Shown: positions 1 through 64,000 of the stretch, in pieces
How positions within the stretch are numbered: the first letter of the stretch is position 1
How the letters are laid out: each line of letters opens with the position of its first letter
Source of the DNA: Shewanella eurypsychrophilus
Lineage (GTDB): Bacteria; Pseudomonadota; Gammaproteobacteria; Enterobacterales; Shewanellaceae
NCBI RefSeq assembly: GCF_007004545.3
Contig: NZ_CP045503.2
Location: 1,272,501 to 1,336,500 of the forward strand
DNA: 64,000 nt
Reading direction: 5' to 3'
Program-made: the position numbers and the translations under genes
The notes under the pieces: model-generated
Told to the model about the DNA's origin: nothing
The model's database searches: none
What the model saw: the letters and a program-made list of their open reading frames with translations, nothing else

Positions 1-1100
<1,100 letters not shown>

Positions 1101-1108
1101 GCAGTATT

Positions 1109-1136
1109 AAGGACAAGCTTAGGCTTGTCCTTTTTT
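1109..1136 (+). terminator. Rho-independent terminator after potF
   Basis: A 10-bp perfect stem (AAGGACAAGC / GCTTGTCCTT) with a TTAG loop runs into a T-run. It lies between potF and the rest of the pot operon, so it could act as a partial terminator that keeps receptor transcripts more abundant than pump transcripts. Confidence 0.85.
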
Positions 1137-1143
1137 AGTCTAA

Positions 1144-1157
1144 TACCGATAGGTATC
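1144..1157. repeat. Short palindrome ATACC-N4-GGTAT
   Basis: This is a 14-bp palindrome in the potF-potG gap. The same pattern recurs at 29452-29465 and 37880-37893, each time in intergenic DNA. It looks like a dispersed short palindromic repeat; function unknown. Confidence 0.5.
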
Positions 1158-1225
1158 AATCTCTTTTGTTATTCAATTTTATATTACCGTAGGCACAGTC
1201 ACTGTGCTTGTTGTGGAGAAGTAAT

Positions 1226-2362
1226 ATGGTTAGCAACGCAGGCGTCGTCAATAAACCAACAACAAAGACGCAAGGTGAGCTACTGCTTAAGGTTGAGCGG
1301 GTCAGCAAATTATTCGATGAGGTCCGAGCCGTCGATGATGTGTCACTGAACATATATAAGGGAGAGATCTTCGCCCTGCTTGGTGGCTCAGGCTCAGGTA
1401 AGTCTACCTTGTTGCGTATGCTGGCGGGGTTCGAGAAGCCCTCCGAGGGGCGCATTATCCTTGACGGCGTCGACATCACCGACATGCCGCCCCACGAGCG
1501 CCCGATCAACATGATGTTCCAATCCTACGCCCTGTTCCCCCATATGACGGTGGAAAAAAATATCGCCTTTGGCTTGCAGCAGGACAAGCTGCCTAAAGAG
1601 GAGATAGCGCAAAGAGTTAAGGAGATGCTCAAGCTAGTGCATATGGAAGACTATGCCAAGCGCAAGCCAAATCAGCTCTCTGGCGGACAGCGTCAACGAG
1701 TCGCCTTGGCTCGCTCTCTGGCTAAGCGACCTAAATTACTGTTACTCGATGAGCCAATGGGCGCATTGGATAAGAAGCTTAGAACCGAAATGCAGCTGGA
1801 GGTGGTCGATATCCTCGAAGAGGTTGGGGTGACTTGTGTGATGGTAACCCATGACCAAGAAGAAGCCATGACCATGGCGGAGCGCATTGCCATCATGCAT
1901 GAAGGCAAGATAGTGCAGACCGGCTCACCCATGGATATCTATGAGAGTCCTACCTGTCGTATGGTGGCTGAATTTATTGGTTCTGTGAACCTGTTCGAGG
2001 GCGAAATCATCGTCGATAAGCCAGACCATGCCATCATAAAATCTCCCAATTTAACCCAACAATTTTATATCAGTCACGGCGTATCCACCAATGTCGATGA
2101 TAAGCGCGTCTGGTTAGCTGTCAGGCCGGAGAAGGCACGTATAAGTCTAGAGCAACCAGAGAGTGAATATAACTGGTGCCGAGGAGAGGTTGAAGATATC
2201 GCCTACCTTGGGGGGATCTCTGTCTACTATATTCGACTGAGCAATAAGCAAGTGATCCAGTCCATGATGACTAACAGAGACCGCCGTTCTGACCCACCAA
2301 CGTGGGAAGACAAGGTATTCATCAGCTGGGAGGCCACCAGTGGAGTGGTTCTCAGATCTTAA
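1226..2362 (+). CDS. potG: Putrescine ABC transporter ATP-binding subunit
   Basis: Cytoplasmic ATPase that powers polyamine import with PotH and PotI. Residues 53-61 form the Walker A motif GGSGSGKST, 151-155 the LSGGQ signature, 171-177 Walker B LLLLDEP, and H209 lies in the switch region. The roughly 130 C-terminal residues form the TOBE-type regulatory domain usual in this family. At 378 residues it matches E. coli PotG and resembles it closely throughout the ATPase core. A TTG at 1208 could extend the frame, but GGAG at 1215-1218 is correctly spaced for the ATG at 1226. The PotG-type core, rather than PotA, argues for a putrescine-specific PotFGHI system. Confidence 0.95.
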   Translation: MVSNAGVVNKPTTKTQGELLLKVERVSKLFDEVRAVDDVSLNIYKGEIFALLGGSGSGKSTLLRMLAGFEKPSEGRIILDGVDITDMPPHERPINMMFQSYALFPHMTVEKNIAFGLQQDKLPKEEIAQRVKEMLKLVHMEDYAKRKPNQLSGGQRQRVALARSLAKRPKLLLLDEPMGALDKKLRTEMQLEVVDILEEVGVTCVMVTHDQEEAMTMAERIAIMHEGKIVQTGSPMDIYESPTCRMVAEFIGSVNLFEGEIIVDKPDHAIIKSPNLTQQFYISHGVSTNVDDKRVWLAVRPEKARISLEQPESEYNWCRGEVEDIAYLGGISVYYIRLSNKQVIQSMMTNRDRRSDPPTWEDKVFISWEATSGVVLRS

Positions 2363-2371
2363 GGTGGCAAT

Positions 2372-3277
2372 ATGAAAAGACCATTAAAGTTTAGATTACC
2401 CAAGGGACAACACTGGATCATAGGTTTACCCTATTTCTGGTTACTCCTGTTCTTCGCCTTACCATTTGCCATCGTACTGAAAATTAGTCTGTCGACGGCA
2501 GCCATCTCGATACCTCCCTATGAGTCCTTAGTCAGTTATGCCGATGAGTCATTGCAGATCATGCTCAATCTAGGGAATTACCTGCTGATCTTCGAAGACT
2601 CCCTGTATGTTCAGGCTTATTTGGGATCGTTAAAGATGGCCTGCATCACCACATTAGGCTGCTTATTGATTGGTTATCCTATGGCTTATGCCATTGCTAG
2701 AGCGCCCAAGAAGCATCAAGGTGTGTTGATCTTATTGGTGATGTTACCTTCATGGACCTCATTTCTTATTCGAGTCTATGCCTGGATGGGACTCTTGAGC
2801 AATAACGGGGTGATTAATAATGTCTTAATGTGGCTCGGGGTGATATCTGAGCCCATTCAAATGCTCAACACTAACTTCGCCGTCTATATTGGCATCATTT
2901 ACACCTATCTACCGTTTATGATTTTGCCTCTATATGCGACTCTGTCTCAGCTCGATGGCAGCTTGTTAGAGGCAGCCTCAGATCTTGGCTCCCGGAGTTT
3001 GAATACTTTCTGGAAGGTCACCTTGCCTCTGTCTAAAGGTGGGGTTATCGCAGGCTCAATGCTGGTGTTTATTCCGGTCGTCGGTGAGTTTGTTATCCCT
3101 GAGCTACTGGGTGGTCCAGATTCCTTGATGATAGGTAAGGTGCTATGGCAGGAGTTCTTCAATAACCGGGATTGGCCCGTGGCCTCATCGCTGGCGATCA
3201 TCATGTTAGGTCTACTAATCATACCTATTACCTTGTTCCATCGCTATCAAGCCAAGAGCATGGAGAGTGACCTATGA
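2372..3277 (+). CDS. potH: Putrescine ABC transporter permease
   Basis: Inner-membrane permease forming half of the polyamine channel with PotI. It has about six hydrophobic segments, beginning with the one near residues 15-36. The cytoplasmic coupling loop around residues 195-215 (EAASDLGSRSLNTFWKVTLP) carries the EAA motif that docks on the ATPase. The length of 301 residues is normal. The Shine-Dalgarno sequence AAGGTGG at 2361-2367 overlaps the potG stop codon, pointing to translational coupling, and the 3' end overlaps potI by four bases. Confidence 0.94.
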   Translation: MKRPLKFRLPKGQHWIIGLPYFWLLLFFALPFAIVLKISLSTAAISIPPYESLVSYADESLQIMLNLGNYLLIFEDSLYVQAYLGSLKMACITTLGCLLIGYPMAYAIARAPKKHQGVLILLVMLPSWTSFLIRVYAWMGLLSNNGVINNVLMWLGVISEPIQMLNTNFAVYIGIIYTYLPFMILPLYATLSQLDGSLLEAASDLGSRSLNTFWKVTLPLSKGGVIAGSMLVFIPVVGEFVIPELLGGPDSLMIGKVLWQEFFNNRDWPVASSLAIIMLGLLIIPITLFHRYQAKSMESDL

Positions 3278-4098
3278 GCAGACTAAGCAAGTTAAGCTTC
3301 TCAACCATCATGTTATGGGCAGGGATGTTTTTCCTCTATGCTCCCATGCTGATCTTAGTTATTTACTCATTTAACGAGTCTAAGTTGGTGACGGTATGGG
3401 GCGGGTTCTCGCCTAAGTGGTACGGTGAACTGTTTCGCGATCAGCAGATCTTAGATGCGGTATGGACCAGTTTGAAAGTGGCCTTCTTCGCCTCCACCAT
3501 GGCCGTGGTATTAGGCACTATGGCGGCGTTTGTGATGACACGCTTCAAACGCTCTTGGGGCAAGATGACACTTTCAAACATGATCACCGCTCCCTTAGTG
3601 ATGCCAGAAGTGATCACGGGTCTGTCGTTATTACTGCTGTTTATTCATATGGCCGATCTCTTGGGTTGGCCTGAGGAGCGAGGCATGCTGACGGTGTGGA
3701 TTGCTCACTCGACCTTCTGTGCATCCTATGTGGCAGTAGTGGTATCTGCTCGCTTGCGTGAGTTAGATCTCTCTATTGAAGAAGCGGCTCAAGATCTTGG
3801 GGCGTCCCCATTGAAGACCTTCTTCCACATCACTGTGCCGATGATCTCGCCTTCATTGGCGGCAGGCTGGTTACTGTCATTCAGCTTGTCTTTGGATGAC
3901 TTAGTGATAGCCAGCTTTACATCGGGACCAGGGGCGACCACCTTGCCCATGGTGGTGTTCTCGTCTGTGCGGATGGGAGTCTCTCCCAAGATTAATGCCT
4001 TAGCAACCTTGATCATTCTGACGGTTTCTTTGATAGCATTTATCTGTTGGTATCTGGCCCGCAGAAGCGAGCGAAAGAGCTTGCCACCGGCCATGTAG
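3274..4098 (+). CDS. potI: Putrescine ABC transporter permease
   Basis: Second inner-membrane permease of the polyamine importer, pairing with PotH. The start overlaps the potH stop in an ATGA arrangement. There are about six membrane segments in 274 residues. An EAA loop (EEAAQDLGASPLKTFFHITV) sits in the second half, followed by the conserved SLDDLVI region. It is the last transport gene; the 76-bp gap before puuB contains no obvious terminator, so transcription probably continues into puuB. Confidence 0.94.
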   Translation: MSRLSKLSFSTIMLWAGMFFLYAPMLILVIYSFNESKLVTVWGGFSPKWYGELFRDQQILDAVWTSLKVAFFASTMAVVLGTMAAFVMTRFKRSWGKMTLSNMITAPLVMPEVITGLSLLLLFIHMADLLGWPEERGMLTVWIAHSTFCASYVAVVVSARLRELDLSIEEAAQDLGASPLKTFFHITVPMISPSLAAGWLLSFSLSLDDLVIASFTSGPGATTLPMVVFSSVRMGVSPKINALATLIILTVSLIAFICWYLARRSERKSLPPAM

Positions 4099-4174
4099 TT
4101 ATCTGACTTACTCTGGCTTACTCTGATATTGGAGGAGTAAGCCGCTTTTACTGAATTTAATTTAGGGGAATGAT

Positions 4175-5461
4175 ATGCCCAGCGTACCTCACACAGAATC
4201 TTATTATGCAGCGTCGGCCAATGACAAGGTCGAGCGTGCTCAGCTTAACGACAATATAGAAACCGATGTCTGTATCATAGGGGCCGGTTATACCGGTCTA
4301 TCATCGGCGCTACATTTACTAGAGCTAGGTTACAGCGTCACAGTACTGGAAGCGGCTCGAGTCGGTTGGGGCGCGTCGGGACGTAACGGTGGCCAGATAG
4401 TCAACAGCTTCAGCCGGGATATAGATTCCATCGAACGCACAGTCGGTAAAGAGACTGGCCAATTATTTGGTGAAATGGCCTTCGAAGGAGGGCGGATCAT
4501 CAAGGAGTTGGTCGCCAAACATGAGATACAGTGCGATCTTAAAGACGGTGGCGTCTTTGCGGCAATGAACAAGAAGCAGATGGGGCATTTAGAGCATCAA
4601 AAAGCACTTTGGGAGAAGCACGGACACCTTGGACATCTAGAGCTATTAGATGAGAAGGGTATAGGTGCTGTGGTCGGTTCAGAACGCTATATTGGTGGTT
4701 TATTAGATAAGGGTGGCGGTCATATCCACCCGCTAAATCTAGCCTTGGGTGAGGCCCAAGCGGTTGAGGCTCAAGGTGGAAAGATCTATGAGAACTCGGC
4801 CGTTATTAAGGTTGAGCAGGGGGATAATCCGACGATTCATACGGCCCAAGGTTCGGTCAAAGCCAAGTTTGTCATCGTGGCAGGTAATGCCTATCTCAAC
4901 GGACTCATCCCAGAACTGCAGGCCAAATCTATGCCCTGTGGCACTCAGGTCATCACCACCGAGCCATTGAGTGACGAGCTCGCCGCCAGCCTGTTACCAC
5001 AAGATTACTGCGTCGAAGACTGTAACTATCTGCTGGATTACTTCAGGTTATCCGGTGATAAGCGACTCATCTACGGCGGCGGCGTGGTTTACGGTGCAAG
5101 AGACCCTGCCGATATCGAAGCCATCATACGGCCCAAGATGCTGGAGACTTTCCCGCAACTCAAAGATGTGAAAATCGAATATACCTGGACGGGAAACTTT
5201 CTGCTGACGCTGTCCCGTCTGCCTCAGGTCGGTCGTATCGGCGATAACATCTATTACTCACAAGGCTGTAGCGGTCATGGAGTGACCTACACACATCTGG
5301 CTGGCAAGATACTCGCCGATGTCATTCACGGGCAAGCAACACGGTTTGATGCGTTTGCCGGCTTGCCACATTACCCTTTCCCCGGGGGGCATATAATGCA
5401 AGTACCGTTTAGCGCCATCGGCGCCTGGTACTACACCATGAGGGACAAGTTAGGGATCTAA
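4175..5461 (+). CDS. puuB: Gamma-glutamylputrescine oxidoreductase (FAD-dependent, PuuB type)
   Basis: Flavoprotein of the DAO family that oxidises gamma-glutamyl-putrescine to the aldehyde in the Puu pathway. The Rossmann FAD-binding motif GAGYTG (residues 36-41) is followed by an acidic residue (E59), and GWGASGRNGGQ (64-74) is the second nucleotide-contact motif typical of PuuB-like oxidases. The C-terminus has the expected GCSGHGVTYTHLAGK region. Its length of 428 residues fits the family. Position directly after potGHI is the main support for the polyamine substrate; a related D-amino-acid-type oxidase is less likely. A strong Shine-Dalgarno (AGGGGA) precedes the ATG. Confidence 0.88.
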   Translation: MPSVPHTESYYAASANDKVERAQLNDNIETDVCIIGAGYTGLSSALHLLELGYSVTVLEAARVGWGASGRNGGQIVNSFSRDIDSIERTVGKETGQLFGEMAFEGGRIIKELVAKHEIQCDLKDGGVFAAMNKKQMGHLEHQKALWEKHGHLGHLELLDEKGIGAVVGSERYIGGLLDKGGGHIHPLNLALGEAQAVEAQGGKIYENSAVIKVEQGDNPTIHTAQGSVKAKFVIVAGNAYLNGLIPELQAKSMPCGTQVITTEPLSDELAASLLPQDYCVEDCNYLLDYFRLSGDKRLIYGGGVVYGARDPADIEAIIRPKMLETFPQLKDVKIEYTWTGNFLLTLSRLPQVGRIGDNIYYSQGCSGHGVTYTHLAGKILADVIHGQATRFDAFAGLPHYPFPGGHIMQVPFSAIGAWYYTMRDKLGI

Positions 5462-5529
5462 TCTTTCCATAGAAAGTCTGCTATAGATAAGTCTGCCAAA
5501 GAGAAATAGAAAATAGAGTTTATTCTGAG

Positions 5530-5558
5530 AAAGAGCCTGCAGCCATGCAGGCTCTTTT
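5530..5558 (+). terminator. Rho-independent terminator after puuB
   Basis: An 11-bp stem (AAAGAGCCTGC with GCAGGCTCTTT) and six-base loop are followed by TTTTG. It marks the end of the pot-puuB operon. Confidence 0.88.
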
Positions 5559-5764
5559 GTTTGAATATTATATGGTTTCCTTCTCATTCTCTGTATTTAC
5601 TTCCCCACCAGATAACTCGATATAGATAAATTGGTTAACACTTTAGAAAAACGATCAATCCGATTTTAGTGATCGATGCCACTATTCAAAAGATAAATCT
5701 AATGTAACATGTATATCTATAAGTAAAATCTTATTTAATAGGTAGTAAAATACAGAGGCTACAT

Positions 5765-6184
5765 ATGTTCATGATTGAGTTAAATGATACTGGCTGGAGA
5801 TATTGGCTAGTAACCGCTGCACTGCTTACTTACGGAGTCATCGTTGACCCTTTCGGTTGTATGCTTGCTATAGGTCTTACCGTCGTTCATCTACTCCACT
5901 TTATCATGATGAAACGAAGTGTTACTGCATTTCCCATACAGGTTAGATTTTGGTATTTATCTCTGCTGTTGCTGGCACAGATAGAAGGGCTCCAGTGGAT
6001 GTATTGGATCCCGACAATAGGGACTTGGGCTCAGGTACTCTTGGGCTATTGCGCCATGGCACGCTTCGTTTCACTGTTGCCCTGGAACAGCAGTGAGCGT
6101 TTTTCATTTGCTAGGGTCAGCCGAACATTTCTCGCCCGTCCCGTAAAAGGAAGCATCAAGCAAAATGTTTCTACTGAAAATTAA
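5765..6184 (+). CDS. Small integral membrane protein, unknown function
   Basis: I do not recognise this 139-residue protein. It has three or four hydrophobic segments (roughly residues 11-28, 30-48, 62-80 and 82-103), many Trp residues, and a basic hydrophilic tail of about 35 residues likely to be cytoplasmic. AGAGG at 5754-5758 lies six bases before the ATG. It stands alone between the puuB terminator and a tRNA-like repeat, so it may belong to the accessory patch. No enzymatic or transport motif is visible. Confidence 0.6.
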   Translation: MFMIELNDTGWRYWLVTAALLTYGVIVDPFGCMLAIGLTVVHLLHFIMMKRSVTAFPIQVRFWYLSLLLLAQIEGLQWMYWIPTIGTWAQVLLGYCAMARFVSLLPWNSSERFSFARVSRTFLARPVKGSIKQNVSTEN

Positions 6185-6227
6185 ACGATGAAGCTGTATT
6201 CAACCAAGCCCAGTAATGGGATAACAA

Positions 6228-6253
6228 TGGTGGCCCCTCAAAGCCTCGAACTG
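6228..6253 (-). repeat. Direct repeat of the 3' end of tRNA-Ile(CAU): candidate att-site remnant
   Basis: These 26 bp match the CCA end, acceptor and T-arm of the tRNA gene at 8135-8160 at 23 of 26 positions and in the same orientation. Duplications of a tRNA 3' end on the downstream side of the tRNA are what site-specific integration leaves behind. The 1.9 kb between the copies holds the HUH transposase gene and gene-free DNA but no recognisable integrase. Confidence 0.55.
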
Positions 6254-6335
6254 TAAGAACTTTGTGCTGAAGAGTGCTTAAGATGAAAGTCCAAAATAAA
6301 TAGAGCCAGCCATACTAAATGGCTATACCTACTCG

Positions 6336-6371
6336 CTCCTACTAAGCTTTAGTAATTGGTTTAAGTAGGAG
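6336..6371 (+). promoter_or_regulatory. Hairpin sequestering the Shine-Dalgarno of the transposase gene
   Basis: CTCCTACT (6336-6343) can pair with AGTAGGAG (6364-6371). The second arm contains AGGAG, the ribosome-binding site six bases before the ATG at 6378. A smaller ACTAA/TTAGT helix fits inside the loop. Such a structure would hold translation low, as is common for transposases. Inference from sequence only. Confidence 0.5.
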
Positions 6372-6377
6372 AGTCGT

Positions 6378-7355
6378 ATGCCCCGCCCAAGAAGAACTCA
6401 GATAAGTATCGAGGACACATCCTGGTACCATTGTTTTTCACGCCTTTGTCGTCGTTCTATGCTAATGGGAGATGACCCTTTGACAGGGAAAAACTACGAT
6501 CATCGACGTGATTGGGTTGAATCACAATTGCTGAAATTGGCCAGTGCGTTTTCCATAGATGTGGCAGCCTATGCGGTGATGTCTAACCATTTACATCTCG
6601 TGTTGAGTGTTGATATTTATCAGTCAAATAGCTGGACAGACAGAGAGGTCGTTGAGCATTGGCATCAGGTCTTTAAAGGGACTGACATTACTCAAAAGTT
6701 TGCCAAAGGCGAAGTCATTGAAAGTTATGAAATCAATGCGTTGAAGCACGCTATTGCATTGTACCGTAGTCGATTGAGTGATATTTCATGGTTCATGCGG
6801 GCGCTAAATGAACCCATCGCGAGAATGGCGAATAAAGAGGATAACTGTACAGGGCACTTCTGGGAGGGAAGGTTCAAAAGTCAGGCTCTACTTGATGAGG
6901 CTGCAGTGCTCGCTTGTATGGCCTATGTTGAGCTCAATCCTATCAGAGCTAAAATGGCAGCAACACCAGAAGACTCAGAGCACACTAGCTTGCAATTACG
7001 CGTTAAGGCGGCATTCAAAGGCAAGCAGCCTACAGAGTTGCTGCCGTTCATTGGTAATGAGCAGCTCAATCAACCTAAAGGGATTAATTTTTCACTGAAA
7101 GACTACCTTGAGTTAGTTGATGAAACTGGCCGAATTATTCGTGATGATAAGCGAGGTTCTATTTCAACCCATGCGACTAAGATATTAACTAAGCTCAATA
7201 TTTCCGCTGACAACTGGATAAAAATCACGTCTGAATTTGGAACACTATTTCACGGCCCAGTGGGAACATTACAAGAGCTGACCAGCTATTGTGAACACTT
7301 AGATAAGCGCCGACGGCACTTTGCTCATAGCTGTAGCTATCTTCAAGGTAATTAG
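6378..7355 (+). CDS. HUH/Y1 transposase-like protein (REP-associated tyrosine transposase type)
   Basis: Single-strand DNA endonuclease/transposase of the IS200-related Y1 family, of the long (about 325 aa) subgroup. The HUH metal site is H71-L-H73 within SNHLHLV. The conserved AYVELNPIRA segment at 182-191 contains Tyr183, the probable nucleophile. WEGRFKSQALLDE lies just before it, as usual in RAYT relatives. A close homologue is at 58438-59418; the two align without gaps through the catalytic half but diverge at the C-terminus. No terminal inverted repeats or target-site duplication flank it, so it is probably a stand-alone RAYT-type gene rather than an insertion sequence. It lies within the segment bounded by tRNA 3'-end repeats. 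Confidence 0.85.
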   Translation: MPRPRRTQISIEDTSWYHCFSRLCRRSMLMGDDPLTGKNYDHRRDWVESQLLKLASAFSIDVAAYAVMSNHLHLVLSVDIYQSNSWTDREVVEHWHQVFKGTDITQKFAKGEVIESYEINALKHAIALYRSRLSDISWFMRALNEPIARMANKEDNCTGHFWEGRFKSQALLDEAAVLACMAYVELNPIRAKMAATPEDSEHTSLQLRVKAAFKGKQPTELLPFIGNEQLNQPKGINFSLKDYLELVDETGRIIRDDKRGSISTHATKILTKLNISADNWIKITSEFGTLFHGPVGTLQELTSYCEHLDKRRRHFAHSCSYLQGN

Positions 7356-8090
7356 TACAAGAAGAGCTTAAGCAAGCAGCAACACAACTCACATCAAAAA
7401 ATGGCCCATCAATGCTTTGGTTAACCAGTCTTACCTGCAAAACCACCCTTTTAGCTTCAAAACGACAAAATTTACTGGATTAGAACCAATCTACTCGTCC
7501 ATCTGTCGGTTATTTCGCGCTTTAGGATATTGAAAATGAATTTATCGCTAAAAAGGTCGATTCGATAGGTATGATGTTGATTTAACATGGCTGGCTGTGT
7601 TTCTCTCTAGCCGCTTAAAATGGAACGTCAAAAAGAAAGGCTGTGAGCAACAGTAAGCAGAGGCTAGGGGCAAAGGTTATCTGTGGGTTTTTGTTCCTGC
7701 AGTTATGGGTCTGAAAGGCGTACACTTCTTCTGGTAGTGATATACAGGTGAAGGTGAATAGGTCGAGTTGTATCTAGGAAAGTTTACTATTAGAAGGTTC
7801 CCGACTTTGTAGATGGCTTTAGTTTCACTCATGCTCGCTTCCAATGTCGTCGACGTTGATCATTACAGAAATACTATAACTCATTATTAACGAGATCTCG
7901 GGATATGCCACATTTGCTGGTGGTTGGCTGTTATAAAGCGAAGCTATCAGGTTATTTGAGCGGTGTGAACGAGTGAATGATGTAGCAGTTTGGACCTAGG
8001 CGGTTTTAGCTTACTGCAGTAATAACTACAGTAATTCTTTCAGGTGAAGTGGAGAGTAATTATGGGGATACGGTGATAAGCAGATTTCAG
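7356..8090. other. 735 bp without a supported gene
   Basis: No ORF here has a convincing start, composition or motif. A short open stretch around 7880-7975 (plus strand) reads like a decayed coding fragment but could not be identified. The region is the remainder of the accessory patch between the transposase gene and the tRNA. Confidence 0.5.
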
Positions 8091-8093
8091 ACA

Positions 8094-8122
8094 CAAAAAA
8101 GCCCGTTGAATCAACGGGCTTT
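8094..8122 (-). terminator. Terminator after tRNA-Ile
   Basis: A 12-bp stem (AAAGCCCGTTGA / TCAACGGGCTTT) lies just 3' of the tRNA on the minus strand. With the run of A on the plus strand it gives an RNA ending in a U-tract. Confidence 0.85.
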
Positions 8123-8134
8123 CTCGTTATAAAT

Positions 8135-8211
8135 TGGTGGCCCCTCCCAGACTCGAACTGGGGACCTGACGATTATGAGTCGTATGCTCTAACCAACTGA
8201 GCTAAGGGGCC
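8135..8211 (-). tRNA. ileX: tRNA-Ile (anticodon CAU, lysidine type)
   Basis: The 77-nt minus-strand gene folds as a complete cloverleaf, with acceptor GGCCCCU/AGGGGCC and an encoded CCA end (TGGTGG at 8135-8140). The D-arm contains AGCUCAGUUGGUUAGAGC, the anticodon loop is CUCAUAA, and the T-arm is CCCAG/CUGGG with UUCGAGU. The GGCCCCUUAGCUCAGU 5' half matches E. coli ileX/ileY, the CAU-anticodon isoleucine tRNA whose C34 is changed to lysidine by TilS to read AUA. Automated tools often label it tRNA-Met. Its 3' end is duplicated at 6228-6253. Confidence 0.93.
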
Positions 8212-8372
8212 TACTTAAGGAAGTCGTCACTACCGAAAGCGACGAGAAGTATACGAGGTTTAAATGCGCTTGTCACCAGTGTTTTGAAGAGAAATGCTAA
8301 CTTTAAATTCAACTGCTTATCTGTTAATCAATAATCGACAATATATCGGCTTTAACACTATTTATCGCTCAA

Positions 8373-8404
8373 TAAAAAGCCCCGCTATAAGGTAGCAGGG
8401 CTTC
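8373..8404 (-). terminator. Terminator after rpoD
   Basis: The hairpin AAGCCC-c-GCTA / TAGC-a-GGGCTT lies about 90 bp downstream of rpoD. On the minus strand it is followed by CTTTTTATTG. Confidence 0.8.
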
Positions 8405-8493
8405 TTTGTCTTCTCTTTGTCTACTCTTTATCGAATGTGAGCTAACTCAAGTGAGCTTAATTCAGCTGAATTGAACTCATATTGACTTGAGGC

Positions 8494-10323
8494 TTATTCG
8501 TCTAAGAATGACTTCAAGATCTCTGAGCGAGAAGGGTGACGTAGCTTACGCAGTGCCTTAGCTTCAATCTGACGAATACGCTCACGCGTTACGTCAAACT
8601 GCTTTCCAACTTCTTCAAGCGTGTGATCTGTGTTCATGTCGATACCGAAACGCATACGTAATACTTTAGCTTCACGAGCCGTTAGGCCTGCAAGTACTTC
8701 GTGTGTTGCGTTCTTCAAACTTTCGCCAGTGGCTGAGTCTAAAGGTAGCTCGAGGGTAGTATCCTCGATAAAGTCACCTAAGTGCGAATCTTCGTCATCA
8801 CCGATTGGTGTTTCCATTGAGATAGGCTCTTTGGCGATCTTTAATACTTTACGGATCTTATCTTCAGGCATCAGCATACGCTCAGCCAGTTCTTCAGGAG
8901 TTGGCTCACGGCCCATTTCCTGTAGCATTTGACGAGAAATACGATTCAGCTTGTTGATTGTTTCAATCATATGCACTGGAATACGGATCGTTCTTGCTTG
9001 GTCAGCAATAGAGCGAGTGATCGCCTGGCGGATCCACCAAGTTGCATAAGTCGAGAACTTATAACCACGACGGTATTCAAACTTATCAACCGCCTTCATT
9101 AGGCCGATGTTACCTTCTTGGATAAGATCCAAGAACTGTAGACCACGGTTGGTGTACTTTTTAGCGATAGAAATTACTAGACGTAAGTTCGCTTCTACCA
9201 TCTCTTTCTTTGCACGGCGAGCCTTAGCTTCACCGATAGACATACGACGGTTGATATCTTTGATAGCAGCAATCGCAAGACCAGTTTCTCGTTCGATAAT
9301 ATCTAGCTTGGCGCGACAACGACGAACATCATGCTCGACCATCTGTAAACCTTCAACATAAGGTTTCTTAGTGGCGAGTTCGGCATCAAACCAAGCTATG
9401 CTACTTTCGTCGGCGGTATAACCCTTAACGAAGTTTTTCTTAGGCATCTTAGCTTGTTCGACACAAAGCTTCATAATCAAACGTTCTTGAATACGGACTT
9501 TATCCATGGTGGCGCGCATGCTCTTAACTAAGCGGTCGAACTGCTTAGGCATGAGACGGAACTCTTTAAATAGTTCACCAATCTCAAATAGGGCAACGGT
9601 TGCTTCAGGATGACCACGTCCTTTGTCAGCGATGATCTTCAGCGTATTCTCATGAACTTGTCTTAGCTGAGTGAAACGCTCTTTAGATTCTTCAGGATCT
9701 GGACCTTTTGGACCTTCCTCTTCCTCTTCTTCATCATCATCACCATCTTCATCATCTAGCTCTTCATCAGAGAGCTCAGAACCGACGTGTGTTGCAGTCG
9801 GTGCTACATCATCAGCATTAGGATCGACGAAGCCTGAGATAATATCCGACAGACGGACTTCTTCAGCTTCATAGCGATCGAACTGATCAAGGATCGTAGC
9901 AATCGCTGGAGGATACTCAGCGACCGATGCCTGAACGGTATTGATTCCTTCTTCGATACGTTTAGCGATAACGATCTCGCCTTCACGGGTAAGAAGTTCA
10001 ACAGTACCCATTTCACGCATATACATACGGACTGGATCGGTTGTACGACCAAGCTCGGCCTCTACCGTTGCTAGCGCAGCAGCGGCTTCTTCTGCAGCAT
10101 CGTCATCGGTGCTGTCTTCAGACATCATGATTTCATCAGCATCCGGCGCCTGTTCGTAGACGCGAATACCCATGTCATTTATCATCTGGACAATATCTTC
10201 GATCTGGTCTGCGTCGACCATATCTGCAGGCAAGTGATCATTCACTTCTGCATAGGTTAAGTAGCCTTGCTCTTTACCTTTGGCTAGCAACAATTTAAGT
10301 TGCGACTGAGGAGTGTGCTCCAT
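8494..10323 (-). CDS. rpoD: RNA polymerase primary sigma factor (sigma-70)
   Basis: Housekeeping sigma factor. It has region 1.1 ([20 protein letters not shown]), an acidic non-conserved insert (about residues 185-215, with a run of Asp and Glu), region 2 with [17 protein letters not shown] (-10 recognition and melting), region 3, and region 4.2 with [20 protein letters not shown] (-35 recognition). The frame can begin at 10332, but relatives begin MEQ/MDHTPQSQ, so the ATG at 10323 with an upstream GGAT is preferred (609 residues). It is the last gene of the rpsU-yqeY-dnaG-rpoD macromolecular-synthesis cluster. The 115-bp gap to dnaG leaves room for its own promoter. Confidence 0.98.
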
Positions 10324-10447
10324 AGATATCATCCAAGTTGGGTAACAGTTAAAACGACGGGCAATAATTGCCGCGCAAATCGTCCATTATAGCCTTGTGC
10401 GCTTCCGTGTGCTAGTCCAAGTGCTTACTTTTAAGACATAAACTGTC

Positions 10448-12175
10448 TTAATTTTGCCCTTGTATGACTGCAATCAGCTTGCTCAGCTGAATCCTTTCTT
10501 CTTTAGTATGGTTCTGTTTTAGACTCAATTCCTGATATCGCTGCTCAATATATTGATTATTGAGCCAGATAAGGGTTTTTCTAAACTCTTGTTGCAAGTT
10601 TTCATCCGCCACTTGATGGTCCCATTGGGTCAGTTTTTTTAGGGTTCCCAGCTGTGGGGCATCCCTATACTGTTCAAGTAGTTGTGCGCTGTTTTTAACT
10701 TTTACACGAGTAATGTCTAGCAAGTTAATCAGCAGATCTACGCCGACCATCTTGATATGTTTTAGTGCCGGCTGCACAGGCAGTCCTTCACCTAACAATG
10801 GATTCTGTACTAGCAGTGCGATGGCTAATCGCAATGGGGTTCCGCGTCCTTTCAACGCTTTAATTTTAAGCGTGTTTTTTTGCTCTTTTTCTGAAAATCC
10901 AAACTTTCTTTTTAGATCTTCAGCACTGTTCATTCCGAGCTTATAGGAAAGGTTTTCCAATAATAGGCTCTGAAGAACGGTATCTTGTATCTTTTCGATC
11001 AGTGCCATCGCTTGCTTAGCTAATGCACCTTTATCGCCACCAAATCGTTGCGCCAGAGTTTCAAAAAGAAACTCAGGTAAAGCCTTAGCTTCGCTAATTT
11101 GTTGTTCAAAAACCTCTTTGCCGACCTGACGAACCATAGTATCTGGGTCTTCGCCTTCAGGCAGAAACATGAATTTCACCTGATTACCCGGTTTTAGCAA
11201 AGGCAAGGCAGTTTCTAATGCGCGCCAAGCCGCAGCCTTACCAGCCTTGTCTCCGTCATAACAACAGATAACCTCTTTGGCGCTACGGAGCAGTAGTTGA
11301 AATTGTTCTGCCGTGGTCGAGGTACCGAGTGAGGCGACTGCATAGTCGACATCAAATTGCGCCAGGGCGACCACATCCATATAACCTTCAACAATAAGTA
11401 CTTGCTTAGGGTCTCTATGTTTTTGCTTAAGCTCATAAAGACCATAAAGTTCATTACCCTTATGAAATATGGGCGTTTCTGGAGAATTCAAGTATTTGGG
11501 CGTTCCATCACCTAAAACTCGACCTCCAAAACCGATAACGCGTCCTCTTCTGTCACGAATAGGGAACATGAGTCGATCACGAAATCTATCGTAACGCTTA
11601 CCATTATCGTTCTCTATCACCATACCAGCAGTGAGAAGTTTATCTTGAGCATCCTGATTGTGGTTATAACGGCCGAGTAAGCCATTCCATCCGTCAGGTG
11701 CAAATCCAATATTGAAGTGTTCGACCACAGTATTGGAAAGCCCTCGATGATCGAGATAATCAAGGACTTTTTGTTTGTCATTGTGTTGTCTTAACTGACT
11801 CTGGAAATAAAGGCTCGCCTCTTCCATCAACTGATAGAGATCGCGGCTCAATCCTTCGTCACGCCTTTTACCTGTTCCTTGCTCTCTAGGCACTTCGAGC
11901 CCTAGTTGGCCTGCAAGCTCTTCGATGGCATCGATAAAATCGAGACGATCGTATTCCATAACAAAGTCGATGACATTGCCATGGGCACCACAGCCGAAAC
12001 AGTGATAAAACTGCTTATCTCTACTGACGGTAAAAGAGGGGGATTTTTCACTATGGAACGGACAACAGGCAGAGTGATTTTTACCCGCCTTTTTAAGGGG
12101 CACCTTAACGTCGATCATGTCGACAATATCGATGCGAGCTACTAGCTCATTGATAAAATCACGTGGTATCGCCAT
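10448..12175 (-). CDS. dnaG: DNA primase
   Basis: Makes RNA primers at the replication fork with DnaB helicase. An N-terminal CHC2 zinc finger (ACCPFHSEKSPSFTV ... FYHCFGCGAHG, about residues 36-65) is followed by the catalytic core with YDRFRDRLMFPI. The TOPRIM metal-binding region includes VEGYMDVVAL and the DGDKAGKAA acidic motif. The C-terminal DnaB-interaction domain is the least conserved part. At 575 residues it is normal. It sits between yqeY and rpoD as in related genera. Confidence 0.97.
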   Translation of the reverse strand: MAIPRDFINELVARIDIVDMIDVKVPLKKAGKNHSACCPFHSEKSPSFTVSRDKQFYHCFGCGAHGNVIDFVMEYDRLDFIDAIEELAGQLGLEVPREQGTGKRRDEGLSRDLYQLMEEASLYFQSQLRQHNDKQKVLDYLDHRGLSNTVVEHFNIGFAPDGWNGLLGRYNHNQDAQDKLLTAGMVIENDNGKRYDRFRDRLMFPIRDRRGRVIGFGGRVLGDGTPKYLNSPETPIFHKGNELYGLYELKQKHRDPKQVLIVEGYMDVVALAQFDVDYAVASLGTSTTAEQFQLLLRSAKEVICCYDGDKAGKAAAWRALETALPLLKPGNQVKFMFLPEGEDPDTMVRQVGKEVFEQQISEAKALPEFLFETLAQRFGGDKGALAKQAMALIEKIQDTVLQSLLLENLSYKLGMNSAEDLKRKFGFSEKEQKNTLKIKALKGRGTPLRLAIALLVQNPLLGEGLPVQPALKHIKMVGVDLLINLLDITRVKVKNSAQLLEQYRDAPQLGTLKKLTQWDHQVADENLQQEFRKTLIWLNNQYIEQRYQELSLKQNHTKEERIQLSKLIAVIQGQN

Positions 12176-12225
12176 TAGTGTAGTAAATGCCGCCTTTATT
12201 TACGTGAAGTCAAAATAGAGAAAAT

Positions 12226-12258
12226 CTAAAACAAACAAGCCGCGCAAGAGCACGGCTT
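12226..12258 (-). terminator. Terminator/attenuator between yqeY and dnaG
   Basis: On the minus strand AAGCCG-TGC ... GCGCGGCTT is followed by GTTTGTTTT. It lies 20 bp downstream of yqeY and ahead of dnaG. The known E. coli operon has a terminator between rpsU and dnaG that keeps primase levels low; this is the likely equivalent. Confidence 0.7.
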
Positions 12259-12278
12259 ATTTACGCATAGATCTGAAG

Positions 12279-12722
12279 TTACTTAAGTTTAGCTCTGATC
12301 ATAGCGCCAATTGCCGCCATATCAGCTCTGCCTAAGACTTTAGGTTTCAGTGCGCCCATTACTTTGCCCATATCCGCCATGGAGGATGCGCCCATCTCTT
12401 CGATGCTTGCATCAACTAGCACAACAACTTCCTCTTCAGTAAGAGGTTGAGGCAGGAAGTCTTCAAGGATCTTGATTTCTGCTGCTTCAATTGCGGCGAG
12501 TTCGTCACGGCCAGCTGCACTATATTGTGCAATTGAATCGCGACGCTGTTTAACCATTTTGGTTAAGACAGCTATAGCTTGGTCGTCAGTCAGAGTTTCG
12601 CGGGTATCCACTTCAATCTGCTTGACGGCGGCTAGCGCCATACGAATGGTTCCTAAGCGTACCTTAGCTTTGGCACGCATAGCATCTTTCATCTGGCTTT
12701 TTAGCTGATCAACTAGGCTCAT
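12279..12722 (-). CDS. yqeY: GatB/YqeY domain protein
   Basis: A 147-residue protein formed by a single YqeY domain, the fold also found at the C-terminus of the GatB amidotransferase subunit, where it contacts tRNA. Motifs include an N-terminal helical segment (SLVDQLKSQMKDAMRAKAK), QRRDSIAQYSAAGRDELA and the C-terminal GKVMGALKPK. The cellular role of stand-alone YqeY is not established. It follows rpsU by six bases and is surely cotranscribed with it; its presence between rpsU and dnaG distinguishes this cluster from that of E. coli. Confidence 0.92.
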   Translation of the reverse strand: MSLVDQLKSQMKDAMRAKAKVRLGTIRMALAAVKQIEVDTRETLTDDQAIAVLTKMVKQRRDSIAQYSAAGRDELAAIEAAEIKILEDFLPQPLTEEEVVVLVDASIEEMGASSMADMGKVMGALKPKVLGRADMAAIGAMIRAKLK

Positions 12723-12728
12723 AATAGA

Positions 12729-12944
12729 TTAATATAAACGTACGCGACGAGCGTTTTCGCGAGAAAGCTTCTTAGCTAGACGCTTAACTGCAGCGGCTTT
12801 AGCACGCTTGCGGCAAGTCGTTGGCTTCTCGTAGAACTCACGAGCGCGAACATCAGCTAAGATACCGGCTTTTTCACAAGAGCGCTTAAAACGACGTAGA
12901 GCTACGTCAAATGGTTCGTTTTCGCGTACTTTAATTATTGGCAT
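12729..12944 (-). CDS. rpsU: 30S ribosomal protein bS21
   Basis: A 71-residue, highly basic small-subunit protein needed for initiation on many mRNAs. It begins [20 protein letters not shown] and ends with the Arg/Lys-rich ENARRVRLY, essentially invariant in gammaproteobacteria. It is first in the rpsU-yqeY-dnaG-rpoD cluster, with a promoter and a small leader hairpin upstream (listed separately). Confidence 0.98.
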
Positions 12945-12973
12945 ACGCCATCACCCCTTAGGTGTAGTTGTAA

Positions 12974-12993
12974 TGAGTCAGTTACTTGACTCA
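12974..12993 (-). promoter_or_regulatory. Hairpin in the rpsU leader
   Basis: The perfect 7-bp inverted repeat TGAGTCA-N6-TGACTCA lies 30-50 bases upstream of the rpsU start, inside the predicted 5' UTR. It could be an RNA hairpin with a regulatory role or an operator; no known motif was matched. Confidence 0.4.
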
Positions 12994-13016
12994 AGTTAAT
13001 TTAAAAATGGTGCGGA

Positions 13017-13046
13017 ATTCTATACCGACTTACAAGTGTTTGTAAA
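13017..13046 (-). promoter_or_regulatory. Sigma-70 promoter for rpsU operon
   Basis: On the minus strand there is a -35 TTTACA (13041-13046) and a -10 TAGAAT (13017-13022) with an 18-bp spacer, placing the transcript start about 65 bases before rpsU. TATAGA overlaps as an alternative -10. Confidence 0.55.
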
Positions 13047-13178
13047 GCCTATTTAGCGATCATATTTTAGATCTTTTCACCTTTAAGATCCTTTTCGAGA
13101 TCGAAACTAAAGCTGGATTGTAGAATTTCGGCGTTTTGTGCTGCGATTTAACAATAAAATCGATAGCAACTCTATTGG

Positions 13179-13184
13179 TATAAT
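13179..13184 (+). promoter_or_regulatory. -10 box for tsaD
   Basis: A perfect TATAAT lies 54 bases before the tsaD start. No good -35 is seen at the expected distance, so promoter strength is uncertain. Confidence 0.45.
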
Positions 13185-13237
13185 TAAAGCACAGCAGGTA
13201 GAATTAGCAGCCTTTTATGACACTTTGACGGGATACG

Positions 13238-14251
13238 ATGCGGGTTTTAGGTATTGAAACATCTTGCGATGAAACTGGAATTGCAATTTATGATGATGAG
13301 CAGGGCTTGTTGTCTCATACATTATACAGTCAGGTAAAACTTCATGCTGATTATGGCGGGGTAGTGCCTGAACTCGCCTCTCGAGATCATGTGAGAAAGA
13401 TTATTCCGCTGATTAAGCAAGCAATTAAAGAGGCTGGCTGTGAAGTTGAGGATATCGATGGTGTGGCGTATACCACGGGCCCAGGCCTTGTTGGTGCGTT
13501 ATTGGTTGGAGCTTGTGTTGGGCGTTCTTTAGCCTATTCATGGGATAAACCTGCCGTGGGCGTGCATCATATGGAAGGTCACCTACTGGCGCCAATGCTC
13601 GAAGATAATGTTCCCGAGTTTCCTTTTCTTGCGCTGCTCGTTTCTGGTGGTCATTCTATGATGGTGGCAGTTGAAGGAATTGGACAATATGAAGTGCTGG
13701 GTGAATCTGTAGATGATGCTGCAGGCGAAGCATTTGATAAGACAGCTAAATTATTGGGGCTGGATTATCCTGGCGGCCCAAGATTAGCAAAGCTTGCGGA
13801 GAAAGGTGAGAGTGGCCATTACCGCTTCCCTCGTCCGATGACAGATAAACCTGGGCTGAATTTTAGTTTCTCGGGATTAAAAACTTTTGCTGCAAATACC
13901 ATTGCCAAGGAAGCTGACGATGAACAGACTCGTGCCAATATTGCTTGTGCTTTCGAAGAGGCTGTGGTCGATACGCTTTCAATAAAATGTCGCCGTGCGC
14001 TTAAACAAACGGGTTATCAGCGATTAGTGATAGCGGGCGGAGTGAGCGCTAATACTCGTCTTCGTACATCCCTAGCGGAAATGATGCAAAACCTCGGTGG
14101 TGAAGTCTTCTATCCTCGTGGTGAGTTCTGCACCGATAACGGTGCGATGATCGCTTATGCAGGCTTACAGAGATTGAAAGCGGGTCAAATAGAGAGTTTA
14201 GAGGTTAAGGGAAAGCCGCGTTGGTCGTTAGACTCACTGCCTCCATTATAG
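13238..14251 (+). CDS. tsaD: tRNA N6-threonylcarbamoyladenosine transferase subunit TsaD
   Basis: Catalytic subunit of the complex that puts the threonylcarbamoyl group on A37 of ANN-decoding tRNAs, with TsaB and TsaE. It has ASKHA-fold motifs: [15 protein letters not shown] at the N-terminus, [11 protein letters not shown] with two metal-binding His, [10 protein letters not shown], and a late [10 protein letters not shown] plus [12 protein letters not shown]. The length of 337 residues is normal. It is divergent from rpsU, the classical arrangement. Confidence 0.97.
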
Positions 14252-14331
14252 GATTTAATGAACTCTAAGTTTCGAGCTACGAGCTATGGGTTTCGAGTTA
14301 TAAGCTGTAAGTTTTAAGCGATAAGAAATAG

Positions 14332-14368
14332 AAACACCTAGTTTGTAGATGCAAACTCGGTGTTTTTT
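14332..14368. terminator. Bidirectional terminator between tsaD and the histidine kinase
   Basis: An imperfect hairpin of about 13 bp (AACACC-t-AGTTTG / CAAACT-c-GGTGTT) runs into TTTTTTA on the plus strand. It serves tsaD and possibly the convergent kinase gene. The preceding 14252-14325 contains degenerate short repeats of the AGTTTCGAG kind. Confidence 0.8.
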
Positions 14369-14372
14369 ATGC

Positions 14373-15572
14373 TCAAGAAGTAGGCTTAGTAGGTTCCTCA
14401 TTTACAATTTCAACGGGTACTGTTATTTGAAAACAGGTGCCTTCACCTAAGGCGCTTTTACACTGTATCTGCCCCTTCATATTGGTGACAGTGTTGTACA
14501 CAATCGTCATTCCAAGCCCTGTGCCTTTTCCGCCTCTTCGGGTAGTAAAAAAGGGTTCAAATATTCTTGCCAGCTGTTCTTGGTTCATACCAATGCCGTT
14601 ATCTTTATACTTTATGACTAAAGCATGATCTTCGTTTAGGCTAAAGTTGATCTCTATCAGTCCATCAGATAATTCAGGAAAACTGTGTTCAACCGAATTA
14701 GTGAAAAGGTGGGTCATGATGACGATAAACTGGTTGGGGTTACTGTTGATTTTTAGGGCGGGAGGGCAAGATATGTCTACCTGATCTGCTGCTAATTCAA
14801 ATTTATACATCAGTGAGTTAATCAAGTCTGTAGTAAATTCATAGAGATTAAAGGGCTTATCATCAATCTCATGTTGGTTTGCAGATACCTGTTTAAATAT
14901 TTTAACTAGGTTCGCGCTCCTTAACAAATTTCGGTTAACTAATTCAAGGGCTTGATCAATTTCATCAATTAACTCTTCTGTTTCTATAGAGTAAGATTGT
15001 TTCTTCGCCTTTTTAATGACGCTTTCTATATGGGTTGCAGCGGTTATGCTGGTCCCTATAGGTGTATTGAGTTCATGTGCCATTCCCGCAATAAGGTGTC
15101 CAAGTGATGCCAGCTTTTGGGATTCTATAATATCTTGCTGAGCAGAGTTTAATTTCTCTAAAGAAAGCTTTAGGGCACTGTTTTTTCTCTCTAACATGCT
15201 TGGACTAGGTAGGGCTAGAAAGAATGGTAGCAAGAACCAAATAACAATACCGGTAGCGAGTGAAGTCACTGCAGTCACTGCTTTTGAAATGGATGAAACT
15301 CCATAGATAGGCTCCCAAATAACAATGGCATTAATGAGGTGAGAGAGCCCACAGGCAAGAAAGATCACTGAGCCAGAAAGAAGAAAAAACCAAGGGTAAG
15401 GGAGATCTTTTCGTCGCTTTACGAAGACGATGACAGCTAAAGTAATTGAGAAGTAAGCGAGGGCCGTGACCACATCTGATATCACTGAGGTCCATAAGAT
15501 ATCCGGGCGCCATAGATAACACATGCCATGTGGCATGAATGCTTCATTGTTAAAGAAAGAATCTGTGTCCAT
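14373..15572 (-). CDS. Orphan sensor histidine kinase with ethylene-receptor-like membrane domain
   Basis: A 399-residue membrane kinase. Residues 1-120 contain three membrane segments resembling the ethylene-binding domain of plant ETR1 and cyanobacterial homologues: MPHGMCYLWRPDILW, then SDVVTALAYFSI (D33, Y40) and FLACGLSHLIN (C74, H78). C74-x3-H78 corresponds to the copper-binding C65/H69 of ETR1, and D33-x6-Y40 to D25/Y32; there is a one-residue difference in spacing between Y40 and C74. A helical linker (128-150) leads to the HisKA H-box GHLIAGMAHELNTPIG (phospho-acceptor H166). The HATPase domain follows, with HLFTNSVEH (N box), DNGIGM (G1), FEPFFTTRR and GKGTGLGM (G2). No response regulator or GAF domain is adjacent. 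It lies 127 bp downstream of plsY. Kinase assignment is firm; ethylene or copper binding is inference. Confidence 0.88.
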   Translation of the reverse strand: MDTDSFFNNEAFMPHGMCYLWRPDILWTSVISDVVTALAYFSITLAVIVFVKRRKDLPYPWFFLLSGSVIFLACGLSHLINAIVIWEPIYGVSSISKAVTAVTSLATGIVIWFLLPFFLALPSPSMLERKNSALKLSLEKLNSAQQDIIESQKLASLGHLIAGMAHELNTPIGTSITAATHIESVIKKAKKQSYSIETEELIDEIDQALELVNRNLLRSANLVKIFKQVSANQHEIDDKPFNLYEFTTDLINSLMYKFELAADQVDISCPPALKINSNPNQFIVIMTHLFTNSVEHSFPELSDGLIEINFSLNEDHALVIKYKDNGIGMNQEQLARIFEPFFTTRRGGKGTGLGMTIVYNTVTNMKGQIQCKSALGEGTCFQITVPVEIVNEEPTKPTS

Positions 15573-15699
15573 TAGCTGACCTTGAATTATAGACAGTCGC
15601 CAGCTAAGTATAGGGGAGGTGGGAGAGTGCGTTTTATCGATATTAAGAAAAGAAGGTTAAGCTCGAGGAGTTAACCGTTTTGTTGAGGTTTTAGCGTTT

Positions 15700-16299
15700 T
15701 TATTTTTTCTTGCGGGAGACTTTGGACTCCTCACCTTTGATTAAACGGAGAATATTATCTTTATGTCTGATGACTATTAGGGCAGAGAGCATAGCGACAG
15801 GAATGGTAAATCGATCATCTAGATACCAGGTATAAACAGGGGCTAGCAGCGCTGTTAAGATAGCGGCTAGAGAAGAGTATCGACTAATCAATACCATAAT
15901 AATCCAGGTTCCGATTAAAAAAAGTGCCAAATCATGACCAATAGGGGCCATAGCACCGAAGGCGGTTGCGACACCTTTGCCGCCTTTAAACTTAAAGAAA
16001 ACCGGAAAGATATGGCCGACGCAAGCAGCGACAGCAATGAGACCAAGAGAAACTGGATCGACACCAAACCTGAAAGCAAGGTAAGCGGGCAGGGCGCCTT
16101 TTAGCATATCAAAAAACAGTACCATGGCGGCCGAACTGGCTCCGCCAATGCGTAACACATTGGTCGCGCCTGGATTGCCAGAGCCTTCAGTGCGAGGATC
16201 GGGTAGCCCGCGCATTCGACAAACTAGCACGGCGCTGGAAATTGAGCCTGCCAAATAGGCGGCCAAAATCATTACCAGAGTGAGTACTGTTATGGTCAA
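15700..16299 (-). CDS. plsY: Acyl-phosphate glycerol-3-phosphate acyltransferase
   Basis: Inner-membrane enzyme that transfers the acyl group from acyl-phosphate (made by PlsX) to glycerol-3-phosphate, the first step of phospholipid synthesis. It has five membrane segments in 199 residues. The signature regions are [15 protein letters not shown] (about 42-56), [15 protein letters not shown] (about 102-116) and a later short loop. The basic C-terminal tail (VSRKKK) is cytoplasmic. It is divergent from folB. Confidence 0.96.
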
Positions 16300-16592
16300 A
16301 TTGGTTTCCTTATCCGTCTTAAGGTATCATCGCGCCACAATATTTATCAGCCCAAAATAGTTAGAACCAAGTTGCAGTTTTATCTATTTTCTGTGGGAGG
16401 TAAAATCCTTCTATAGGACGTTATCCTACTTTGGATTTGTATGGTTAGAAAGAGCCATTCGGCAAATTCACTGATAAGATTTGCATTATACCTTCTTTAT
16501 TCGTTAAAGCTTATTAGACCTCATGGGTTTAACTTGAATCATATCGCCTTTTGAAGCTGTAAAATGGCCAATAGTATTCAGTTGGAGAGAGC

Positions 16593-16946
16593 ATGGACAA
16601 AGTATTAATACGACAGTTAAAAATAGAAACTGTGATTGGGATCTATGAGTGGGAAAAACAGATCCATCAGAATTTGGAAATCGATCTCGATATGGCTTGG
16701 GATAATAGGCCTGCTGCAGCGACAGACGATTATCAGCATGCGCTTTGTTACGAGACTGTGTCGAACCGTTTGATAGCTTTGATCACTGAAAAGCCGATTG
16801 AACTCATTGAGACAGTTGCTGAAATGATAGCCAAATGTCTTATGGATGAGTTTGATGTGCGCTGGGTAAAAGTGGTTGTGATGAAGCCGGGCGCCGTACC
16901 TTCTGCGACTGCTGTAGGTGTTGAGATTGAGCGAGGCCATTTTTAA
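16593..16946 (+). CDS. folB: Dihydroneopterin aldolase
   Basis: Converts 7,8-dihydroneopterin to 6-hydroxymethyl-dihydropterin in folate synthesis. The 117-residue T-fold protein begins MDKVLIRQLKIETVIGIYEWE. It carries the substrate-contact ALCYETV region (about 49-55) and KPGAVPSATAVGVEIER near the end, with the catalytic Lys. It is followed with no gap by folK, which uses its product. Confidence 0.95.
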   Translation: MDKVLIRQLKIETVIGIYEWEKQIHQNLEIDLDMAWDNRPAAATDDYQHALCYETVSNRLIALITEKPIELIETVAEMIAKCLMDEFDVRWVKVVVMKPGAVPSATAVGVEIERGHF

Positions 16947-17447
16947 ATGAGCTCACGTATATATATCAGCTTGGGCAGTAATATAGAGCCTGAGCGTTAC
17001 CTTAAGTCTGGATTAAGTGACTTAAGTTACCATTTTGGCGACTTGTCGCTTTCATCTGTGTATGAGAGCGAAGCGGTAGGGTTTGAAGGAAGTAACTTCT
17101 TAAATATGGTTGTTGCTGTCGATACGGATTTGCGTATCGCTGAAGTGGTAGCTCTGTTTAAAAAAATTGAACAAGATAATGGTCGTCTTGTAGGCGCTAA
17201 AAAGTTTGCACCCAGAACATTGGATCTCGATCTACTGCTTTATGATGAAACTGTTACTCTTGAGCCCGTCGAACTTCCTCGCGCTGAAATTTTAAAAAAT
17301 GCTTTTGTGCTGTGGCCCATGGCTGAATTAGCGCCTAGTTTAGTTCATCCTATTGTTAAAATGAGCTACGAAACGCTTTGGGCTGAATACGACAAAGCTC
17401 AACAAAAGTTATGGCCGACACCCTTTTCTTGGTCATTGCCTTGCTAA
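16947..17447 (+). CDS. folK: 2-amino-4-hydroxy-6-hydroxymethyldihydropteridine pyrophosphokinase
   Basis: Transfers pyrophosphate from ATP to the pterin made by FolB. It starts at the base after the folB stop, so the two are translationally coupled. Motifs: YISLGSNIEPERYL at the N-terminus, and FAPRTLDLDLLLYD (about 90-104), which contains the Mg-binding Asp pair and the HPPK signature. A Pro-rich segment follows. The length of 166 residues is normal. Confidence 0.95.
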   Translation: MSSRIYISLGSNIEPERYLKSGLSDLSYHFGDLSLSSVYESEAVGFEGSNFLNMVVAVDTDLRIAEVVALFKKIEQDNGRLVGAKKFAPRTLDLDLLLYDETVTLEPVELPRAEILKNAFVLWPMAELAPSLVHPIVKMSYETLWAEYDKAQQKLWPTPFSWSLPC

Positions 17448-17491
17448 AGGTATTTAGATTGTCATTTTTATTTAACCTTTAGGAATTATGC

Positions 17492-18292
17492 ATGGACACG
17501 TTTCAGGTCATTATTTTAGCCCTTATTCAGGGCTTGACCGAATTTTTGCCCGTTTCAAGTTCGGCTCATTTGATTTTACCTTCACAAATTTTAGGATGGG
17601 AAGATCAAGGTTTAGCGTTCGATGTGGCCGTACATATAGGGTCTTTAGCCGCAGTCATACTTTATTTTAGAAAAGAGGTTGTTGCCTTACTGACATCATG
17701 GTTCGCCAGTATTTTTAAAGGGCAACATTCAGACGATAGCAAACTGGCTTGGTGGATTATCTTAGCCACGCTTCCAGCCGTCTTTTTTGGTTTCGCGTTA
17801 AAAGATGCGATAGAGACTCACTTAAGAGGGCCGGGTGTTATCGCTATTGCAACGGTCATTTTCGGCCTGTTACTTTGGTGGGCAGATAGGATGTCACGCT
17901 GTGAGCTCTCTGAGTACCAAACTGGATGGAAAAAAGCATTACTGATAGGTTTTGCTCAGGCATTAGCACTTATACCGGGAACGTCGCGCTCAGGAGCCAC
18001 CATTACGGCAGCATTAATGCTTGGCCTAAATCGTGAAGCCGCTGCACGTTTTTCTTTTTTAATGTCCATTCCGGTGATTTTAGGCGCGGCGATCTTAATG
18101 GGTAAAGACTTGGTTGAGACAGGTGTCACTATCGACTACGCCTCTCTTGCCCTTGGCGTAGGGGTTTCATTTGTTGCCGCATATGCATGTATCCATCTGT
18201 TTTTGAAAATAATCAGTCGAATGGGAATGACGCCGTTTGTTATCTATCGACTTGCCCTAGGCGCAGTCTTGTGTGCATTTATATTTGCTTAA
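17492..18292 (+). CDS. uppP: Undecaprenyl-diphosphatase
   Basis: Membrane phosphatase (BacA/UppP) that recycles the undecaprenyl carrier used for peptidoglycan and O-antigen. It has about eight membrane segments in 266 residues. The active-site elements are [17 protein letters not shown] (about 10-26) and [17 protein letters not shown] (about 158-174), which hold the conserved Glu, Ser and Arg. A MITE-like repeat begins immediately after the stop codon. Confidence 0.97.
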
Positions 18293-18581
18293 TAATACCA
18301 TTTCCATTAAACAAGTGACCATTCAGCGGGAGTTAAAAACGCTGTAGGCAAGATAAGGGGATTGAAGCTAATAGTTATTCTATATCGAAAGCCACTTTCG
18401 CAGCTTAAAGTGTTTTTCCCATGATTTAAAAACAGCCGCACTTCGTGAGCTTCTCAGGGCTTCTACTTCTGCGTTGCATTGCCTCGAAAGGGAATAACCA
18501 TTTCGTCAACAATACGCCTTGAATTTAAAGCCCTGAGAAAGCTCTGAATTGAGCATATGTTTAATGGAATTGGTATAATAA
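18293..18581. mobile_element. MITE-like element with terminal inverted repeats
   Basis: About 289 bp bounded by imperfect terminal inverted repeats: TAATACCATTTCCATTAAAC at the left, and the complement of TATACCAATTCCATTAAACA at 18559-18579. It carries no ORF of note. The interior has further imperfect complementarity (AGCCCTGAGAAG-type segments). It resembles a non-autonomous repeat that I recall as common in Shewanella intergenic DNA; copy number was not measured here. It abuts the uppP stop and precedes rlmA. Confidence 0.65.
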
Positions 18582-18695
18582 ACAAGTGATGGCCTACTAT
18601 TGTATAGGCTATCGTCGCAGTATTTAAAAAGTATTTAAGAAAGTGTTTAACAAGCATTTAGAGACAGTTTTTACAGAGAGTTTTAAAGAGAGTTT

Positions 18696-19604
18696 ATGAA
18701 GAGTATCTATCACTGCCCAGTTTGTAACGAATCACTCATGCTTCACGAAGAGTCAAAAGGCCTGCATTGTGCCAATAAGCATCATTTCGATAAGAATGAG
18801 CATGGCTATTGGGTATTTAGTCAGGCGAAAAAGCCTAAGTTGGACTCTAGGCAGGTGATGCGGGGTAAGCGTTTTTTACTCGAGTCCGGTGTATTTTCTC
18901 CGCTTGTCGAGACGATAACAGAGATGCTCAAACCTCAGCTAGCGCATATTGCGTCTGAAGGGGCTATTCAGCATCTGGATTATGATTGTGGCGAAGGTTA
19001 CTACCTCAGGGCAATAAAGTCCGCCCTCGATGAGCCGTTGCAACAAGCCGAATTCAACCTGGTTCAGCATGGGGTCAATGAAGCCGAGAATGCACTCTTC
19101 TCAGCCGCTAAGATCGACGCTGAAGCTGAAGCTGAATCTAGCTCTAACTCTAACAGTGACTCTGGTAGTAACCCTGAACCAGCAGAAAAAAGCACCTTGA
19201 TTGTCAGCACGCTAAGAACGCTTCCTTTCGCAGATGGTAGCTTCGATTTAGTGACGCTAATCGATAAGCAACTCAAAGGAAAAGAGCCGCTTCGGGTTCT
19301 CAAGCAAGCAGGTTATCTATTGCAGGTCTCTCCCGCTCCACGGCACTTATGGCAGTTGAAAGGGTATATCTATCCAGATATGAAAGAGAAGGCTGTGCAA
19401 TCGAGTCAAGTGAGTGGACTTGAATTATTAGAGACTCAGAGAGTGACATTTAAGTTAAATGTTGACGGTGAGCAAGCGTTAACATTTTTAGAGATGACCC
19501 CTTATGCATGGCGGGCAAACGATAAAGTCAGAAAGCAGATCTCAAAAGCCCATTTTGATGAGCTAGAGATAGACTTTATTGTTACTTTATCCAAGAAGGA
19601 ATAA
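18696..19604 (+). CDS. rlmA: RlmA-like 23S rRNA (guanine-N1) methyltransferase
   Basis: Resembles RlmA, the SAM-dependent enzyme that methylates G745 of 23S rRNA. The N-terminal zinc finger is present (CPVC at 8-11, then C24 and H28/H29). The SAM motif is HLDYDCGEGYY where E. coli has LDIGCGEGYY. The C-terminal half keeps VSPAPRHLWQLKG, VDGEQALTFLEMTPYAWRA and a final beta strand. Two oddities are the altered first glycine of motif I and a low-complexity Ser/Asn/Glu insert (about residues 146-168) in the methyltransferase domain. Length is 302 against about 269 in E. coli. It may be active with a loop insertion or drifting in function. Confidence 0.82.
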   Translation: MKSIYHCPVCNESLMLHEESKGLHCANKHHFDKNEHGYWVFSQAKKPKLDSRQVMRGKRFLLESGVFSPLVETITEMLKPQLAHIASEGAIQHLDYDCGEGYYLRAIKSALDEPLQQAEFNLVQHGVNEAENALFSAAKIDAEAEAESSSNSNSDSGSNPEPAEKSTLIVSTLRTLPFADGSFDLVTLIDKQLKGKEPLRVLKQAGYLLQVSPAPRHLWQLKGYIYPDMKEKAVQSSQVSGLELLETQRVTFKLNVDGEQALTFLEMTPYAWRANDKVRKQISKAHFDELEIDFIVTLSKKE

Positions 19605-19800
19605 ATCTAACTAGGATTAAATCCTACTAGGGTTAACTTAGGCTGAACCAAAGCGGCCTAAACCTCTGGTGAGGAGATTAGCACTAGGCTTTGTTTGCAG
19701 TAGAGGTTAATCTTGAATCATCAGGGGATGAGTGTCTTAGCTGTCATGTTAGACCTGAAACAAGTGATCAATAAAAACACAATAGGAAATAGAGATACCG

Positions 19801-20706
19801 ATGATGCGATTATTGCTGCTGTTCATCTTAAGTGCCATTCCAGGCATTAGCTTAGCGAATGTCTATGCCTTACCTGAGAAAGGCAGTCGCCTTATTGGCG
19901 AGATACAGGAGCATATTGTTCAAAAGGGTGATTTTTTTCAGACCATTTCTAAACAATATAATGTTGGTATCTTGGAATTGATGGAGTCAAACCCTGGTGT
20001 TGACCCCTTTTTGCCTACACCGGGTTTAAAGCTTATCATTCCCACTCAGATGCTACTTCCAGATGTGCCGAGAAAAGGCATCGTGCTGAATTTACCTGAG
20101 CTTAGGCTCTACTATTTCTCCAAGAATGGTAAAGAGGTTCATGTATTTCCTGTTGGTATCGGCCGTATTGGCCGTGAAACTCCTGAAATGGTGACTAAAA
20201 TTAAGTCGAGGATCCCTAATCCTAGCTGGACACCGCCTGCGAGCATTCGAAAGGAGCATCTTGAAGAGCGCGGTGAAGTTCTTCCTCGTGTTGTTCAACC
20301 AGGCCCGGATAACCCATTAGGTAATTACGCGATGCAACTGTCATATGGTGATGGCAGTTATCTTATCCATGGCACTAACAAAGACTTTGGTGTTGGTATG
20401 CGTGTCAGCTCTGGTTGCGTGCGTCTCAACCCGGATGATATCGAGTGGCTATTTAATCAGACCAAGTATGGCGATCCCGTCCGAGTGATCAATCAGACGG
20501 TTAAGATCTCTACTGAACCTGATGGGCGTCATATCATAGAGGTACACTCAGCACTGTCTAAATCAGAGCTTGAGATGCAGCAAGAGAAAGTGGTCACCAT
20601 GAGTAAGGATATCGTCCAATTCATCAGTCAGGATGATGTAGACAGCTTTAAAGCCAACGATGCATTGCTGACTCAGAATGGCTTACCGATGAATATCAGG
20701 CTTTAA
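19801..20706 (+). CDS. L,D-transpeptidase (ErfK/YbiS/YcfS/YnhG family)
   Basis: Periplasmic enzyme of 301 residues. The signal peptide (1-19) is followed by a LysM-like domain (about 36-81, HIVQKGDFFQTISKQYN ... LIIPT) that binds murein. The YkuD catalytic domain has H190 (LIHGTN) and the nucleophile C206 in RVSSGCVRL. In E. coli, relatives attach the C-terminal Lys of Braun lipoprotein to diaminopimelate. The lpp gene lies immediately downstream and convergent, which favours that role over 3-3 crosslinking. Motif assignment is firm; substrate is inferred from context. Confidence 0.92.
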   Translation: MMRLLLLFILSAIPGISLANVYALPEKGSRLIGEIQEHIVQKGDFFQTISKQYNVGILELMESNPGVDPFLPTPGLKLIIPTQMLLPDVPRKGIVLNLPELRLYYFSKNGKEVHVFPVGIGRIGRETPEMVTKIKSRIPNPSWTPPASIRKEHLEERGEVLPRVVQPGPDNPLGNYAMQLSYGDGSYLIHGTNKDFGVGMRVSSGCVRLNPDDIEWLFNQTKYGDPVRVINQTVKISTEPDGRHIIEVHSALSKSELEMQQEKVVTMSKDIVQFISQDDVDSFKANDALLTQNGLPMNIRL

Positions 20707-20837
20707 AGGTCTGAAGAAGGTGTTTAGAGAAGGTTTAAACAAAATGCAAGGTGACTAAAGGCACGAGTTGCTAGTGACTAGGAAAGCGAACTAGTTAGTA
20801 GATCGGTAGTTAGAACATAAGCTGATAAGTGTGAAGA

Positions 20838-20862
20838 GGCGTCCCATGTGGGCGCTTTTTTT
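20838..20862 (+). terminator. Terminator after the L,D-transpeptidase
   Basis: A short GC-rich hairpin (GCG-t-CCC / GGGCGC) is followed by seven T residues. Confidence 0.7.
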
Positions 20863-20903
20863 GTGGGCTGAAATTGTAGAAGTTTGAGGAATGATAGTTT
20901 TAA

Positions 20904-20924
20904 GTTAAGAGTTAAGAGTTAAGA
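20904..20924. repeat. Three tandem GTTAAGA heptamers
   Basis: Three perfect 7-bp units lie in the gap between the transpeptidase and lpp. It is a small minisatellite of the kind that also appears, degenerate, after tsaD. Confidence 0.6.
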
Positions 20925-21064
20925 GTGACTGGAATGTACTTCGTCTTACTAATTTTCAGATTTACTGGTGCTTACTGCTTACTTGTATTAGTTTTATATT
21001 TTTTTGGGGGGCTTAGTTTCGATCTAGGTTTAGAGCTAGGTTTGGAGCTCGGAAGGGAGAACAT

Positions 21065-21090
21065 ATCGGCAACACATATGCATTGCCGAT
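21065..21090 (-). terminator. Hairpin downstream of lpp
   Basis: An 8-bp stem (ATCGGCAA / TTGCCGAT) with a 10-base loop lies just past the lpp stop. The minus-strand sequence that follows is not U-rich, so it may stabilise the abundant lpp mRNA rather than terminate it. Confidence 0.5.
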
Positions 21091-21099
21091 ACAGACAAA

Positions 21100-21366
21100 T
21101 TACTTCTTGTAAGAAGAAGCAACGTTGTCGATGCGATCGTTAGCGCGCTTAGCTTCTGCTTGTGCGTCCATAGCAGCTGCTTTTGCATCTTTAACGTCTG
21201 CAGAAAGAGCGCCTTGCTCAGACTTCAGAGAGCTAACTTCAGAAGATAGCTGGTCAACTTTGTTGCCTAGGTTAGCAACGCTTTCTTCTAGAGCAGTAGT
21301 GTTTGCACAGCCACCTAGTAGGGCAGTCATTGCTACGCCAGCAATCATCAGTACTTTTTTGTTCAT
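21100..21366 (-). CDS. lpp: Major outer-membrane (Braun-type) lipoprotein Lpp
   Basis: An 88-residue lipoprotein. The signal peptide ends in a lipobox (LLGGC, lipidated C20). The rest is a continuous heptad-repeat helix (LEESVANLGNKVDQLSSEVS and onward) that should form the trimeric coiled coil. It ends SYKK, matching the KYRK end of E. coli Lpp whose terminal Lys is linked to peptidoglycan. Some Shewanella relatives are annotated only as Lpp-repeat proteins. Convergence with an L,D-transpeptidase supports murein attachment. The Shine-Dalgarno AAAGGGA sits inside a small GGGATTTCCC hairpin. Confidence 0.9.
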   Translation of the reverse strand: MNKKVLMIAGVAMTALLGGCANTTALEESVANLGNKVDQLSSEVSSLKSEQGALSADVKDAKAAAMDAQAEAKRANDRIDNVASSYKK

Positions 21367-21562
21367 TGGGAAATCCCTTTAAATAGGTTGGATAGATATT
21401 AAACAGCTGTACTATACAACTGCCACCGATAGATTATGTCATAGCTATTTTATTTTGCTATGAATTTTCACTCTAAGGTCTGAATACCTTAACGAATATA
21501 GCTTTAAATGCAAGTTGAACGCTCTAATATTGAGCTTTTAATATCAATATCTAACAATTTAT

Positions 21563-21584
21563 AGGCATAATATTTTTTATGCCT
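21563..21584 (-). terminator. Hairpin after cca
   Basis: An 8-bp stem (AGGCATAA / TTATGCCT) lies three bases past the cca stop. No strong U-tract follows on the minus strand, so termination is uncertain. Confidence 0.45.
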
Positions 21585-21586
21585 CG

Positions 21587-22828
21587 TTATAGTGCAGCAC
21601 TTTTATTAAATCTTTGCTTAACTTTTGCGACATTTTCAATACGCTGTATTTGCAATTGCTGTTTTATTTCAGCTCCTTTAAAGCCGGCTTCAATAATAGG
21701 TTTCACTGCCACAGAGCTGGCGATGTGAAAAGCAGCTTTAAAGTAATCGGCTTGAGGGTAGCTTTGATTTTCTAACCCAAGTCTTCCTTTAGTATCAGCT
21801 TCACAAGCTAGCAGGAGCTGCTCTAATCGATGTGGCTTTCGCCAAAGATCTGCCTTGTCGAAAATGTTAATGAGGGTTTCGGGTCTAAGTTCGGCAATAT
21901 TATGTATATTTTGATGTTGGTCGCTGACTAGCAGGGCCAAGTCTCTATATTCATTAGGGACCTTAATTCGAGTACACAGCGCCTTGATGGGGGCGAGTCC
22001 TTTCTGGCCGTGACCATGATGTTTTGGCAGATGCTCTTTTGGACTCAAGGCTTTACCGAGATCGTGAACAAGGGCGGCAAAACGTACTGCCTTATCATTG
22101 GATAGTTTTGCGGCTTGTTTGAGCACCATTAATGTATGTATCCCAGTATCAATTTCCGGGTGCCACTTCTCTGGTTGAGGTACGCCAAATAGTGCGTCAA
22201 TTTCAGGGAACAAAATGGCCAAGGCACCACATTGTCTAAGCACGTCGATAAATATCTGTGGGCTATCAGTGCTCAATGCTTTATCGAGTTCTAGAAATAC
22301 GCGTTCAGCGGTTAAGGCTTCTAGCTCTCCACTCGCGCTTATACGGCGCATTAAGTCGAGGGTTTCGGTGGCGATAGTAAAACCTTGGCTATGGAATCTA
22401 GCCGCGAAACGAGCGACTCTGAGCACTCTGAGTGGATCTTCAATAAATGCATCAGATACATGGCGAAGCACTCGCTTGTCGATATCTGCAATACCGCCAT
22501 AGGGATCGAATAGCTTGCCAGTATCATCCTGAGCGATGGCATTGATCGTCAGGTCTCGACGCAGCAGGTCTTGTTCGAGTGTCACTTGGGGGCTCGCATG
22601 GCAGCTAAAGCCTGCATAACCCGCTGCCGTTTTACGCTCTGTTCGCGCTAAGGCGTATTCCTGTTTTGTTTTTGGGTGCAAAAATACCGGAAAGTCTTTA
22701 CCGACTTGCTGATAGCCCAAATGCATCATATCCTCAGGCGTTGCACCTACGACCATATAGTCATGGTCTTTCACTGGAAGTTTGAGTAAGTTATCGCGCA
22801 CTGCGCCGCCGACGAGGTAAAATTTCAC
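21587..22828 (-). CDS. cca: CCA-adding tRNA nucleotidyltransferase with HD domain
   Basis: Adds or repairs the 3' CCA of tRNAs. [10 protein letters not shown] (nucleotidyltransferase signature) and KDHDYMVVG with the catalytic Asp pair are followed by [12 protein letters not shown] and [12 protein letters not shown]. An HD phosphohydrolase domain follows ([10 protein letters not shown]), which in E. coli Cca gives phosphatase and phosphodiesterase activity. The frame opens at ATG 22840, but relatives begin [12 protein letters not shown], so GTG at 22828 (413 residues) is the likelier start. Confidence 0.95.
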
Positions 22829-23070
22829 TTTCCAATCCACTGTTTATTTTGTTCACTTATTTATATAAATCTTATCACGCATTGGCATATTACATTCAGA
22901 TATCAATTTTCAGTTTGAGCTACTGGGCTGAATATCGATTTGAAGGGGTATTTAGGTTATTTTTTTGGTTTTTGTTAAGCATTTTTTGACAAGGTGGGCG
23001 GTTAGCTTTAATTTGGACTGTTTTTTGTATTTTATAACCGAAAAATGACCGGTTAAGGATTGATTTCAGT

Positions 23071-24699
23071 ATGTACAAGGCGTTTTTTGGATTGAGCGAT
23101 AACCCTTTCTCTATCGCACCGAACCCTCATTATCTATTTCTCAGCGATAGGCACCGTGAAGCATTAGCTCATTTGACCTATGGATTAGGTGAAACGGGTG
23201 GCTTTGTATTGTTAACCGGTGAGGTAGGCACAGGTAAAACCACTGTGTCTCGTTGTTTACTTAACCAATTACCTGAAAACACCGATACGGCGTTTATTCT
23301 CAATCCATCACTTACTGAGCAGGAGCTGCTGGCCACTCTGTGTGATGAGTTGAAAATTGTTTATGAAAAAGACCCAAGTCTAAAGCAACTGACAGACCTT
23401 TTGAGTCAGTTTTTACTAGCCAACCATAGTAAGGGCCGAAACACCGTGCTCATCATTGATGAAGCTCAGCACCTTAGACCTGAAGTACTCGAGCAGTTAC
23501 GTTTACTGACTAACCTTGAAACCGATACTAAGAAACTCTTGCAGGTGATCCTAATTGGTCAGCCTGAATTACAACAGTTGTTGAGAAGGCAAGAGTTACG
23601 GCAACTGGCTCAAAGAATTACTGCGCGATATCATTTATTGCCTCTGACGCTTGAGGAGGTTGGCTTGTATGTTCAGCATCGACTTCAAGTCGGCGGCCGC
23701 CATGAGCCGCTATTTAATCGCGCCGCAATTAAAACCTTACATAAATTTAGTGGTGGGATCCCAAGATTGATTAACTTGCTCTGTGAGCGAGCGTTAATGG
23801 CAGGCTATGCCCAATCTAAAGTGCCGATTGATCGTAAAATGGTTAACTCAGCAGCTGCCGAAGTCTTAGGTGAAGACATTAAACAGCGCAGCTATTTATT
23901 ACCAATAGTTGCGGCTTCTGCGCTCGCGCTAAGTGGTGTATTAGCCTTCATGTTATTTACTAATACAAACGGGTCAACACAAGGTGAGTTTGCCTTAACG
24001 TCCTCAGTAAATTCGACTACGGCTAAAAGCGAACTTGTGCCGTCACCTGTAAAAAAAGATCGCGATGCTGTTTCGAGTTCGAGTCAAAGAGTACTTAATG
24101 AGGCGATTAAACAAAGTCGTGATATTGATACCGCCTATGCAAGCATTTTAGGGCTTTGGGATAAGGTGCCATACATTGGACTCTCTGCGTGCCAATCGGC
24201 GGAGCAACAAGGCCTTTCTTGTTTCCAACAACAGGGAAACTGGAATTCACTCATACGCTTAAATTTTCCAGCTATCGTTTACCTTATCGATAGTCAGCAA
24301 CAAGCTTTTTATGGCACGCTAGTTTCACGCCATGGTGAACAGTTATTACTGCAGCTTAACGAACAGCAACTTTGGGTTGATAGAGACTGGTTTACACGCC
24401 ACTTTAGTGGCACGTTTGAGATCCTTTGGCAGCAGCCGAGCAGCCAGCCAAGAGAAATTGGCAAGGGCTCAAGTGCTGAACAGATCCAATGGTTAGAAAA
24501 CAGTTTAGCTGAGATAGATAACTCGTCGCCAAGGCTCGTCGATAATTTTGATGCAAGACTAGAGCGCAAGCTGATGCTGTTTCAGCGTCAACATGGTTTA
24601 AGAGCCGATGCTATTGCCGGCAGTCAGACATTAGTACAGCTTAACCTTTATTTGAGCGCAGAAGGTCCGAGATTGGTTGAAGGGAAAAGGAATTACTGA
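23071..24699 (+). CDS. gspA: Type II secretion accessory ATPase GspA/ExeA with peptidoglycan-binding domain
   Basis: Inner-membrane AAA+ ATPase that with GspB helps the type II secretin assemble through the cell wall. Walker A is GEVGTGKTT (50-58) and Walker B TVLIIDEAQ (125-133). A single membrane segment lies at about 275-296. A periplasmic part ends in a peptidoglycan-binding repeat (about 470-530, with KLMLFQRQHGLRADAIAGSQ). At 542 residues it is the full ExeA architecture, which distinguishes it from the shorter MshM ATPases. It overlaps gspB by one base (TGATG). Confidence 0.92.
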   Translation: MYKAFFGLSDNPFSIAPNPHYLFLSDRHREALAHLTYGLGETGGFVLLTGEVGTGKTTVSRCLLNQLPENTDTAFILNPSLTEQELLATLCDELKIVYEKDPSLKQLTDLLSQFLLANHSKGRNTVLIIDEAQHLRPEVLEQLRLLTNLETDTKKLLQVILIGQPELQQLLRRQELRQLAQRITARYHLLPLTLEEVGLYVQHRLQVGGRHEPLFNRAAIKTLHKFSGGIPRLINLLCERALMAGYAQSKVPIDRKMVNSAAAEVLGEDIKQRSYLLPIVAASALALSGVLAFMLFTNTNGSTQGEFALTSSVNSTTAKSELVPSPVKKDRDAVSSSSQRVLNEAIKQSRDIDTAYASILGLWDKVPYIGLSACQSAEQQGLSCFQQQGNWNSLIRLNFPAIVYLIDSQQQAFYGTLVSRHGEQLLLQLNEQQLWVDRDWFTRHFSGTFEILWQQPSSQPREIGKGSSAEQIQWLENSLAEIDNSSPRLVDNFDARLERKLMLFQRQHGLRADAIAGSQTLVQLNLYLSAEGPRLVEGKRNY

Positions 24700-25700
24700 T
24701 GTCGATTTTACTCGATGCCGTGACACGAGCTAAGCAACAAGAGTCAGATAGTTTGTTAGATCCAGTGTTAACTCCAAGAGCCCAATACGATAGCTTTGCT
24801 GGGAGTAATCAACGGGTTTTAGTATTGATGTGCGCCAGTCTGGTTGTTTTTCTTTTACTTGTCATCGCTTGGTTAGGCAGTCGTGCCTTTTTCAGTGAAT
24901 CAAATCAAGAGCCCACTGAGCAGCTGGTTGCTGCAGTTTCACTGCATGTGGAGCAGACGACACAAGCTGTGAATGACCCAAAGCTTGTTGAGGCGGAAGC
25001 GAACGTACAGAGCGTGAGACTGGCCGGGAAGGTGACTTTACCGTTAGCGACTGAGCGCCCGCAATCGGTTCGCCAAGTGCAGGCATCTTCTTTCGCTACT
25101 GCAACTGTTAGGCCTAACAATAACCAGGTGATAAATACTCAGGTTATTAATCGTCAGGTTGAACAATATAGCCAATCAAATGCCACTAGTTATCCAGGCA
25201 GTGAACCAAGCAGTTATCCAAGCAGTGAGCCAATAATACTCGGCGCCAATGCCAATCAAAAAGGTCAGGATATGTTGGCTTCACTTAAGTTTCAAGTCGA
25301 TGCTGCAGCTGCCGAAGTTGGCTTAGAAAATAGCCCGAAAAACTATAAGAGTGAAAATAACCTATTGGCGGCATTTGAGGCTGCACTTAAAGAGGTTGAG
25401 GTTAAAAATTCCTTAACAAGGCCTGTGACTCCAGCCGAGCTCGACCCAATTCCGACACCTAAGCCCGACGAACTGCCAAAGTATGGTCAATTACCCGCAG
25501 GCATTCAGTTGCAAATCCCTGAATTCAATATCAATGCCCATGTTTATTCCAGTGACCCAAATAATCGTTGGCTTAATGTCGATGGTGCAGAGCTGCAGGA
25601 AGGAGACACTATAGGTGGCAAGTTAGAAATCATTGAGATAAGACCAAGAGATATAGTGCTAGCGATTCAAGGTACTCAGTTTAAGGTGCCGGCAATATAG
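24699..25700 (+). CDS. gspB: Type II secretion protein GspB/ExeB
   Basis: Partner of GspA. The 333-residue protein has a short cytoplasmic N-terminus (SILLDAVTRAKQQ, typical of GspB), one membrane segment at about 40-63, a long low-complexity periplasmic linker rich in Ser, Asn and Gln, and a C-terminal GspB domain (about 270-333, including LQIPEFNINAHVYSSDPNNR and WLNVDGAELQEGDTI). It is coupled to gspA and closed by a strong terminator, so the two form a complete bicistronic unit apart from the main gsp operon. Confidence 0.9.
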   Translation: MSILLDAVTRAKQQESDSLLDPVLTPRAQYDSFAGSNQRVLVLMCASLVVFLLLVIAWLGSRAFFSESNQEPTEQLVAAVSLHVEQTTQAVNDPKLVEAEANVQSVRLAGKVTLPLATERPQSVRQVQASSFATATVRPNNNQVINTQVINRQVEQYSQSNATSYPGSEPSSYPSSEPIILGANANQKGQDMLASLKFQVDAAAAEVGLENSPKNYKSENNLLAAFEAALKEVEVKNSLTRPVTPAELDPIPTPKPDELPKYGQLPAGIQLQIPEFNINAHVYSSDPNNRWLNVDGAELQEGDTIGGKLEIIEIRPRDIVLAIQGTQFKVPAI

Positions 25701-25737
25701 AATCTAGGAATCTAGGGGCTAGGCGCCTAATGCAGAC

Positions 25738-25771
25738 AAAAAATGGGCGCCAATCGGCGCCCATTTTTTTT
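25738..25771. terminator. Strong bidirectional terminator between gspB and nhaD
   Basis: The perfect inverted repeat AAAAAATGGGCGCC-AATC-GGCGCCCATTTTTT has A and T tails on both sides and serves the two convergent genes. Confidence 0.92.
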
Positions 25772-25782
25772 ATCGAGTCTGC

Positions 25783-27030
25783 TTAGCCAAACATCTTATA
25801 GGATAGGAACAGGGTTAAACCATAGCCTAGGCTGTAACAGAGCAGTAATGCAGGTACATATCTAAGATAACTAACGAACGTCAGCTCTTTGACCTTGCTC
25901 ATGGCTATGATGCCTGATGCAGAGCCAATCACTAATAATGAACCACCCACCCCGACTGAATAGGTTAACCCTAGCCACTCAGGGGTGTTAAGAATAGGTT
26001 CTGCTTTTAATAGTGCAGCAGTCAATGGCACGTTATCGAGCAGGGCTGAGCCTATACCTGTGACGAAGTTAGAGATATTGGGGTCAAATTGCGCATAGAC
26101 TTGGGTGAGTAAATCTAAGGTACCTATCTCTTTGAGCATGCCCACAAGTAGCAAGATCCCGAGAAAAAATAACAAGGTATCAAATTCAACCTGACGAATA
26201 TATTCGAGGATCTGCAACTCTTCTTTATCGCTGCGGCTTGTATTGCCAACCAAGAACATAATCGATAGGCCTGTGAGAAAGGTCAGTACAGGGGGGATGC
26301 CAAATAGCACATTGAGTGCCATGGTCGCAATAATGGTAGAAAAGAAGATGACGGCAATCAACACATCGACTTTGTGGTAATCACGTTTTATCGGTGTGGT
26401 GCTGACATATCCTTCAGCTTTAAGTGAAAACAGTACAGCGAGGAGCATAACGCTAACTGCTGCTGGCAAGAAGAGGATCAATAACTCTGACATCTGCACA
26501 TGACCACCAAGGAAAATCATCAAGGTGGTGACGTCGCCAGTGATAAGAGCGACTCCACCAGAGTTCACAGCAAAGATAATCAACACCGCCATACGGCGAC
26601 GCATTTGGCTTTCGAGTTTAAAGGTTGTCAGTAAGCCAAGCGAGACGAGTGTGGCTGTGACATTGTCACAGATAGCTGAAAGCACTAAAGAGAATAGTGC
26701 GACCTGTATCATCAGCATGCGAACTGATACCCGTTGTGGGAATAGTTTCTGCACTAAAATCTGGATCATACCTTTTGCATTAAGGTATGCGACAAAGGTC
26801 ATTGTCGACATGAGGAATAGCCATAAAGTGGCAATTTCAAGTAAGTTTTCGTTTAGCTCTGCTTCGACAATTTTCTGCTGGCCAGGATCGCCTGCTGACA
26901 TGAATAGTACAACCCATGAAACACAGCCAAAAAATAGCGTGGTCTTGGCTTTGTTAAGATGAGTGATCTCTTCGAAAATAATACTTAATAGCGCTAAAAC
27001 GGCAAGGGATATCAGAAATATGTTGAGCAT
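25783..27030 (-). CDS. nhaD: Na+/H+ antiporter NhaD
   Basis: Inner-membrane antiporter of the ion-transporter superfamily that expels Na+ (and Li+), as expected for a marine bacterium. It has about 12 hydrophobic segments in 415 residues. Conserved features include SAICDNVTATLVSLGL, the polar NSGGVALITGDVTTLMI region, and in the second half SALLDNVPLTAALLK and VGGSLLVIGSASG. The paired DNVTA/DNVPL motifs, one in each inverted half, are characteristic. It has its own long upstream region. Confidence 0.93.
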   Translation of the reverse strand: MLNIFLISLAVLALLSIIFEEITHLNKAKTTLFFGCVSWVVLFMSAGDPGQQKIVEAELNENLLEIATLWLFLMSTMTFVAYLNAKGMIQILVQKLFPQRVSVRMLMIQVALFSLVLSAICDNVTATLVSLGLLTTFKLESQMRRRMAVLIIFAVNSGGVALITGDVTTLMIFLGGHVQMSELLILFLPAAVSVMLLAVLFSLKAEGYVSTTPIKRDYHKVDVLIAVIFFSTIIATMALNVLFGIPPVLTFLTGLSIMFLVGNTSRSDKEELQILEYIRQVEFDTLLFFLGILLLVGMLKEIGTLDLLTQVYAQFDPNISNFVTGIGSALLDNVPLTAALLKAEPILNTPEWLGLTYSVGVGGSLLVIGSASGIIAMSKVKELTFVSYLRYVPALLLCYSLGYGLTLFLSYKMFG

Positions 27031-27438
27031 ACATCAATTCCTACAGCGGGTTTATTGCTTGTTGTGGCTAAACAAACAAGGTCATTAATTAAGGTTTGAT
27101 TAAGCTTGGGGTGGTAAGCGAGCGGATTAGGCCATAGTGATGTTAATAAAACAAGTGTTAACTCGATCTCGTTTTTGCTTATTTCGTGCCTGACGTCACC
27201 TTAAAGTGCTGACTAATAACCGTGTATGGCTGGTTTAAGCCTAAAAAGAATACTTAATGAAGGGCTGATTAAACTTAGTTCATTTTGTTTGAGTGACAGT
27301 TATCTTTAAATAAAAGCATTTAAGGTGTGAAATTTTTTTCCGTTCTTGTTTTACGACTCGCCTAAAAAATATCTGTAGTTCTAGAGACTTAATTGAGTGT
27401 GTTTTTTAAGCTGTGTTGCTAACTGAAGTTTAAAGCAC

Positions 27439-27466
27439 TTTTGACAGAAAGTTGACCTTGTCAAAA
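27439..27466. promoter_or_regulatory. Inverted repeat TTTTGACA-N12-TGTCAAAA, candidate operator
   Basis: Perfect 8-bp arms with centres about two helical turns apart end two bases before the -35 of the promoter at 27469. This is a plausible binding site for a dimeric regulator; no named family is matched. Confidence 0.4.
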
Positions 27467-27468
27467 TC

Positions 27469-27497
27469 TTGACCGCCTACTAAATAAACAGTATCTT
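27469..27497 (+). promoter_or_regulatory. Sigma-70 promoter for the 66-residue membrane protein
   Basis: TTGACC (27469-27474), a 17-bp spacer and TATCTT (27492-27497) form the promoter. The predicted transcript starts about 70 bases before the gene. Confidence 0.55.
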
Positions 27498-27574
27498 GTG
27501 CCCATTAAAGCTTAGTCATACTAGATCTAGTGTTTCTATGCCCAATGATGATGAATTAGTGAGAAGAGTCGATA

Positions 27575-27775
27575 ATGAAATTTTTAGTTCGAGCTGTATT
27601 ATTACTTGGCTCCTTAGTTTGGTTAGTGGTCTGTGCAAAGCAACTAGTGAGCTTAGGGGTGGTTGATAACCCTTCTGTTGCTATGGATAATACCCAGCTG
27701 CTGATCCAGGGCGTTATAGCCTTGATTATCTTGCGCTCTACATGGGGATCAAAAAGAAATAGAGATAGCTATTAA
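27575..27775 (+). CDS. Small two-span membrane protein, unknown function
   Basis: A 66-residue protein with two hydrophobic segments (about 5-26 and 43-58) and a basic tail (WGSKRNRDSY). A GAAGAG Shine-Dalgarno and the promoter upstream support expression. I do not recognise a family. It is bounded by divergent nhaD and convergent hemL. Confidence 0.6.
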   Translation: MKFLVRAVLLLGSLVWLVVCAKQLVSLGVVDNPSVAMDNTQLLIQGVIALIILRSTWGSKRNRDSY

Positions 27776-27850
27776 CCTGTTATTCATCAAGGGTTACAGA
27801 TACGCAAGCCTGCTTGTATTGTCTGCTTGTATAGGCAAAAAACAGGCAAT

Positions 27851-27876
27851 AAAAAAGGATGCTGTTAGCATCCTTT
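27851..27876 (-). terminator. Terminator after hemL
   Basis: A 10-bp stem (AAAGGATGCT / AGCATCCTTT) with a three-base loop. On the minus strand it ends in TTTTTT. It lies about 105 bases past the hemL stop, beyond the duplicated hemL tail. Confidence 0.8.
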
Positions 27877-27896
27877 CAAGTCGTAAGCATTAACTC

Positions 27897-27953
27897 GTTA
27901 CTTAGCAGCCATTTTAGCCATTATTCATCAAGGGGCGCTCAACAGCAGCTAGC
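27897..27953 (-). repeat. Decayed duplicate of the hemL 3' end
   Basis: GTTACTTAGCAGCCATnTTAGC at 27897 repeats the hemL stop region at 27981. TCAACAGCAGCTAGC (27939-27953) repeats hemL 28013-28027. Offsets of 84 and 74 bp show a 10-bp length difference between them, and the middle is diverged. It also contains TTATTCATCAAGGG, which recurs at 27780-27793. This is the relic of a local tandem duplication. Confidence 0.65.
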
Positions 27954-27981
27954 ACCCTTTCAACTAGTAACTAGTTACTAG

Positions 27982-29271
27982 TTACTTAGCAGCCATCTTA
28001 GCAAACACACGATCAACAGCAGCTAGCGTCTCTTCTAGCTCTTTCTCACCATGGGCCATAGATAGGAACCCTGCTTCGTACGCGCTTGGAGCAAGGTAGA
28101 TACCTTCATCAAGCATGCCGTGATAGAAGATTGGGAATTTGTCAGCATCACATTTTGTGACTTGCTCAAACGTGGTGACTTTCTCTTCTTCGGTGAAGAA
28201 AAATCCAAACATACCGCCAACATAGTTGATAGCCATTGGAATGCCATGCTTATTCGCAGCGGCCTTAAAGCCTTCTGCGATACGCTTAGTCTTTGCCGCT
28301 AGCTCTTCATAGACGCCGTCTTCACAAAGTGCGTTCAGTTGAGCAAGACCTGCAGACATTGCGATAGGGTTACCTGATAGCGTACCCGCTTGATATACAG
28401 GACCTGTAGGTGCGATAAACTGCATCACATCTTTGCGACCACCGAATGCGCCTACTGGCATACCGCCACCGATCACCTTACCAAGCGTCGTTAAGTCAGG
28501 TGTCACGCCATAGTGACCCTGAGCACCGCCTTTAGAGACGCGGAAACCTGTCATCACTTCATCGATAATCATCAATGCACCGTACTGATCACAGATTGCA
28601 CGAAGGCCTTGCAAGAAACCATCTACTGGAGGAATACAGTTCATGTTACCGGCAACAGGCTCAAGGATGATACAAGAGATCTCTTCAGGGTACTGCTCGA
28701 ACAACGCCTTGACTGATTCCAGTTCGTTGTATGTTGCAGTTAGAGTGTGCTTAGCAAAATCTTCTGGAATACCTGGAGAGCTTGGCTGGCCTAAAGTTAG
28801 CGCACCTGAACCAGCTTTTACTAGTAGGCAGTCAGCGTGGCCGTGGTAGCAGCCTTCAAATTTCAAAATTTTGTCACGATTAGTAAAACCACGTGCCAGA
28901 CGAATTGCACTCATGGTCGCTTCAGTACCTGAGCTCACCATGCGGACCTGTTCCATTGAAGGAACCATCTCGATGACTTTTTCTGCCATCGTGACTTCAA
29001 GTTCTGTTGGCGCACCGAAAGATAGGCCATTTTCCACAGCTGCAAGTACTGCTTCGCGGATTTTTGGGTGGTTATGACCTAAGATCATCGGTCCCCAAGA
29101 ACCTACATAATCGATATAGGCTTTACCGTCAGCGTCATAGATGTATGCACCATCGGCTTTTTCGATAAAACGAGGTGAACCACCAACGCCATTGAAAGCA
29201 CGTACTGGTGAGTTCACACCACCTGGGATGGTTTTCTTTGCCTGTTCAAAAAGAGTGTCGGAACGGGTCAT
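27982..29271 (-). CDS. hemL: Glutamate-1-semialdehyde 2,1-aminomutase
   Basis: PLP enzyme making 5-aminolevulinate for tetrapyrrole synthesis by the C5 route. Key features are [12 protein letters not shown] at the N-terminus, [26 protein letters not shown], the [11 protein letters not shown] region and the PLP-binding Lys265 in [19 protein letters not shown] at 29277 opens the frame, but the ATG at 29271 has AAGGA six bases upstream and gives 429 residues. It supplies heme for the many cytochromes of such an organism. Confidence 0.97.
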
Positions 29272-29451
29272 TATCAATCCTTAAAGTCAGTCGCCTGATT
29301 AAAATTGGCTTGTTGTGAATACTAATTTACAGCCATTGTTTAACTTATTGGCTTCTTTCCTGTGAAGAAAAAAGCGCTGAATAATTCGTGTCAGCTAGAG
29401 TATATCAGCCTGATCTTAATTGCTTTCAAGTTGATCTGTTATTGTGATCTT

Positions 29452-29465
29452 ATACCGATTGGTAT
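29452..29465. repeat. Short palindrome ATACC-N4-GGTAT
   Basis: Second copy of the 14-bp palindrome seen at 1144-1157, in the 450-bp gap upstream of hemL. Apart from this and the terminator at 29639, I see no gene or site in 29272-29722. Confidence 0.5.
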
Positions 29466-29638
29466 CAAGTTCAGAGTTTCAACACCACTGACTCCATATC
29501 GTCAGCTTTTATTGCCAATTTGTGTTGGCGATTTGACGAGTATTGTCTGTTTCAAAAGCGCTAAAATATCTAGAATAACAAAGGCAGCAATATAGCAGAT
29601 ACGCGATGCTAGTGGAATATGGGATTCTGTGTGGGATA

Positions 29639-29666
29639 AAAAGTCTGCCCAGGGTGAACTGGGCAG
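29639..29666 (-). terminator. Terminator of the sulfite dehydrogenase/cytochrome operon
   Basis: An 8-bp stem (CTGCCCAG / CTGGGCAG) is followed on the minus strand by ACTTTTTATC, about 60 bases past the last cytochrome gene. Confidence 0.82.
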
Positions 29667-29722
29667 CAAGGTGATATGCGGCTGCTTGTGGATAGGGCCG
29701 CCTATCAAATTTTATAGCTTGA

Positions 29723-30124
29723 TTACTTTATATTTACTGGGGTTTGCAGTGAGTAATAGTAAGCCACATCTTTCATTTCAGCTTCTGAAAGCATGCCAGC
29801 TTGTGCCTGCATTAAAGGGTTAACTCGATCACCACGTTTGAACTCAACAAGCTGCTTGAATAAGTAAGCGGATTTTTGACCTTTTAAGTTTGGATAAGTC
29901 GACATTATTTTTAACATGGCTTCACCATGGCACGCTATACAGCGTTGGTTTGCTAACGCTTCACCGCTCGCTAAGTCTGCTTGATGCTCAAGCACTTTAG
30001 TATCAAGTTTAAGTTCTGATACAGCCTGTGTAGCGTTAAATATGTCATTGTCTTGTGACGTACTAGCTAACGTAGCAGCAGAAAACAGTAAACTAGCTAA
30101 TAGCAATATTGAATTTTTCATCAT
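29723..30124 (-). CDS. Periplasmic monoheme cytochrome c (class I type)
   Basis: Small electron carrier with a signal peptide (about residues 1-20 after the chosen start) and one heme motif, CIACH. PNLKGQKSAYLFKQLVEFK and a distal Met (PLMQAQAGM) are typical of class I cytochromes and of the cytochromes that serve Mo enzymes. The frame opens with a GTG at 30133 and has several in-frame Met codons; AAGG is best spaced for the ATG at 30124. It is the last gene of the four-gene operon. It resembles the cytochrome at 31741, so the operon carries two related carriers. Confidence 0.85.
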   Translation of the reverse strand: MMKNSILLLASLLFSAATLASTSQDNDIFNATQAVSELKLDTKVLEHQADLASGEALANQRCIACHGEAMLKIMSTYPNLKGQKSAYLFKQLVEFKRGDRVNPLMQAQAGMLSEAEMKDVAYYYSLQTPVNIK

Positions 30125-30134
30125 TGTCATCACC

Positions 30135-30512
30135 TTATAGCTCCTGCTTTACTGGCATAGGGGGCATCTGAGATTCCTCTAATGGCTTACGCCTGAAGAT
30201 GCTCATATCTATGCCTTTTTCGTCGTAATAGGTCGAGAGATAGTCAAGCACCGGATCCCATGTTTCATTGAGATCCCACAAACCTTGGGTGTCTACCATC
30301 CACTGTATGGTGTCACGCCATACTTCACGGTTACCCGGGTTTTGTGGAATGATATGACTGGTATGACAGGCGTTACATTGCGCTTTTACCATCTCCCAGC
30401 CAGGGGCCATGATTAGGCCTGTCACTTCGTCAATCGGATATTGTTCAGCGGCGCTAACGGGCGATAAAGCACCAGTTAACGCGAAAGTAACTGCTATTAG
30501 TCGTTTTTTCAT
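30135..30512 (-). CDS. SorB-like monoheme cytochrome c subunit
   Basis: A 125-residue periplasmic cytochrome with a signal peptide (1-21, ending SAA) and a single CNACH motif in an EMVKAQCNACHTSHIIPQ context. The later WRDTIQWMVDTQGLW region is like the SorB subunit of sulfite:cytochrome c oxidoreductase. Its ATG overlaps the stop of the Mo-subunit gene by one base, so the two proteins are probably made in a fixed ratio and form a complex. The symbol sorB is withheld because the substrate is not proven. Confidence 0.82.
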   Translation of the reverse strand: MKKRLIAVTFALTGALSPVSAAEQYPIDEVTGLIMAPGWEMVKAQCNACHTSHIIPQNPGNREVWRDTIQWMVDTQGLWDLNETWDPVLDYLSTYYDEKGIDMSIFRRKPLEESQMPPMPVKQEL

Positions 30513-31738
30513 TACACGACCCTTACAGCGACTCTATGACAGCCGTTGAATAAGTAACCTTTAGGGTTCCACTGTGGTTGAACCATAGGTTGAGTATCAC
30601 CTTTGGTATCAGTGGCTCTAGCCCAAATTTCGTAGTAACCCGTTTGTGGCAGTTTTACATTGATTTTCCACTGCTGCCAAGCCATAGGGTTTACAGGTTT
30701 AGTCAGAGAAGCTGTCTGCCAAGTCGTACCGTAATCGTAACTGACTTCAACTTTGGCTACGTCTCGAGTACCGGCCCAAGCATGGCCGCTGACTTCCAGT
30801 GACTGACCTAATGTGAGCTCACCGCCAGTCTGAGGGGCTGTAATAAGTGATTTAACAATCATCTCTTCGATGATCTTAAAGTCTTTATTATCGACCTTCT
30901 CACCTGGTGCAACTGGATTCTTTGGTACTTGATAGGCAGGTGCGCCCATCTTCTTACCATCGTGAACACGGTCGCGAACTCCCATTCCGGTAGCACATTT
31001 CTGAGACACTGAACCTGGGCGTCCACCAAAAACAATGCGCAGGGGATAGCCATGCATAAATGGAATGTTTTCGCCGTTCATGCCCCAGGCAATCATGGCA
31101 TTTTCACTCATCGCAGCTTCAATCGGCACGCCGCGTGAAATCGCTGCACCTTTACCACTAATGTGCTTATCGGCGCCGTAATGAGCTGTATATACCGCAT
31201 CACTCTTGACACCACAGTCGGCCAGTACATCTTTGACTAGCACCCCTGTCCATTCGGCACAGAAAACAGCAGAGTTACTCCACTGGTTACCTTTGGCGTT
31301 AGGGTAGAAGTTTTCGCGGCTGTTACCACCACACTCAAGCACTAGCTGTTGAGTGTGAGTCTTAAATTTCTTTTTGAGCTCGGCGATGGTGTAAGTCTTA
31401 GGGGTTTCAATTGATTCGCCATCGACGGTAAATTCCCAAGTATCAGGGTCGATGCTTTCAAAGTCTGGCATCTGGCCATTCCAGCGGATAAAGGCAATAT
31501 CGGCAGGTGTTTTTGCAGGAGCAAGCAAGTGTTCTGCAGGCATGGCATTTAATGGACTGGTATTAAGAACATTAAAGTGTGATGGAATATCTTCAGCTTT
31601 TGACCAAGTCACTGCCGACACATCGAGGGGAGCCATACCGGCGGGACGATTTTGAGCAAATGCCCAATTAAGAGGAAGCATTGCAGTGACAGATGTTGCT
31701 ACCGCGCCTTTTAAAAATTTACGTCTATCGATAGTCAT
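30512..31738 (-). CDS. SorA/SoxC-like molybdopterin sulfite dehydrogenase catalytic subunit
   Basis: A 408-residue enzyme of the sulfite oxidase family. The N-terminus RRKFLKG is a twin-arginine signal, so folded Mo protein is exported. The oxidoreductase Mo domain holds the Mo-ligating Cys136 in LVLECGGNSRENF, and RIVFGGRPGSVSQKC is a substrate/cofactor region. The C-terminal dimerisation domain (about 290-408) has an Ig-like fold. It is flanked by cytochromes, as in SorAB. Substrate could be sulfite or a related oxyanion or sulfoxide; SoxC is less likely because no other sox genes are present. The operon has an FNR-type site upstream. Confidence 0.88.
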   Translation of the reverse strand: MTIDRRKFLKGAVATSVTAMLPLNWAFAQNRPAGMAPLDVSAVTWSKAEDIPSHFNVLNTSPLNAMPAEHLLAPAKTPADIAFIRWNGQMPDFESIDPDTWEFTVDGESIETPKTYTIAELKKKFKTHTQQLVLECGGNSRENFYPNAKGNQWSNSAVFCAEWTGVLVKDVLADCGVKSDAVYTAHYGADKHISGKGAAISRGVPIEAAMSENAMIAWGMNGENIPFMHGYPLRIVFGGRPGSVSQKCATGMGVRDRVHDGKKMGAPAYQVPKNPVAPGEKVDNKDFKIIEEMIVKSLITAPQTGGELTLGQSLEVSGHAWAGTRDVAKVEVSYDYGTTWQTASLTKPVNPMAWQQWKINVKLPQTGYYEIWARATDTKGDTQPMVQPQWNPKGYLFNGCHRVAVRVV

Positions 31739-31740
31739 TA

Positions 31741-32073
31741 TTATTTTTCCTCACCCTTGCTGAAATAGGTTGCCATTAATTCTATCTGCTCTGTGGTAAG
31801 CAGTTTTGCGACCTTGGTCATGGTCTTGTCTTGGCGTTGACCCGTTTTGAATTGTTGTAATTGTTGAACCAAGTATTGCTGGTTTTGCCATTTAAGATTC
31901 GGGATGGAGCTAAATTGACTACTCCCGTCACTGCCATGACATGCTTGACACATTGCCAAGAGTCTTGCGTCATTATCTGCAGCAAGTGCAGAATTGACTA
32001 AGACACATGGTAAAAGAAGTGCGAAGCTAAGCTGTCTTATTCTTTTTAGTTTATTACCCATATACACACCCAT
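31741..32073 (-). CDS. Periplasmic monoheme cytochrome c (class I type)
   Basis: First gene of the operon. It encodes about 110 residues with a signal peptide ending in SALA and a heme motif CQACH (MCQACHGSDGSSQF). PNLKWQNQQYLVQQLQQFK and a distal Met (KTMTKVAK) follow. AGGA is best spaced for ATG 32073; ATGs at 32076 and 32061 are alternatives. The gene ends two bases before the Mo-subunit gene. It is a likely electron acceptor passing electrons on to the respiratory chain. Confidence 0.84.
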   Translation of the reverse strand: MGVYMGNKLKRIRQLSFALLLPCVLVNSALAADNDARLLAMCQACHGSDGSSQFSSIPNLKWQNQQYLVQQLQQFKTGQRQDKTMTKVAKLLTTEQIELMATYFSKGEEK

Positions 32074-32185
32074 CATTGTCCTAAACTTTGAACTTCCAAC
32101 TAGGAAACTAAATTCAAATTGTTAGGTTGAAAGCTGGCAAATTCCTTTTCTACATCTACAGATGAGCAAAAGAGATTGCGCTTGC

Positions 32186-32199
32186 TTGATCGAGATCAA
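32186..32199. promoter_or_regulatory. Perfect FNR/EtrA box (TTGAT-N4-ATCAA)
   Basis: The consensus palindrome with spacer CGAG is centred about 120 bases upstream of the first cytochrome gene of the operon transcribed leftward. EtrA is the Shewanella FNR homologue. It suggests control of the sulfite dehydrogenase operon by anaerobic growth; whether activation or repression depends on the unmapped start site. Nothing else was seen in 32074-32449. Confidence 0.65.
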
Positions 32200-32449
32200 A
32201 GTTATTAGTGAAACTTTGCTATAGGCGACGAAGTTACCGCTAAATGAGATGGAAGGCATGTAAAAAGTTATAAAAAGTTATAAAACATCTATAAAGACAA
32301 TGCCTTAATGTTTAAATATGAGTTGAATATCAGTAGGTGGCCAAAAATGAGGCATTTTTAGAAGGGGGATTAAGCGTTACTGCTTGCCTAAATGGATGGC
32401 TACAAAAGGCTACAAATTAGTCTCGTTGATGTTTGTATCTTAAAAGGCG

Positions 32450-33298
32450 TTATTGAGAGTAGCCTAAATATTTTCTTCTAAGCTTAGATAACTCGTCCCG
32501 TTCGATAATTTTTTCATAGCTAGATTTGAGTCTTTGTGGTGAAAATTTATGCAAACTTTTATTAGAAATCTGCACCCAAGGTGTTCTTTGGGATACCACG
32601 AACGGCTCACCAAACAGGTTGATATCTTCATTAAGCTGAAGTGCTGCACTAAGAATCGCATCCATGGGACCAATGACTGCATCGACATGGCCCGCCATTA
32701 ACATCTTTACTGCCTGGATGAAGTCGAATGTCTCGAAGCGATAAATTGCAGGATCGTTGTCTATGACATCACTAAACTTAGCGCCTCTTAAGTAAGCCAG
32801 CTTCTTGCCTTTGAGGTTATCGAAAGAGCTAAAACTTGTGCCATGCAAGCCAATGACAACATTTTTTAAACTTGGCAGCGGCGCAATGTAAGTGACGTAG
32901 TCTTCAAGTTCTTTGTACTTGTACATGATAGTCATGTCGGTTTGTCCGGACTTAAGTTCAAGCATAATCCTGGCATAAGGGTATATTTCATTATGTGGCA
33001 GGTAGCCTGATTCTTCTGCCAGAAGGTTGGCCATATCGTAATAGATACCACTAGGGATATATTCAGATGAGGCACTGGGGCTGATTTTTGTCTTTATGCC
33101 ATAGGGTAAAATTTCTATGGTACGGATCTCTATGATGGGAGAGCTTGTAGTCATTGGCTCTGCTTGCACGAAAGGGAGTGTTAAGCTGGGAAAAATAAAC
33201 ACTAAGCAGCAAAGCCATGTATTGCTTGCAAAGACAGATGAAAAGCTAAAGTCGTGGCTTATGTTTGCTCGTTTCAAGTTATACCGTCTTAGGTTCAT
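32450..33298 (-). CDS. Periplasmic solute-binding protein, family 3 (SBP_bac_3)
   Basis: A 282-residue protein. A hydrophobic segment (about 27-46, ending VQA) is a signal peptide preceded by an unusually long basic N-terminus, so the true start may be further in; no good Shine-Dalgarno precedes 33298. The mature part has the bilobal SBP_3 pattern: PSGIYYDMANLLAEESGY, MLELKSGQTDMTIMYKYKE, FDNLKGKKLAYLRG and the C-terminal IERDELSKLRRKYLG. No ABC permease is adjacent, so it may be an orphan receptor for amino-acid-like solutes or a sensor-type protein. Confidence 0.8.
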   Translation of the reverse strand: MNLRRYNLKRANISHDFSFSSVFASNTWLCCLVFIFPSLTLPFVQAEPMTTSSPIIEIRTIEILPYGIKTKISPSASSEYIPSGIYYDMANLLAEESGYLPHNEIYPYARIMLELKSGQTDMTIMYKYKELEDYVTYIAPLPSLKNVVIGLHGTSFSSFDNLKGKKLAYLRGAKFSDVIDNDPAIYRFETFDFIQAVKMLMAGHVDAVIGPMDAILSAALQLNEDINLFGEPFVVSQRTPWVQISNKSLHKFSPQRLKSSYEKIIERDELSKLRRKYLGYSQ

Positions 33299-33459
33299 TT
33301 ATTCTTATTATGGGCTACTTTACAGAAAAGAAATGGAGTTATCGAATTCAAGTCGCTTATTATTGTTTGTAAATATTATCTTGATAGCCAGTATTCACCC
33401 TAGTTCAGAGCATTTATAGTGAGTCGGTGATAACGATAACAGGCATTGTGTGTTTAGCG

Positions 33460-35169
33460 TCAAATCTGGCCTGAATTTATCTCTTTCTGCAGAACTCCCC
33501 AGCTGATCACACCGATAACCTTGTCTTGCTTGCCCTGGTATATATAGACCTCCCCGCGCCTATGACGTGATAGGATTTGATAGACTTCATTGAGTGTGGC
33601 CGTATCTGGTAGGCCTTGCATGGGGTGTCTGGTTAATGTACTCACATCATCGCTAACTTGAAGCTCGAGTTGTAACATTTGAATATCACCTAGGGCATCT
33701 CTTGCCAGTACAGAACGACCTTCGGCACGTTTTAATACCTCAAGTAATAGGTCATCATTGTCTCTGACAATCACAAAGCGTCTGTCCATTATGGCGCGTA
33801 CACCCGTTTTCATCAGGCCCAGTTTCACTGGTGAGACCTTATAGTCCAGTCCCATAATCTCCAGTTGTTTATAAAATAGTGACTTAGAATTGAAACCCTG
33901 ATGTGCGACTAAAAACGCAGGAATACTGACAAACATAGCGGGTAAGATCATTGAGGCATTATTGGTGAGTTCCAGCAGTGCGATTAAGGCTGCTAGTGGT
34001 GCACCTAGACACACTCCCATCATAGCCGTCATACCTATGATGGTATATAGGCCAATATAAGGCGCAATCGAGGGGAAAAGCGTCGCGCTGATTATCGCGA
34101 GTATCGCACCAAGCAGTGCACCAATACCAAATAGTGGACCAATAATACCGCCTGGTATACCAAGTCCCAAGGCGGCAATGGTCGCGATAATCTTTCCAAT
34201 TAAAAGTGCAAATAGAAAAAGTAAACCTGGGTTTTCACTAATCGCATGCTCGATAGCAAGGTCGCCACTGCCTAGAGCCTCTGGGAGAAAAACACCAACG
34301 ATGGTCGTGACGACTCCAGCCAACAATAATCTGTAAGCTAAGGGCCAATTTTGGCCTTTAGCTGTGACTTTCAACAATGATAAATTGAACAGAGCAGCAA
34401 CACAGCCAATCACTATCCCGGTGATTGCGAGGATTGGGTACTGGGATAAAGGAATGTGTATAATGTTTATTTGATCGTATTCGTGAATGTTACCAAAGAA
34501 GATTTGGCTAGATACTGCACCACAGATGGCAGATATCATGATCGGGAAAAAATAGTGCAGTTTATACTCTCGCAAGATCACTTCAAAAACGAAAAATATT
34601 GCGGCTAGGGGGGCATTAAATGTTGCAGCAATTCCCGCTGCAATTCCACTCGCGCACATGATACGCACGCTATTATCTGGAAGGTTAAATTTTTCTGCCA
34701 TCACACTGGCACTCACAGCGCCTAAATGTATGGCAGGCCCTTCACGGCCGACAGAAAAGTTGCTTGCTAACGCAAAAAGAGCTTGAAAGAATTGACCGGG
34801 AGCCGACTGAAGTGGCATTTTACCATAGTGAAGCTTTACCCTGTGTAATACATAAGCAATTCCCATGCGTTTATAACGTTTCGAGCCTAGTCTAGCTACA
34901 AGCCAGATTAAAACTGCACCGAGTAAAGGTAAAAGCACTCGCCAGTCGTCAACAATCTCAGTAAAATCGAGCTCGCTGGTTTGAGTATAATTATTCAACC
35001 AGAGAAGTAAGAGTCTGAAGAGAATAATGACGCCCGAGGCAATTAGAGCGAACAATAGTGCCAATAAGCACAATTGCAGACTGAGCTTGGGTTGGGATAG
35101 CTTATCTTGTAGATCTGTTCTCAGGTACATCTGGCATCGCGCATAGATTGATTTTATTTTGTTTTGCAC
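33460..35169 (-). CDS. ClC-family chloride channel/transporter with C-terminal CBS domains
   Basis: A 569-residue membrane protein. ClC selectivity-filter segments are present: GREGPAIHLGAVSAS (helix-F loop), GSGDLAIEHA, and LGIPGGIIGPLFGIGALLG. Some 130 C-terminal residues form a CBS pair (ARDALGDIQMLQLELQVSDD and later VIGVISWGVLQKE) that probably binds nucleotide. The GTG at 35169 is supported by AGGAAGG five bases upstream. Whether it is a channel or a Cl-/H+ exchanger (gating/proton glutamates) needs alignment; the Glu in GREGP is present. Confidence 0.92.
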   Translation of the reverse strand: MQNKIKSIYARCQMYLRTDLQDKLSQPKLSLQLCLLALLFALIASGVIILFRLLLLWLNNYTQTSELDFTEIVDDWRVLLPLLGAVLIWLVARLGSKRYKRMGIAYVLHRVKLHYGKMPLQSAPGQFFQALFALASNFSVGREGPAIHLGAVSASVMAEKFNLPDNSVRIMCASGIAAGIAATFNAPLAAIFFVFEVILREYKLHYFFPIMISAICGAVSSQIFFGNIHEYDQINIIHIPLSQYPILAITGIVIGCVAALFNLSLLKVTAKGQNWPLAYRLLLAGVVTTIVGVFLPEALGSGDLAIEHAISENPGLLFLFALLIGKIIATIAALGLGIPGGIIGPLFGIGALLGAILAIISATLFPSIAPYIGLYTIIGMTAMMGVCLGAPLAALIALLELTNNASMILPAMFVSIPAFLVAHQGFNSKSLFYKQLEIMGLDYKVSPVKLGLMKTGVRAIMDRRFVIVRDNDDLLLEVLKRAEGRSVLARDALGDIQMLQLELQVSDDVSTLTRHPMQGLPDTATLNEVYQILSRHRRGEVYIYQGKQDKVIGVISWGVLQKEINSGQI

Positions 35170-35254
35170 CGGAGCCTTCCTGGTATTCCATTGCCTGCCA
35201 TCATTCGGCGGTGAGGCTAATTTACACAGTAATGATTTAAGAGGTTGTTAGTTA

Positions 35255-36139
35255 ATGGCAAATTATCATCGTTGGATTGATCGCATGCAAGTGCTTGAAC
35301 GACAAATCCGGCCATCAAGTGTTTATTTATTGCTACTTGTTGTCGTGGCTTTTGTTTTAGGCCTAGTCAGCTACAGCGTATGGAATGAACAAAATCCCCC
35401 GACAGTAAACAATAACACACAAGTGTTAGATAAATTGACTCAACAGCTTAATATTCAGACTCAAACATTGGCATCTAGAAATTTAGAGCTGGCACTCGCG
35501 ATAGAAACAAATAGTAAGATGCAGACGCTGTTTTCTGAGCAGAATGTAAAAGAGAAGAAGCTTGTAAAAGAGTTAGCATTTTATCGCAGTATCATGGCGC
35601 CAGAAACGATTGCCGATGGTGTCGCTATTCATGGGCTTGAATTATCGCCAAGTTTATTAGCTAATAAATATCGCCTCAAACTTATCCTGACTCAACTTCA
35701 GAAACGTAAACAGTCGTTAAAAGGACGTGCTGAATTGACTTTCATTGGAGTGCAAGACGGCGAAGCGGTTAATTTTAGCCTTAGTCAGCTGACAGATATC
35801 AAACAGTTAGATTTTAAATTTAGGTATTTTCAGGTGTTAGAAACAGAGATCACCTTGCCTGACAACTTTATATTTTCACACGTAATTGCAAAAGTCATCG
35901 TCCCCTCTAGTCGCTGGACTAAAGGCTCACAGATTGAAATAGAATTCTCTGCCGATGAATTATTGCCAGTAATTAGCGAGTCTAGCGTCGAGCCTAAGCC
36001 TGTTCCTTCCACTAAGCTTAGTGCTGAAATAGCCCCCGTTGATGTTACGCACAATGGCATGCAGCCAGAAACGGTGGTTGAAAGTGAAGCACCTAAGCTA
36101 GGTGATGAAGGTAGCAAAATAGATAAGCCTGTTCGGTGA
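35255..36139 (+). CDS. DUF6776-type single-span membrane protein
   Basis: A 294-residue protein with one membrane helix (about 24-42), a coiled coil of about 60 residues (about 53-110, rich in Gln, Leu and Glu), and a compact beta-rich periplasmic domain (about 115-235). A low-complexity Pro/Ser/Glu tail follows. The arrangement and the phrase FYRSIMAPE match what is known of the uncharacterised DUF6776 group found upstream of erpA in gammaproteobacteria. Function unknown. Confidence 0.72.
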   Translation: MANYHRWIDRMQVLERQIRPSSVYLLLLVVVAFVLGLVSYSVWNEQNPPTVNNNTQVLDKLTQQLNIQTQTLASRNLELALAIETNSKMQTLFSEQNVKEKKLVKELAFYRSIMAPETIADGVAIHGLELSPSLLANKYRLKLILTQLQKRKQSLKGRAELTFIGVQDGEAVNFSLSQLTDIKQLDFKFRYFQVLETEITLPDNFIFSHVIAKVIVPSSRWTKGSQIEIEFSADELLPVISESSVEPKPVPSTKLSAEIAPVDVTHNGMQPETVVESEAPKLGDEGSKIDKPVR

Positions 36140-36256
36140 TAACCCGAGCAGGTGTTATTATACCAATATATAATCGAAATGAGCTTGGGTTATTACTTGA
36201 ACAAAATAGTCAGGTATTGGATAATCCCGCTTAGTAATTAGATGTAGAGGTACTTC

Positions 36257-36631
36257 ATGACTGAACAAACTGCCGAACAAGCGGTAGAGCAAGCTGACGA
36301 TGCTTTGCCTATCCAATTTACCGATGCGGCTGCTTCAAAAGTAAAAACGCTTTTAGATGAAGAAGAAAATGATGCATTGAAGCTGCGAGTCTATGTGACT
36401 GGTGGTGGGTGTTCTGGTTTTCAGTATGGCTTCACTTTCGATGAGAAAGTTAATGAAGGTGACTTCACGGTAGAGAAGCAGGGAGTACAGCTGGTTGTCG
36501 ATCCGATGAGCTTACAATATCTTGTTGGTGGAGAGGTTGACTATACATCTGGATTAGAAGGTTCGCGTTTTTTTGTTAGAAACCCTAACGCAACGACAAC
36601 CTGTGGATGTGGTGCAAGCTTCTCAGTATAA
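36257..36631 (+). CDS. erpA: Iron-sulfur cluster insertion protein ErpA
   Basis: A-type carrier delivering Fe-S clusters to apo-proteins, including isoprenoid enzymes and respiratory dehydrogenases. The three cluster-binding cysteines are C52 ([11 protein letters not shown]), C116 and C118 (TCGCGASF). The 124-residue length, including a short acidic N-terminal extension ([13 protein letters not shown]), fits ErpA rather than IscA/SufA. It is monocistronic by appearance, with a strong terminator 25 bp downstream. Confidence 0.96.
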
Positions 36632-36656
36632 GCACTTTGCTGATAAAAATGATTTT

Positions 36657-36689
36657 AAAAAAGCCAGTTGCAATGCAACTGGCTTTTTT
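36657..36689. terminator. Bidirectional terminator after erpA
   Basis: The perfect repeat GCCAGTTG-CAATG-CAACTGGC is flanked by A and T runs and serves erpA and the convergent membrane-protein gene. Confidence 0.92.
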
Positions 36690-36716
36690 ATTTGATATTT
36701 TTTAGCACCTAGCACC

Positions 36717-37292
36717 TTAACTCATGATATTCATATTGATCTTAGTGTTAAAGTAAGCTTTTACCTTAGGCGTAAATGCTATCCAAACTTGTACGATAGC
36801 CAGTAAAATAATAATACCGAAAATGACAAAGTCGGGCACTTTAGCTTGTAGCTCACCGAGCTGAAAAGTTGACGGCTTGCCTACAAGTAAATTATCCGGA
36901 TCGTGCAATAACACGGGCAACATACTGACTAAGGCAAGCTGTAGCACTGTGTAGCCTTGTAGGAAAAACATCGCCGTACGTTGGCGCCCTAGAATAGCAA
37001 CCACCATGATTAAGGTGAGAATACAAAAAAGCTCGCCTTGCTGGGCATAAATACCACTGAATGATGCGATGGCAAAAAATGCACACAAGGCTGCAAGTCT
37101 TTTAGGCAATGGTTGCTTCAATACTTTATTGCTGGCTTGGCTCGCATCAGCTGGTGCACTTTCACTAGCTTGACTGTCACTACTTTGATTTTCACTTTTA
37201 GCATCATTGACGCCATCGCTGCTAGTGACAGTGCTATTAGTGACAGTGCTATTAGTGTCAGTGCTATCAGAACGTGAGGTATTCTTTTCCAA
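36717..37292 (-). CDS. Membrane protein with Ser/Thr-rich N-terminus, unknown function
   Basis: I do not recognise this 191-residue protein. Residues 1-55 are low-complexity (Ser, Thr, Asn, Asp, Ala) and carry a small DNA repeat (GTGACAGTGCTATTAGT-like units near 37220-37270). The rest has four hydrophobic segments (about 66-83, 85-101, 106-128 and 153-172) in a DUF-like small membrane domain. The Ser/Thr-rich part could vary in length between strains. It is encoded 41 bp downstream of the DUF2750 gene and probably in operon with it. Confidence 0.65.
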   Translation of the reverse strand: MEKNTSRSDSTDTNSTVTNSTVTSSDGVNDAKSENQSSDSQASESAPADASQASNKVLKQPLPKRLAALCAFFAIASFSGIYAQQGELFCILTLIMVVAILGRQRTAMFFLQGYTVLQLALVSMLPVLLHDPDNLLVGKPSTFQLGELQAKVPDFVIFGIIILLAIVQVWIAFTPKVKAYFNTKINMNIMS

Positions 37293-37333
37293 GCTTGATC
37301 TCCTGTGGGCGCGAATATGAGCACGAATAGAAA

Positions 37334-37705
37334 TTAGTGGCGCTGCTTAGGCGTGAGTCTCTGCTCTAGTTCATAAGGAGGAATAACCACACCTAGATCT
37401 TCTTGAACAGGAAAAACTGCCACAAACAGATCATCATCTTGCATGCCAGGCACCCAACGTTCTAACCATTCTGATACTGGAATTTCCAGTGGGATACAGT
37501 TAGCCCAGTCATCGATAGCCCAAGACTTAGCAGCCTCCTCACTTGGCCACATAGGAATGCAATCTTCTTCCTCAGTGGTCAGCATCACACAGCCATCATC
37601 ATCTTGAAGGGTCCAAATTACCTCTGCTGACTTTACTTGCTCTACAAAATAATCATAGCGAGCTTCGGGAGTCATCTGGCTTGCATCTTTGGCACTTTTG
37701 CTCAT
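37334..37705 (-). CDS. DUF2750 domain protein
   Basis: A small acidic cytoplasmic protein of about 123 residues. Features match the uncharacterised DUF2750 family: ARYDYFVEQVKSAEVIWTLQDDDG, an invariant MWPSEEAAKSWA block, and CIPLEIPVSEWLERWVPGM. An upstream in-frame ATG at 37717 exists; the ATG at 37705 is preferred because family members begin close to it. Function unknown. Confidence 0.82.
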   Translation of the reverse strand: MSKSAKDASQMTPEARYDYFVEQVKSAEVIWTLQDDDGCVMLTTEEEDCIPMWPSEEAAKSWAIDDWANCIPLEIPVSEWLERWVPGMQDDDLFVAVFPVQEDLGVVIPPYELEQRLTPKQRH

Positions 37706-37879
37706 GGTATCTCTCATATTTGATATAACTTGAATCTGTTAGCGCCAAGGTCTTAGCGATAACGTAATTGAGTGGATCATACCATTTCGATGCCAGTATT
37801 TTGAGGCTTTTTTATCAGCAAGAGCCAAGGAGGGGGAAAGTGAAGTTTATGCCGACAAAGTAGACTCTCTGTCGGCATC

Positions 37880-37893
37880 ATACCAATGGGTAT
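37880..37893. repeat. Short palindrome ATACC-N4-GGTAT
   Basis: Third copy (ATACCAATGGGTAT), just past the aqpZ stop. An adjacent GCCGACA/TGTCGGC hairpin at 37852-37876 may aid termination. Confidence 0.5.
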
Positions 37894-37901
37894 AAAAGCA
37901 G

Positions 37902-38603
37902 TTAGTCACTGTCTTTTGCGTTAAAGAATTTGTAGATAAAGCCAGCCAAGATAGCACCTGCAATGGGTGCAACCCAGAATAGCCATAATTGTGAGATTGC
38001 CCAGTCACCGACAAATAGTGCCGGCCCGGTACTACGGGCTGGGTTTACTGAGGTATTTGTGATTGGAATACTGATCAAATGAATCAGAGTTAAACCGAGT
38101 CCGATAGCGATAGGCGCAAAGCCTTTTGGTGCTCTGGCATCTGTTGCACCTAATATGATGAGCAGGAAGAATAACGTCATCACAATTTCAGTGACTAATG
38201 CAGATGTCATGGTATAGCCACCTGGTGAGTGTTGACCATAGCCATTTGATGCAAAGCCATCGGCTAAGCTAAAGTCGGCATTACCTGACGCTATAAGGAA
38301 TAAAATTGCTGCACCCGCGATACCACCTGCTACCTGGGCGGTAATATAGGGAGCCAGTTCTTTAGCTGGGAAGCGTCCGCCAGCCCAAAGGCCGAAAGAT
38401 ACTGCCGGATTTAAATGGCAACCTGATATGTGGCCTATGGCGAATGCCATGGTTAACACTGTGAGTCCAAAAGCGAAAGAGACGCCTAATAGGCCTATAC
38501 CGACTTCAGGAAAGGCTGCGGCTAATACCGCACTTCCACAACCACCAAGTACCAGCCACAGCGTACCGATAAATTCAGCTGCCATTTTTTGAGACATATT
38601 CAT
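37902..38603 (-). CDS. aqpZ: Aquaporin Z
   Basis: Water channel of the inner membrane. It has six membrane helices and two NPA half-helices: [11 protein letters not shown] (N65-P-A) and [16 protein letters not shown] (N187-P-A). H175 and R190 fit the narrow water-selective arginine/histidine filter of AqpZ rather than a glycerol facilitator. The length is 233 residues. AAGGA precedes the ATG. Confidence 0.95.
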
Positions 38604-38755
38604 TAAACAGTTCCTTTTGTTTACCGCCCATACTTTGTATTAACTAAAGACATTTAGCCTAGGATGACTAAAAATGAGTTAACTCGCGTAGAGCAAAATG
38701 TGTTCAACGCTACTCTACGCTTTATCAGAAGTATAGAAAGTGAAACTTTTACTGT

Positions 38756-40168
38756 TTACTGATCTTGTCTAAACCGCTCTGCCTTGATCATCTCGATGAG
38801 GGTAGCAGCAATTTTGGTGTTGTCTAAGTGCCCGTTGAAATGCTGTTGACCTTTACCGTAGGCAAAAATTTGCACATCAATGCCGTTGTGACCACTTGTG
38901 GTCCAGCCTGTATAGGTGAGCTTGTCTATCTTCTGCTTAATGAGTTCTTCAAGCCTGTCTGCAGGCTCATGGGACTTTAGTCGACCCATTAGCCTGACTC
39001 TAAACCTGTCTAGAATCTCAGCTGACATGCTGATATTGATTGTTTTTGACCAAAAAGCTGAAAAGCTTTTGGGGGTATCGAGTATCGAGGGTGTTTTTAC
39101 TATGGCCTTGGCGACATCTTCTGGGAGCATCTTTACCTGTTTTAACCGTTTGCCCTTCCATTTGTATTTGCCCTCTCTTCCCAGGGTTAATCCCCCCGTT
39201 GAGTGATCTGCCGTTGCGACTAGCAGAGTGTCAGGGTGCGTGTCGACATAGTGTTTTACAGCGATTAATGTTTTAGCAAAATCATCCATCTCATTCATGG
39301 CACAAACAATGTCATTACTGTGGCCACACCAGTCTATTTGGCTGCCTTCGACCATCATCACAAACGGTGCAGTTTGCTTAGATAATAGCTTTAATGCCGT
39401 TTGGGTCATTGTTGTTAACCTGTAGGGATCATGGCTACCCAGTGCGGGCTCCATACCTGATGGTGCAAAAAGACCGAGTGCTGGTAATGAGTCAATGCTG
39501 CTTAGGTCACTCAGCTTATCGATATATTGATAGCCAAAATGTTGAAACTCTTGGGTAAGATCTTTATCTTCACGCACAAAGTATTGGGTTCCGCCGCCTA
39601 ACATCAGATCGGCAATAGGTCGACCATTGATGAGGTTAGTGAGATAGCTGTCGGCTATTTGATTATAATTTCTGCGGCTTTCATTGTGAGCCAAAAAGCT
39701 AGCTGGAGTGGCATGATTGATTTGAGAGGTCACCACGATAGCGGTGGCTTTTCCTCGCTCTTTTGCCATCTCCATCATAGTGGGGAGTTTATCTTGTTGA
39801 TGGTCGACAGAAATTGCGCCGTTGTAACTCTTGTGGCTGGTGGCTAAAGCCGTTGCCGCCGCTGCAGAATCGGTGACATAGGTGTCATCATCTGGATAGG
39901 TACTGGACATGCCGACCAGCAGTTGATCAAAAATGGTTTCTTCTACATGTTTGGTATCTGGTCTGTCTGAGAAGTAGCGATAAGCACTGGTGTAGGCCGG
40001 TCCCATACCATCACCGATGAGGTAGATGATATTTCTAGGCAGGTCTTCATCTGGAATAGAGATACGCTCTTCGGCCTGTAATACAGGGCTTAGGCTTGAA
40101 CTGACTAAGGTCAGTACGCCGAGTACAGACAAGTAGGGCAGGGAAGAGCTGAACTTAAATACGTTCAT
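38756..40168 (-). CDS. Alkaline phosphatase (PhoA superfamily)
   Basis: Secreted or periplasmic phosphomonoesterase of 470 residues with a signal peptide ending QA. The catalytic nucleophile Ser101 lies in VTDSAAAATALAT, with D53 of IGDGMG as a metal ligand. EGSQIDWCGHSND and TADHSTGGLTLG supply the other zinc ligands. It belongs to the same superfamily as E. coli PhoA but is divergent in the middle, so no symbol is given. It lies downstream of the S9 peptidase, with a hairpin between them. Confidence 0.92.
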   Translation of the reverse strand: MNVFKFSSSLPYLSVLGVLTLVSSSLSPVLQAEERISIPDEDLPRNIIYLIGDGMGPAYTSAYRYFSDRPDTKHVEETIFDQLLVGMSSTYPDDDTYVTDSAAAATALATSHKSYNGAISVDHQQDKLPTMMEMAKERGKATAIVVTSQINHATPASFLAHNESRRNYNQIADSYLTNLINGRPIADLMLGGGTQYFVREDKDLTQEFQHFGYQYIDKLSDLSSIDSLPALGLFAPSGMEPALGSHDPYRLTTMTQTALKLLSKQTAPFVMMVEGSQIDWCGHSNDIVCAMNEMDDFAKTLIAVKHYVDTHPDTLLVATADHSTGGLTLGREGKYKWKGKRLKQVKMLPEDVAKAIVKTPSILDTPKSFSAFWSKTINISMSAEILDRFRVRLMGRLKSHEPADRLEELIKQKIDKLTYTGWTTSGHNGIDVQIFAYGKGQQHFNGHLDNTKIAATLIEMIKAERFRQDQ

Positions 40169-40218
40169 GTTGATAATCCATTTTATTAGTTTTATTTGGG
40201 ATTTCAGTGTTATTCCAT

Positions 40219-40250
40219 TAAGCAGACAGCACTTATACGCTGTCTGCTTA
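40219..40250 (-). terminator. Hairpin between S9 peptidase and alkaline phosphatase
   Basis: A 12-bp perfect stem (TAAGCAGACAGC / GCTGTCTGCTTA) with an 8-base loop lies 45 bases past the peptidase stop. The U-tract is weak, so termination may be partial. Confidence 0.6.
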
Positions 40251-40293
40251 ACATTATTTATAACCAGTATTGATTAATTAGCTAACCATTAAA

Positions 40294-42765
40294 TTAGTGA
40301 AAGCTCACGGCAGACTCTGGCGCACTTAGCTTATGGCTCACATGGGTATCTAACCATTGCTCCTGCTCCCACAGCATATGTAAGATTGATTCTTCAGCTT
40401 TATAGCTATGACTTTCATAGGGGAAGGTCACCAATCTTGCTTGACCACCTAAGCCTCTGATGGCCTTAAATAGCCTGGCTGACTGCATTGGGTAAGTGCC
40501 TGAATTTGAGTCCATCTCCCCATGCATGATGAGTAGAGGTTCATCAATTTTATCGGCATGGGTAAAAGGTGAAATTTGTTGATACAGACTGGGTGCCTCC
40601 CAAAAATTACGCTTCTCATTTTGAAAACCAAAGGGGGTTAAGGTCCGGTTGTAAGCGCCGCTTCTGGCAATGCCTGCAGCGAAAAGGTCTGAATGTGCCA
40701 GTAGATTAGCCACCATAAATGCGCCGTAAGAGTGGCCGCCAATGGCGATTCGATTTTTATCTGCCACGCCCATCTCGACTAGCGTGTCGATTGCCGCTGT
40801 TGCGTTGTCGATCAGCTGAGTCCTGAAATTGTCGTTTGGCTTCTCTTTACCTGTACCTATGATTGGCATAGCAACCCGATCGAACACGGCATAACCTTTA
40901 GCAACAAAAGGGACTGGTCCCTTGGGGCTGATATAACTGTATTGATTGGCAGAGTAGTTGACCTGAGCGGCGACTTTCGAGTTTTTATATTCCCTTGGGT
41001 AGGCCCACATTAGGACTGGCAGTGGACCATCTTCTTTTTTGTAGCCTGCAGGCAGGTAGAGATTACCAGATAACGCTAGCCCATCAGCACGTTTGTAAGT
41101 CACTAGCTCTCTCGTCATCCCTTTGTAAGCTGGTAGCGCCTTGTTGGCTTGATATAAAACCTGCTCGGTTTTAGCTTCAGCATCGATAAAGACGAGATAT
41201 GACGGTTTTTTACTACTCTGTCGATTAATGATGAATTTAAGCGGCTCTCTACTGACAATATAGCGAATGGTTTCAAGTTGCTTATCTGATGAACGCCACA
41301 GTAGCTCTGAGGGTTTTATAGTCTCTTCTACTGCGGTGAGATTAATAGGCAGTGATTTTAAGAACGGCTGGTAACCCTGAGGCGATGCGCCTAAACCATA
41401 ATGAAGTAAGCTGTTATCTTCAACCGAGATAAGCTTAGGGTAAATCTCCCCGTTTATCTTGGCACTTTGGGATAGAAGTCTACCGGGATCGTTATAGCTG
41501 TCACGGATGGCTTTCTTATACCATAGCTTGAGTTCTGAAGGCTTGCTCGAATCAAAGAAGCTGACGCGGATCTGCTTTTTGTCTGAGTGTTTTTCGGTGA
41601 GCATACCAAGGGAATTCTCTCCCCATTGGATCTTTCTCATTCGCCAAGGCGTTTTCAGTAGCTGCTCAGGCTCCGCTGTAAATGGGGCTGCTATCTGTAA
41701 AAGTTGATCTCTGTACTTAGCTTTAACATTACTATCGCCTTTATCTAAGGCTTTGACGAAAGCTAACGTATCGGGCTTATCTGAGCGCCAATGTATTAGC
41801 CTAGGACCTTTTCTGACTGAGTCATTGCCAGAGGGTCGGTATTCACTGCTCTCTAGTTGTGCCAAGGTTTTTAGACGTGTTCCTGAGATATCAAATAGCT
41901 CAACCGTCTGGGCAAAATCATAGTATTTCACCATATGTGAAAAGGGCGGAGAGATGCGCTTTACGACAATGTATTCGTCATTGGGAGACAATTGATAGCT
42001 AATGTTGATATCGGCTTGACCGATTAATTGACTATCACCATCGAGGCGTAGCAGAGTTAGCTGGCTTTGAGTCAGTTGGCTGAATATCTGATCATCCTGA
42101 GTATTCTTTAAAAGATCTTGATAAGTACGTCTAGGTGCTTTTTGGCTACCGGTTTTACTGATGTTAGGCCCAATGTTACTCGCTGCATCAAGAGGGTGAG
42201 TATTTACTGACGCTATGCTAGTTAAAATTGCCTGACTGTTATAGAGCCATCGATACTTAAGGCCTAAGCTCGCATTTAATCGCGTTTTATTGAGCTTTTG
42301 AGTCAACTGCTTTTCGATATCGTACACATATAGGTCGGCACCTTTATCTGAGAGTCCGATATAACTAATGAAGCGGCTATTGGGGGAGAACTCAACTTTA
42401 GCGACTCGACTTGTTGCTAAGTTGACGCGCTGCTTTGTCGGTGTGGTTGAGCTGTTAAGTTTACCGAGGTCGATTAATTCTATGCCGATATATTGTGACT
42501 TGATTCGACTCGGAAGCAATTGCTCAGGAGATAATCTGAGACCAGCAAGCTTTAATTCTGTTTTGGATAAAGATTGGATTTTTACATGGGTCTTTGGGGT
42601 AAGTATTGCCAACCATTGTTTGTTTGTAGATAAGCGAGTGCTTACTTTTTTATTTTGATTGACGACTTCTTGTAGTGCCTGACTCGGTACTTGATATTCA
42701 TCGGCGTAACTAATAGGACTGACTAAAGCTATCAGGGCAAACATAAAGATGGGGATGCGAGACAT
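40294..42765 (-). CDS. Secreted prolyl-oligopeptidase-family (S9) peptidase
   Basis: An 823-residue serine peptidase with a signal peptide (1-21, ending SYA), a long beta-propeller domain (about 40-540) and a C-terminal alpha/beta-hydrolase domain. The catalytic triad is Ser679 (GGHSYGAF), Asp752 (MHGEMDSN) and His786 (ESHSY). The pattern is like the glutamyl endopeptidase (S9D) group. The frame is open to 42819, but AGGAG six bases before ATG 42765 fixes the start. It follows the TonB receptor gene by 87 bp and is likely cotranscribed, so it probably degrades peptides taken up through it or presented at the surface. Confidence 0.9.
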   Translation of the reverse strand: MSRIPIFMFALIALVSPISYADEYQVPSQALQEVVNQNKKVSTRLSTNKQWLAILTPKTHVKIQSLSKTELKLAGLRLSPEQLLPSRIKSQYIGIELIDLGKLNSSTTPTKQRVNLATSRVAKVEFSPNSRFISYIGLSDKGADLYVYDIEKQLTQKLNKTRLNASLGLKYRWLYNSQAILTSIASVNTHPLDAASNIGPNISKTGSQKAPRRTYQDLLKNTQDDQIFSQLTQSQLTLLRLDGDSQLIGQADINISYQLSPNDEYIVVKRISPPFSHMVKYYDFAQTVELFDISGTRLKTLAQLESSEYRPSGNDSVRKGPRLIHWRSDKPDTLAFVKALDKGDSNVKAKYRDQLLQIAAPFTAEPEQLLKTPWRMRKIQWGENSLGMLTEKHSDKKQIRVSFFDSSKPSELKLWYKKAIRDSYNDPGRLLSQSAKINGEIYPKLISVEDNSLLHYGLGASPQGYQPFLKSLPINLTAVEETIKPSELLWRSSDKQLETIRYIVSREPLKFIINRQSSKKPSYLVFIDAEAKTEQVLYQANKALPAYKGMTRELVTYKRADGLALSGNLYLPAGYKKEDGPLPVLMWAYPREYKNSKVAAQVNYSANQYSYISPKGPVPFVAKGYAVFDRVAMPIIGTGKEKPNDNFRTQLIDNATAAIDTLVEMGVADKNRIAIGGHSYGAFMVANLLAHSDLFAAGIARSGAYNRTLTPFGFQNEKRNFWEAPSLYQQISPFTHADKIDEPLLIMHGEMDSNSGTYPMQSARLFKAIRGLGGQARLVTFPYESHSYKAEESILHMLWEQEQWLDTHVSHKLSAPESAVSFH

Positions 42766-42852
42766 TCTTATCTCCTGATATAAAGTGGAGTAATGGTGAT
42801 TGGCAAGAATAGCGCCCAATGCTGGGCGCTATATCTAAGATGGAACTAAGCG

Positions 42853-45621
42853 TTAGAACTTTTGTGAATATCCGAAGAACAGGCTACGACCCTTTGCAGA
42901 GTAGCTGCTGTTATCGTCCTCATAGTATGGCCAGTCGTTGTGCTCGTCATTACGTATATCGTAAAGTGGCGGCATCTCATCGGTTAGGTTTTTAACACCT
43001 GCAGTGAACTTACCGTCCCATGGTGCTGAGTAAGAGAGAGTGATGTTAATTGTCTGATATGCATCTAAGGTATCAGTTTCAATCGACTCTACATCGTCAC
43101 CATCTGCATTCTCGTATTCGAACAGATCGGTACCTACAGCTTCACCTGTGTAGTAGTAGGTGATCGTTGCGCGGAAGTCTTCATAGTTCCAACTTAGGCT
43201 GGCATTACTTTTCCATTTAGGGAAGTAATCAGTCTCAGTTTGCTCTTCAATGGCATCGCCTACCTTCTCTTGATACTCTTTCTTAAGTAGGTAAGAGGCT
43301 GAAAGCTTGAACTTAAACTCACCAGCAGCGGTTTCTGGGAACTGGTAGTTAAAGCTGGCATCGATACCTTCCGATGCTTCATAGGCACTATTGATCGGGC
43401 CTTTGCGCATACAGGCGATATTTTGAATACCATCGTCATCAAATTCAGTTAGGTAACCCACTTCTGGCATTGTTGAGCAATCGGTATATTGACCATCCTT
43501 GTTATAGCTTGGGTCTTCTAGCATCTCGTCAGTTGAGATAGTCTTAACCGCGCCTTCAAGTTCGATATTCCACCAATCGACAGTCAGGTCGGCATTATCT
43601 GTGATATTTGCAACTAGACCTAAGTTCCAGAATTCGCCCTCTTCTTCAGTAAGTTTAAGATTGCCTGAGTTAAAGCCGTCATAGCTATCTTCATAGATCT
43701 CATCTGGAATAGTTGGGTGTGGATACTCTGTACCACCAAAGCTTCTTGTTAATCCAGAATAGAGGCGATGCATATCGGGTGCTCTAAAACTCTTACCCCA
43801 GTTAGCACGTACCATTACCTCATCAATTGGGCGGTAACTTAGGCCAATCTGAGGCGTAGTTGCTCCGCCTACATCCGAATCATCTAAGTATTGGTCATAA
43901 CGAAGTGCAGCAGAAAGATCTAATGACTTAACACCTGTGATGTCAGCAAGTAGTGGCACCTGTAATTCGCCAGCAACAGCGACACGATCACGGTCACCCT
44001 TACCACCTGTACCACCCATACCGATAAAGCCGCCGCTCATGGTGGTTTCATCTAAGGTATCTTCATAGCTTTCGCGTGCCCATTCGGCAGTGGTTGCGAA
44101 ACCGACAGTACCCGCATCTAACTCCATCAAGTCACCGGTAAAGACAGCTTGTAGCTGGTGCATGCTTGAGTCTGACTTCTTGGTTGAGTCACCAATAAGC
44201 GCTTCAGCTTGCTCGGTAGTTAGCTTGTTGTTTGGATACCATTTTGAAGCATCAGTGTCATTTGGATCGAACGTTATCATGCCAAGCAGGGCGTCGGCGC
44301 TGACCATATGATGGTTCTGTTTCTCATACAATGCATAACCACTAGACCAAGAGACATCTAGCTCGTAATCACCAATGGTACCGTTAGCGCCAAAGGCGAG
44401 AGAGGCTTTAGTGTTTTGAGTATCATAGGTACGTGGTCCAGGGTACTCTTCCATACGACGGCGCATCTGGAATTTATTGGAATCTTCAAATTCATACTTA
44501 TCGTAGCTGTATGCGCCTGTGATCTCATCTTGGTAGAAGTAATCCCCAAAACCTTTCTCATCTTTATACTTAGTGGTCTCTTTGTAGGACGCATTTAGCA
44601 TGCCGTACAGCTGCCAATCATCATTAAGATCGTAAGTGCTGTTAACGACTAGGTTTACTCTGTCATATTCTGACTGTAGACCACGGTCGGCATACTTATC
44701 GTAGTAACAATCATAAGTACCCGCTTCTACATATATGCCTTTATCACCGAATAGGTTAGTACACTGAGCTTCATCGACAGGGCTGTACTTGTCATCGGTA
44801 TAAACCTTTGAGTAATCTCTCACCCAAGATGCCCAGCTTGATGCTCCAGAGTCACCATATGGGCCCGCTCCCCAACGTGTATCGCCATCTTCATCTTCAT
44901 AATACGATGGGCTGTATAGGCCATCACGCTGGTACGTTTGAATCGCTTCCACCTGACGGTACTCAAGCATGATTAGGGTTTGACTGTTTTCAGTGTCGAT
45001 GCCCTGAAGGTAAGAGAGATCAAACTGCTCGCCACCACCTTGGGTAGTATCTGAATATTTAGCTTCTACCTTGGCGCCGTCATATTGTTTCTTAAGGATA
45101 ATGTTAACCACACCGCCGACGGCATCTGAACCGTAAATTGCCGATGCGCCACCGGTTAAGATTTCGATGCGCTCAACTGCGGCAGTTGGAATATCAGAGA
45201 CATCAACAAAGTTTGAGGTGCCGCCTGCTGCCGATGGGAATGAAGCTTGGCGACGGCCATTAATCAGTACTAAAGTTCTGTTGGCGCCCATTCCACGTAG
45301 GTTAACTGAGCTAGCGCTATCGGTGAAACCATCACTTTCGCCGTTTAGCGAACCACCGTTATTAGCGACTGATGATTGCAGCACCTCGGCAATAGAAGAT
45401 AAGCCGCTGTTTTCAATATCATCTGCAGTGATCACTGTGACAGGTGCTACACCTTCAAAGTCGGCGCGCTTAATGCGTGAACCTGTTACTGCTATTTTTT
45501 CAATCTCTTCATTATTAGCGTCTTTGCCAGCTGTTTGTTCTGCAGCTTGTAGCGATGACGTTGTTAGCGCTGCCATAGTCATGGCCAATGTCAAAGCGGA
45601 AAATTTCATCTGGTTTTTCAT
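42853..45621 (-). CDS. TonB-dependent outer-membrane receptor
   Basis: A large outer-membrane barrel of 922 residues. The signal peptide (to about 28) is followed by a TonB-box-like region (EKIAVTGSRIKR). The plug domain comes next (VTVITADDIENSGLSSIAEV ... LRGMGANRTLVLINGRRQ), then a Tyr/Asp-rich 22-strand-type barrel ending in the aromatic GYSQKF. Glu/Asp-rich loops are numerous. The ATG at 45621 is preferred over the frame-opening codon at 45660 because GGA lies five bases upstream. Substrate unknown; the adjacent S9 peptidase suggests peptides. Confidence 0.92.
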   Translation of the reverse strand: MKNQMKFSALTLAMTMAALTTSSLQAAEQTAGKDANNEEIEKIAVTGSRIKRADFEGVAPVTVITADDIENSGLSSIAEVLQSSVANNGGSLNGESDGFTDSASSVNLRGMGANRTLVLINGRRQASFPSAAGGTSNFVDVSDIPTAAVERIEILTGGASAIYGSDAVGGVVNIILKKQYDGAKVEAKYSDTTQGGGEQFDLSYLQGIDTENSQTLIMLEYRQVEAIQTYQRDGLYSPSYYEDEDGDTRWGAGPYGDSGASSWASWVRDYSKVYTDDKYSPVDEAQCTNLFGDKGIYVEAGTYDCYYDKYADRGLQSEYDRVNLVVNSTYDLNDDWQLYGMLNASYKETTKYKDEKGFGDYFYQDEITGAYSYDKYEFEDSNKFQMRRRMEEYPGPRTYDTQNTKASLAFGANGTIGDYELDVSWSSGYALYEKQNHHMVSADALLGMITFDPNDTDASKWYPNNKLTTEQAEALIGDSTKKSDSSMHQLQAVFTGDLMELDAGTVGFATTAEWARESYEDTLDETTMSGGFIGMGGTGGKGDRDRVAVAGELQVPLLADITGVKSLDLSAALRYDQYLDDSDVGGATTPQIGLSYRPIDEVMVRANWGKSFRAPDMHRLYSGLTRSFGGTEYPHPTIPDEIYEDSYDGFNSGNLKLTEEEGEFWNLGLVANITDNADLTVDWWNIELEGAVKTISTDEMLEDPSYNKDGQYTDCSTMPEVGYLTEFDDDGIQNIACMRKGPINSAYEASEGIDASFNYQFPETAAGEFKFKLSASYLLKKEYQEKVGDAIEEQTETDYFPKWKSNASLSWNYEDFRATITYYYTGEAVGTDLFEYENADGDDVESIETDTLDAYQTINITLSYSAPWDGKFTAGVKNLTDEMPPLYDIRNDEHNDWPYYEDDNSSYSAKGRSLFFGYSQKF

Positions 45622-45981
45622 CTGATTCCAGTCCTTGTTCTTATAATTAACTAGGGCCAATGAGATTAGAACCTAGTTTTTTTTAGGGGTGATGCTGTCG
45701 ATTAGCAATGCACAATCTCGAAAGATGTCAGCTGCATCCATTTGTAAATAAAATGTTTGTATTGAGCAATCACTTACGTGTCGTTTATATGTTGTTTATA
45801 CATCTATTTAATATCTATTCTTTTTGTTATTAATCTCTTACGGTGCTTTTTTATGTGTCTAACCTGCTTGTGTTCATATGTTGGTAACCTGTAAACTGTT
45901 TGGTGCCGAAGATAAACACCCTCGATAGGTGAATGATAAAAAGTCAGGCAATAAGATTGGTTTATTTTTTTGGGGGGGAGC
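45622..45981. other. 360-bp divergent control region between the TonB receptor and the PD40 regulator
   Basis: No gene is supported. It must contain the promoters of both transcription units and probably the binding site of the winged-helix regulator. I could not identify a clear operator by eye. A G8-type run (45972-45979) immediately precedes the regulator start. Confidence 0.5.
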
Positions 45982-48132
45982 ATGATAGAGATTAAAAAAG
46001 AGGCTGTATTTACTTTGGCTGGTTGCGTGGTCACGCCAAGCGATAATAGTCTAGATTTCAAAAACTGTTCTGCTAACACTGAGGTGAGCCAAGACCTGCC
46101 CAATGAGAAAATCTCTTTACAACCTAAATTTATCGAGCTGTTGAGTTACCTTGCCAGGCAATACCCTAATGTGGTGACTCGGGAAGAGTTGATAGACAAT
46201 ATTTGGGAAGGAAATATCTATGTCGGGACTAAGGCATTAACCAATGCTATTTGGCATCTGAGAAAGCACTTAACTCCGCTGGCTGAACCTAAGGCGCAAG
46301 CCATTGAGACCGTCAGAAAAGCGGGTTATAGACTGTTGATTGAGCCAGAATTTTCTAAGGCTGATTTAGTGTCTAGGCCTGAAGTGTTAGAAGTCGAGCA
46401 GGCTAAAGTGAAGGAGTTAAGTGATAAGTTACACAGAGGCTTATTGAGTTTTGCTTTATTCCTCATTGTCGTGGTTGCAGGTTTGTTATTTCACCTTTAT
46501 CAAGACAGTAAACATTTGATTCAAACCGAACAAACCAGGCTAACAATAGCCTCTGGTGCGGAGCTATATCCAGCCGTTTCTCCAGATGGACGTTGGCTAG
46601 TATATGGTAAGAGGTCAAACCTATATCTTAAAGATCTACACACGCTAACTGATACGCCGAAACGATTAACGTCTAATCAGACTCGAGAGATAAGAGCAAT
46701 TTGGACACTAGATGGCAAGTCGCTGCTTTATCCCAGTGAAGATCGTAGCAGTGGAGTATGTCACTTATCACAATTAATGCTTGATAGTCAGCAGGTTGTT
46801 CGACTTGCACCATGCTTATCGGATGCCTCGGCGTTAGATATCTCGCCTGATGGCAGCTCAATCATTTATATATGGAAAGATCCACTCGCCCAGCAAAGTG
46901 GACTGTATGAGCTACACCTCTCAGGAGATACTCAGCCGGTCAGACTCTCTTGCGACAATGAGTGTGACTATCGAGATCGTGATATCGCATTTAGTCCTGA
47001 TGGTGATTGGATTGCAATTTCGAGACGCTTTGGCAATATTTCAGAAGATATCTTTATACGTAACAGAGCGTCAGGAGAAGAGTTTCGAATTACTCAGGGG
47101 CTTGAAGATATACGTGGGCTCAGTTGGCATCCGGATAGTCATAAGCTTGTTTTCAGCACAGAAAACTCAGGCGTTAGAGCAGGCTATTTAGTGGATATTA
47201 ACAGTAAGAAGATCACTGATTTGTCAGTGGTAGGGTTTAGCTATCCCAAATTCGTTCCTCACACTAATGAGCTAGTCTTTTCTAAGTATATTAAAGATTT
47301 TAAAGTTGCCTACCTTGAACTAGACCAAGCTATACCGACAACTATATTCCCGCTGTCTAACTCTGAGTTTAGCTACCGAAACCCCGATTACTCAAGCGTT
47401 ACCAAGCGCATCGTCTATGTATCGAATGAGACTGGCCATAATGAGATATGGAGTACAGATATTGAAGGTAGAAATAGGAAACAGCACACAGATCTGAAAA
47501 GGCGAGTGGCATACCCAAGTTGGTCTCATGATGGAACTAAACTCGCATTTCTCGCTCCCGATGATAAAAATGAAGGGAATAAAATCCATATTCTGGAGCT
47601 GGCAACTGGCGGAATAAGCATCTTGGCATCAGGCTACCTAGATCATCGCAGACCGAGTTGGGACTTTGATGATAAGCATGTATTGTCATCCACCCATGAT
47701 GGCTTACTGGCTTTTTCATTGACAAACAATAGTCCAAAGGTAGTCACCCCAGTCGAGGTCAGGCTCGCTAAGGTACTTAATAATTCCCAGATGATTTTTA
47801 CCAAAATCTATGAATCAGGTTTGTGGTTGATGGATCTTAATCAGCCCGAGAAAATGAAGATATTGATATCATCGGATGTGTTTGATGAGGATTATAATTG
47901 GGCATTGAGTGATAAGGGGGTTTACTTCAGGGAGTTACATTCAGGCTACCAGTTGATTAACTTCTGGAGTTTTAATACTGACTTAACCACGCCTATATTA
48001 AAGCTGCCTTCCCGTAGTCTCACATCTTATGGCGCGATGAGTTACATTCCCAGTAAGAGGCGACTCTTGATGACACTGTCTGAATATTCAAAGCGTGATG
48101 TGATCATGTTGAAGCATAAGCTACTGCAATAA
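45982..48132 (+). CDS. CadC-like membrane transcriptional regulator with PD40/TolB-like propeller
   Basis: A 716-residue one-component regulator. The N-terminal OmpR-type winged helix (about 40-120) contains LQPKFIELLSYLARQYPNVV, LIDNIWEGNIYVGTKALTNAIWHLRK and ETVRKAGYRLL. A membrane segment lies at about 153-173. The large periplasmic part (about 180-700) is a beta-propeller of PD40/WD40-like repeats (LYPAVSPDGRWLVYG, DIAFSPDGDWIAIS, YPSWSHDGTKLAFLAP). It most likely senses a periplasmic ligand, such as a peptide, and controls the divergent TonB receptor and peptidase. ATG 45982 follows a GGGGGGGAG sequence; a TTG at 45970 is rejected. Confidence 0.88.
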   Translation: MIEIKKEAVFTLAGCVVTPSDNSLDFKNCSANTEVSQDLPNEKISLQPKFIELLSYLARQYPNVVTREELIDNIWEGNIYVGTKALTNAIWHLRKHLTPLAEPKAQAIETVRKAGYRLLIEPEFSKADLVSRPEVLEVEQAKVKELSDKLHRGLLSFALFLIVVVAGLLFHLYQDSKHLIQTEQTRLTIASGAELYPAVSPDGRWLVYGKRSNLYLKDLHTLTDTPKRLTSNQTREIRAIWTLDGKSLLYPSEDRSSGVCHLSQLMLDSQQVVRLAPCLSDASALDISPDGSSIIYIWKDPLAQQSGLYELHLSGDTQPVRLSCDNECDYRDRDIAFSPDGDWIAISRRFGNISEDIFIRNRASGEEFRITQGLEDIRGLSWHPDSHKLVFSTENSGVRAGYLVDINSKKITDLSVVGFSYPKFVPHTNELVFSKYIKDFKVAYLELDQAIPTTIFPLSNSEFSYRNPDYSSVTKRIVYVSNETGHNEIWSTDIEGRNRKQHTDLKRRVAYPSWSHDGTKLAFLAPDDKNEGNKIHILELATGGISILASGYLDHRRPSWDFDDKHVLSSTHDGLLAFSLTNNSPKVVTPVEVRLAKVLNNSQMIFTKIYESGLWLMDLNQPEKMKILISSDVFDEDYNWALSDKGVYFRELHSGYQLINFWSFNTDLTTPILKLPSRSLTSYGAMSYIPSKRRLLMTLSEYSKRDVIMLKHKLLQ

Positions 48133-48163
48133 TAGGACTTAGGAAAGGCTCTAGGTCCTACTA

Positions 48164-48190
48164 GGGAGTATTAATTAGTTTAATACTCCC
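48164..48190. terminator. Hairpin between convergent regulator and anmK
   Basis: An 11-bp perfect stem (GGGAGTATTAA / TTAATACTCCC) with a short loop is shared by both convergent genes. No T-run follows on either strand. Confidence 0.6.
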
Positions 48191-48195
48191 TATGT

Positions 48196-49311
48196 CTATC
48201 CCGCAGGGAAGAAGGAGCCTAATATTGCTTCTCTGCTTGCCCCTGTTACAGCAGGCAGATTACCTGGCAGCTTTTTATGGAATCGCATGGCAAGCCAGGC
48301 AAAGGCAATGCCTTCTACCCATTGTGGGTCGATACCTAATGCTGAAGTCGTACAGATCTTATATTGAGGCAGAAGTTGTTCAAGGCGTTTCATTAGCTCG
48401 CCATTGAAGGCGCCACCACCACATACGAATAACTCGCCTTCTTCACTTAGGCTCAGTGTATCTTTGGCTATGCTATGGCAGGTCACATCGAGCAAGGTGG
48501 ACTGAATATCGGCTTGATTAAGGTAACCAAAAGCCGCGACTTGTTGCTCAAGCCAAGCTTGGTTGAATAGCTCTCTGCCAGTACTCTTGGGAAAACCTTG
48601 AGAGAAGTACGAATGAGAAAGCAGATGGGTCAACAGCTTGACATCCGTTTGGCCACTGGCTGCCCAGGCACCATCTTCATCATAAGCTTGCCCATTGGTT
48701 TGTAGGCACCAGGCATCGATTAATGTATTACCAGGTCCTGTATCGAAACCTATTACAGGCTGTGTCGTGACGTCGGCTGGTAGATAGGTAATATTGGAAA
48801 TCCCACCAATATTGAGAATGAGCCGAGCGGTATCTTTTTTTGCAAACATCTGCTGATGAAATGCCGGTACCAAGGGAGCACCTTGTCCGCCTAAGGCAAT
48901 ATCTTTTCGTCTGAAGTCAGCAATGACATCGATACCGGTAGCGACAGCAATAGAATTTGGATCGCCAATTTGCAGGGTAAAACCCATATCAAGGTTTGGC
49001 ATATGTCTAACGGTTTGGCCATGACTGCCTACAGCGATCACTTGTTGCTTTTCAATGCCAGCCTTAGCCAGTAAAGCATTGACGGCGGTACCGAAGAGTT
49101 GCCCAACACTGCGGTCGAGTTGGCCTAATAAGTTAATTTCATCATTACCAGGCAAACAAAGGCGTTGTAGGCCATTTAAGGTATGGGTTGGAATATCTTC
49201 GCTATGCTTTGCGATTAGTTTTGGTTGTTGTGCGCTGAAGTCAACTAAGACAGCATCGACGCCGTCCATACTTGTGCCGGACATTAAACCAATATAATAA
49301 TCTTTGCTCAT
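48196..49311 (-). CDS. anmK: Anhydro-N-acetylmuramic acid kinase
   Basis: Phosphorylates and opens 1,6-anhydro-MurNAc released from murein, feeding it into MurNAc-6-phosphate recycling. It begins [17 protein letters not shown] (phosphate-1 motif). [38 protein letters not shown] and ICGGG-like FVCGGGAFN follow. The length of 371 residues is normal for AnmK. It lies next to an M23 murein peptidase gene. Confidence 0.95.
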
Positions 49312-49416
49312 CGGACTGTTTCCATTATCGGTTGAATTCGCTCCCGGATATAAAGGTACTGGGAGCTAGGCTCTTCTTATGATGATTAATTCGAAGCTCA
49401 ATTGAGCGAATAAGGA

Positions 49417-50850
49417 TTACTGAGAAGAGGCTAATTGGATCTGCTTGTTCTGTTGAAGTTTAGTCATGATCGCTTGGCTAAGAGACATAAACTTAGATTT
49501 TTCACTGCTGGCGATAGGCAATGATTTAGGTAGCTTTATGGTTCTAGGGTTGCGGTGTACGCCATTAACAATAAATTCATAGTGTAAATGGGCGCCAGTG
49601 ACGCGACCCGTTGAGCCTAAGGTACCGATAATTTGACCTTGTTTTACTGTGGCGCCTTGCTTAACTCTGCGCTTTTTTAGGTGCAAATATTTAGTGGTAT
49701 AGGTGTCATTATGCTTAATGAACACATAGTTGCCATTGTATTGATTATAGGCAGATTTTATCACTCGGCCTTTACCTGCAGCCTTAATGGGAGTGCCGAC
49801 AGCGGCCACATAGTCTACTCCTCTATGGGCTCTGACTTGGCCTGTCACTGGGTGTAAGCGTTTAGGATTGAAACTTGAACTCACATACTTGAAATCAACT
49901 GGAGAGCGAAGGAAGGCTTTTCGCATACTGCGACCTTCTTCTGAGTAGTAGTTACCGTCGGTGTAACGCACTGCAGTATAACGGTCTCCTTGGTTACTAA
50001 ACTCTGCGGCTAAGATATTGCCGTTTCTAAGAAACTCACCGTCGGCGTACTCCTCTTCGAAAATAATCGAAAAATTATCTCCGGCCCTAATGTCGAGCGC
50101 AAAGTCGATATCCCAACCGAAAATGGTTGCCAGCTGCATGAGCTGATTCGGCGTTAGCCCTGCGTTCACGCCGGCATTCCAAAAATTATTATTGATGGTC
50201 GCGCTGGCAAATTTATTACGGCTCTCAACACTTTTCTGTGCAATATGTTCGGCATAGCCCTGCTCATTTTTATCTATGATCAAGGTTGAAATTGGATCTA
50301 GGTGGTAGTTAACTTGAACTAATTCGCCGGCCTCATCTTTGATTATGATGAGTGATTCACCAGGCATGATCTTGAGTAAGTTCTTTTTTGCCTTTGGCAG
50401 CTGAGTGATCTCGTACACATCCCTTGAACTTAAGCCCGCTCGATTAAAGAGTGAGGCTAAGGTATCACCACTTTTTACTTCAAAATGTTTTGTATGCGTT
50501 TTTTTGGCTTGTTCACTCTTAAGTGTATCAATTGAGCTTTCGGGTGTTGGCGTGTCACCGGCATCAGCATTCGTGATGACCTGCTGTTGTGTGTTCGATG
50601 GTGGTGTGGGTGTTCGAAATGCTAAAGGTGTTTTTAATTGTGCTGTGTTATTCGATTTAATATCTGAAGATTGTTGTGTTCCACCCCGGCCGAGATCTAA
50701 GCTACCAGAGAGTTGTGAATGGGTATTTTTAGATGCGTTAGCATCTTCAGTAGGTATCAGAATAACAACTAAGGTAATTAACACTATGCAACATAGGAGT
50801 ATCTGATGCATTTTTGGCAGCAATTTTAAGAGTGTTATAACCTTTCCCAT
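49417..50850 (-). CDS. M23 family murein endopeptidase with LysM/OapA domain (MepM/YebA type)
   Basis: A 477-residue periplasmic enzyme anchored by an N-terminal helix (about 15-32). A low-complexity linker is followed by a LysM-like/OapA domain (about 115-165, SGDTLASLFNRAGLSSRDVYEI) and a C-terminal LytM/M23 zinc domain. The metal and catalytic motifs are HPVTGQVRAHRGVDY and GAHLHYEFIV. It cuts D-Ala-mDAP crosslinks to allow wall growth. It is divergent from tyrS; AAAGG sits four bases before the ATG. It resembles E. coli MepM, but paralogues exist, so no symbol is given. Confidence 0.9.
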   Translation of the reverse strand: MGKVITLLKLLPKMHQILLCCIVLITLVVILIPTEDANASKNTHSQLSGSLDLGRGGTQQSSDIKSNNTAQLKTPLAFRTPTPPSNTQQQVITNADAGDTPTPESSIDTLKSEQAKKTHTKHFEVKSGDTLASLFNRAGLSSRDVYEITQLPKAKKNLLKIMPGESLIIIKDEAGELVQVNYHLDPISTLIIDKNEQGYAEHIAQKSVESRNKFASATINNNFWNAGVNAGLTPNQLMQLATIFGWDIDFALDIRAGDNFSIIFEEEYADGEFLRNGNILAAEFSNQGDRYTAVRYTDGNYYSEEGRSMRKAFLRSPVDFKYVSSSFNPKRLHPVTGQVRAHRGVDYVAAVGTPIKAAGKGRVIKSAYNQYNGNYVFIKHNDTYTTKYLHLKKRRVKQGATVKQGQIIGTLGSTGRVTGAHLHYEFIVNGVHRNPRTIKLPKSLPIASSEKSKFMSLSQAIMTKLQQNKQIQLASSQ

Positions 50851-50987
50851 CTAACCTTTTCCTATTGAGCTTAGTCGCAATTTTTTGACTTATACTGATC
50901 CCCTTAGTGTACACACTTTCATTTGTGCTGGCTAACAAGTAACATGACTCTCTATTTTTTGATTAGCTCCTAGGAGTAGTTGGCGAG

Positions 50988-52184
50988 ATGGCTGATTTAG
51001 ACCAAGCATTAGCAGAGATTAAACGTGGTACCGATGAGATTTTACTCGAAGCGGATCTGCTGGAAAAGTTAAAAGAGGGACGTCCCTTACGTATTAAGCT
51101 TGGAGCCGATCCAACCGCACCGGATATTCATCTGGGTCATACGGTTATCTTGAATAAGATGCGTACGTTTCAGGAGTTAGGTCATGAAGTAATCTTCTTG
51201 ATTGGTGACTTCACGGGTATGGTCGGCGATCCTAGTGGCAAAAATAGTACGCGTCCGCCGTTAACTCGTGAGCAAGTGCTGGCAAACGCCGAAACTTATA
51301 AACAACAAGTTTATAAGATTTTGGACCCAGCCAAGACGCGCATTGAATTCAACTCTACCTGGTTAGAGCCGCTCGGCGCAGCGGGTATGATACGTTTAGC
51401 GTCAAAGCAAACGGTAGCGCGTATGATGGAACGTGATGACTTTAAGAAGCGTTATGGTTCTGGCCAGTCCATTGCCATCCATGAGTTTATGTATCCATTA
51501 CTGCAAGGTTACGACTCTGTAGCATTGAAAGCCGATGTAGAGCTAGGTGGAACGGATCAGAAGTTCAACTTGCTAATGGGCCGTGAGCTGCAAAAGTCTG
51601 AAGGTCAAAAGCCACAAACTGTGATCATGATGCCATTGCTTGAAGGTCTAGATGGCGTTAAGAAGATGTCTAAATCTGCCCATAACTACATTGGTGTGAG
51701 TGAGCCTGCTAGTGAAATGTTCGGTAAGATCATGTCTATCTCAGACGACTTGATGTGGCGTTATTTCGAGTTGCTATCATTCCGTCCATTAGGCGAAATT
51801 GAGCAATTTAAATCTGATGTCGAGCAAGGTGCCAATCCTCGTGATGTTAAGATCGCGCTAGCTAAAGAGATCATCGCACGTTTTCATGATGAGGCTGCGG
51901 CAGAAGCGGCTCATCAAGAGTTCAATAATCGTTTCCAAAAAGGTGCGGTTCCCGATGATATCGAAGAGGTTGAGCTAAGTGTCGGTGAAGGTATTGCCAT
52001 CGCTAACTTGCTCAAGGAGTTAGGCTTTGTTAAGTCGACTTCGGATGCCATGCGTATGATCAAGCAGGGCGCAGCCAAGATAGATGGCGTGAAGATTGAA
52101 GATACACGTCTGCAACTGACTGCAGGTACCAGCGGTATTTTCCAGGTCGGTAAACGTAAGTTTGCTAAGGTCACCTTAGTTTAA
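50988..52184 (+). CDS. tyrS: Tyrosyl-tRNA synthetase
   Basis: Class I synthetase charging tRNA-Tyr. The HIGH-type motif HLGH lies at 48-51 and KMSKS at 226-230. Tyr-specific pocket motifs include [16 protein letters not shown], and a C-terminal S4 RNA-binding domain follows (about 335-398). The length of 398 residues and the sequence style are of the TyrS group found in Shewanella and Vibrio (TyrZ-like) rather than the E. coli TyrS. No T-box or other leader structure was seen upstream. Confidence 0.96.
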
Positions 52185-52200
52185 GGTTTCTTAGGTTAGT

Positions 52201-52228
52201 AGCCTCTAGCGCTTAGACTCTAGAGGCT
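52201..52228 (+). terminator. Hairpin after tyrS
   Basis: A 9-bp stem (AGCCTCTAG / CTAGAGGCT) with a 10-base loop lies 17 bases past tyrS. There is no T-run; it may be a weak or Rho-dependent terminator. Confidence 0.5.
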
Positions 52229-52245
52229 GTTAACAATGTCTGGGC

Positions 52246-52829
52246 TTTCCTCGCTTCCTCGTGTCCTCGCTTCCTCGTGTCCTCGCTTCCTCGTGTCCTC
52301 GTGTCCTCGCTTCCTCGCTTCCTCGTGTCCTCGCTTCCTCGTGTCCTCGCTTCCTCGTGTCCTCGCTTCCTCGCTTCCTCGCTTCCTCGCTTCCTCGCTT
52401 CCTCGCTTCCTTGTGTCCTCGCGTCCTCGCTTCCTCGCTTCCTCGCTTCCTCGCTTCCTCGCTTCCTCGCTTCCTCGCTTCCTTGTGTCCTCGCTTCCTC
52501 GCTTCCTCGCTTCCTCGCTTCCTCGCTTCCTCGCTTCCTCGCTTCCTCGCTTCCTCGCTTCCTCGCTTCCTCGCTTCCTCGCTTCCTCGTGTCCTCGCTT
52601 CCTCGTGTCCTCGCTTCCTTGCTTCCTTGCTTCCTCGCCTCCTTGCTTCCTTGCTTCCTCGCCTCCTTGCTTCCTCGCTTCCTCGCTTCCTCGTTTCCTC
52701 GTTTCCTCGTTTCCTCGTTTCCTCGCTTCCTCGCTTCCTCGCTTCCTCGCTTCCTCGCTTCCTCGCTTCCTCGCTTCCTCGCTTCCTCGCTTCCTCGCTT
52801 CCTCGCTTCCTCGCTTCCTCGCTTCCTAG
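52246..52829. repeat. Octamer minisatellite, 73 tandem units
   Basis: 584 bp made of exactly 73 eight-base units, mostly CTTCCTCG with variants TGTCCTCG, CTTCCTTG, CCTCCTTG and TTTCCTCG. Variants are clustered: TGTC units near the left end, CTTCCTTG and TTTCCTCG blocks near 52610-52720, and uniform CTTCCTCG runs in between. Because 8 is not a multiple of 3, a frame reads a 24-base, 8-residue period. Long frames are therefore open on both strands without being genes. The array lies between convergent tyrS and the POT transporter gene, ending 27 bp from the transporter stop. Confidence 0.95.
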
Positions 52830-52856
52830 CTCCTCATTACTCCTCTTTCGCATCTC

Positions 52857-54491
52857 TTAACGTACTCCGTGCATACCCCGTTTCAAAATCGGTGAGATCA
52901 GCAGCATAAATATCCCGAAGCCAATACCAGTCCACATCAAGAATTCGAATAGCTGAGTGTAAGTCGCAACAGCACTCGCTATATCCATGTTTTCCGAGCC
53001 GGATGTATCGATGGCGGCTAGCTTACCTAAACGCATGGCAACGGTTTCAGACAGAGCGGTAGCAAGAAACCAGACCCCCATAGATAGGCCTACAACCCGA
53101 TGAATCGCCAGCTTAGTCACAGCAGATAAGCCAACAGGTGATAGACAGAGCTCGCCTGTGGTGTGGAGAAGGTATGCGAGTACTAGCCACCAGAGACTTA
53201 TTTGCCCAGCTTCATTCGGATACGAAGCGCCTATAACAAGGGCGCCAAAACCTAAGCCTGCTTGAATGATCCCCAGGCCAAATTTGACTGGGATATTGGG
53301 GTTTAGCTGGTGTTTATCCAGCCAGACCCATAATGCGGCAAAAGGCAGGGCCAGCAGCATAATAAAACCTGCATTGAGGGAGCCAAATTGCCCTGCAGAG
53401 ATCTCAATCCCCCCTAGGTTTCTGTCAACGACGCGATCGGCGAACAGGGTCATTGAGCCTGCCGCTTGTTCAAACAAGGCCCAAAATACAATCGTAGAGG
53501 CGATAAGCACCATTAAGACTATCATCTGCTGCATCTCCTCTTTCGTGCCTTTTAAGACTGCATAGCCAATTAAGCCGACGCCAGATATCAGTAGTAAAAC
53601 TTGTTGGGCGGCGAAAACGACTGGCTCATGTTGAATCATTAACCAGAATATCGACAAGCTAAGCAGTGCCGCCAGATAGATGAGGTACTCCCGGCTGAGC
53701 ACGCCAAGTACTTTCTCAGTAAGGTGCTGTGGATCACTGGGTTCAGCTAAGCCTTTGAGGTGCTTCTGTCCCTTGAGAAAAGTGAGCAGGCCTATCATCA
53801 TACCGACTCCAGCAGCGCCGAAACCATAGCCCCAGCCGAAGGTTTCTCCAAGGTAGACGCAGATGATAGTCGCAGCAAAGGCGCCGATATTGATCCCCAT
53901 GTAGAAGATGGTGAACCCAGACTCTCGGCGAGGGTCGTCCTTTTTATAAAGCTGACCGACAATGGTAGAGATGTTTGGCTTAAGGAAGCCGACACCGACG
54001 ACAATCAATGCCAGAGCAAGATAAAATACGTTGAGGGCGGCGAGATCTCGCACATGGACTGTTTCTGATAGCACAGTGCCAGCCAATATAACGGTGCCGT
54101 CATTGAGAGTAATATCGGCCACTAATTGGCTACCAGCTAAGTACTGCACTGCCTGGTGTCCCTCTACCGCCATCAGAAAGTGCCCCAGACAGAGTAAAAT
54201 ACCACCGAAGATAACAGCCTTGCGCATGCCTAAATACCGGTCAGCTAATAGCCCGCCGATGACAGGAAGTGAGTAGACCAAGCCTGCGTAGGAACCTAAC
54301 ACTTCGAGCCCTGCACCGTCAGAGAAAAGGTGATATTTAGTTAGATAGAGAAGCAGGAGGTATTTCATCCCGTAGAAGGAAAATCGCTCCCACATTTCGG
54401 TAGCGAAGCAGACATATAAGCCTTTGGGGTGGCCTAACACGTCATCATTAAGTTGTTGTTTCTTGTTCGACGTATCTTGGGCTGGCTGCAT
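52857..54491 (-). CDS. Proton-dependent oligopeptide transporter (POT/PTR2 family)
   Basis: Inner-membrane symporter for di- and tripeptides with about 14 membrane helices in 544 residues. Family signatures: EMWERFSFYGMKYLL (the E-x-x-E-R-F-x-Y-Y/F-G proton site), GGLLADRYLGMRK and FTIFYMGINIGAFAATI (the PTR2 signature). The C-terminus is cytoplasmic (SPILKRGMHGVR). It belongs to the DtpT-like or Dtp group; substrate range is not determinable by eye. The 3' end is next to the octamer array. Confidence 0.94.
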   Translation of the reverse strand: MQPAQDTSNKKQQLNDDVLGHPKGLYVCFATEMWERFSFYGMKYLLLLYLTKYHLFSDGAGLEVLGSYAGLVYSLPVIGGLLADRYLGMRKAVIFGGILLCLGHFLMAVEGHQAVQYLAGSQLVADITLNDGTVILAGTVLSETVHVRDLAALNVFYLALALIVVGVGFLKPNISTIVGQLYKKDDPRRESGFTIFYMGINIGAFAATIICVYLGETFGWGYGFGAAGVGMMIGLLTFLKGQKHLKGLAEPSDPQHLTEKVLGVLSREYLIYLAALLSLSIFWLMIQHEPVVFAAQQVLLLISGVGLIGYAVLKGTKEEMQQMIVLMVLIASTIVFWALFEQAAGSMTLFADRVVDRNLGGIEISAGQFGSLNAGFIMLLALPFAALWVWLDKHQLNPNIPVKFGLGIIQAGLGFGALVIGASYPNEAGQISLWWLVLAYLLHTTGELCLSPVGLSAVTKLAIHRVVGLSMGVWFLATALSETVAMRLGKLAAIDTSGSENMDIASAVATYTQLFEFLMWTGIGFGIFMLLISPILKRGMHGVR

Positions 54492-54589
54492 GACTTTTCC
54501 TTACAAGCTTTGATATACGCTTGATATAAAGGTTAGTACATGCTTTGATTTTTGAACCAAGGATGAAAAAAGTGAGAGGGTAGCCGGAT

Positions 54590-55072
54590 CTATTGTATCG
54601 CCAATTGATCGGCCATGGTCTGGTAATCCATAAGGTCTTCATGCTTGGAGACCCTGTGAGTTGCCATATCGAGTTTAACTGTGGTTACCCCTGGGATCGC
54701 TAAATCGATGATTTTTCCCGGCTTACCAAACTGTTCTCCTGGTCCCTTATAGTGATAGCTGCCTATCATTATTACTAAGGAGCCAGAATTAAACATATGT
54801 TCAATATTAAAGCCATATTCTAATACGCCTTGATGAGCCCGTCTAAGAAAGCTAATGATGTGTCGACGCCCGGTATAAGTTTTGCTGGCCGTCCTGTCAT
54901 TAAAGATGCTTTTACGATCATAGAAAGCGTTCAATGCTTTATAGTCATGGTCGGTTACAGCCTGAATATACTTCACGGCTAATTGTTGTTCTTTCGGCAT
55001 GTCTCCAGGCTTAGCAATCGAAGAGGTGCTAGTGAGCGCTAAGATAAGACAAATATATCGTACAAATATCAT
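54590..55072 (-). CDS. Secreted SnoaL/NTF2-like protein
   Basis: A 160-residue protein with a signal peptide (1-20) and a compact alpha+beta domain typical of the NTF2-like fold (AVKYIQAVTDHDYKALNAFYDRKSIF, then alternating strands). No catalytic residues can be named. It starts three bases after the stop of the TRIC-channel gene, so it is cotranslated with it. Function unknown. Confidence 0.7.
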   Translation of the reverse strand: MIFVRYICLILALTSTSSIAKPGDMPKEQQLAVKYIQAVTDHDYKALNAFYDRKSIFNDRTASKTYTGRRHIISFLRRAHQGVLEYGFNIEHMFNSGSLVIMIGSYHYKGPGEQFGKPGKIIDLAIPGVTTVKLDMATHRVSKHEDLMDYQTMADQLAIQ

Positions 55073-55075
55073 GGG

Positions 55076-55705
55076 CTAATTCTTTACACTTTTCTTTAAA
55101 TCGAATGCAGGCAGTGACAAGTGCCATTTTATGGCTGCAAGCCTGATGCACAGGGCGACGGTCATAGAAAACAGTATCGCATGCATATTATCTGCGCCTA
55201 AATAGATACTAATGCTGTAACTAATGCCACCTAATATGGACGCCGTAGCATAAATTTCGGTGCGTAAAATCATCGGCACTTGACGGCATAACAAGTCTCG
55301 AATAATGCCTCCTCCGACGCCAGTAATCAAGCCCATGACCACGGCTATCATTCCACCTAATTCAAGGTTTAATGCTTTCTCTGCGCCAATGACAGTAAAC
55401 AGTGCCAGACCTAGCGCATCGGCAACGGGTAAGGTGTATTGGGGTACTTTTTTAGGTTTACGAATAAAAATTAACGTTAATAAAACGGTAATCAAAATGA
55501 CAATGATGTAGTTAGGGTCGCGGATCCAAAAAACGGGTGTGGTACCCAAGAGTGCGTCACGAATGCTCCCTCCACCGACGGCTGTGACCGATGCAAGCAC
55601 GATAACACCAAAGGGGTCCATACGGTGTCGCCCAGCAGCAAGTGCCCCTGACAAAGCAAAAACGGCGGTACCGCACAGGTCGAAGAAGTAGATCAGCTCA
55701 ATCAT
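55076..55705 (-). CDS. TRIC-family (UPF0126) cation channel
   Basis: A 209-residue membrane protein built of two repeats of three helices (FALSGALAAGRHRMDPFGVIVLASVTAVGGGSIRDALLG, and a second GLITGVGGGIIRDLL), plus a seventh helix. This is the trimeric intracellular cation channel fold; E. coli YadS and YicG are relatives. The paired GGGxIRD motifs identify it. The start codon overlaps the DUF2721 stop (ATGA), so it is in operon with that gene and the NTF2-like gene. Confidence 0.9.
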   Translation of the reverse strand: MIELIYFFDLCGTAVFALSGALAAGRHRMDPFGVIVLASVTAVGGGSIRDALLGTTPVFWIRDPNYIIVILITVLLTLIFIRKPKKVPQYTLPVADALGLALFTVIGAEKALNLELGGMIAVVMGLITGVGGGIIRDLLCRQVPMILRTEIYATASILGGISYSISIYLGADNMHAILFSMTVALCIRLAAIKWHLSLPAFDLKKSVKN

Positions 55706-56091
55706 TGGTCCATCTCTTCTAAGTGGTAATTAAGCGCGTCCACCGAGATACGGATCTCAATCACGGACAAAAGCAGTGAATAGAGTAATAGGAGTAAACT
55801 ACAGCCAAAAATTATAGAGCCAGTCTTGTTGAGTCCAATGTAGATAAAAATCATACAGAGTACACATAAGGCAAAACTCATCACACCAGACTCCTGCATG
55901 CGCCTGATAATACTAATCCGCTGACGCAGGTTTTTTAACTGAGCACTTTTGACCGGCTTACCATCACTGCTGAGATTACGGATCAACGCGGCCAGCGCGA
56001 AAAATCGGTTAGTGTAAGCTAACAGCAATAAAGATATTGCTGGAAATAATAGTGCCGGTGTCGTTAAAGAAACATGAATATTGTCGAACAA
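55702..56091 (-). CDS. DUF2721 membrane protein
   Basis: A 129-residue protein with two or three membrane segments: TPALLFPAISLLLLAYTNRFFALAALIR at the N-terminus and a pair at about 72-110. The N-terminal block is the signature of DUF2721. Between them lies a basic cytoplasmic stretch (LKNLRQRISIIRRMQ). Function unknown; it is the first gene of the DUF2721/TRIC/NTF2 operon. Confidence 0.85.
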   Translation of the reverse strand: MFDNIHVSLTTPALLFPAISLLLLAYTNRFFALAALIRNLSSDGKPVKSAQLKNLRQRISIIRRMQESGVMSFALCVLCMIFIYIGLNKTGSIIFGCSLLLLLYSLLLSVIEIRISVDALNYHLEEMDQ

Positions 56092-56175
56092 TTGGTAAAG
56101 CCTATGTTGAAGTGTGTTGAGCTGATTAGGGAATAATACCTATGCTTTTGCTTATGTCTAGATCTGAAGCCTAGG

Positions 56176-57159
56176 TTATGTCTGCATATAGCGAAGTGAA
56201 GCCCATAAAATAGGTACTAAAACAATGAAACTTAACCAGATGGTGTAACCGGTACTGGCTAGCTTTATTGCAGTTGATATCGAATGACTGTCTGGTTTTG
56301 GCCCATAAACCAGTCTAGGAGCATCGACACGCTGATTGTTAAATTTCATCGGTCCGCCTAGCTCAATGTGGAGTGTGGAAGCGGCAATCGCACAGGTATT
56401 GAGGCAGTTATAAGAAGCCCCCTTGTTAGGCAAGGGGTTGAACAGCATCAGGACTGTCTTTGGGCCACCTTGAATGGCTAAACTGAAGTTCCATAGCCAG
56501 CTAGGAACAAGAAACAAGCTGGCACTAAGCCAATAGACGGGTTTACCAAAGTGATTAAACTTAGGGTTAATGGGTGGCCAGCATAGTTCCAGTTTTTTGA
56601 TCATTCTACAGGCTAGGACTAATGGGGCACCGCCAATACCGAAAAAGACGATGGTGGCGACAGTGCCATAAACTGGTGAGGTAACCAGTTTTTCAATGGT
56701 AGCCTTGCTGATCCCAACACTGCTTAGTTGCTTAGTGTCTCTATATAACCAAGGAGTTAATAAACTTCTGGCCCTTTCTTTATCAGCACTATTTAATGAT
56801 TGCCTAACCTCCGCTGCAACCTGCTTAAAATTATCATCATTGAGGCAGGTATAGAGGATCACAAACTCAAAAAACCAAGGGAAAGCGGCGAGTTGAAGCA
56901 AGAAATAGATGATTAACCAGAAAGGTAAGATCAGTAGGATTGCCGCTAACGTACCTGCGATGATTTGCTGTGAAGCAGCTCGATTGGGTTTATTCACCTT
57001 GCTTGCGAGTTCGCGAGCTAGATAACCAAACCAAACGATTGGCTGAAAATTTCTGGGTAAAGGTGCAATGCGTGACAGTAATAAACTGACAATAAGAACC
57101 ATGGTCCCTTGATAAAATGGACTCTCACTGAGCAGCTGTTGGGCAAACTCTGGAACCAT
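56176..57159 (-). CDS. CbiB/CobD-like adenosylcobinamide-phosphate synthase homologue
   Basis: A 327-residue membrane protein of the CbiB family, which attaches aminopropanol to adenosylcobyrinic acid in B12 synthesis. Features: several membrane helices, FQPIVWFGYLARELASKV (the R-x-E-HPV-type region, altered here to NFQPIVW), SPVYGTVATIVFFGIGGAPLVLACRMI and KPVYWLSASLF. Because the HPV motif is not conserved and no other cob genes are near, it may be a divergent homologue with changed activity. It lies downstream of mtnN. Confidence 0.75.
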   Translation of the reverse strand: MVPEFAQQLLSESPFYQGTMVLIVSLLLSRIAPLPRNFQPIVWFGYLARELASKVNKPNRAASQQIIAGTLAAILLILPFWLIIYFLLQLAAFPWFFEFVILYTCLNDDNFKQVAAEVRQSLNSADKERARSLLTPWLYRDTKQLSSVGISKATIEKLVTSPVYGTVATIVFFGIGGAPLVLACRMIKKLELCWPPINPKFNHFGKPVYWLSASLFLVPSWLWNFSLAIQGGPKTVLMLFNPLPNKGASYNCLNTCAIAASTLHIELGGPMKFNNQRVDAPRLVYGPKPDSHSISTAIKLASTGYTIWLSFIVLVPILWASLRYMQT

Positions 57160-57263
57160 GATTTTTCCTTAAACGCTATACATGAATACTGTTAATAGAA
57201 GCTAAGCTCTAAACTAATCGCTATAAACTCACCGCTATTACTAATGGCCAGTTAGACTGATGG

Positions 57264-57956
57264 CTATAGTTGTTTAAGTAAAGCCATTACCATTAAGGCT
57301 GACTGGTGTCCCGCCTTTACGATATATGAATCAAAGTCGACAGGTGAGTCATTATTGGCGTTGTCAGACAGTGAACGGATCACTACAAACGGCACCTCAA
57401 ACTGATGACAGACTTGTGCAATTGCAGCTCCTTCCATTTCACAGGCTGCCATCGTCGGAAAGTTCTTGAGCATGGTTTTAGTGCGCTCTGGATCGCAGAT
57501 GAAACTGTCTCCTGTACAGATCAAACCTTCGATGGCTTTAACTTCCTCAAGGCTAGCAACGGCTTTCTTGGCTGCTGCCATCAGTTTTTCATCGGCGACA
57601 AAGGCTGCTGGCTGACTGGCCATTTGGCCTATTTCATAGCCAAAAGCAGTGACATCGACATCATGGTGTCTTACTTCAGTTGCAATGACGATATCACCGA
57701 TGGCCAGTTCATCAACAAAGCCACCCGCAGAGCCTGTGTTGATCACGGCATCTGGTGCATATTTTTCGATAAGCAGTGTTGTTGCAATACTTGCAGCCAC
57801 TTTACCAATACCAGAACGCGTGACGATGACTTCAGTGCCATCTAATGTGCCAGCGATAAACTCGATACCTGCAATGGTTTGTGAATCTGGAGAAGTCATT
57901 GCTGCGATTAAGTGAGCCACTTCTGGCTCCATTGCGCCTATGATACCTACTTTCAT
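57264..57956 (-). CDS. mtnN: 5'-methylthioadenosine/S-adenosylhomocysteine nucleosidase
   Basis: Cleaves MTA, SAH and 5'-deoxyadenosine, recycling SAM by-products and feeding autoinducer-2 synthesis. Motifs: [68 protein letters not shown]-like, and the catalytic [16 protein letters not shown] and SLSDNAN (Asp general acid). The length of 230 residues is normal. The name pfs is a synonym. Confidence 0.96.
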
Positions 57957-58180
57957 TGATTTAGCCTTAAATTGTCATACGGGATCGAATGGGCGCTAAT
58001 ATATCATGGTGTATTGGGATTTGTGAAAAATCCCTTTGTTCAGTGGGGTGCTCGGAGGTGTTTGTTTATTGGGGAGTGTGTTGAAGGTCATACTTTCATT
58101 GCTATCTATCATCTGCAGTGGGCTCATGTGCTCTCTTTACTTTAGAAGGTTCTGCAAGTTGCTGGCTTATGATTCCATAA

Positions 58181-58320
58181 AGAGTCCCTATATGCTCTGC
58201 GGTTTCAAACAACGTTGATATTTAACTACCAGTTCGACATCCTTATCTCTCGATTGAAGAGTACCACGTAGTGATTCCTCACCCTGAAACTGAAACTCGC
58301 AGCCGTATCTACACTGGGTA
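58181..58320 (+). repeat. Left arm of a ~140-bp inverted repeat pair
   Basis: This sequence is about 80% identical, without gaps, to the reverse complement of 61974-62111. It begins near AGTCCCTATATGCTCTGCGG and ends near CGTATCTACACTGGGT. It contains a CCAC-GTA-GTG palindrome. The pair bounds the transposase, metalloprotease and DUF2141 segment. Either a MITE inserted twice in opposite orientation, or the pair forms the ends of a composite segment. Confidence 0.7.
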
Positions 58321-58437
58321 TTCACAAGCAAGATTTTCTCTTCGAAAAAATCCCCCTTTAATATAGCCACCCATCATTCCTGCCTCTATATCTAGCTGCT
58401 ACTAAACTTAAATAGTCGCACTTGAATCGAGGTTGTT

Positions 58438-59418
58438 ATGGCTAGACCCAGAAGCACATTAGTCAGTATCGAAGACACCCCGTTTTACCACTGCATGTCT
58501 AAATGTATTCGTTTCGCATGGCTTACGGGTATCGATAAATACACGGGAAAGTCATATGAACATCGTCGAGACTGGGTTGAGTCAAGAATTCTTGAGTTAG
58601 CCGAAGTGTTTGCGATAGATGTAGCCGCTTATGCCGTGATGTCTAACCATCTGCACTTAGTATTGAGAGTCGATATTTTCGAAGCCAATTCATGGACAGA
58701 TAAAGAGGTGGTACAGCACTGGCATCAACTGTTTAAAGGCACTGACATTACTCAGAAATTTGCTCAAGGAGAGATAATTGACAGCTGTGAGGTTGCTGGT
58801 CTGAAACATTCAATTGCTCAGTATCGAAGTCGGCTTAGTGATATTAGTTGGTTTATGCGCGCTTTGAATGAACCTATTGCCAGAAAAGCGAATAAAGAGG
58901 ATGGCTGTACAGGGCGATTTTGGGAGGGGCGTTTCAAATCCCAAGCTTTACTGGATGAAGCAGCGGTTTTAGCTTGCATGGCCTATGTTGACCTCAACCC
59001 AATTCGAGCTAAGGTAGCTGATACCCCTGAAACCTCAGATTTCACCAGTATTCAAAAACGCATCAAAGCCGCAGTAAAGGGAGAGCAACCCCAAGCACTC
59101 TTACCCTTTGTGGGCAATGAGCAAAAAGAGATGGTTAAAGGGCTCATGTTCAGCGCTAAAGATTACCTGCAATTGGTTGATGAAACAGGACGAATAATCA
59201 GAGCCGATAAACGAGGCGCAATAAGCCCTGATTCACACAAAATACTTAATAGACTCAACATCCCTCAGAAAAACTGGCTGAAGCTCACAACTGAATTTAG
59301 CCGCTTATTTAAAGGCCCTGTCGGTACTGTTCAAGAGTTAGGTGTCTACTGCGAGCACTTAGAGCGAAAACGTAGACAAGGGGCAGCTAATTGCCAGAAG
59401 TGGCTCTGCAGCGGCTAA
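58438..59418 (+). CDS. HUH/Y1 transposase-like protein (REP-associated tyrosine transposase type)
   Basis: Close homologue of the gene at 6378-7355 (326 residues). It has the same HUH site H71-L-H73 in SNHLHLV and AYVDLNPIRA with Tyr183. FKSQALLDEAAVLAC precedes the Tyr motif as before. Residues 1-35 and the last 40 differ most from the first copy. It is intact. No terminal repeats are seen directly at its ends; the 3' end and 230 bp of downstream DNA are tandemly duplicated. A GAGG Shine-Dalgarno precedes the ATG. It may be responsible for moving the repeat sequences around it. Confidence 0.85.
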   Translation: MARPRSTLVSIEDTPFYHCMSKCIRFAWLTGIDKYTGKSYEHRRDWVESRILELAEVFAIDVAAYAVMSNHLHLVLRVDIFEANSWTDKEVVQHWHQLFKGTDITQKFAQGEIIDSCEVAGLKHSIAQYRSRLSDISWFMRALNEPIARKANKEDGCTGRFWEGRFKSQALLDEAAVLACMAYVDLNPIRAKVADTPETSDFTSIQKRIKAAVKGEQPQALLPFVGNEQKEMVKGLMFSAKDYLQLVDETGRIIRADKRGAISPDSHKILNRLNIPQKNWLKLTTEFSRLFKGPVGTVQELGVYCEHLERKRRQGAANCQKWLCSG

Positions 59419-60014
59419 CAAGCCGTTAATTACTTAATAAACGGTACAACTAAAGATAAATACCAAGCCGAACTGAAATTCGGTATTTGTTAGTGCTTGA
59501 ACCTCGGTGAATAACTAAATTATTTGTATATTTGCAGTAACATAATTCAACTCTAAGTACATTTACCCACAAAACAGTAGTTTTGACGCTTTTCCTCAAT
59601 AAATTACATGAAGCGAAAGCAAGAGATAATAAAATGGGTGGCTATATTTCTTCTGAATTTAGCCGCTTATTTAAAGGCCCTGTCGGTACTGTTCAAGAGT
59701 TAGGTGTCTACTGCGAGCACTTAGAGCGAAAACGTAGACAAGGGGCAGCTAATTGCCAGAAGTGGCTCTGCAGCGGCTAACAAGCCGTTAATTACTTAAT
59801 AAACGGTACAACTAAAGATAAATACCAAGCCGAACTGAAATTCGGTATTTGTTAGTGCTTGAACCTCGGTGAATAACTAAATTATTTGTATATTTGCAGT
59901 TACATAATTCAACTCTAAGTACATTTACCCACAAAACAGTAGTTTTGACACTTTTCCTCAATAAATAACATGAAGCGAAAGCAAGAGATAATAAAATGGG
60001 TGGCTATATTTCTT
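59291..60014 (+). repeat. Exact-boundary tandem duplication, 2 x 362 bp
   Basis: Copy 1 is 59291-59652 and copy 2 is 59653-60014. They differ at only about four positions (for example cagtaac/cagttac, gacgc/gacac, aaatta/aaataa). Each carries the last ~130 bp of the transposase gene, a hairpin with AAATACC/GGTATTT arms about 40 bp past the stop, and AT-rich DNA. The event must be recent. Confidence 0.9.
59653..59780 (+). pseudogene. Truncated transposase C-terminus created by tandem duplication
   Basis: The last 42 codons of the gene at 58438, including the stop codon, are present in copy 2 without any catalytic region. An in-frame ATG upstream (59583) makes an open frame of 65 codons. No ribosome site or function is supported. 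Confidence 0.8.
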
Positions 60015-60218
60015 GCGTTAACAAATAATTTACATTTACCATTTGCAACCTCAAAAAAGAAATGTATATTTAATATTGGATATTTTATTTAGCAATATTC
60101 ATGACTAAATCATGACTAAATCATGAATTGAATAATGTTGTCATCCCGATTATTGAACAGTATCTCGCTCTGTTCGCTTGTTTATATACCTAAAATAAAT
60201 AATAAGAGTGGCCAAATT

Positions 60219-61301
60219 ATGATAAATAAAATTACCCTATCTATTCTTACGACTGCCATAACGGCATCCACATTCGCACATGCCATACAACCTGAATTTT
60301 CAGCTCATCACTGTAAAGCCGCAGAAACCAACGCACAGCACTATCGAAACTTTCCATCAGCCTTGATAGAAGCCCAAGCCAGACACGAGAAAATAGCCAA
60401 CATCCAATCTGCTAGAAAATATTCAGCCCAAGCCAAGCAGGGTCATGTCGATTCACTAGATAGTACTGACACATCTTTTGTAATGGGCATATCGGCAACG
60501 CCTAGTTATGTCGTCCCAGTGGTATTTCATGTCTATGGCACAGTACATAATGGCGACACTGTCAATGATGCAGTCATTATCGATGCGCTATATAAGACCA
60601 ATGAGGACTTTCAAGGACAAACTGCCGACTATTCTGACATTGACTCTGAATTTCAAAATGTGAAGGATCATCTCAATATTGAGTTTCGCCTGGCTGGTAT
60701 CGATCCCAACGGCAACCCAACGACCGGGATCGTTTATCACTCGGAATCATCAGGGGCTGGTAACTACTCAAGCTCAGATGTGAAAAATGATCACTGGGAT
60801 AATTACAAATACATGAATGTTTATATTCAAAATGACCTGTATGCCGATGGTGTCACCAATAACTCCGGCGTTGCCTGGTACCCTGATAGCGGAATGTCCG
60901 ATGATGGCTTAGCACGGGTGGCATATAATGGTGCGTACTTAGGCACCAATACAGATGAAAACTTTCGCTCAGTGCTCACCCATGAGTTTGGCCACTTTAT
61001 GGATCTGATCCATACTTTCGAAGGCAGGTGTAAACGAGGAGCGGCCAAGCGCTGCTCACAGACAGGAGACGAAGTGTGTGATACGCCGCAGCAAAACAGC
61101 TGGCAGATGAATCCTGGTGACGGCGGCATCCTCAACTGTTTGGGACAAACCATCAACTGGCAAAATTTTATGGCCTATTCAGATCAATATGCCAACTTTA
61201 CTCAAGACCAGGTAGATCGCATGATTAATGGCTTAAACAGTTCAGCACGTGCAAGCCTTTGGTCAGCATCGAACCTTTCTGCTACAGGTGTTGCTAACTA
61301 A
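60219..61301 (+). CDS. Secreted zinc metalloprotease, M43 (pappalysin-like) metzincin
   Basis: A 360-residue protease. A signal peptide (to about residue 22, ending AHA) and propeptide-like region precede the catalytic domain, which starts near VVPVVFHVYGTVHNGD, the usual M43 opening. The zinc site is HEFGHFMDLIH and the Met-turn NFMAYSDQYANFTQDQVDRM. CKRGAAKRC and DEVCDTPQQ are the disulfide/calcium region typical of ulilysin-like enzymes. The glycine expected at position 8 of HExxHxxGxxH is Asp here. The frame begins at 60135, but ATG 60219 gives the signal peptide directly; its Shine-Dalgarno (AAGAG) is weak. Confidence 0.85.
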   Translation: MINKITLSILTTAITASTFAHAIQPEFSAHHCKAAETNAQHYRNFPSALIEAQARHEKIANIQSARKYSAQAKQGHVDSLDSTDTSFVMGISATPSYVVPVVFHVYGTVHNGDTVNDAVIIDALYKTNEDFQGQTADYSDIDSEFQNVKDHLNIEFRLAGIDPNGNPTTGIVYHSESSGAGNYSSSDVKNDHWDNYKYMNVYIQNDLYADGVTNNSGVAWYPDSGMSDDGLARVAYNGAYLGTNTDENFRSVLTHEFGHFMDLIHTFEGRCKRGAAKRCSQTGDEVCDTPQQNSWQMNPGDGGILNCLGQTINWQNFMAYSDQYANFTQDQVDRMINGLNSSARASLWSASNLSATGVAN

Positions 61302-61484
61302 TTGGTAAAATTCTAACTTATCAGTCGCAGGCAAGCTGCGGCTGTTATCTCTCTATTCACTCTTCTAAAAAGTGGGTCAATCAAACAAAGCAACCATTAG
61401 AGCCAAACTCCGTTACTTTAGCCATTTTAGTCCCTATTTATTTTGAGAGGCTATTGCGGTAAAGCAATTATGAGTCAGCCGATC

Positions 61485-61806
61485 TTATCTAATATAAATC
61501 GTTAGCTGGGTATCGCCGTCGATACTGAACTTAGCATTTTCATAGCTTGCAGTTCCAAAGCTGCCAAAATTGTTACTTAAAGCCATCCCCTTCACTGGGC
61601 ACTCTAAAAAAGGTGGTGTCTAAGCTTCTGTTATTATGATGCATCACTTTCACCGCATACTATCCAGGCTCGAGATCAGTAAATATTATCGAGTGTTACA
61701 GTCAAGGTTTCTGCATGAGCCTGCATTGACGGTCTAAAAGGTTTTCCTGATGCCATAAATACCGTGTTCCCAAATACTCAAATCCAGCTCTGCATCGTCC
61801 ATATGG
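61485..61806 (-). pseudogene. Decayed DUF2141 family gene
   Basis: Translating the minus strand in three frames recovers the family order: GKPFRPSMQAHAETLTVTL (about 61690-61750), FTDLEPG-stop-YAVKVMHHNN and SLDTTFFRVPSEGDGF (about 61585-61675), then after a frameshift SNNFGSFGTASYENAKF and GDTQLTIYIR before a TAA at 61485-61487. DUF2141 proteins are small secreted proteins with exactly this LxPGxYAVxVxHDxNxNxxLDT...GIPxEGxGFSNN...FGxxSFxxAxF pattern. There are at least one internal stop and two frameshifts, and no clear start. Function of the family is unknown. Confidence 0.75.
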
Positions 61807-61973
61807 TTCGAAATTCGATGAAGTTTGTGCCGTACAAGGACTGCAAGGCAGTGGCAGCCGATTTAAAGAGGATTAATTAGTCAGTGACTGAAGAGGAAGC
61901 GTTGCTTAATTTAGAATGTTTTGTCCAGAAACGAATTTAGCTGACACATTATTTTCAATCGAAGAAATTAATA

Positions 61974-62111
61974 ACCCGATGTAGATACGGCTGTGGGCTT
62001 CGGTTTCAGGGTGAGGTATCACGTAGTGGTACTCTTCGAACGAAAGGCATGGATGCCGAACTAGCTGTTAAACACGGAAGTTGTTGGAAACCGCAGAGCG
62101 TATAGGGACAC
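61974..62111 (-). repeat. Right arm of the ~140-bp inverted repeat pair
   Basis: Reverse-complement partner of 58181-58320 at about 80% identity. It also includes a GGCATGGATGCC palindrome (62047-62058) that is not well kept in the left arm. Confidence 0.7.
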
Positions 62112-62502
62112 TTCTTATGAAATCAAGAGCTAGCGTCCCACTGAAGTCTCTACATGTAAGCTTGCTGCAGGCAATAAACACCAATGATGCTTTGGTACTG
62201 AGCAAACTAACCAAGTACCAAAACAGTCAACTGAAACCCTACTTAAGAAAGATATTTGAAATTAATTATCCAACAAATAAACAAGTTTTTATCCAGAAAC
62301 ATGTTTAGGCTTCTGAGAGGCTATAATCGCAGAAGCATCTGTACAGCCTTCACCGGGCGGGTGTTAGATAACAACACCCTAGTGACATTAGGTTCGTTGC
62401 CAAATAGCAACCCAGCTAAATGAATCTAACTTCAAATGTTATTTGCATCTTGCTAGTGGCCAAGCGAGCTAAACCAGCCCAATGAACCCACACAAAAGAG
62501 AC

Positions 62503-63000
62503 TTAGCCCTTGTTATCAGACAAGGGGAAGTCCCCTTGTATTTGCCCGACTAACAACACAGGTGCCGCATCTAACTCATTAGCATCCATCATTGAGGCGA
62601 TACGCTCAACGGATGAAAGCAACTGGCTCTGCTCCCACTCTTCTAAGTTTTGATAGCGGGTGATAAAGTGCTCTTGTAACGGCTTTGGCGAGTCACTTAA
62701 CAGATCATTCCCAGTGTCACTTAATGATAGGTGTACCTTACGTTTATCTGTTTCGCTGCGGGTTCTTATCACCAATTTGCGGCTTTCGAGTCTATCGATA
62801 ATTGTGGTGACAGTGGCAGGACTTAAGGCGATCTCTTTGGCTATATCTTTGGCAAGTGGGGCGTTAAGGTGTGCAATGCTCTGCATTACCATGAGCTGTG
62901 GGCCGGTTAGGCCTGATTGCTTGTTCAATTGGCGTGAATGAATATCTATGGCTCGGATCACCCGGCGTAGTGAGACCAATAACTGTTCGTACTTTTCCAT
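62503..63000 (-). CDS. MarR-family transcriptional regulator
   Basis: A 165-residue winged-helix repressor. The dimerisation helices (1-30) are followed by the DNA-binding part: GLTGPQLMVMQSIAH, LAKDIAKEIALSPATVTTIIDRLE (recognition helix about 56-72) and the wing TRSETDKRKVHLSLSDTG. The C-terminal extension after residue 150 is unusual in length but low in content. The order MEKYEQLLVSLRRVIRAID resembles the EctR-like branch (ectoine and osmolyte control), but no ect genes are visible. Its target is not known. Confidence 0.9.
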   Translation of the reverse strand: MEKYEQLLVSLRRVIRAIDIHSRQLNKQSGLTGPQLMVMQSIAHLNAPLAKDIAKEIALSPATVTTIIDRLESRKLVIRTRSETDKRKVHLSLSDTGNDLLSDSPKPLQEHFITRYQNLEEWEQSQLLSSVERIASMMDANELDAAPVLLVGQIQGDFPLSDNKG

Positions 63001-63061
63001 AATCCTTCCTAGTAATCTATTGCCGATGATATCGAACAGTGGGCCATTTTAGCCATTAAAT

Positions 63062-63098
63062 AAAAATGCGGTATAACGCCGGAGCGTTATACCGCATT
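63062..63098 (-). terminator. Strong terminator after the TorF-type porin gene
   Basis: A 15-bp perfect stem (AATGCGGTATAACGC) with a tetraloop (CGGA on the plus strand, TCCG on the minus). The minus strand ends in ATTTTTATTT. Confidence 0.9.
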
Positions 63099-63147
63099 CT
63101 CTATACTAGGTGCAAGGCCACATCAGCCTCGAGTGCACGCTGGGGAC

Positions 63148-63852
63148 TTAAAAAGCAAATGTCCTGGCAACTGACAGTACAGCACGAGTATCAGCAGTAT
63201 CTATGTCCATGGTGGTGTCTTCAACGGCTAAGTTAAAGTCAAAACCTTTCCAGCTAGTCATATATTCAGCACGGTAATGGTTATAAGCTTTCTCACCATC
63301 CCAAGACCACTTGTCCACATCGTTTGATGTTGAACGATCGAAGCTGATACGGATGTCGTGGCCTTCGGCAATCGTAAATGTGTGTGCTGCCATCATGATG
63401 TAATGACCGGCATCGACACCGAAGTAATCCCATGTGTACCAGAAGTTCAGTTCAGTTTGGCCAACAGATGAACCGTATCCAAATTTAGTGTAAAGCTCTG
63501 GATATTGATATTCATCTGAAAACGAATCACCGTGATAAGTGTAATAAGCGATTCCAGCATCAAGAGATACGCGCTCATTTAACTGGAGGAACATGCCGCC
63601 GTAAAAATCCAGTTCCAGCCAGGTATCATCACCTGAGCCGTAATCGACATTTGATGCCCAAGTACCTACATACCAGCCCGCATCTGCAGCGTAGTCTAAA
63701 CTTGCTTGCAAAGCTGGGCTGTTATCCGTTTGGCTTACACCGTTGAAGGTGTAGTCAGATACAGCTGTTACTGTTGAGCTAACGTTCGCAATAGCAGTCG
63801 TCGGTAAGGCTATTAGCCCCAGTAGTGCGAGATTTTTAATAGTGCTTTTCAT
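63148..63852 (-). CDS. TorF-family putative outer-membrane porin
   Basis: A 234-residue protein with a signal peptide ending in AIA and a beta-barrel of amphipathic strands: TAVSDYTFNGVSQTDNSPALQ is the near-invariant opening of this family (once called the Gcw_chp or TIGR02001 group). DYGSGDDTWLELDFYGG and a C-terminal aromatic (SVARTFAF) follow. It is a small barrel of about 10-12 strands. ATG 63852 fits the GGGA Shine-Dalgarno better than 63855. It is followed on the minus strand by a strong terminator and preceded by a membrane protein gene cut by the window edge. Confidence 0.9.
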   Translation of the reverse strand: MKSTIKNLALLGLIALPTTAIANVSSTVTAVSDYTFNGVSQTDNSPALQASLDYAADAGWYVGTWASNVDYGSGDDTWLELDFYGGMFLQLNERVSLDAGIAYYTYHGDSFSDEYQYPELYTKFGYGSSVGQTELNFWYTWDYFGVDAGHYIMMAAHTFTIAEGHDIRISFDRSTSNDVDKWSWDGEKAYNHYRAEYMTSWKGFDFNLAVEDTTMDIDTADTRAVLSVARTFAF

Positions 63853-63873
63853 CATTTCCCTTTGTTTCTTTTT

Positions 63874-64000
63874 TTAGTTAGCTAATTCAATTTTGCTAAA
63901 ATCAATTTTGTTTTCTTTTGGTGACTGTTCAATGGCTGCAACTGTCTTATATTTGGTTGCCAAGATATAGCCGAAGCAGGCCAGAATGAGTCCAATAGCC
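63874..64000 (-). CDS. C-terminus of a membrane protein (5' end outside the window)
   Basis: On the minus strand the frame enters at 64000 with AIGLILACFGYILATKYK, a membrane segment, then a hydrophilic tail ending ELAN and TAA at 63874-63876. Forty-one residues are visible. It lies 21 bases upstream of the porin gene and is likely in operon with it. A transporter is plausible, but identity cannot be told from the fragment. Confidence 0.55.
   Translation of the reverse strand, partial: AIGLILACFGYILATKYKTVAAIEQSPKENKIDFSKIELAN

Follow-up and report, generated by a model that had tools for sequence, protein, structure and literature searches.

An ETR1-type histidine kinase from a clade with a one-residue insertion in helix 2 beside the putative copper ligand and without P36

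The gene at positions 14373..15572 of the window (the whole 64,000-nucleotide stretch of DNA that was analyzed) lies on the minus strand (15572 -> 14373) and encodes a 399-amino-acid histidine kinase with an ETR1_N sensor domain. The family itself is already known. What is new, as judged from the aligned domains, is a one-residue insertion in helix 2, beside the putative copper ligand, which marks a small clade that also lacks the proline corresponding to ETR1 P36. We estimate at about even odds (a probability of roughly 0.5) that the protein is a Cu(I)-binding kinase of the ETR1 type with a remodeled ligand pocket, a ligand other than ethylene and a response regulator encoded at an unlinked site.

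Domain architecture and gene neighborhood

When the open reading frame was compared with Pfam, three domains were observed: ETR1_N, HisKA and HATPase_c. The ETR1_N match (PF25487, gathering cut-off 27) covers residues 25-121 with 96.2 bits and an E-value of 1.4e-27, which is far above chance, and by this profile score we consider membership of the ETR1_N family firm. The whole sensor domain, from the PHGxC motif to the end of helix 3, was taken as residues 14-121 (15210..15533, minus strand). HisKA (residues 157-217; 14922..15104, minus strand) scored 21.8 bits and thus fell below its cut-off of 26.9, yet the H-box AHELNTP with the phospho-acceptor H166 is plain. HATPase_c (residues 280-388; 14409..14735, minus strand; 80.2 bits) contains N292, D324, an F-box at 338 and a G2 box at 350. 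Together with H166 and GTGLGM, the H, N, G1, F and G2 boxes are all there.

A sequence-only reading of this DNA had described HisKA and HATPase as following the sensor directly, with neither GAF nor receiver and with no adjacent regulator. Pfam agrees, as no GAF, PAS or receiver domain was found in the protein, and no response regulator was recognized among the neighboring ORFs of at least 80 amino acids between 10448 and 19604. The ORFs recognized there are presumably dnaG, tsaD, plsY, folB, folK and uppP. In a scan for promoters and terminators, two promoter-like sites were seen where 3.7 would be expected, and both are within the gene. The window's own genome contains one ETR1_N match; when it was searched with the whole protein, 40 further matches were obtained, mostly to the kinase half, and one of the nearest paralogues (39 % identity) is a receiver-HisKA-HATPase protein.

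The PHGMC sequence (residues 14-18; window 15519-15533) precedes helix 1 and is not part of the region matched by Pfam ETR1_N, and PHGxC is kept at this place in nearly all bacterial domains examined. Its cysteine, C18, aligns with C4 of ETR1, a residue involved in dimer disulphides. The motif could have a role in the dimer or in copper hand-over.

Copper-site residues and the helix 2 register

AtETR1 was used for residue numbering. When the window protein was numbered in this way, D33, Y40, I43, C74, H78 and K97 were equivalent to D25, Y32, I35, C65, H69 and K91, so the four motif residues listed in the sequence-only reading (D33, Y40, C74 and H78) are present where it had placed them. C74-G-L-S-H78 (15339..15353, minus strand) provides the equivalents of the ETR1 copper ligands C65 and H69. 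The equivalents of D25, Y32, C65, H69 and K91 are retained in all five members of the clade.

Seven ETR1 residues are considered here as needed for ethylene binding (D25, Y32, I35, P36, I62, C65 and H69). Five of the seven are kept in the window protein, so the full set taken as the mark of a functional ethylene receptor is not there. P36 is replaced by T44 (codon 15441..15443, minus strand), and the counterpart of I62 is I70 or F71, according to the site chosen for the insertion. The helix 2 register FIxxCG is likewise absent, the window protein reading IFLACG. Two ethylene-insensitive plant mutants, etr1-4 (I62F) and Never-ripe (P36L), are changed at these same positions; our literature searches found no paper naming either. 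D25 and C65 are stated in print as needed for ethylene binding by ETR1, and P36, I35 and I62 are among the residues named as essential in PMC6586836.

For the comparison, 63 non-identical domains from fetched loci were aligned, five of the window's group and 58 others. Domains with a profile score below 25 bits or an E-value above 1e-5, exact duplicates and one match without a locus (G976) were left out, and 8 of 18 plasmid matches were taken into the sample. With AtETR1 added, the 58 other domains make 59 other rows. The distance from Y40 to C74 is 34 in the window protein, as it is in all five group members, whereas the corresponding distance (Y32 to C65) is 33 in 53/59 other rows, including AzoEtr1 and AtETR1. 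The extra residue had been mentioned in the sequence-only reading as a point of spacing, which understated it, since it marks a clade. The residues before the cysteine differ in the same way: position C-4 is F in 59/59 other rows and I in 5/5 clade members, C-3 is I in 51/59 and F in 5/5, and C-7 is F in 56/59 and G in 5/5. A helical-wheel script only restates this register shift.

Starting from the conserved D, P and W ahead of helix 2, the group aligns without gaps up to I70. Thus, the extra residue lies within residues 70-73 (IFLA; 15354..15365, minus strand), directly before C74, and the hmmalign alignment against a non-clade profile agrees, with a low posterior for the exact place within these four residues. 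Three other domains (L051, L097 and L098) also have a spacing of 34, but they retain F[IV]xxC, and one further domain with a spacing of 38 retains FILSC. As F-x-x-x-C is kept in these four, their extra residues are absorbed in the loop. Among the sampled domains, then, a shifted helix register at the putative copper ligand is seen in the clade only.

At the P36 position the five clade members have T, T, T, A and A. Outside the clade P is found in 47/58 domains and S, A, G or L in the other 11/58. Loss of P36 alone is thus not special to the clade, because these 11 domains are without it too; what sets the clade apart, by the alignment, is the joint occurrence of this loss and the helix 2 insertion. 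The same 11 domains speak against our reading of a remodeled pocket, in that loss of P36 need not abolish function. We also considered position 28 (I28 in ETR1, T in the clade) as a sign of lost binding. However, it was rejected because AzoEtr1 also has T there.

The domains L097 and L098 (genomes G1035 and G1021) have R at the place of the copper His, F for Y32 and A for P36. By their sequences they form another divergent branch, which should not be expected to bind copper in the same way.

Comparison with characterized receptors

The locus L101, on a plasmid of A. brasilense Sp7, encodes a 525-amino-acid protein with D35, C75, H79 and K98, and a receiver-like ORF starts at its stop. Because the length, these four residues and the receiver-like ORF fit the published description, we identify it by sequence with AzoEtr1 of Azospirillum, which binds ethylene according to PMC11819568. 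AzoEtr1 resembles the window protein in being a proteobacterial histidine kinase with ETR1_N and the D, C, H and K equivalents, with a domain identity of about 40-41 %. It differs in having P at the P36 position, F-I-L-A-C, a spacing of 33 and an adjoining response regulator, as well as a PAS domain as described in the same paper. SynEtr1 (Slr1212 of Synechocystis), which was compared by description only, is likewise a bacterial receptor of the ETR1_N type that signals through a kinase (PMC11819568), but it is said to be bifunctional, responding to ethylene and to light. AtETR1 and the other plant receptors share the ETR1_N fold and D25, Y32, I35, C65, H69 and K91 with the window protein; unlike them, it has neither GAF nor receiver, P36 is replaced and helix 2 is one residue longer.

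These likenesses are the case for an ordinary bacterial ethylene receptor, in which the insertion and T44 do no harm and ethylene, bound through Cu(I), regulates surface or metabolic behavior as in Synechocystis and Azospirillum. All of the D, Y, C, H and K equivalents are retained, the ETR1_N score is far above the cut-off, an ethylene-binding relative is about two-fifths identical in this domain, and the T at the I28 position, being present in that relative too, is compatible with binding. On the other hand, all 5/5 clade members have lost P36 and have a shifted helix 2 register beside C74, and P36 and I62 are reported as essential in ETR1 (PMC6586836). We therefore regard an ordinary receptor as a serious but minority explanation, and ethylene binding by the window domain as doubtful on the sequence evidence.

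A more specific proposal is that this clade of gammaproteobacterial receptors has given up ethylene, the insertion (perhaps as a pi-type bulge) and the loss of P36 and of the FI pair having turned the site towards Cu(I) itself or towards CO, acetylene or another olefin. This stronger statement is offered tentatively and is about as probable as the ordinary receptor. The sequence-only reading had left ethylene, another small olefin and Cu(I) side by side. Given the insertion and the loss of P36, ethylene is less likely than its list of motifs suggests, and the part that we favor is Cu(I) or another ligand.

That reading had also called a compact version without an adjacent regulator unusual in a marine gammaproteobacterium, an argument that is weakened by other compact receptors. 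Kinases of 381-396 amino acids with the sensor directly before the kinase, as in the window protein, are found on a Novosphingobium plasmid (L105), on a Blastomonas plasmid (L108) and at L077. They differ from the window protein in having a response regulator alongside and F at C-4. L077 is the same locus as L037, and its regulator was identified by ORF reading, whereas those of L105 and L108 are annotated. The other four clade members (G192, G426, G003 and G071) share with the window the helix 2 insertion, the loss of P36 and the kept copper ligands; they differ in output.

Clade, distribution and gene history

When a tree was drawn from 61 rows and 140 columns, with the P36 column in and the insertion column out, the five insertion carriers (the window, G192, G426, G003 and G071) formed one side of a branch with a support of 97/93, in an analysis whose bootstrap had not settled. 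The tree was drawn without three weak rows (L030, L045 and L099). The members come from three bacterial families (f1, f16 and f7).

Across these families the kinase has diverged more than the sensor domain. Identity to the window protein is 71.1 % in the sensor domain and 40.4 % in the kinase for G192, 59.8 % and 33.1 % for G426, and 47.0 % and 31.7 % for G071. The outputs vary as well: G192 is a compact kinase, G426 a kinase with a receiver and G071 a PAS kinase, and G003 stops after the sensor. In the clade comparison dS was saturated, so dN/dS gave no value for selection.

ETR1_N was detected in 5/117 genomes of the genus (4 above the cut-off), 20/394 of the order (18 above), 16/369 of the class (12 above) and 29/398 of the phylum (28 above), in draws that share genomes with one another and count the window's genome too. 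In these bacteria the domain is thus not common, but it is no exception either. The sequence-only reading, which called ethylene-type receptors established in plants and cyanobacteria, is too strong if it confines such domains to these groups, and PMC7700396 and PMC11819568 also report that many proteobacteria carry ethylene-binding-type domains. Two weak genus matches (L012 and L013) were rejected as real members as they are without the motifs. The three that are left agree with a survey of the genus using a profile of the window's group, as had been proposed from the sequence, which gave 3/129 genomes. No further clade member was found in a second draw of the order (383 genomes) or among neighbors of G192 (9) and of G426 (6 and 40). 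When genome contigs were scanned with the whole protein, 18 relatives were obtained, and the sensor-domain profile matched 0/18 of them.

The window gene is flanked by tsaD and plsY. The gap between these two genes is 1448 bases here and, measured between aligned ends, 25-298 bases in 12 genomes of the same genus with full tsaD matches; of the 14 other genomes considered, one with a partial match and one without tsaD in the stretch were excluded. The GC content is 35-36 % in the kinase part and 46-49 % in the flanking genes. Taken together, the contrast between sensor and kinase identity, the varied outputs, the tsaD-plsY gap and the low kinase GC suggest acquisition by transfer with swapping of sensor and output.

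The same gap and GC contrast, the patchy occurrence within the genus, the truncated G003 copy and the lack of a partner gene alongside would also fit a degenerate, recently acquired gene that is drifting and has no present role. We consider this unlikely, as the window ORF is intact with complete kinase motifs and its sensor domain still shares 71 % identity with that of G192, which belongs to a different family. The small size of the clade, with only five members found and one of them (G003) ending after the sensor, nevertheless counts against the preferred reading of a working Cu(I)-binding kinase.

In G003 (L070:9043-9432) the window-type sensor ends after helix 3 and is followed by unrelated sequence, and VgrG-like and transposase-like ORFs were seen nearby by eye. 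The copy is either a relic or a stand-alone sensor. At the G192 locus, also by eye, an RND pump adjoins the gene and NorR-like and flavohaemoprotein Hmp-like ORFs lie about 7 kb away (L071:1-2704); these are not shared with the window.

Predicted structure

An AlphaFold2 model of the window domain, built with 20 viral-contig homologues, has a mean pLDDT of 88.6 and a pTM of 0.73. As proposed in the sequence-only reading, three helices are predicted: transmembrane helix 1 at residues 23-53 (15414..15506, minus strand; with D33, Y40, I43 and T44), helix 2 at residues 60-86 (15315..15395, minus strand) and helix 3 at residues 90-119 (15216..15305, minus strand; with K97). In the comparator L123, which is without the insertion (pLDDT 90.4), the helices are at 28-58, 66-90 and 94-124. 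The two models agree in the lengths of helix 1 and of the part that follows the Cys. Helix 2 has 27 residues in the window model and 25 in L123, with 14 and 12 residues, respectively, before the Cys, and the loop has 6 residues as against 7. Since helix 2 is longer and the loop shorter, the models place the extra residue in helix 2 and not in the loop, and helix 2 is predicted to be unbroken. In the published ETR1 model (PMC6586836) the site is buried in the dimer only.

When the predicted fold was compared with known and modeled structures, 33 PDB and 149 BFVD matches were obtained at E-values up to 10 and none at 0.001. A sequence search of solved structures matched only the kinase part of ETR1 (4pl9), and no sensor-domain structure. 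A three-helix membrane sensor from a different family, with no more than a chance likeness to ETR1, can draw on the fold comparison, which with 0/33 solved structures below 0.001 supports no family, but it is very improbable, because ETR1_N is the only sensor family found by Pfam, 69 bits above its cut-off, where a profile search might have placed the domain in an unrelated one, the motifs align one for one with 58 domains, and the only solved structure matched by sequence belongs to ETR1.

Proposed mechanism and significance

In the mechanism that we propose, the protein would be an inner-membrane sensor histidine kinase with its three transmembrane helices forming the sensor domain, which probably acts as a dimer, by analogy with ETR1. 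The probable Cu(I) ligands are C74 and H78, both on helix 2. For ETR1 it has been proposed that D25 positions the copper-ligand His and that K91 passes the signal or affects output; by the same analogy D33 of helix 1 may position H78 and K97 of helix 3 may pass the signal, so that both would link the site to the output. Because the kinase core is intact, ligand binding should alter autophosphorylation of H166 and then phosphotransfer to a regulator encoded elsewhere. The pocket appears to have been rebuilt in the clade, with a residue inserted before the copper ligand and with the FI pair at C-4/C-3 and P36 lost, and because of this rebuilding ethylene would not be bound as it is in ETR1, SynEtr1 and AzoEtr1. 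The effector may be Cu(I) itself or a small molecule other than ethylene that Cu(I) binds.

Most of what is known about ligand choice at the Cu(I) site comes from mutants of a single plant protein. The clade is a natural comparison, as it has the same metal site in a different pocket (helix register and P36). If ethylene is bound by the window domain, neither P36 nor the helix 2 register is needed for binding; if not, the sensed ligand becomes a direct question. Should the clade have given up ethylene, this would be natural ligand switching in the only known biological metal site that senses olefins. Literature searches on the ethylene-binding domain, proteobacteria, Shewanella, copper, ETR1_N and phage returned no title or abstract describing the clade and no study of ethylene signaling in these bacteria. 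The mentions of Shewanella in PMC4686702 concern CRP and not ethylene.

ETR1_N-like domains on viral contigs

We also observed 23 distinct ETR1_N-like domains on IMG/VR viral contigs (above 30 bits with our own profile), among them L118:1436-1885, L133:3375-3794, L143:5326-5985 and L142:4145-4471. A typed consensus of the domain gave no match in 50,697 annotated phage records, and misassignment of the contigs is a possible explanation for the 23. Position C-4 is F in 20/20 of the viral-contig domains counted, a count that is biased since part of them were found through the FIxxCG pattern. Several of the ORFs are 139-219 amino acids long, too short for a kinase, and keep the C and H. Neighbors in L142 match phage tail families and a neighbor in L118 matches a phage replication initiation family. 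In L143 the domain is preceded by a long repetitive ORF and followed by a small membrane ORF.
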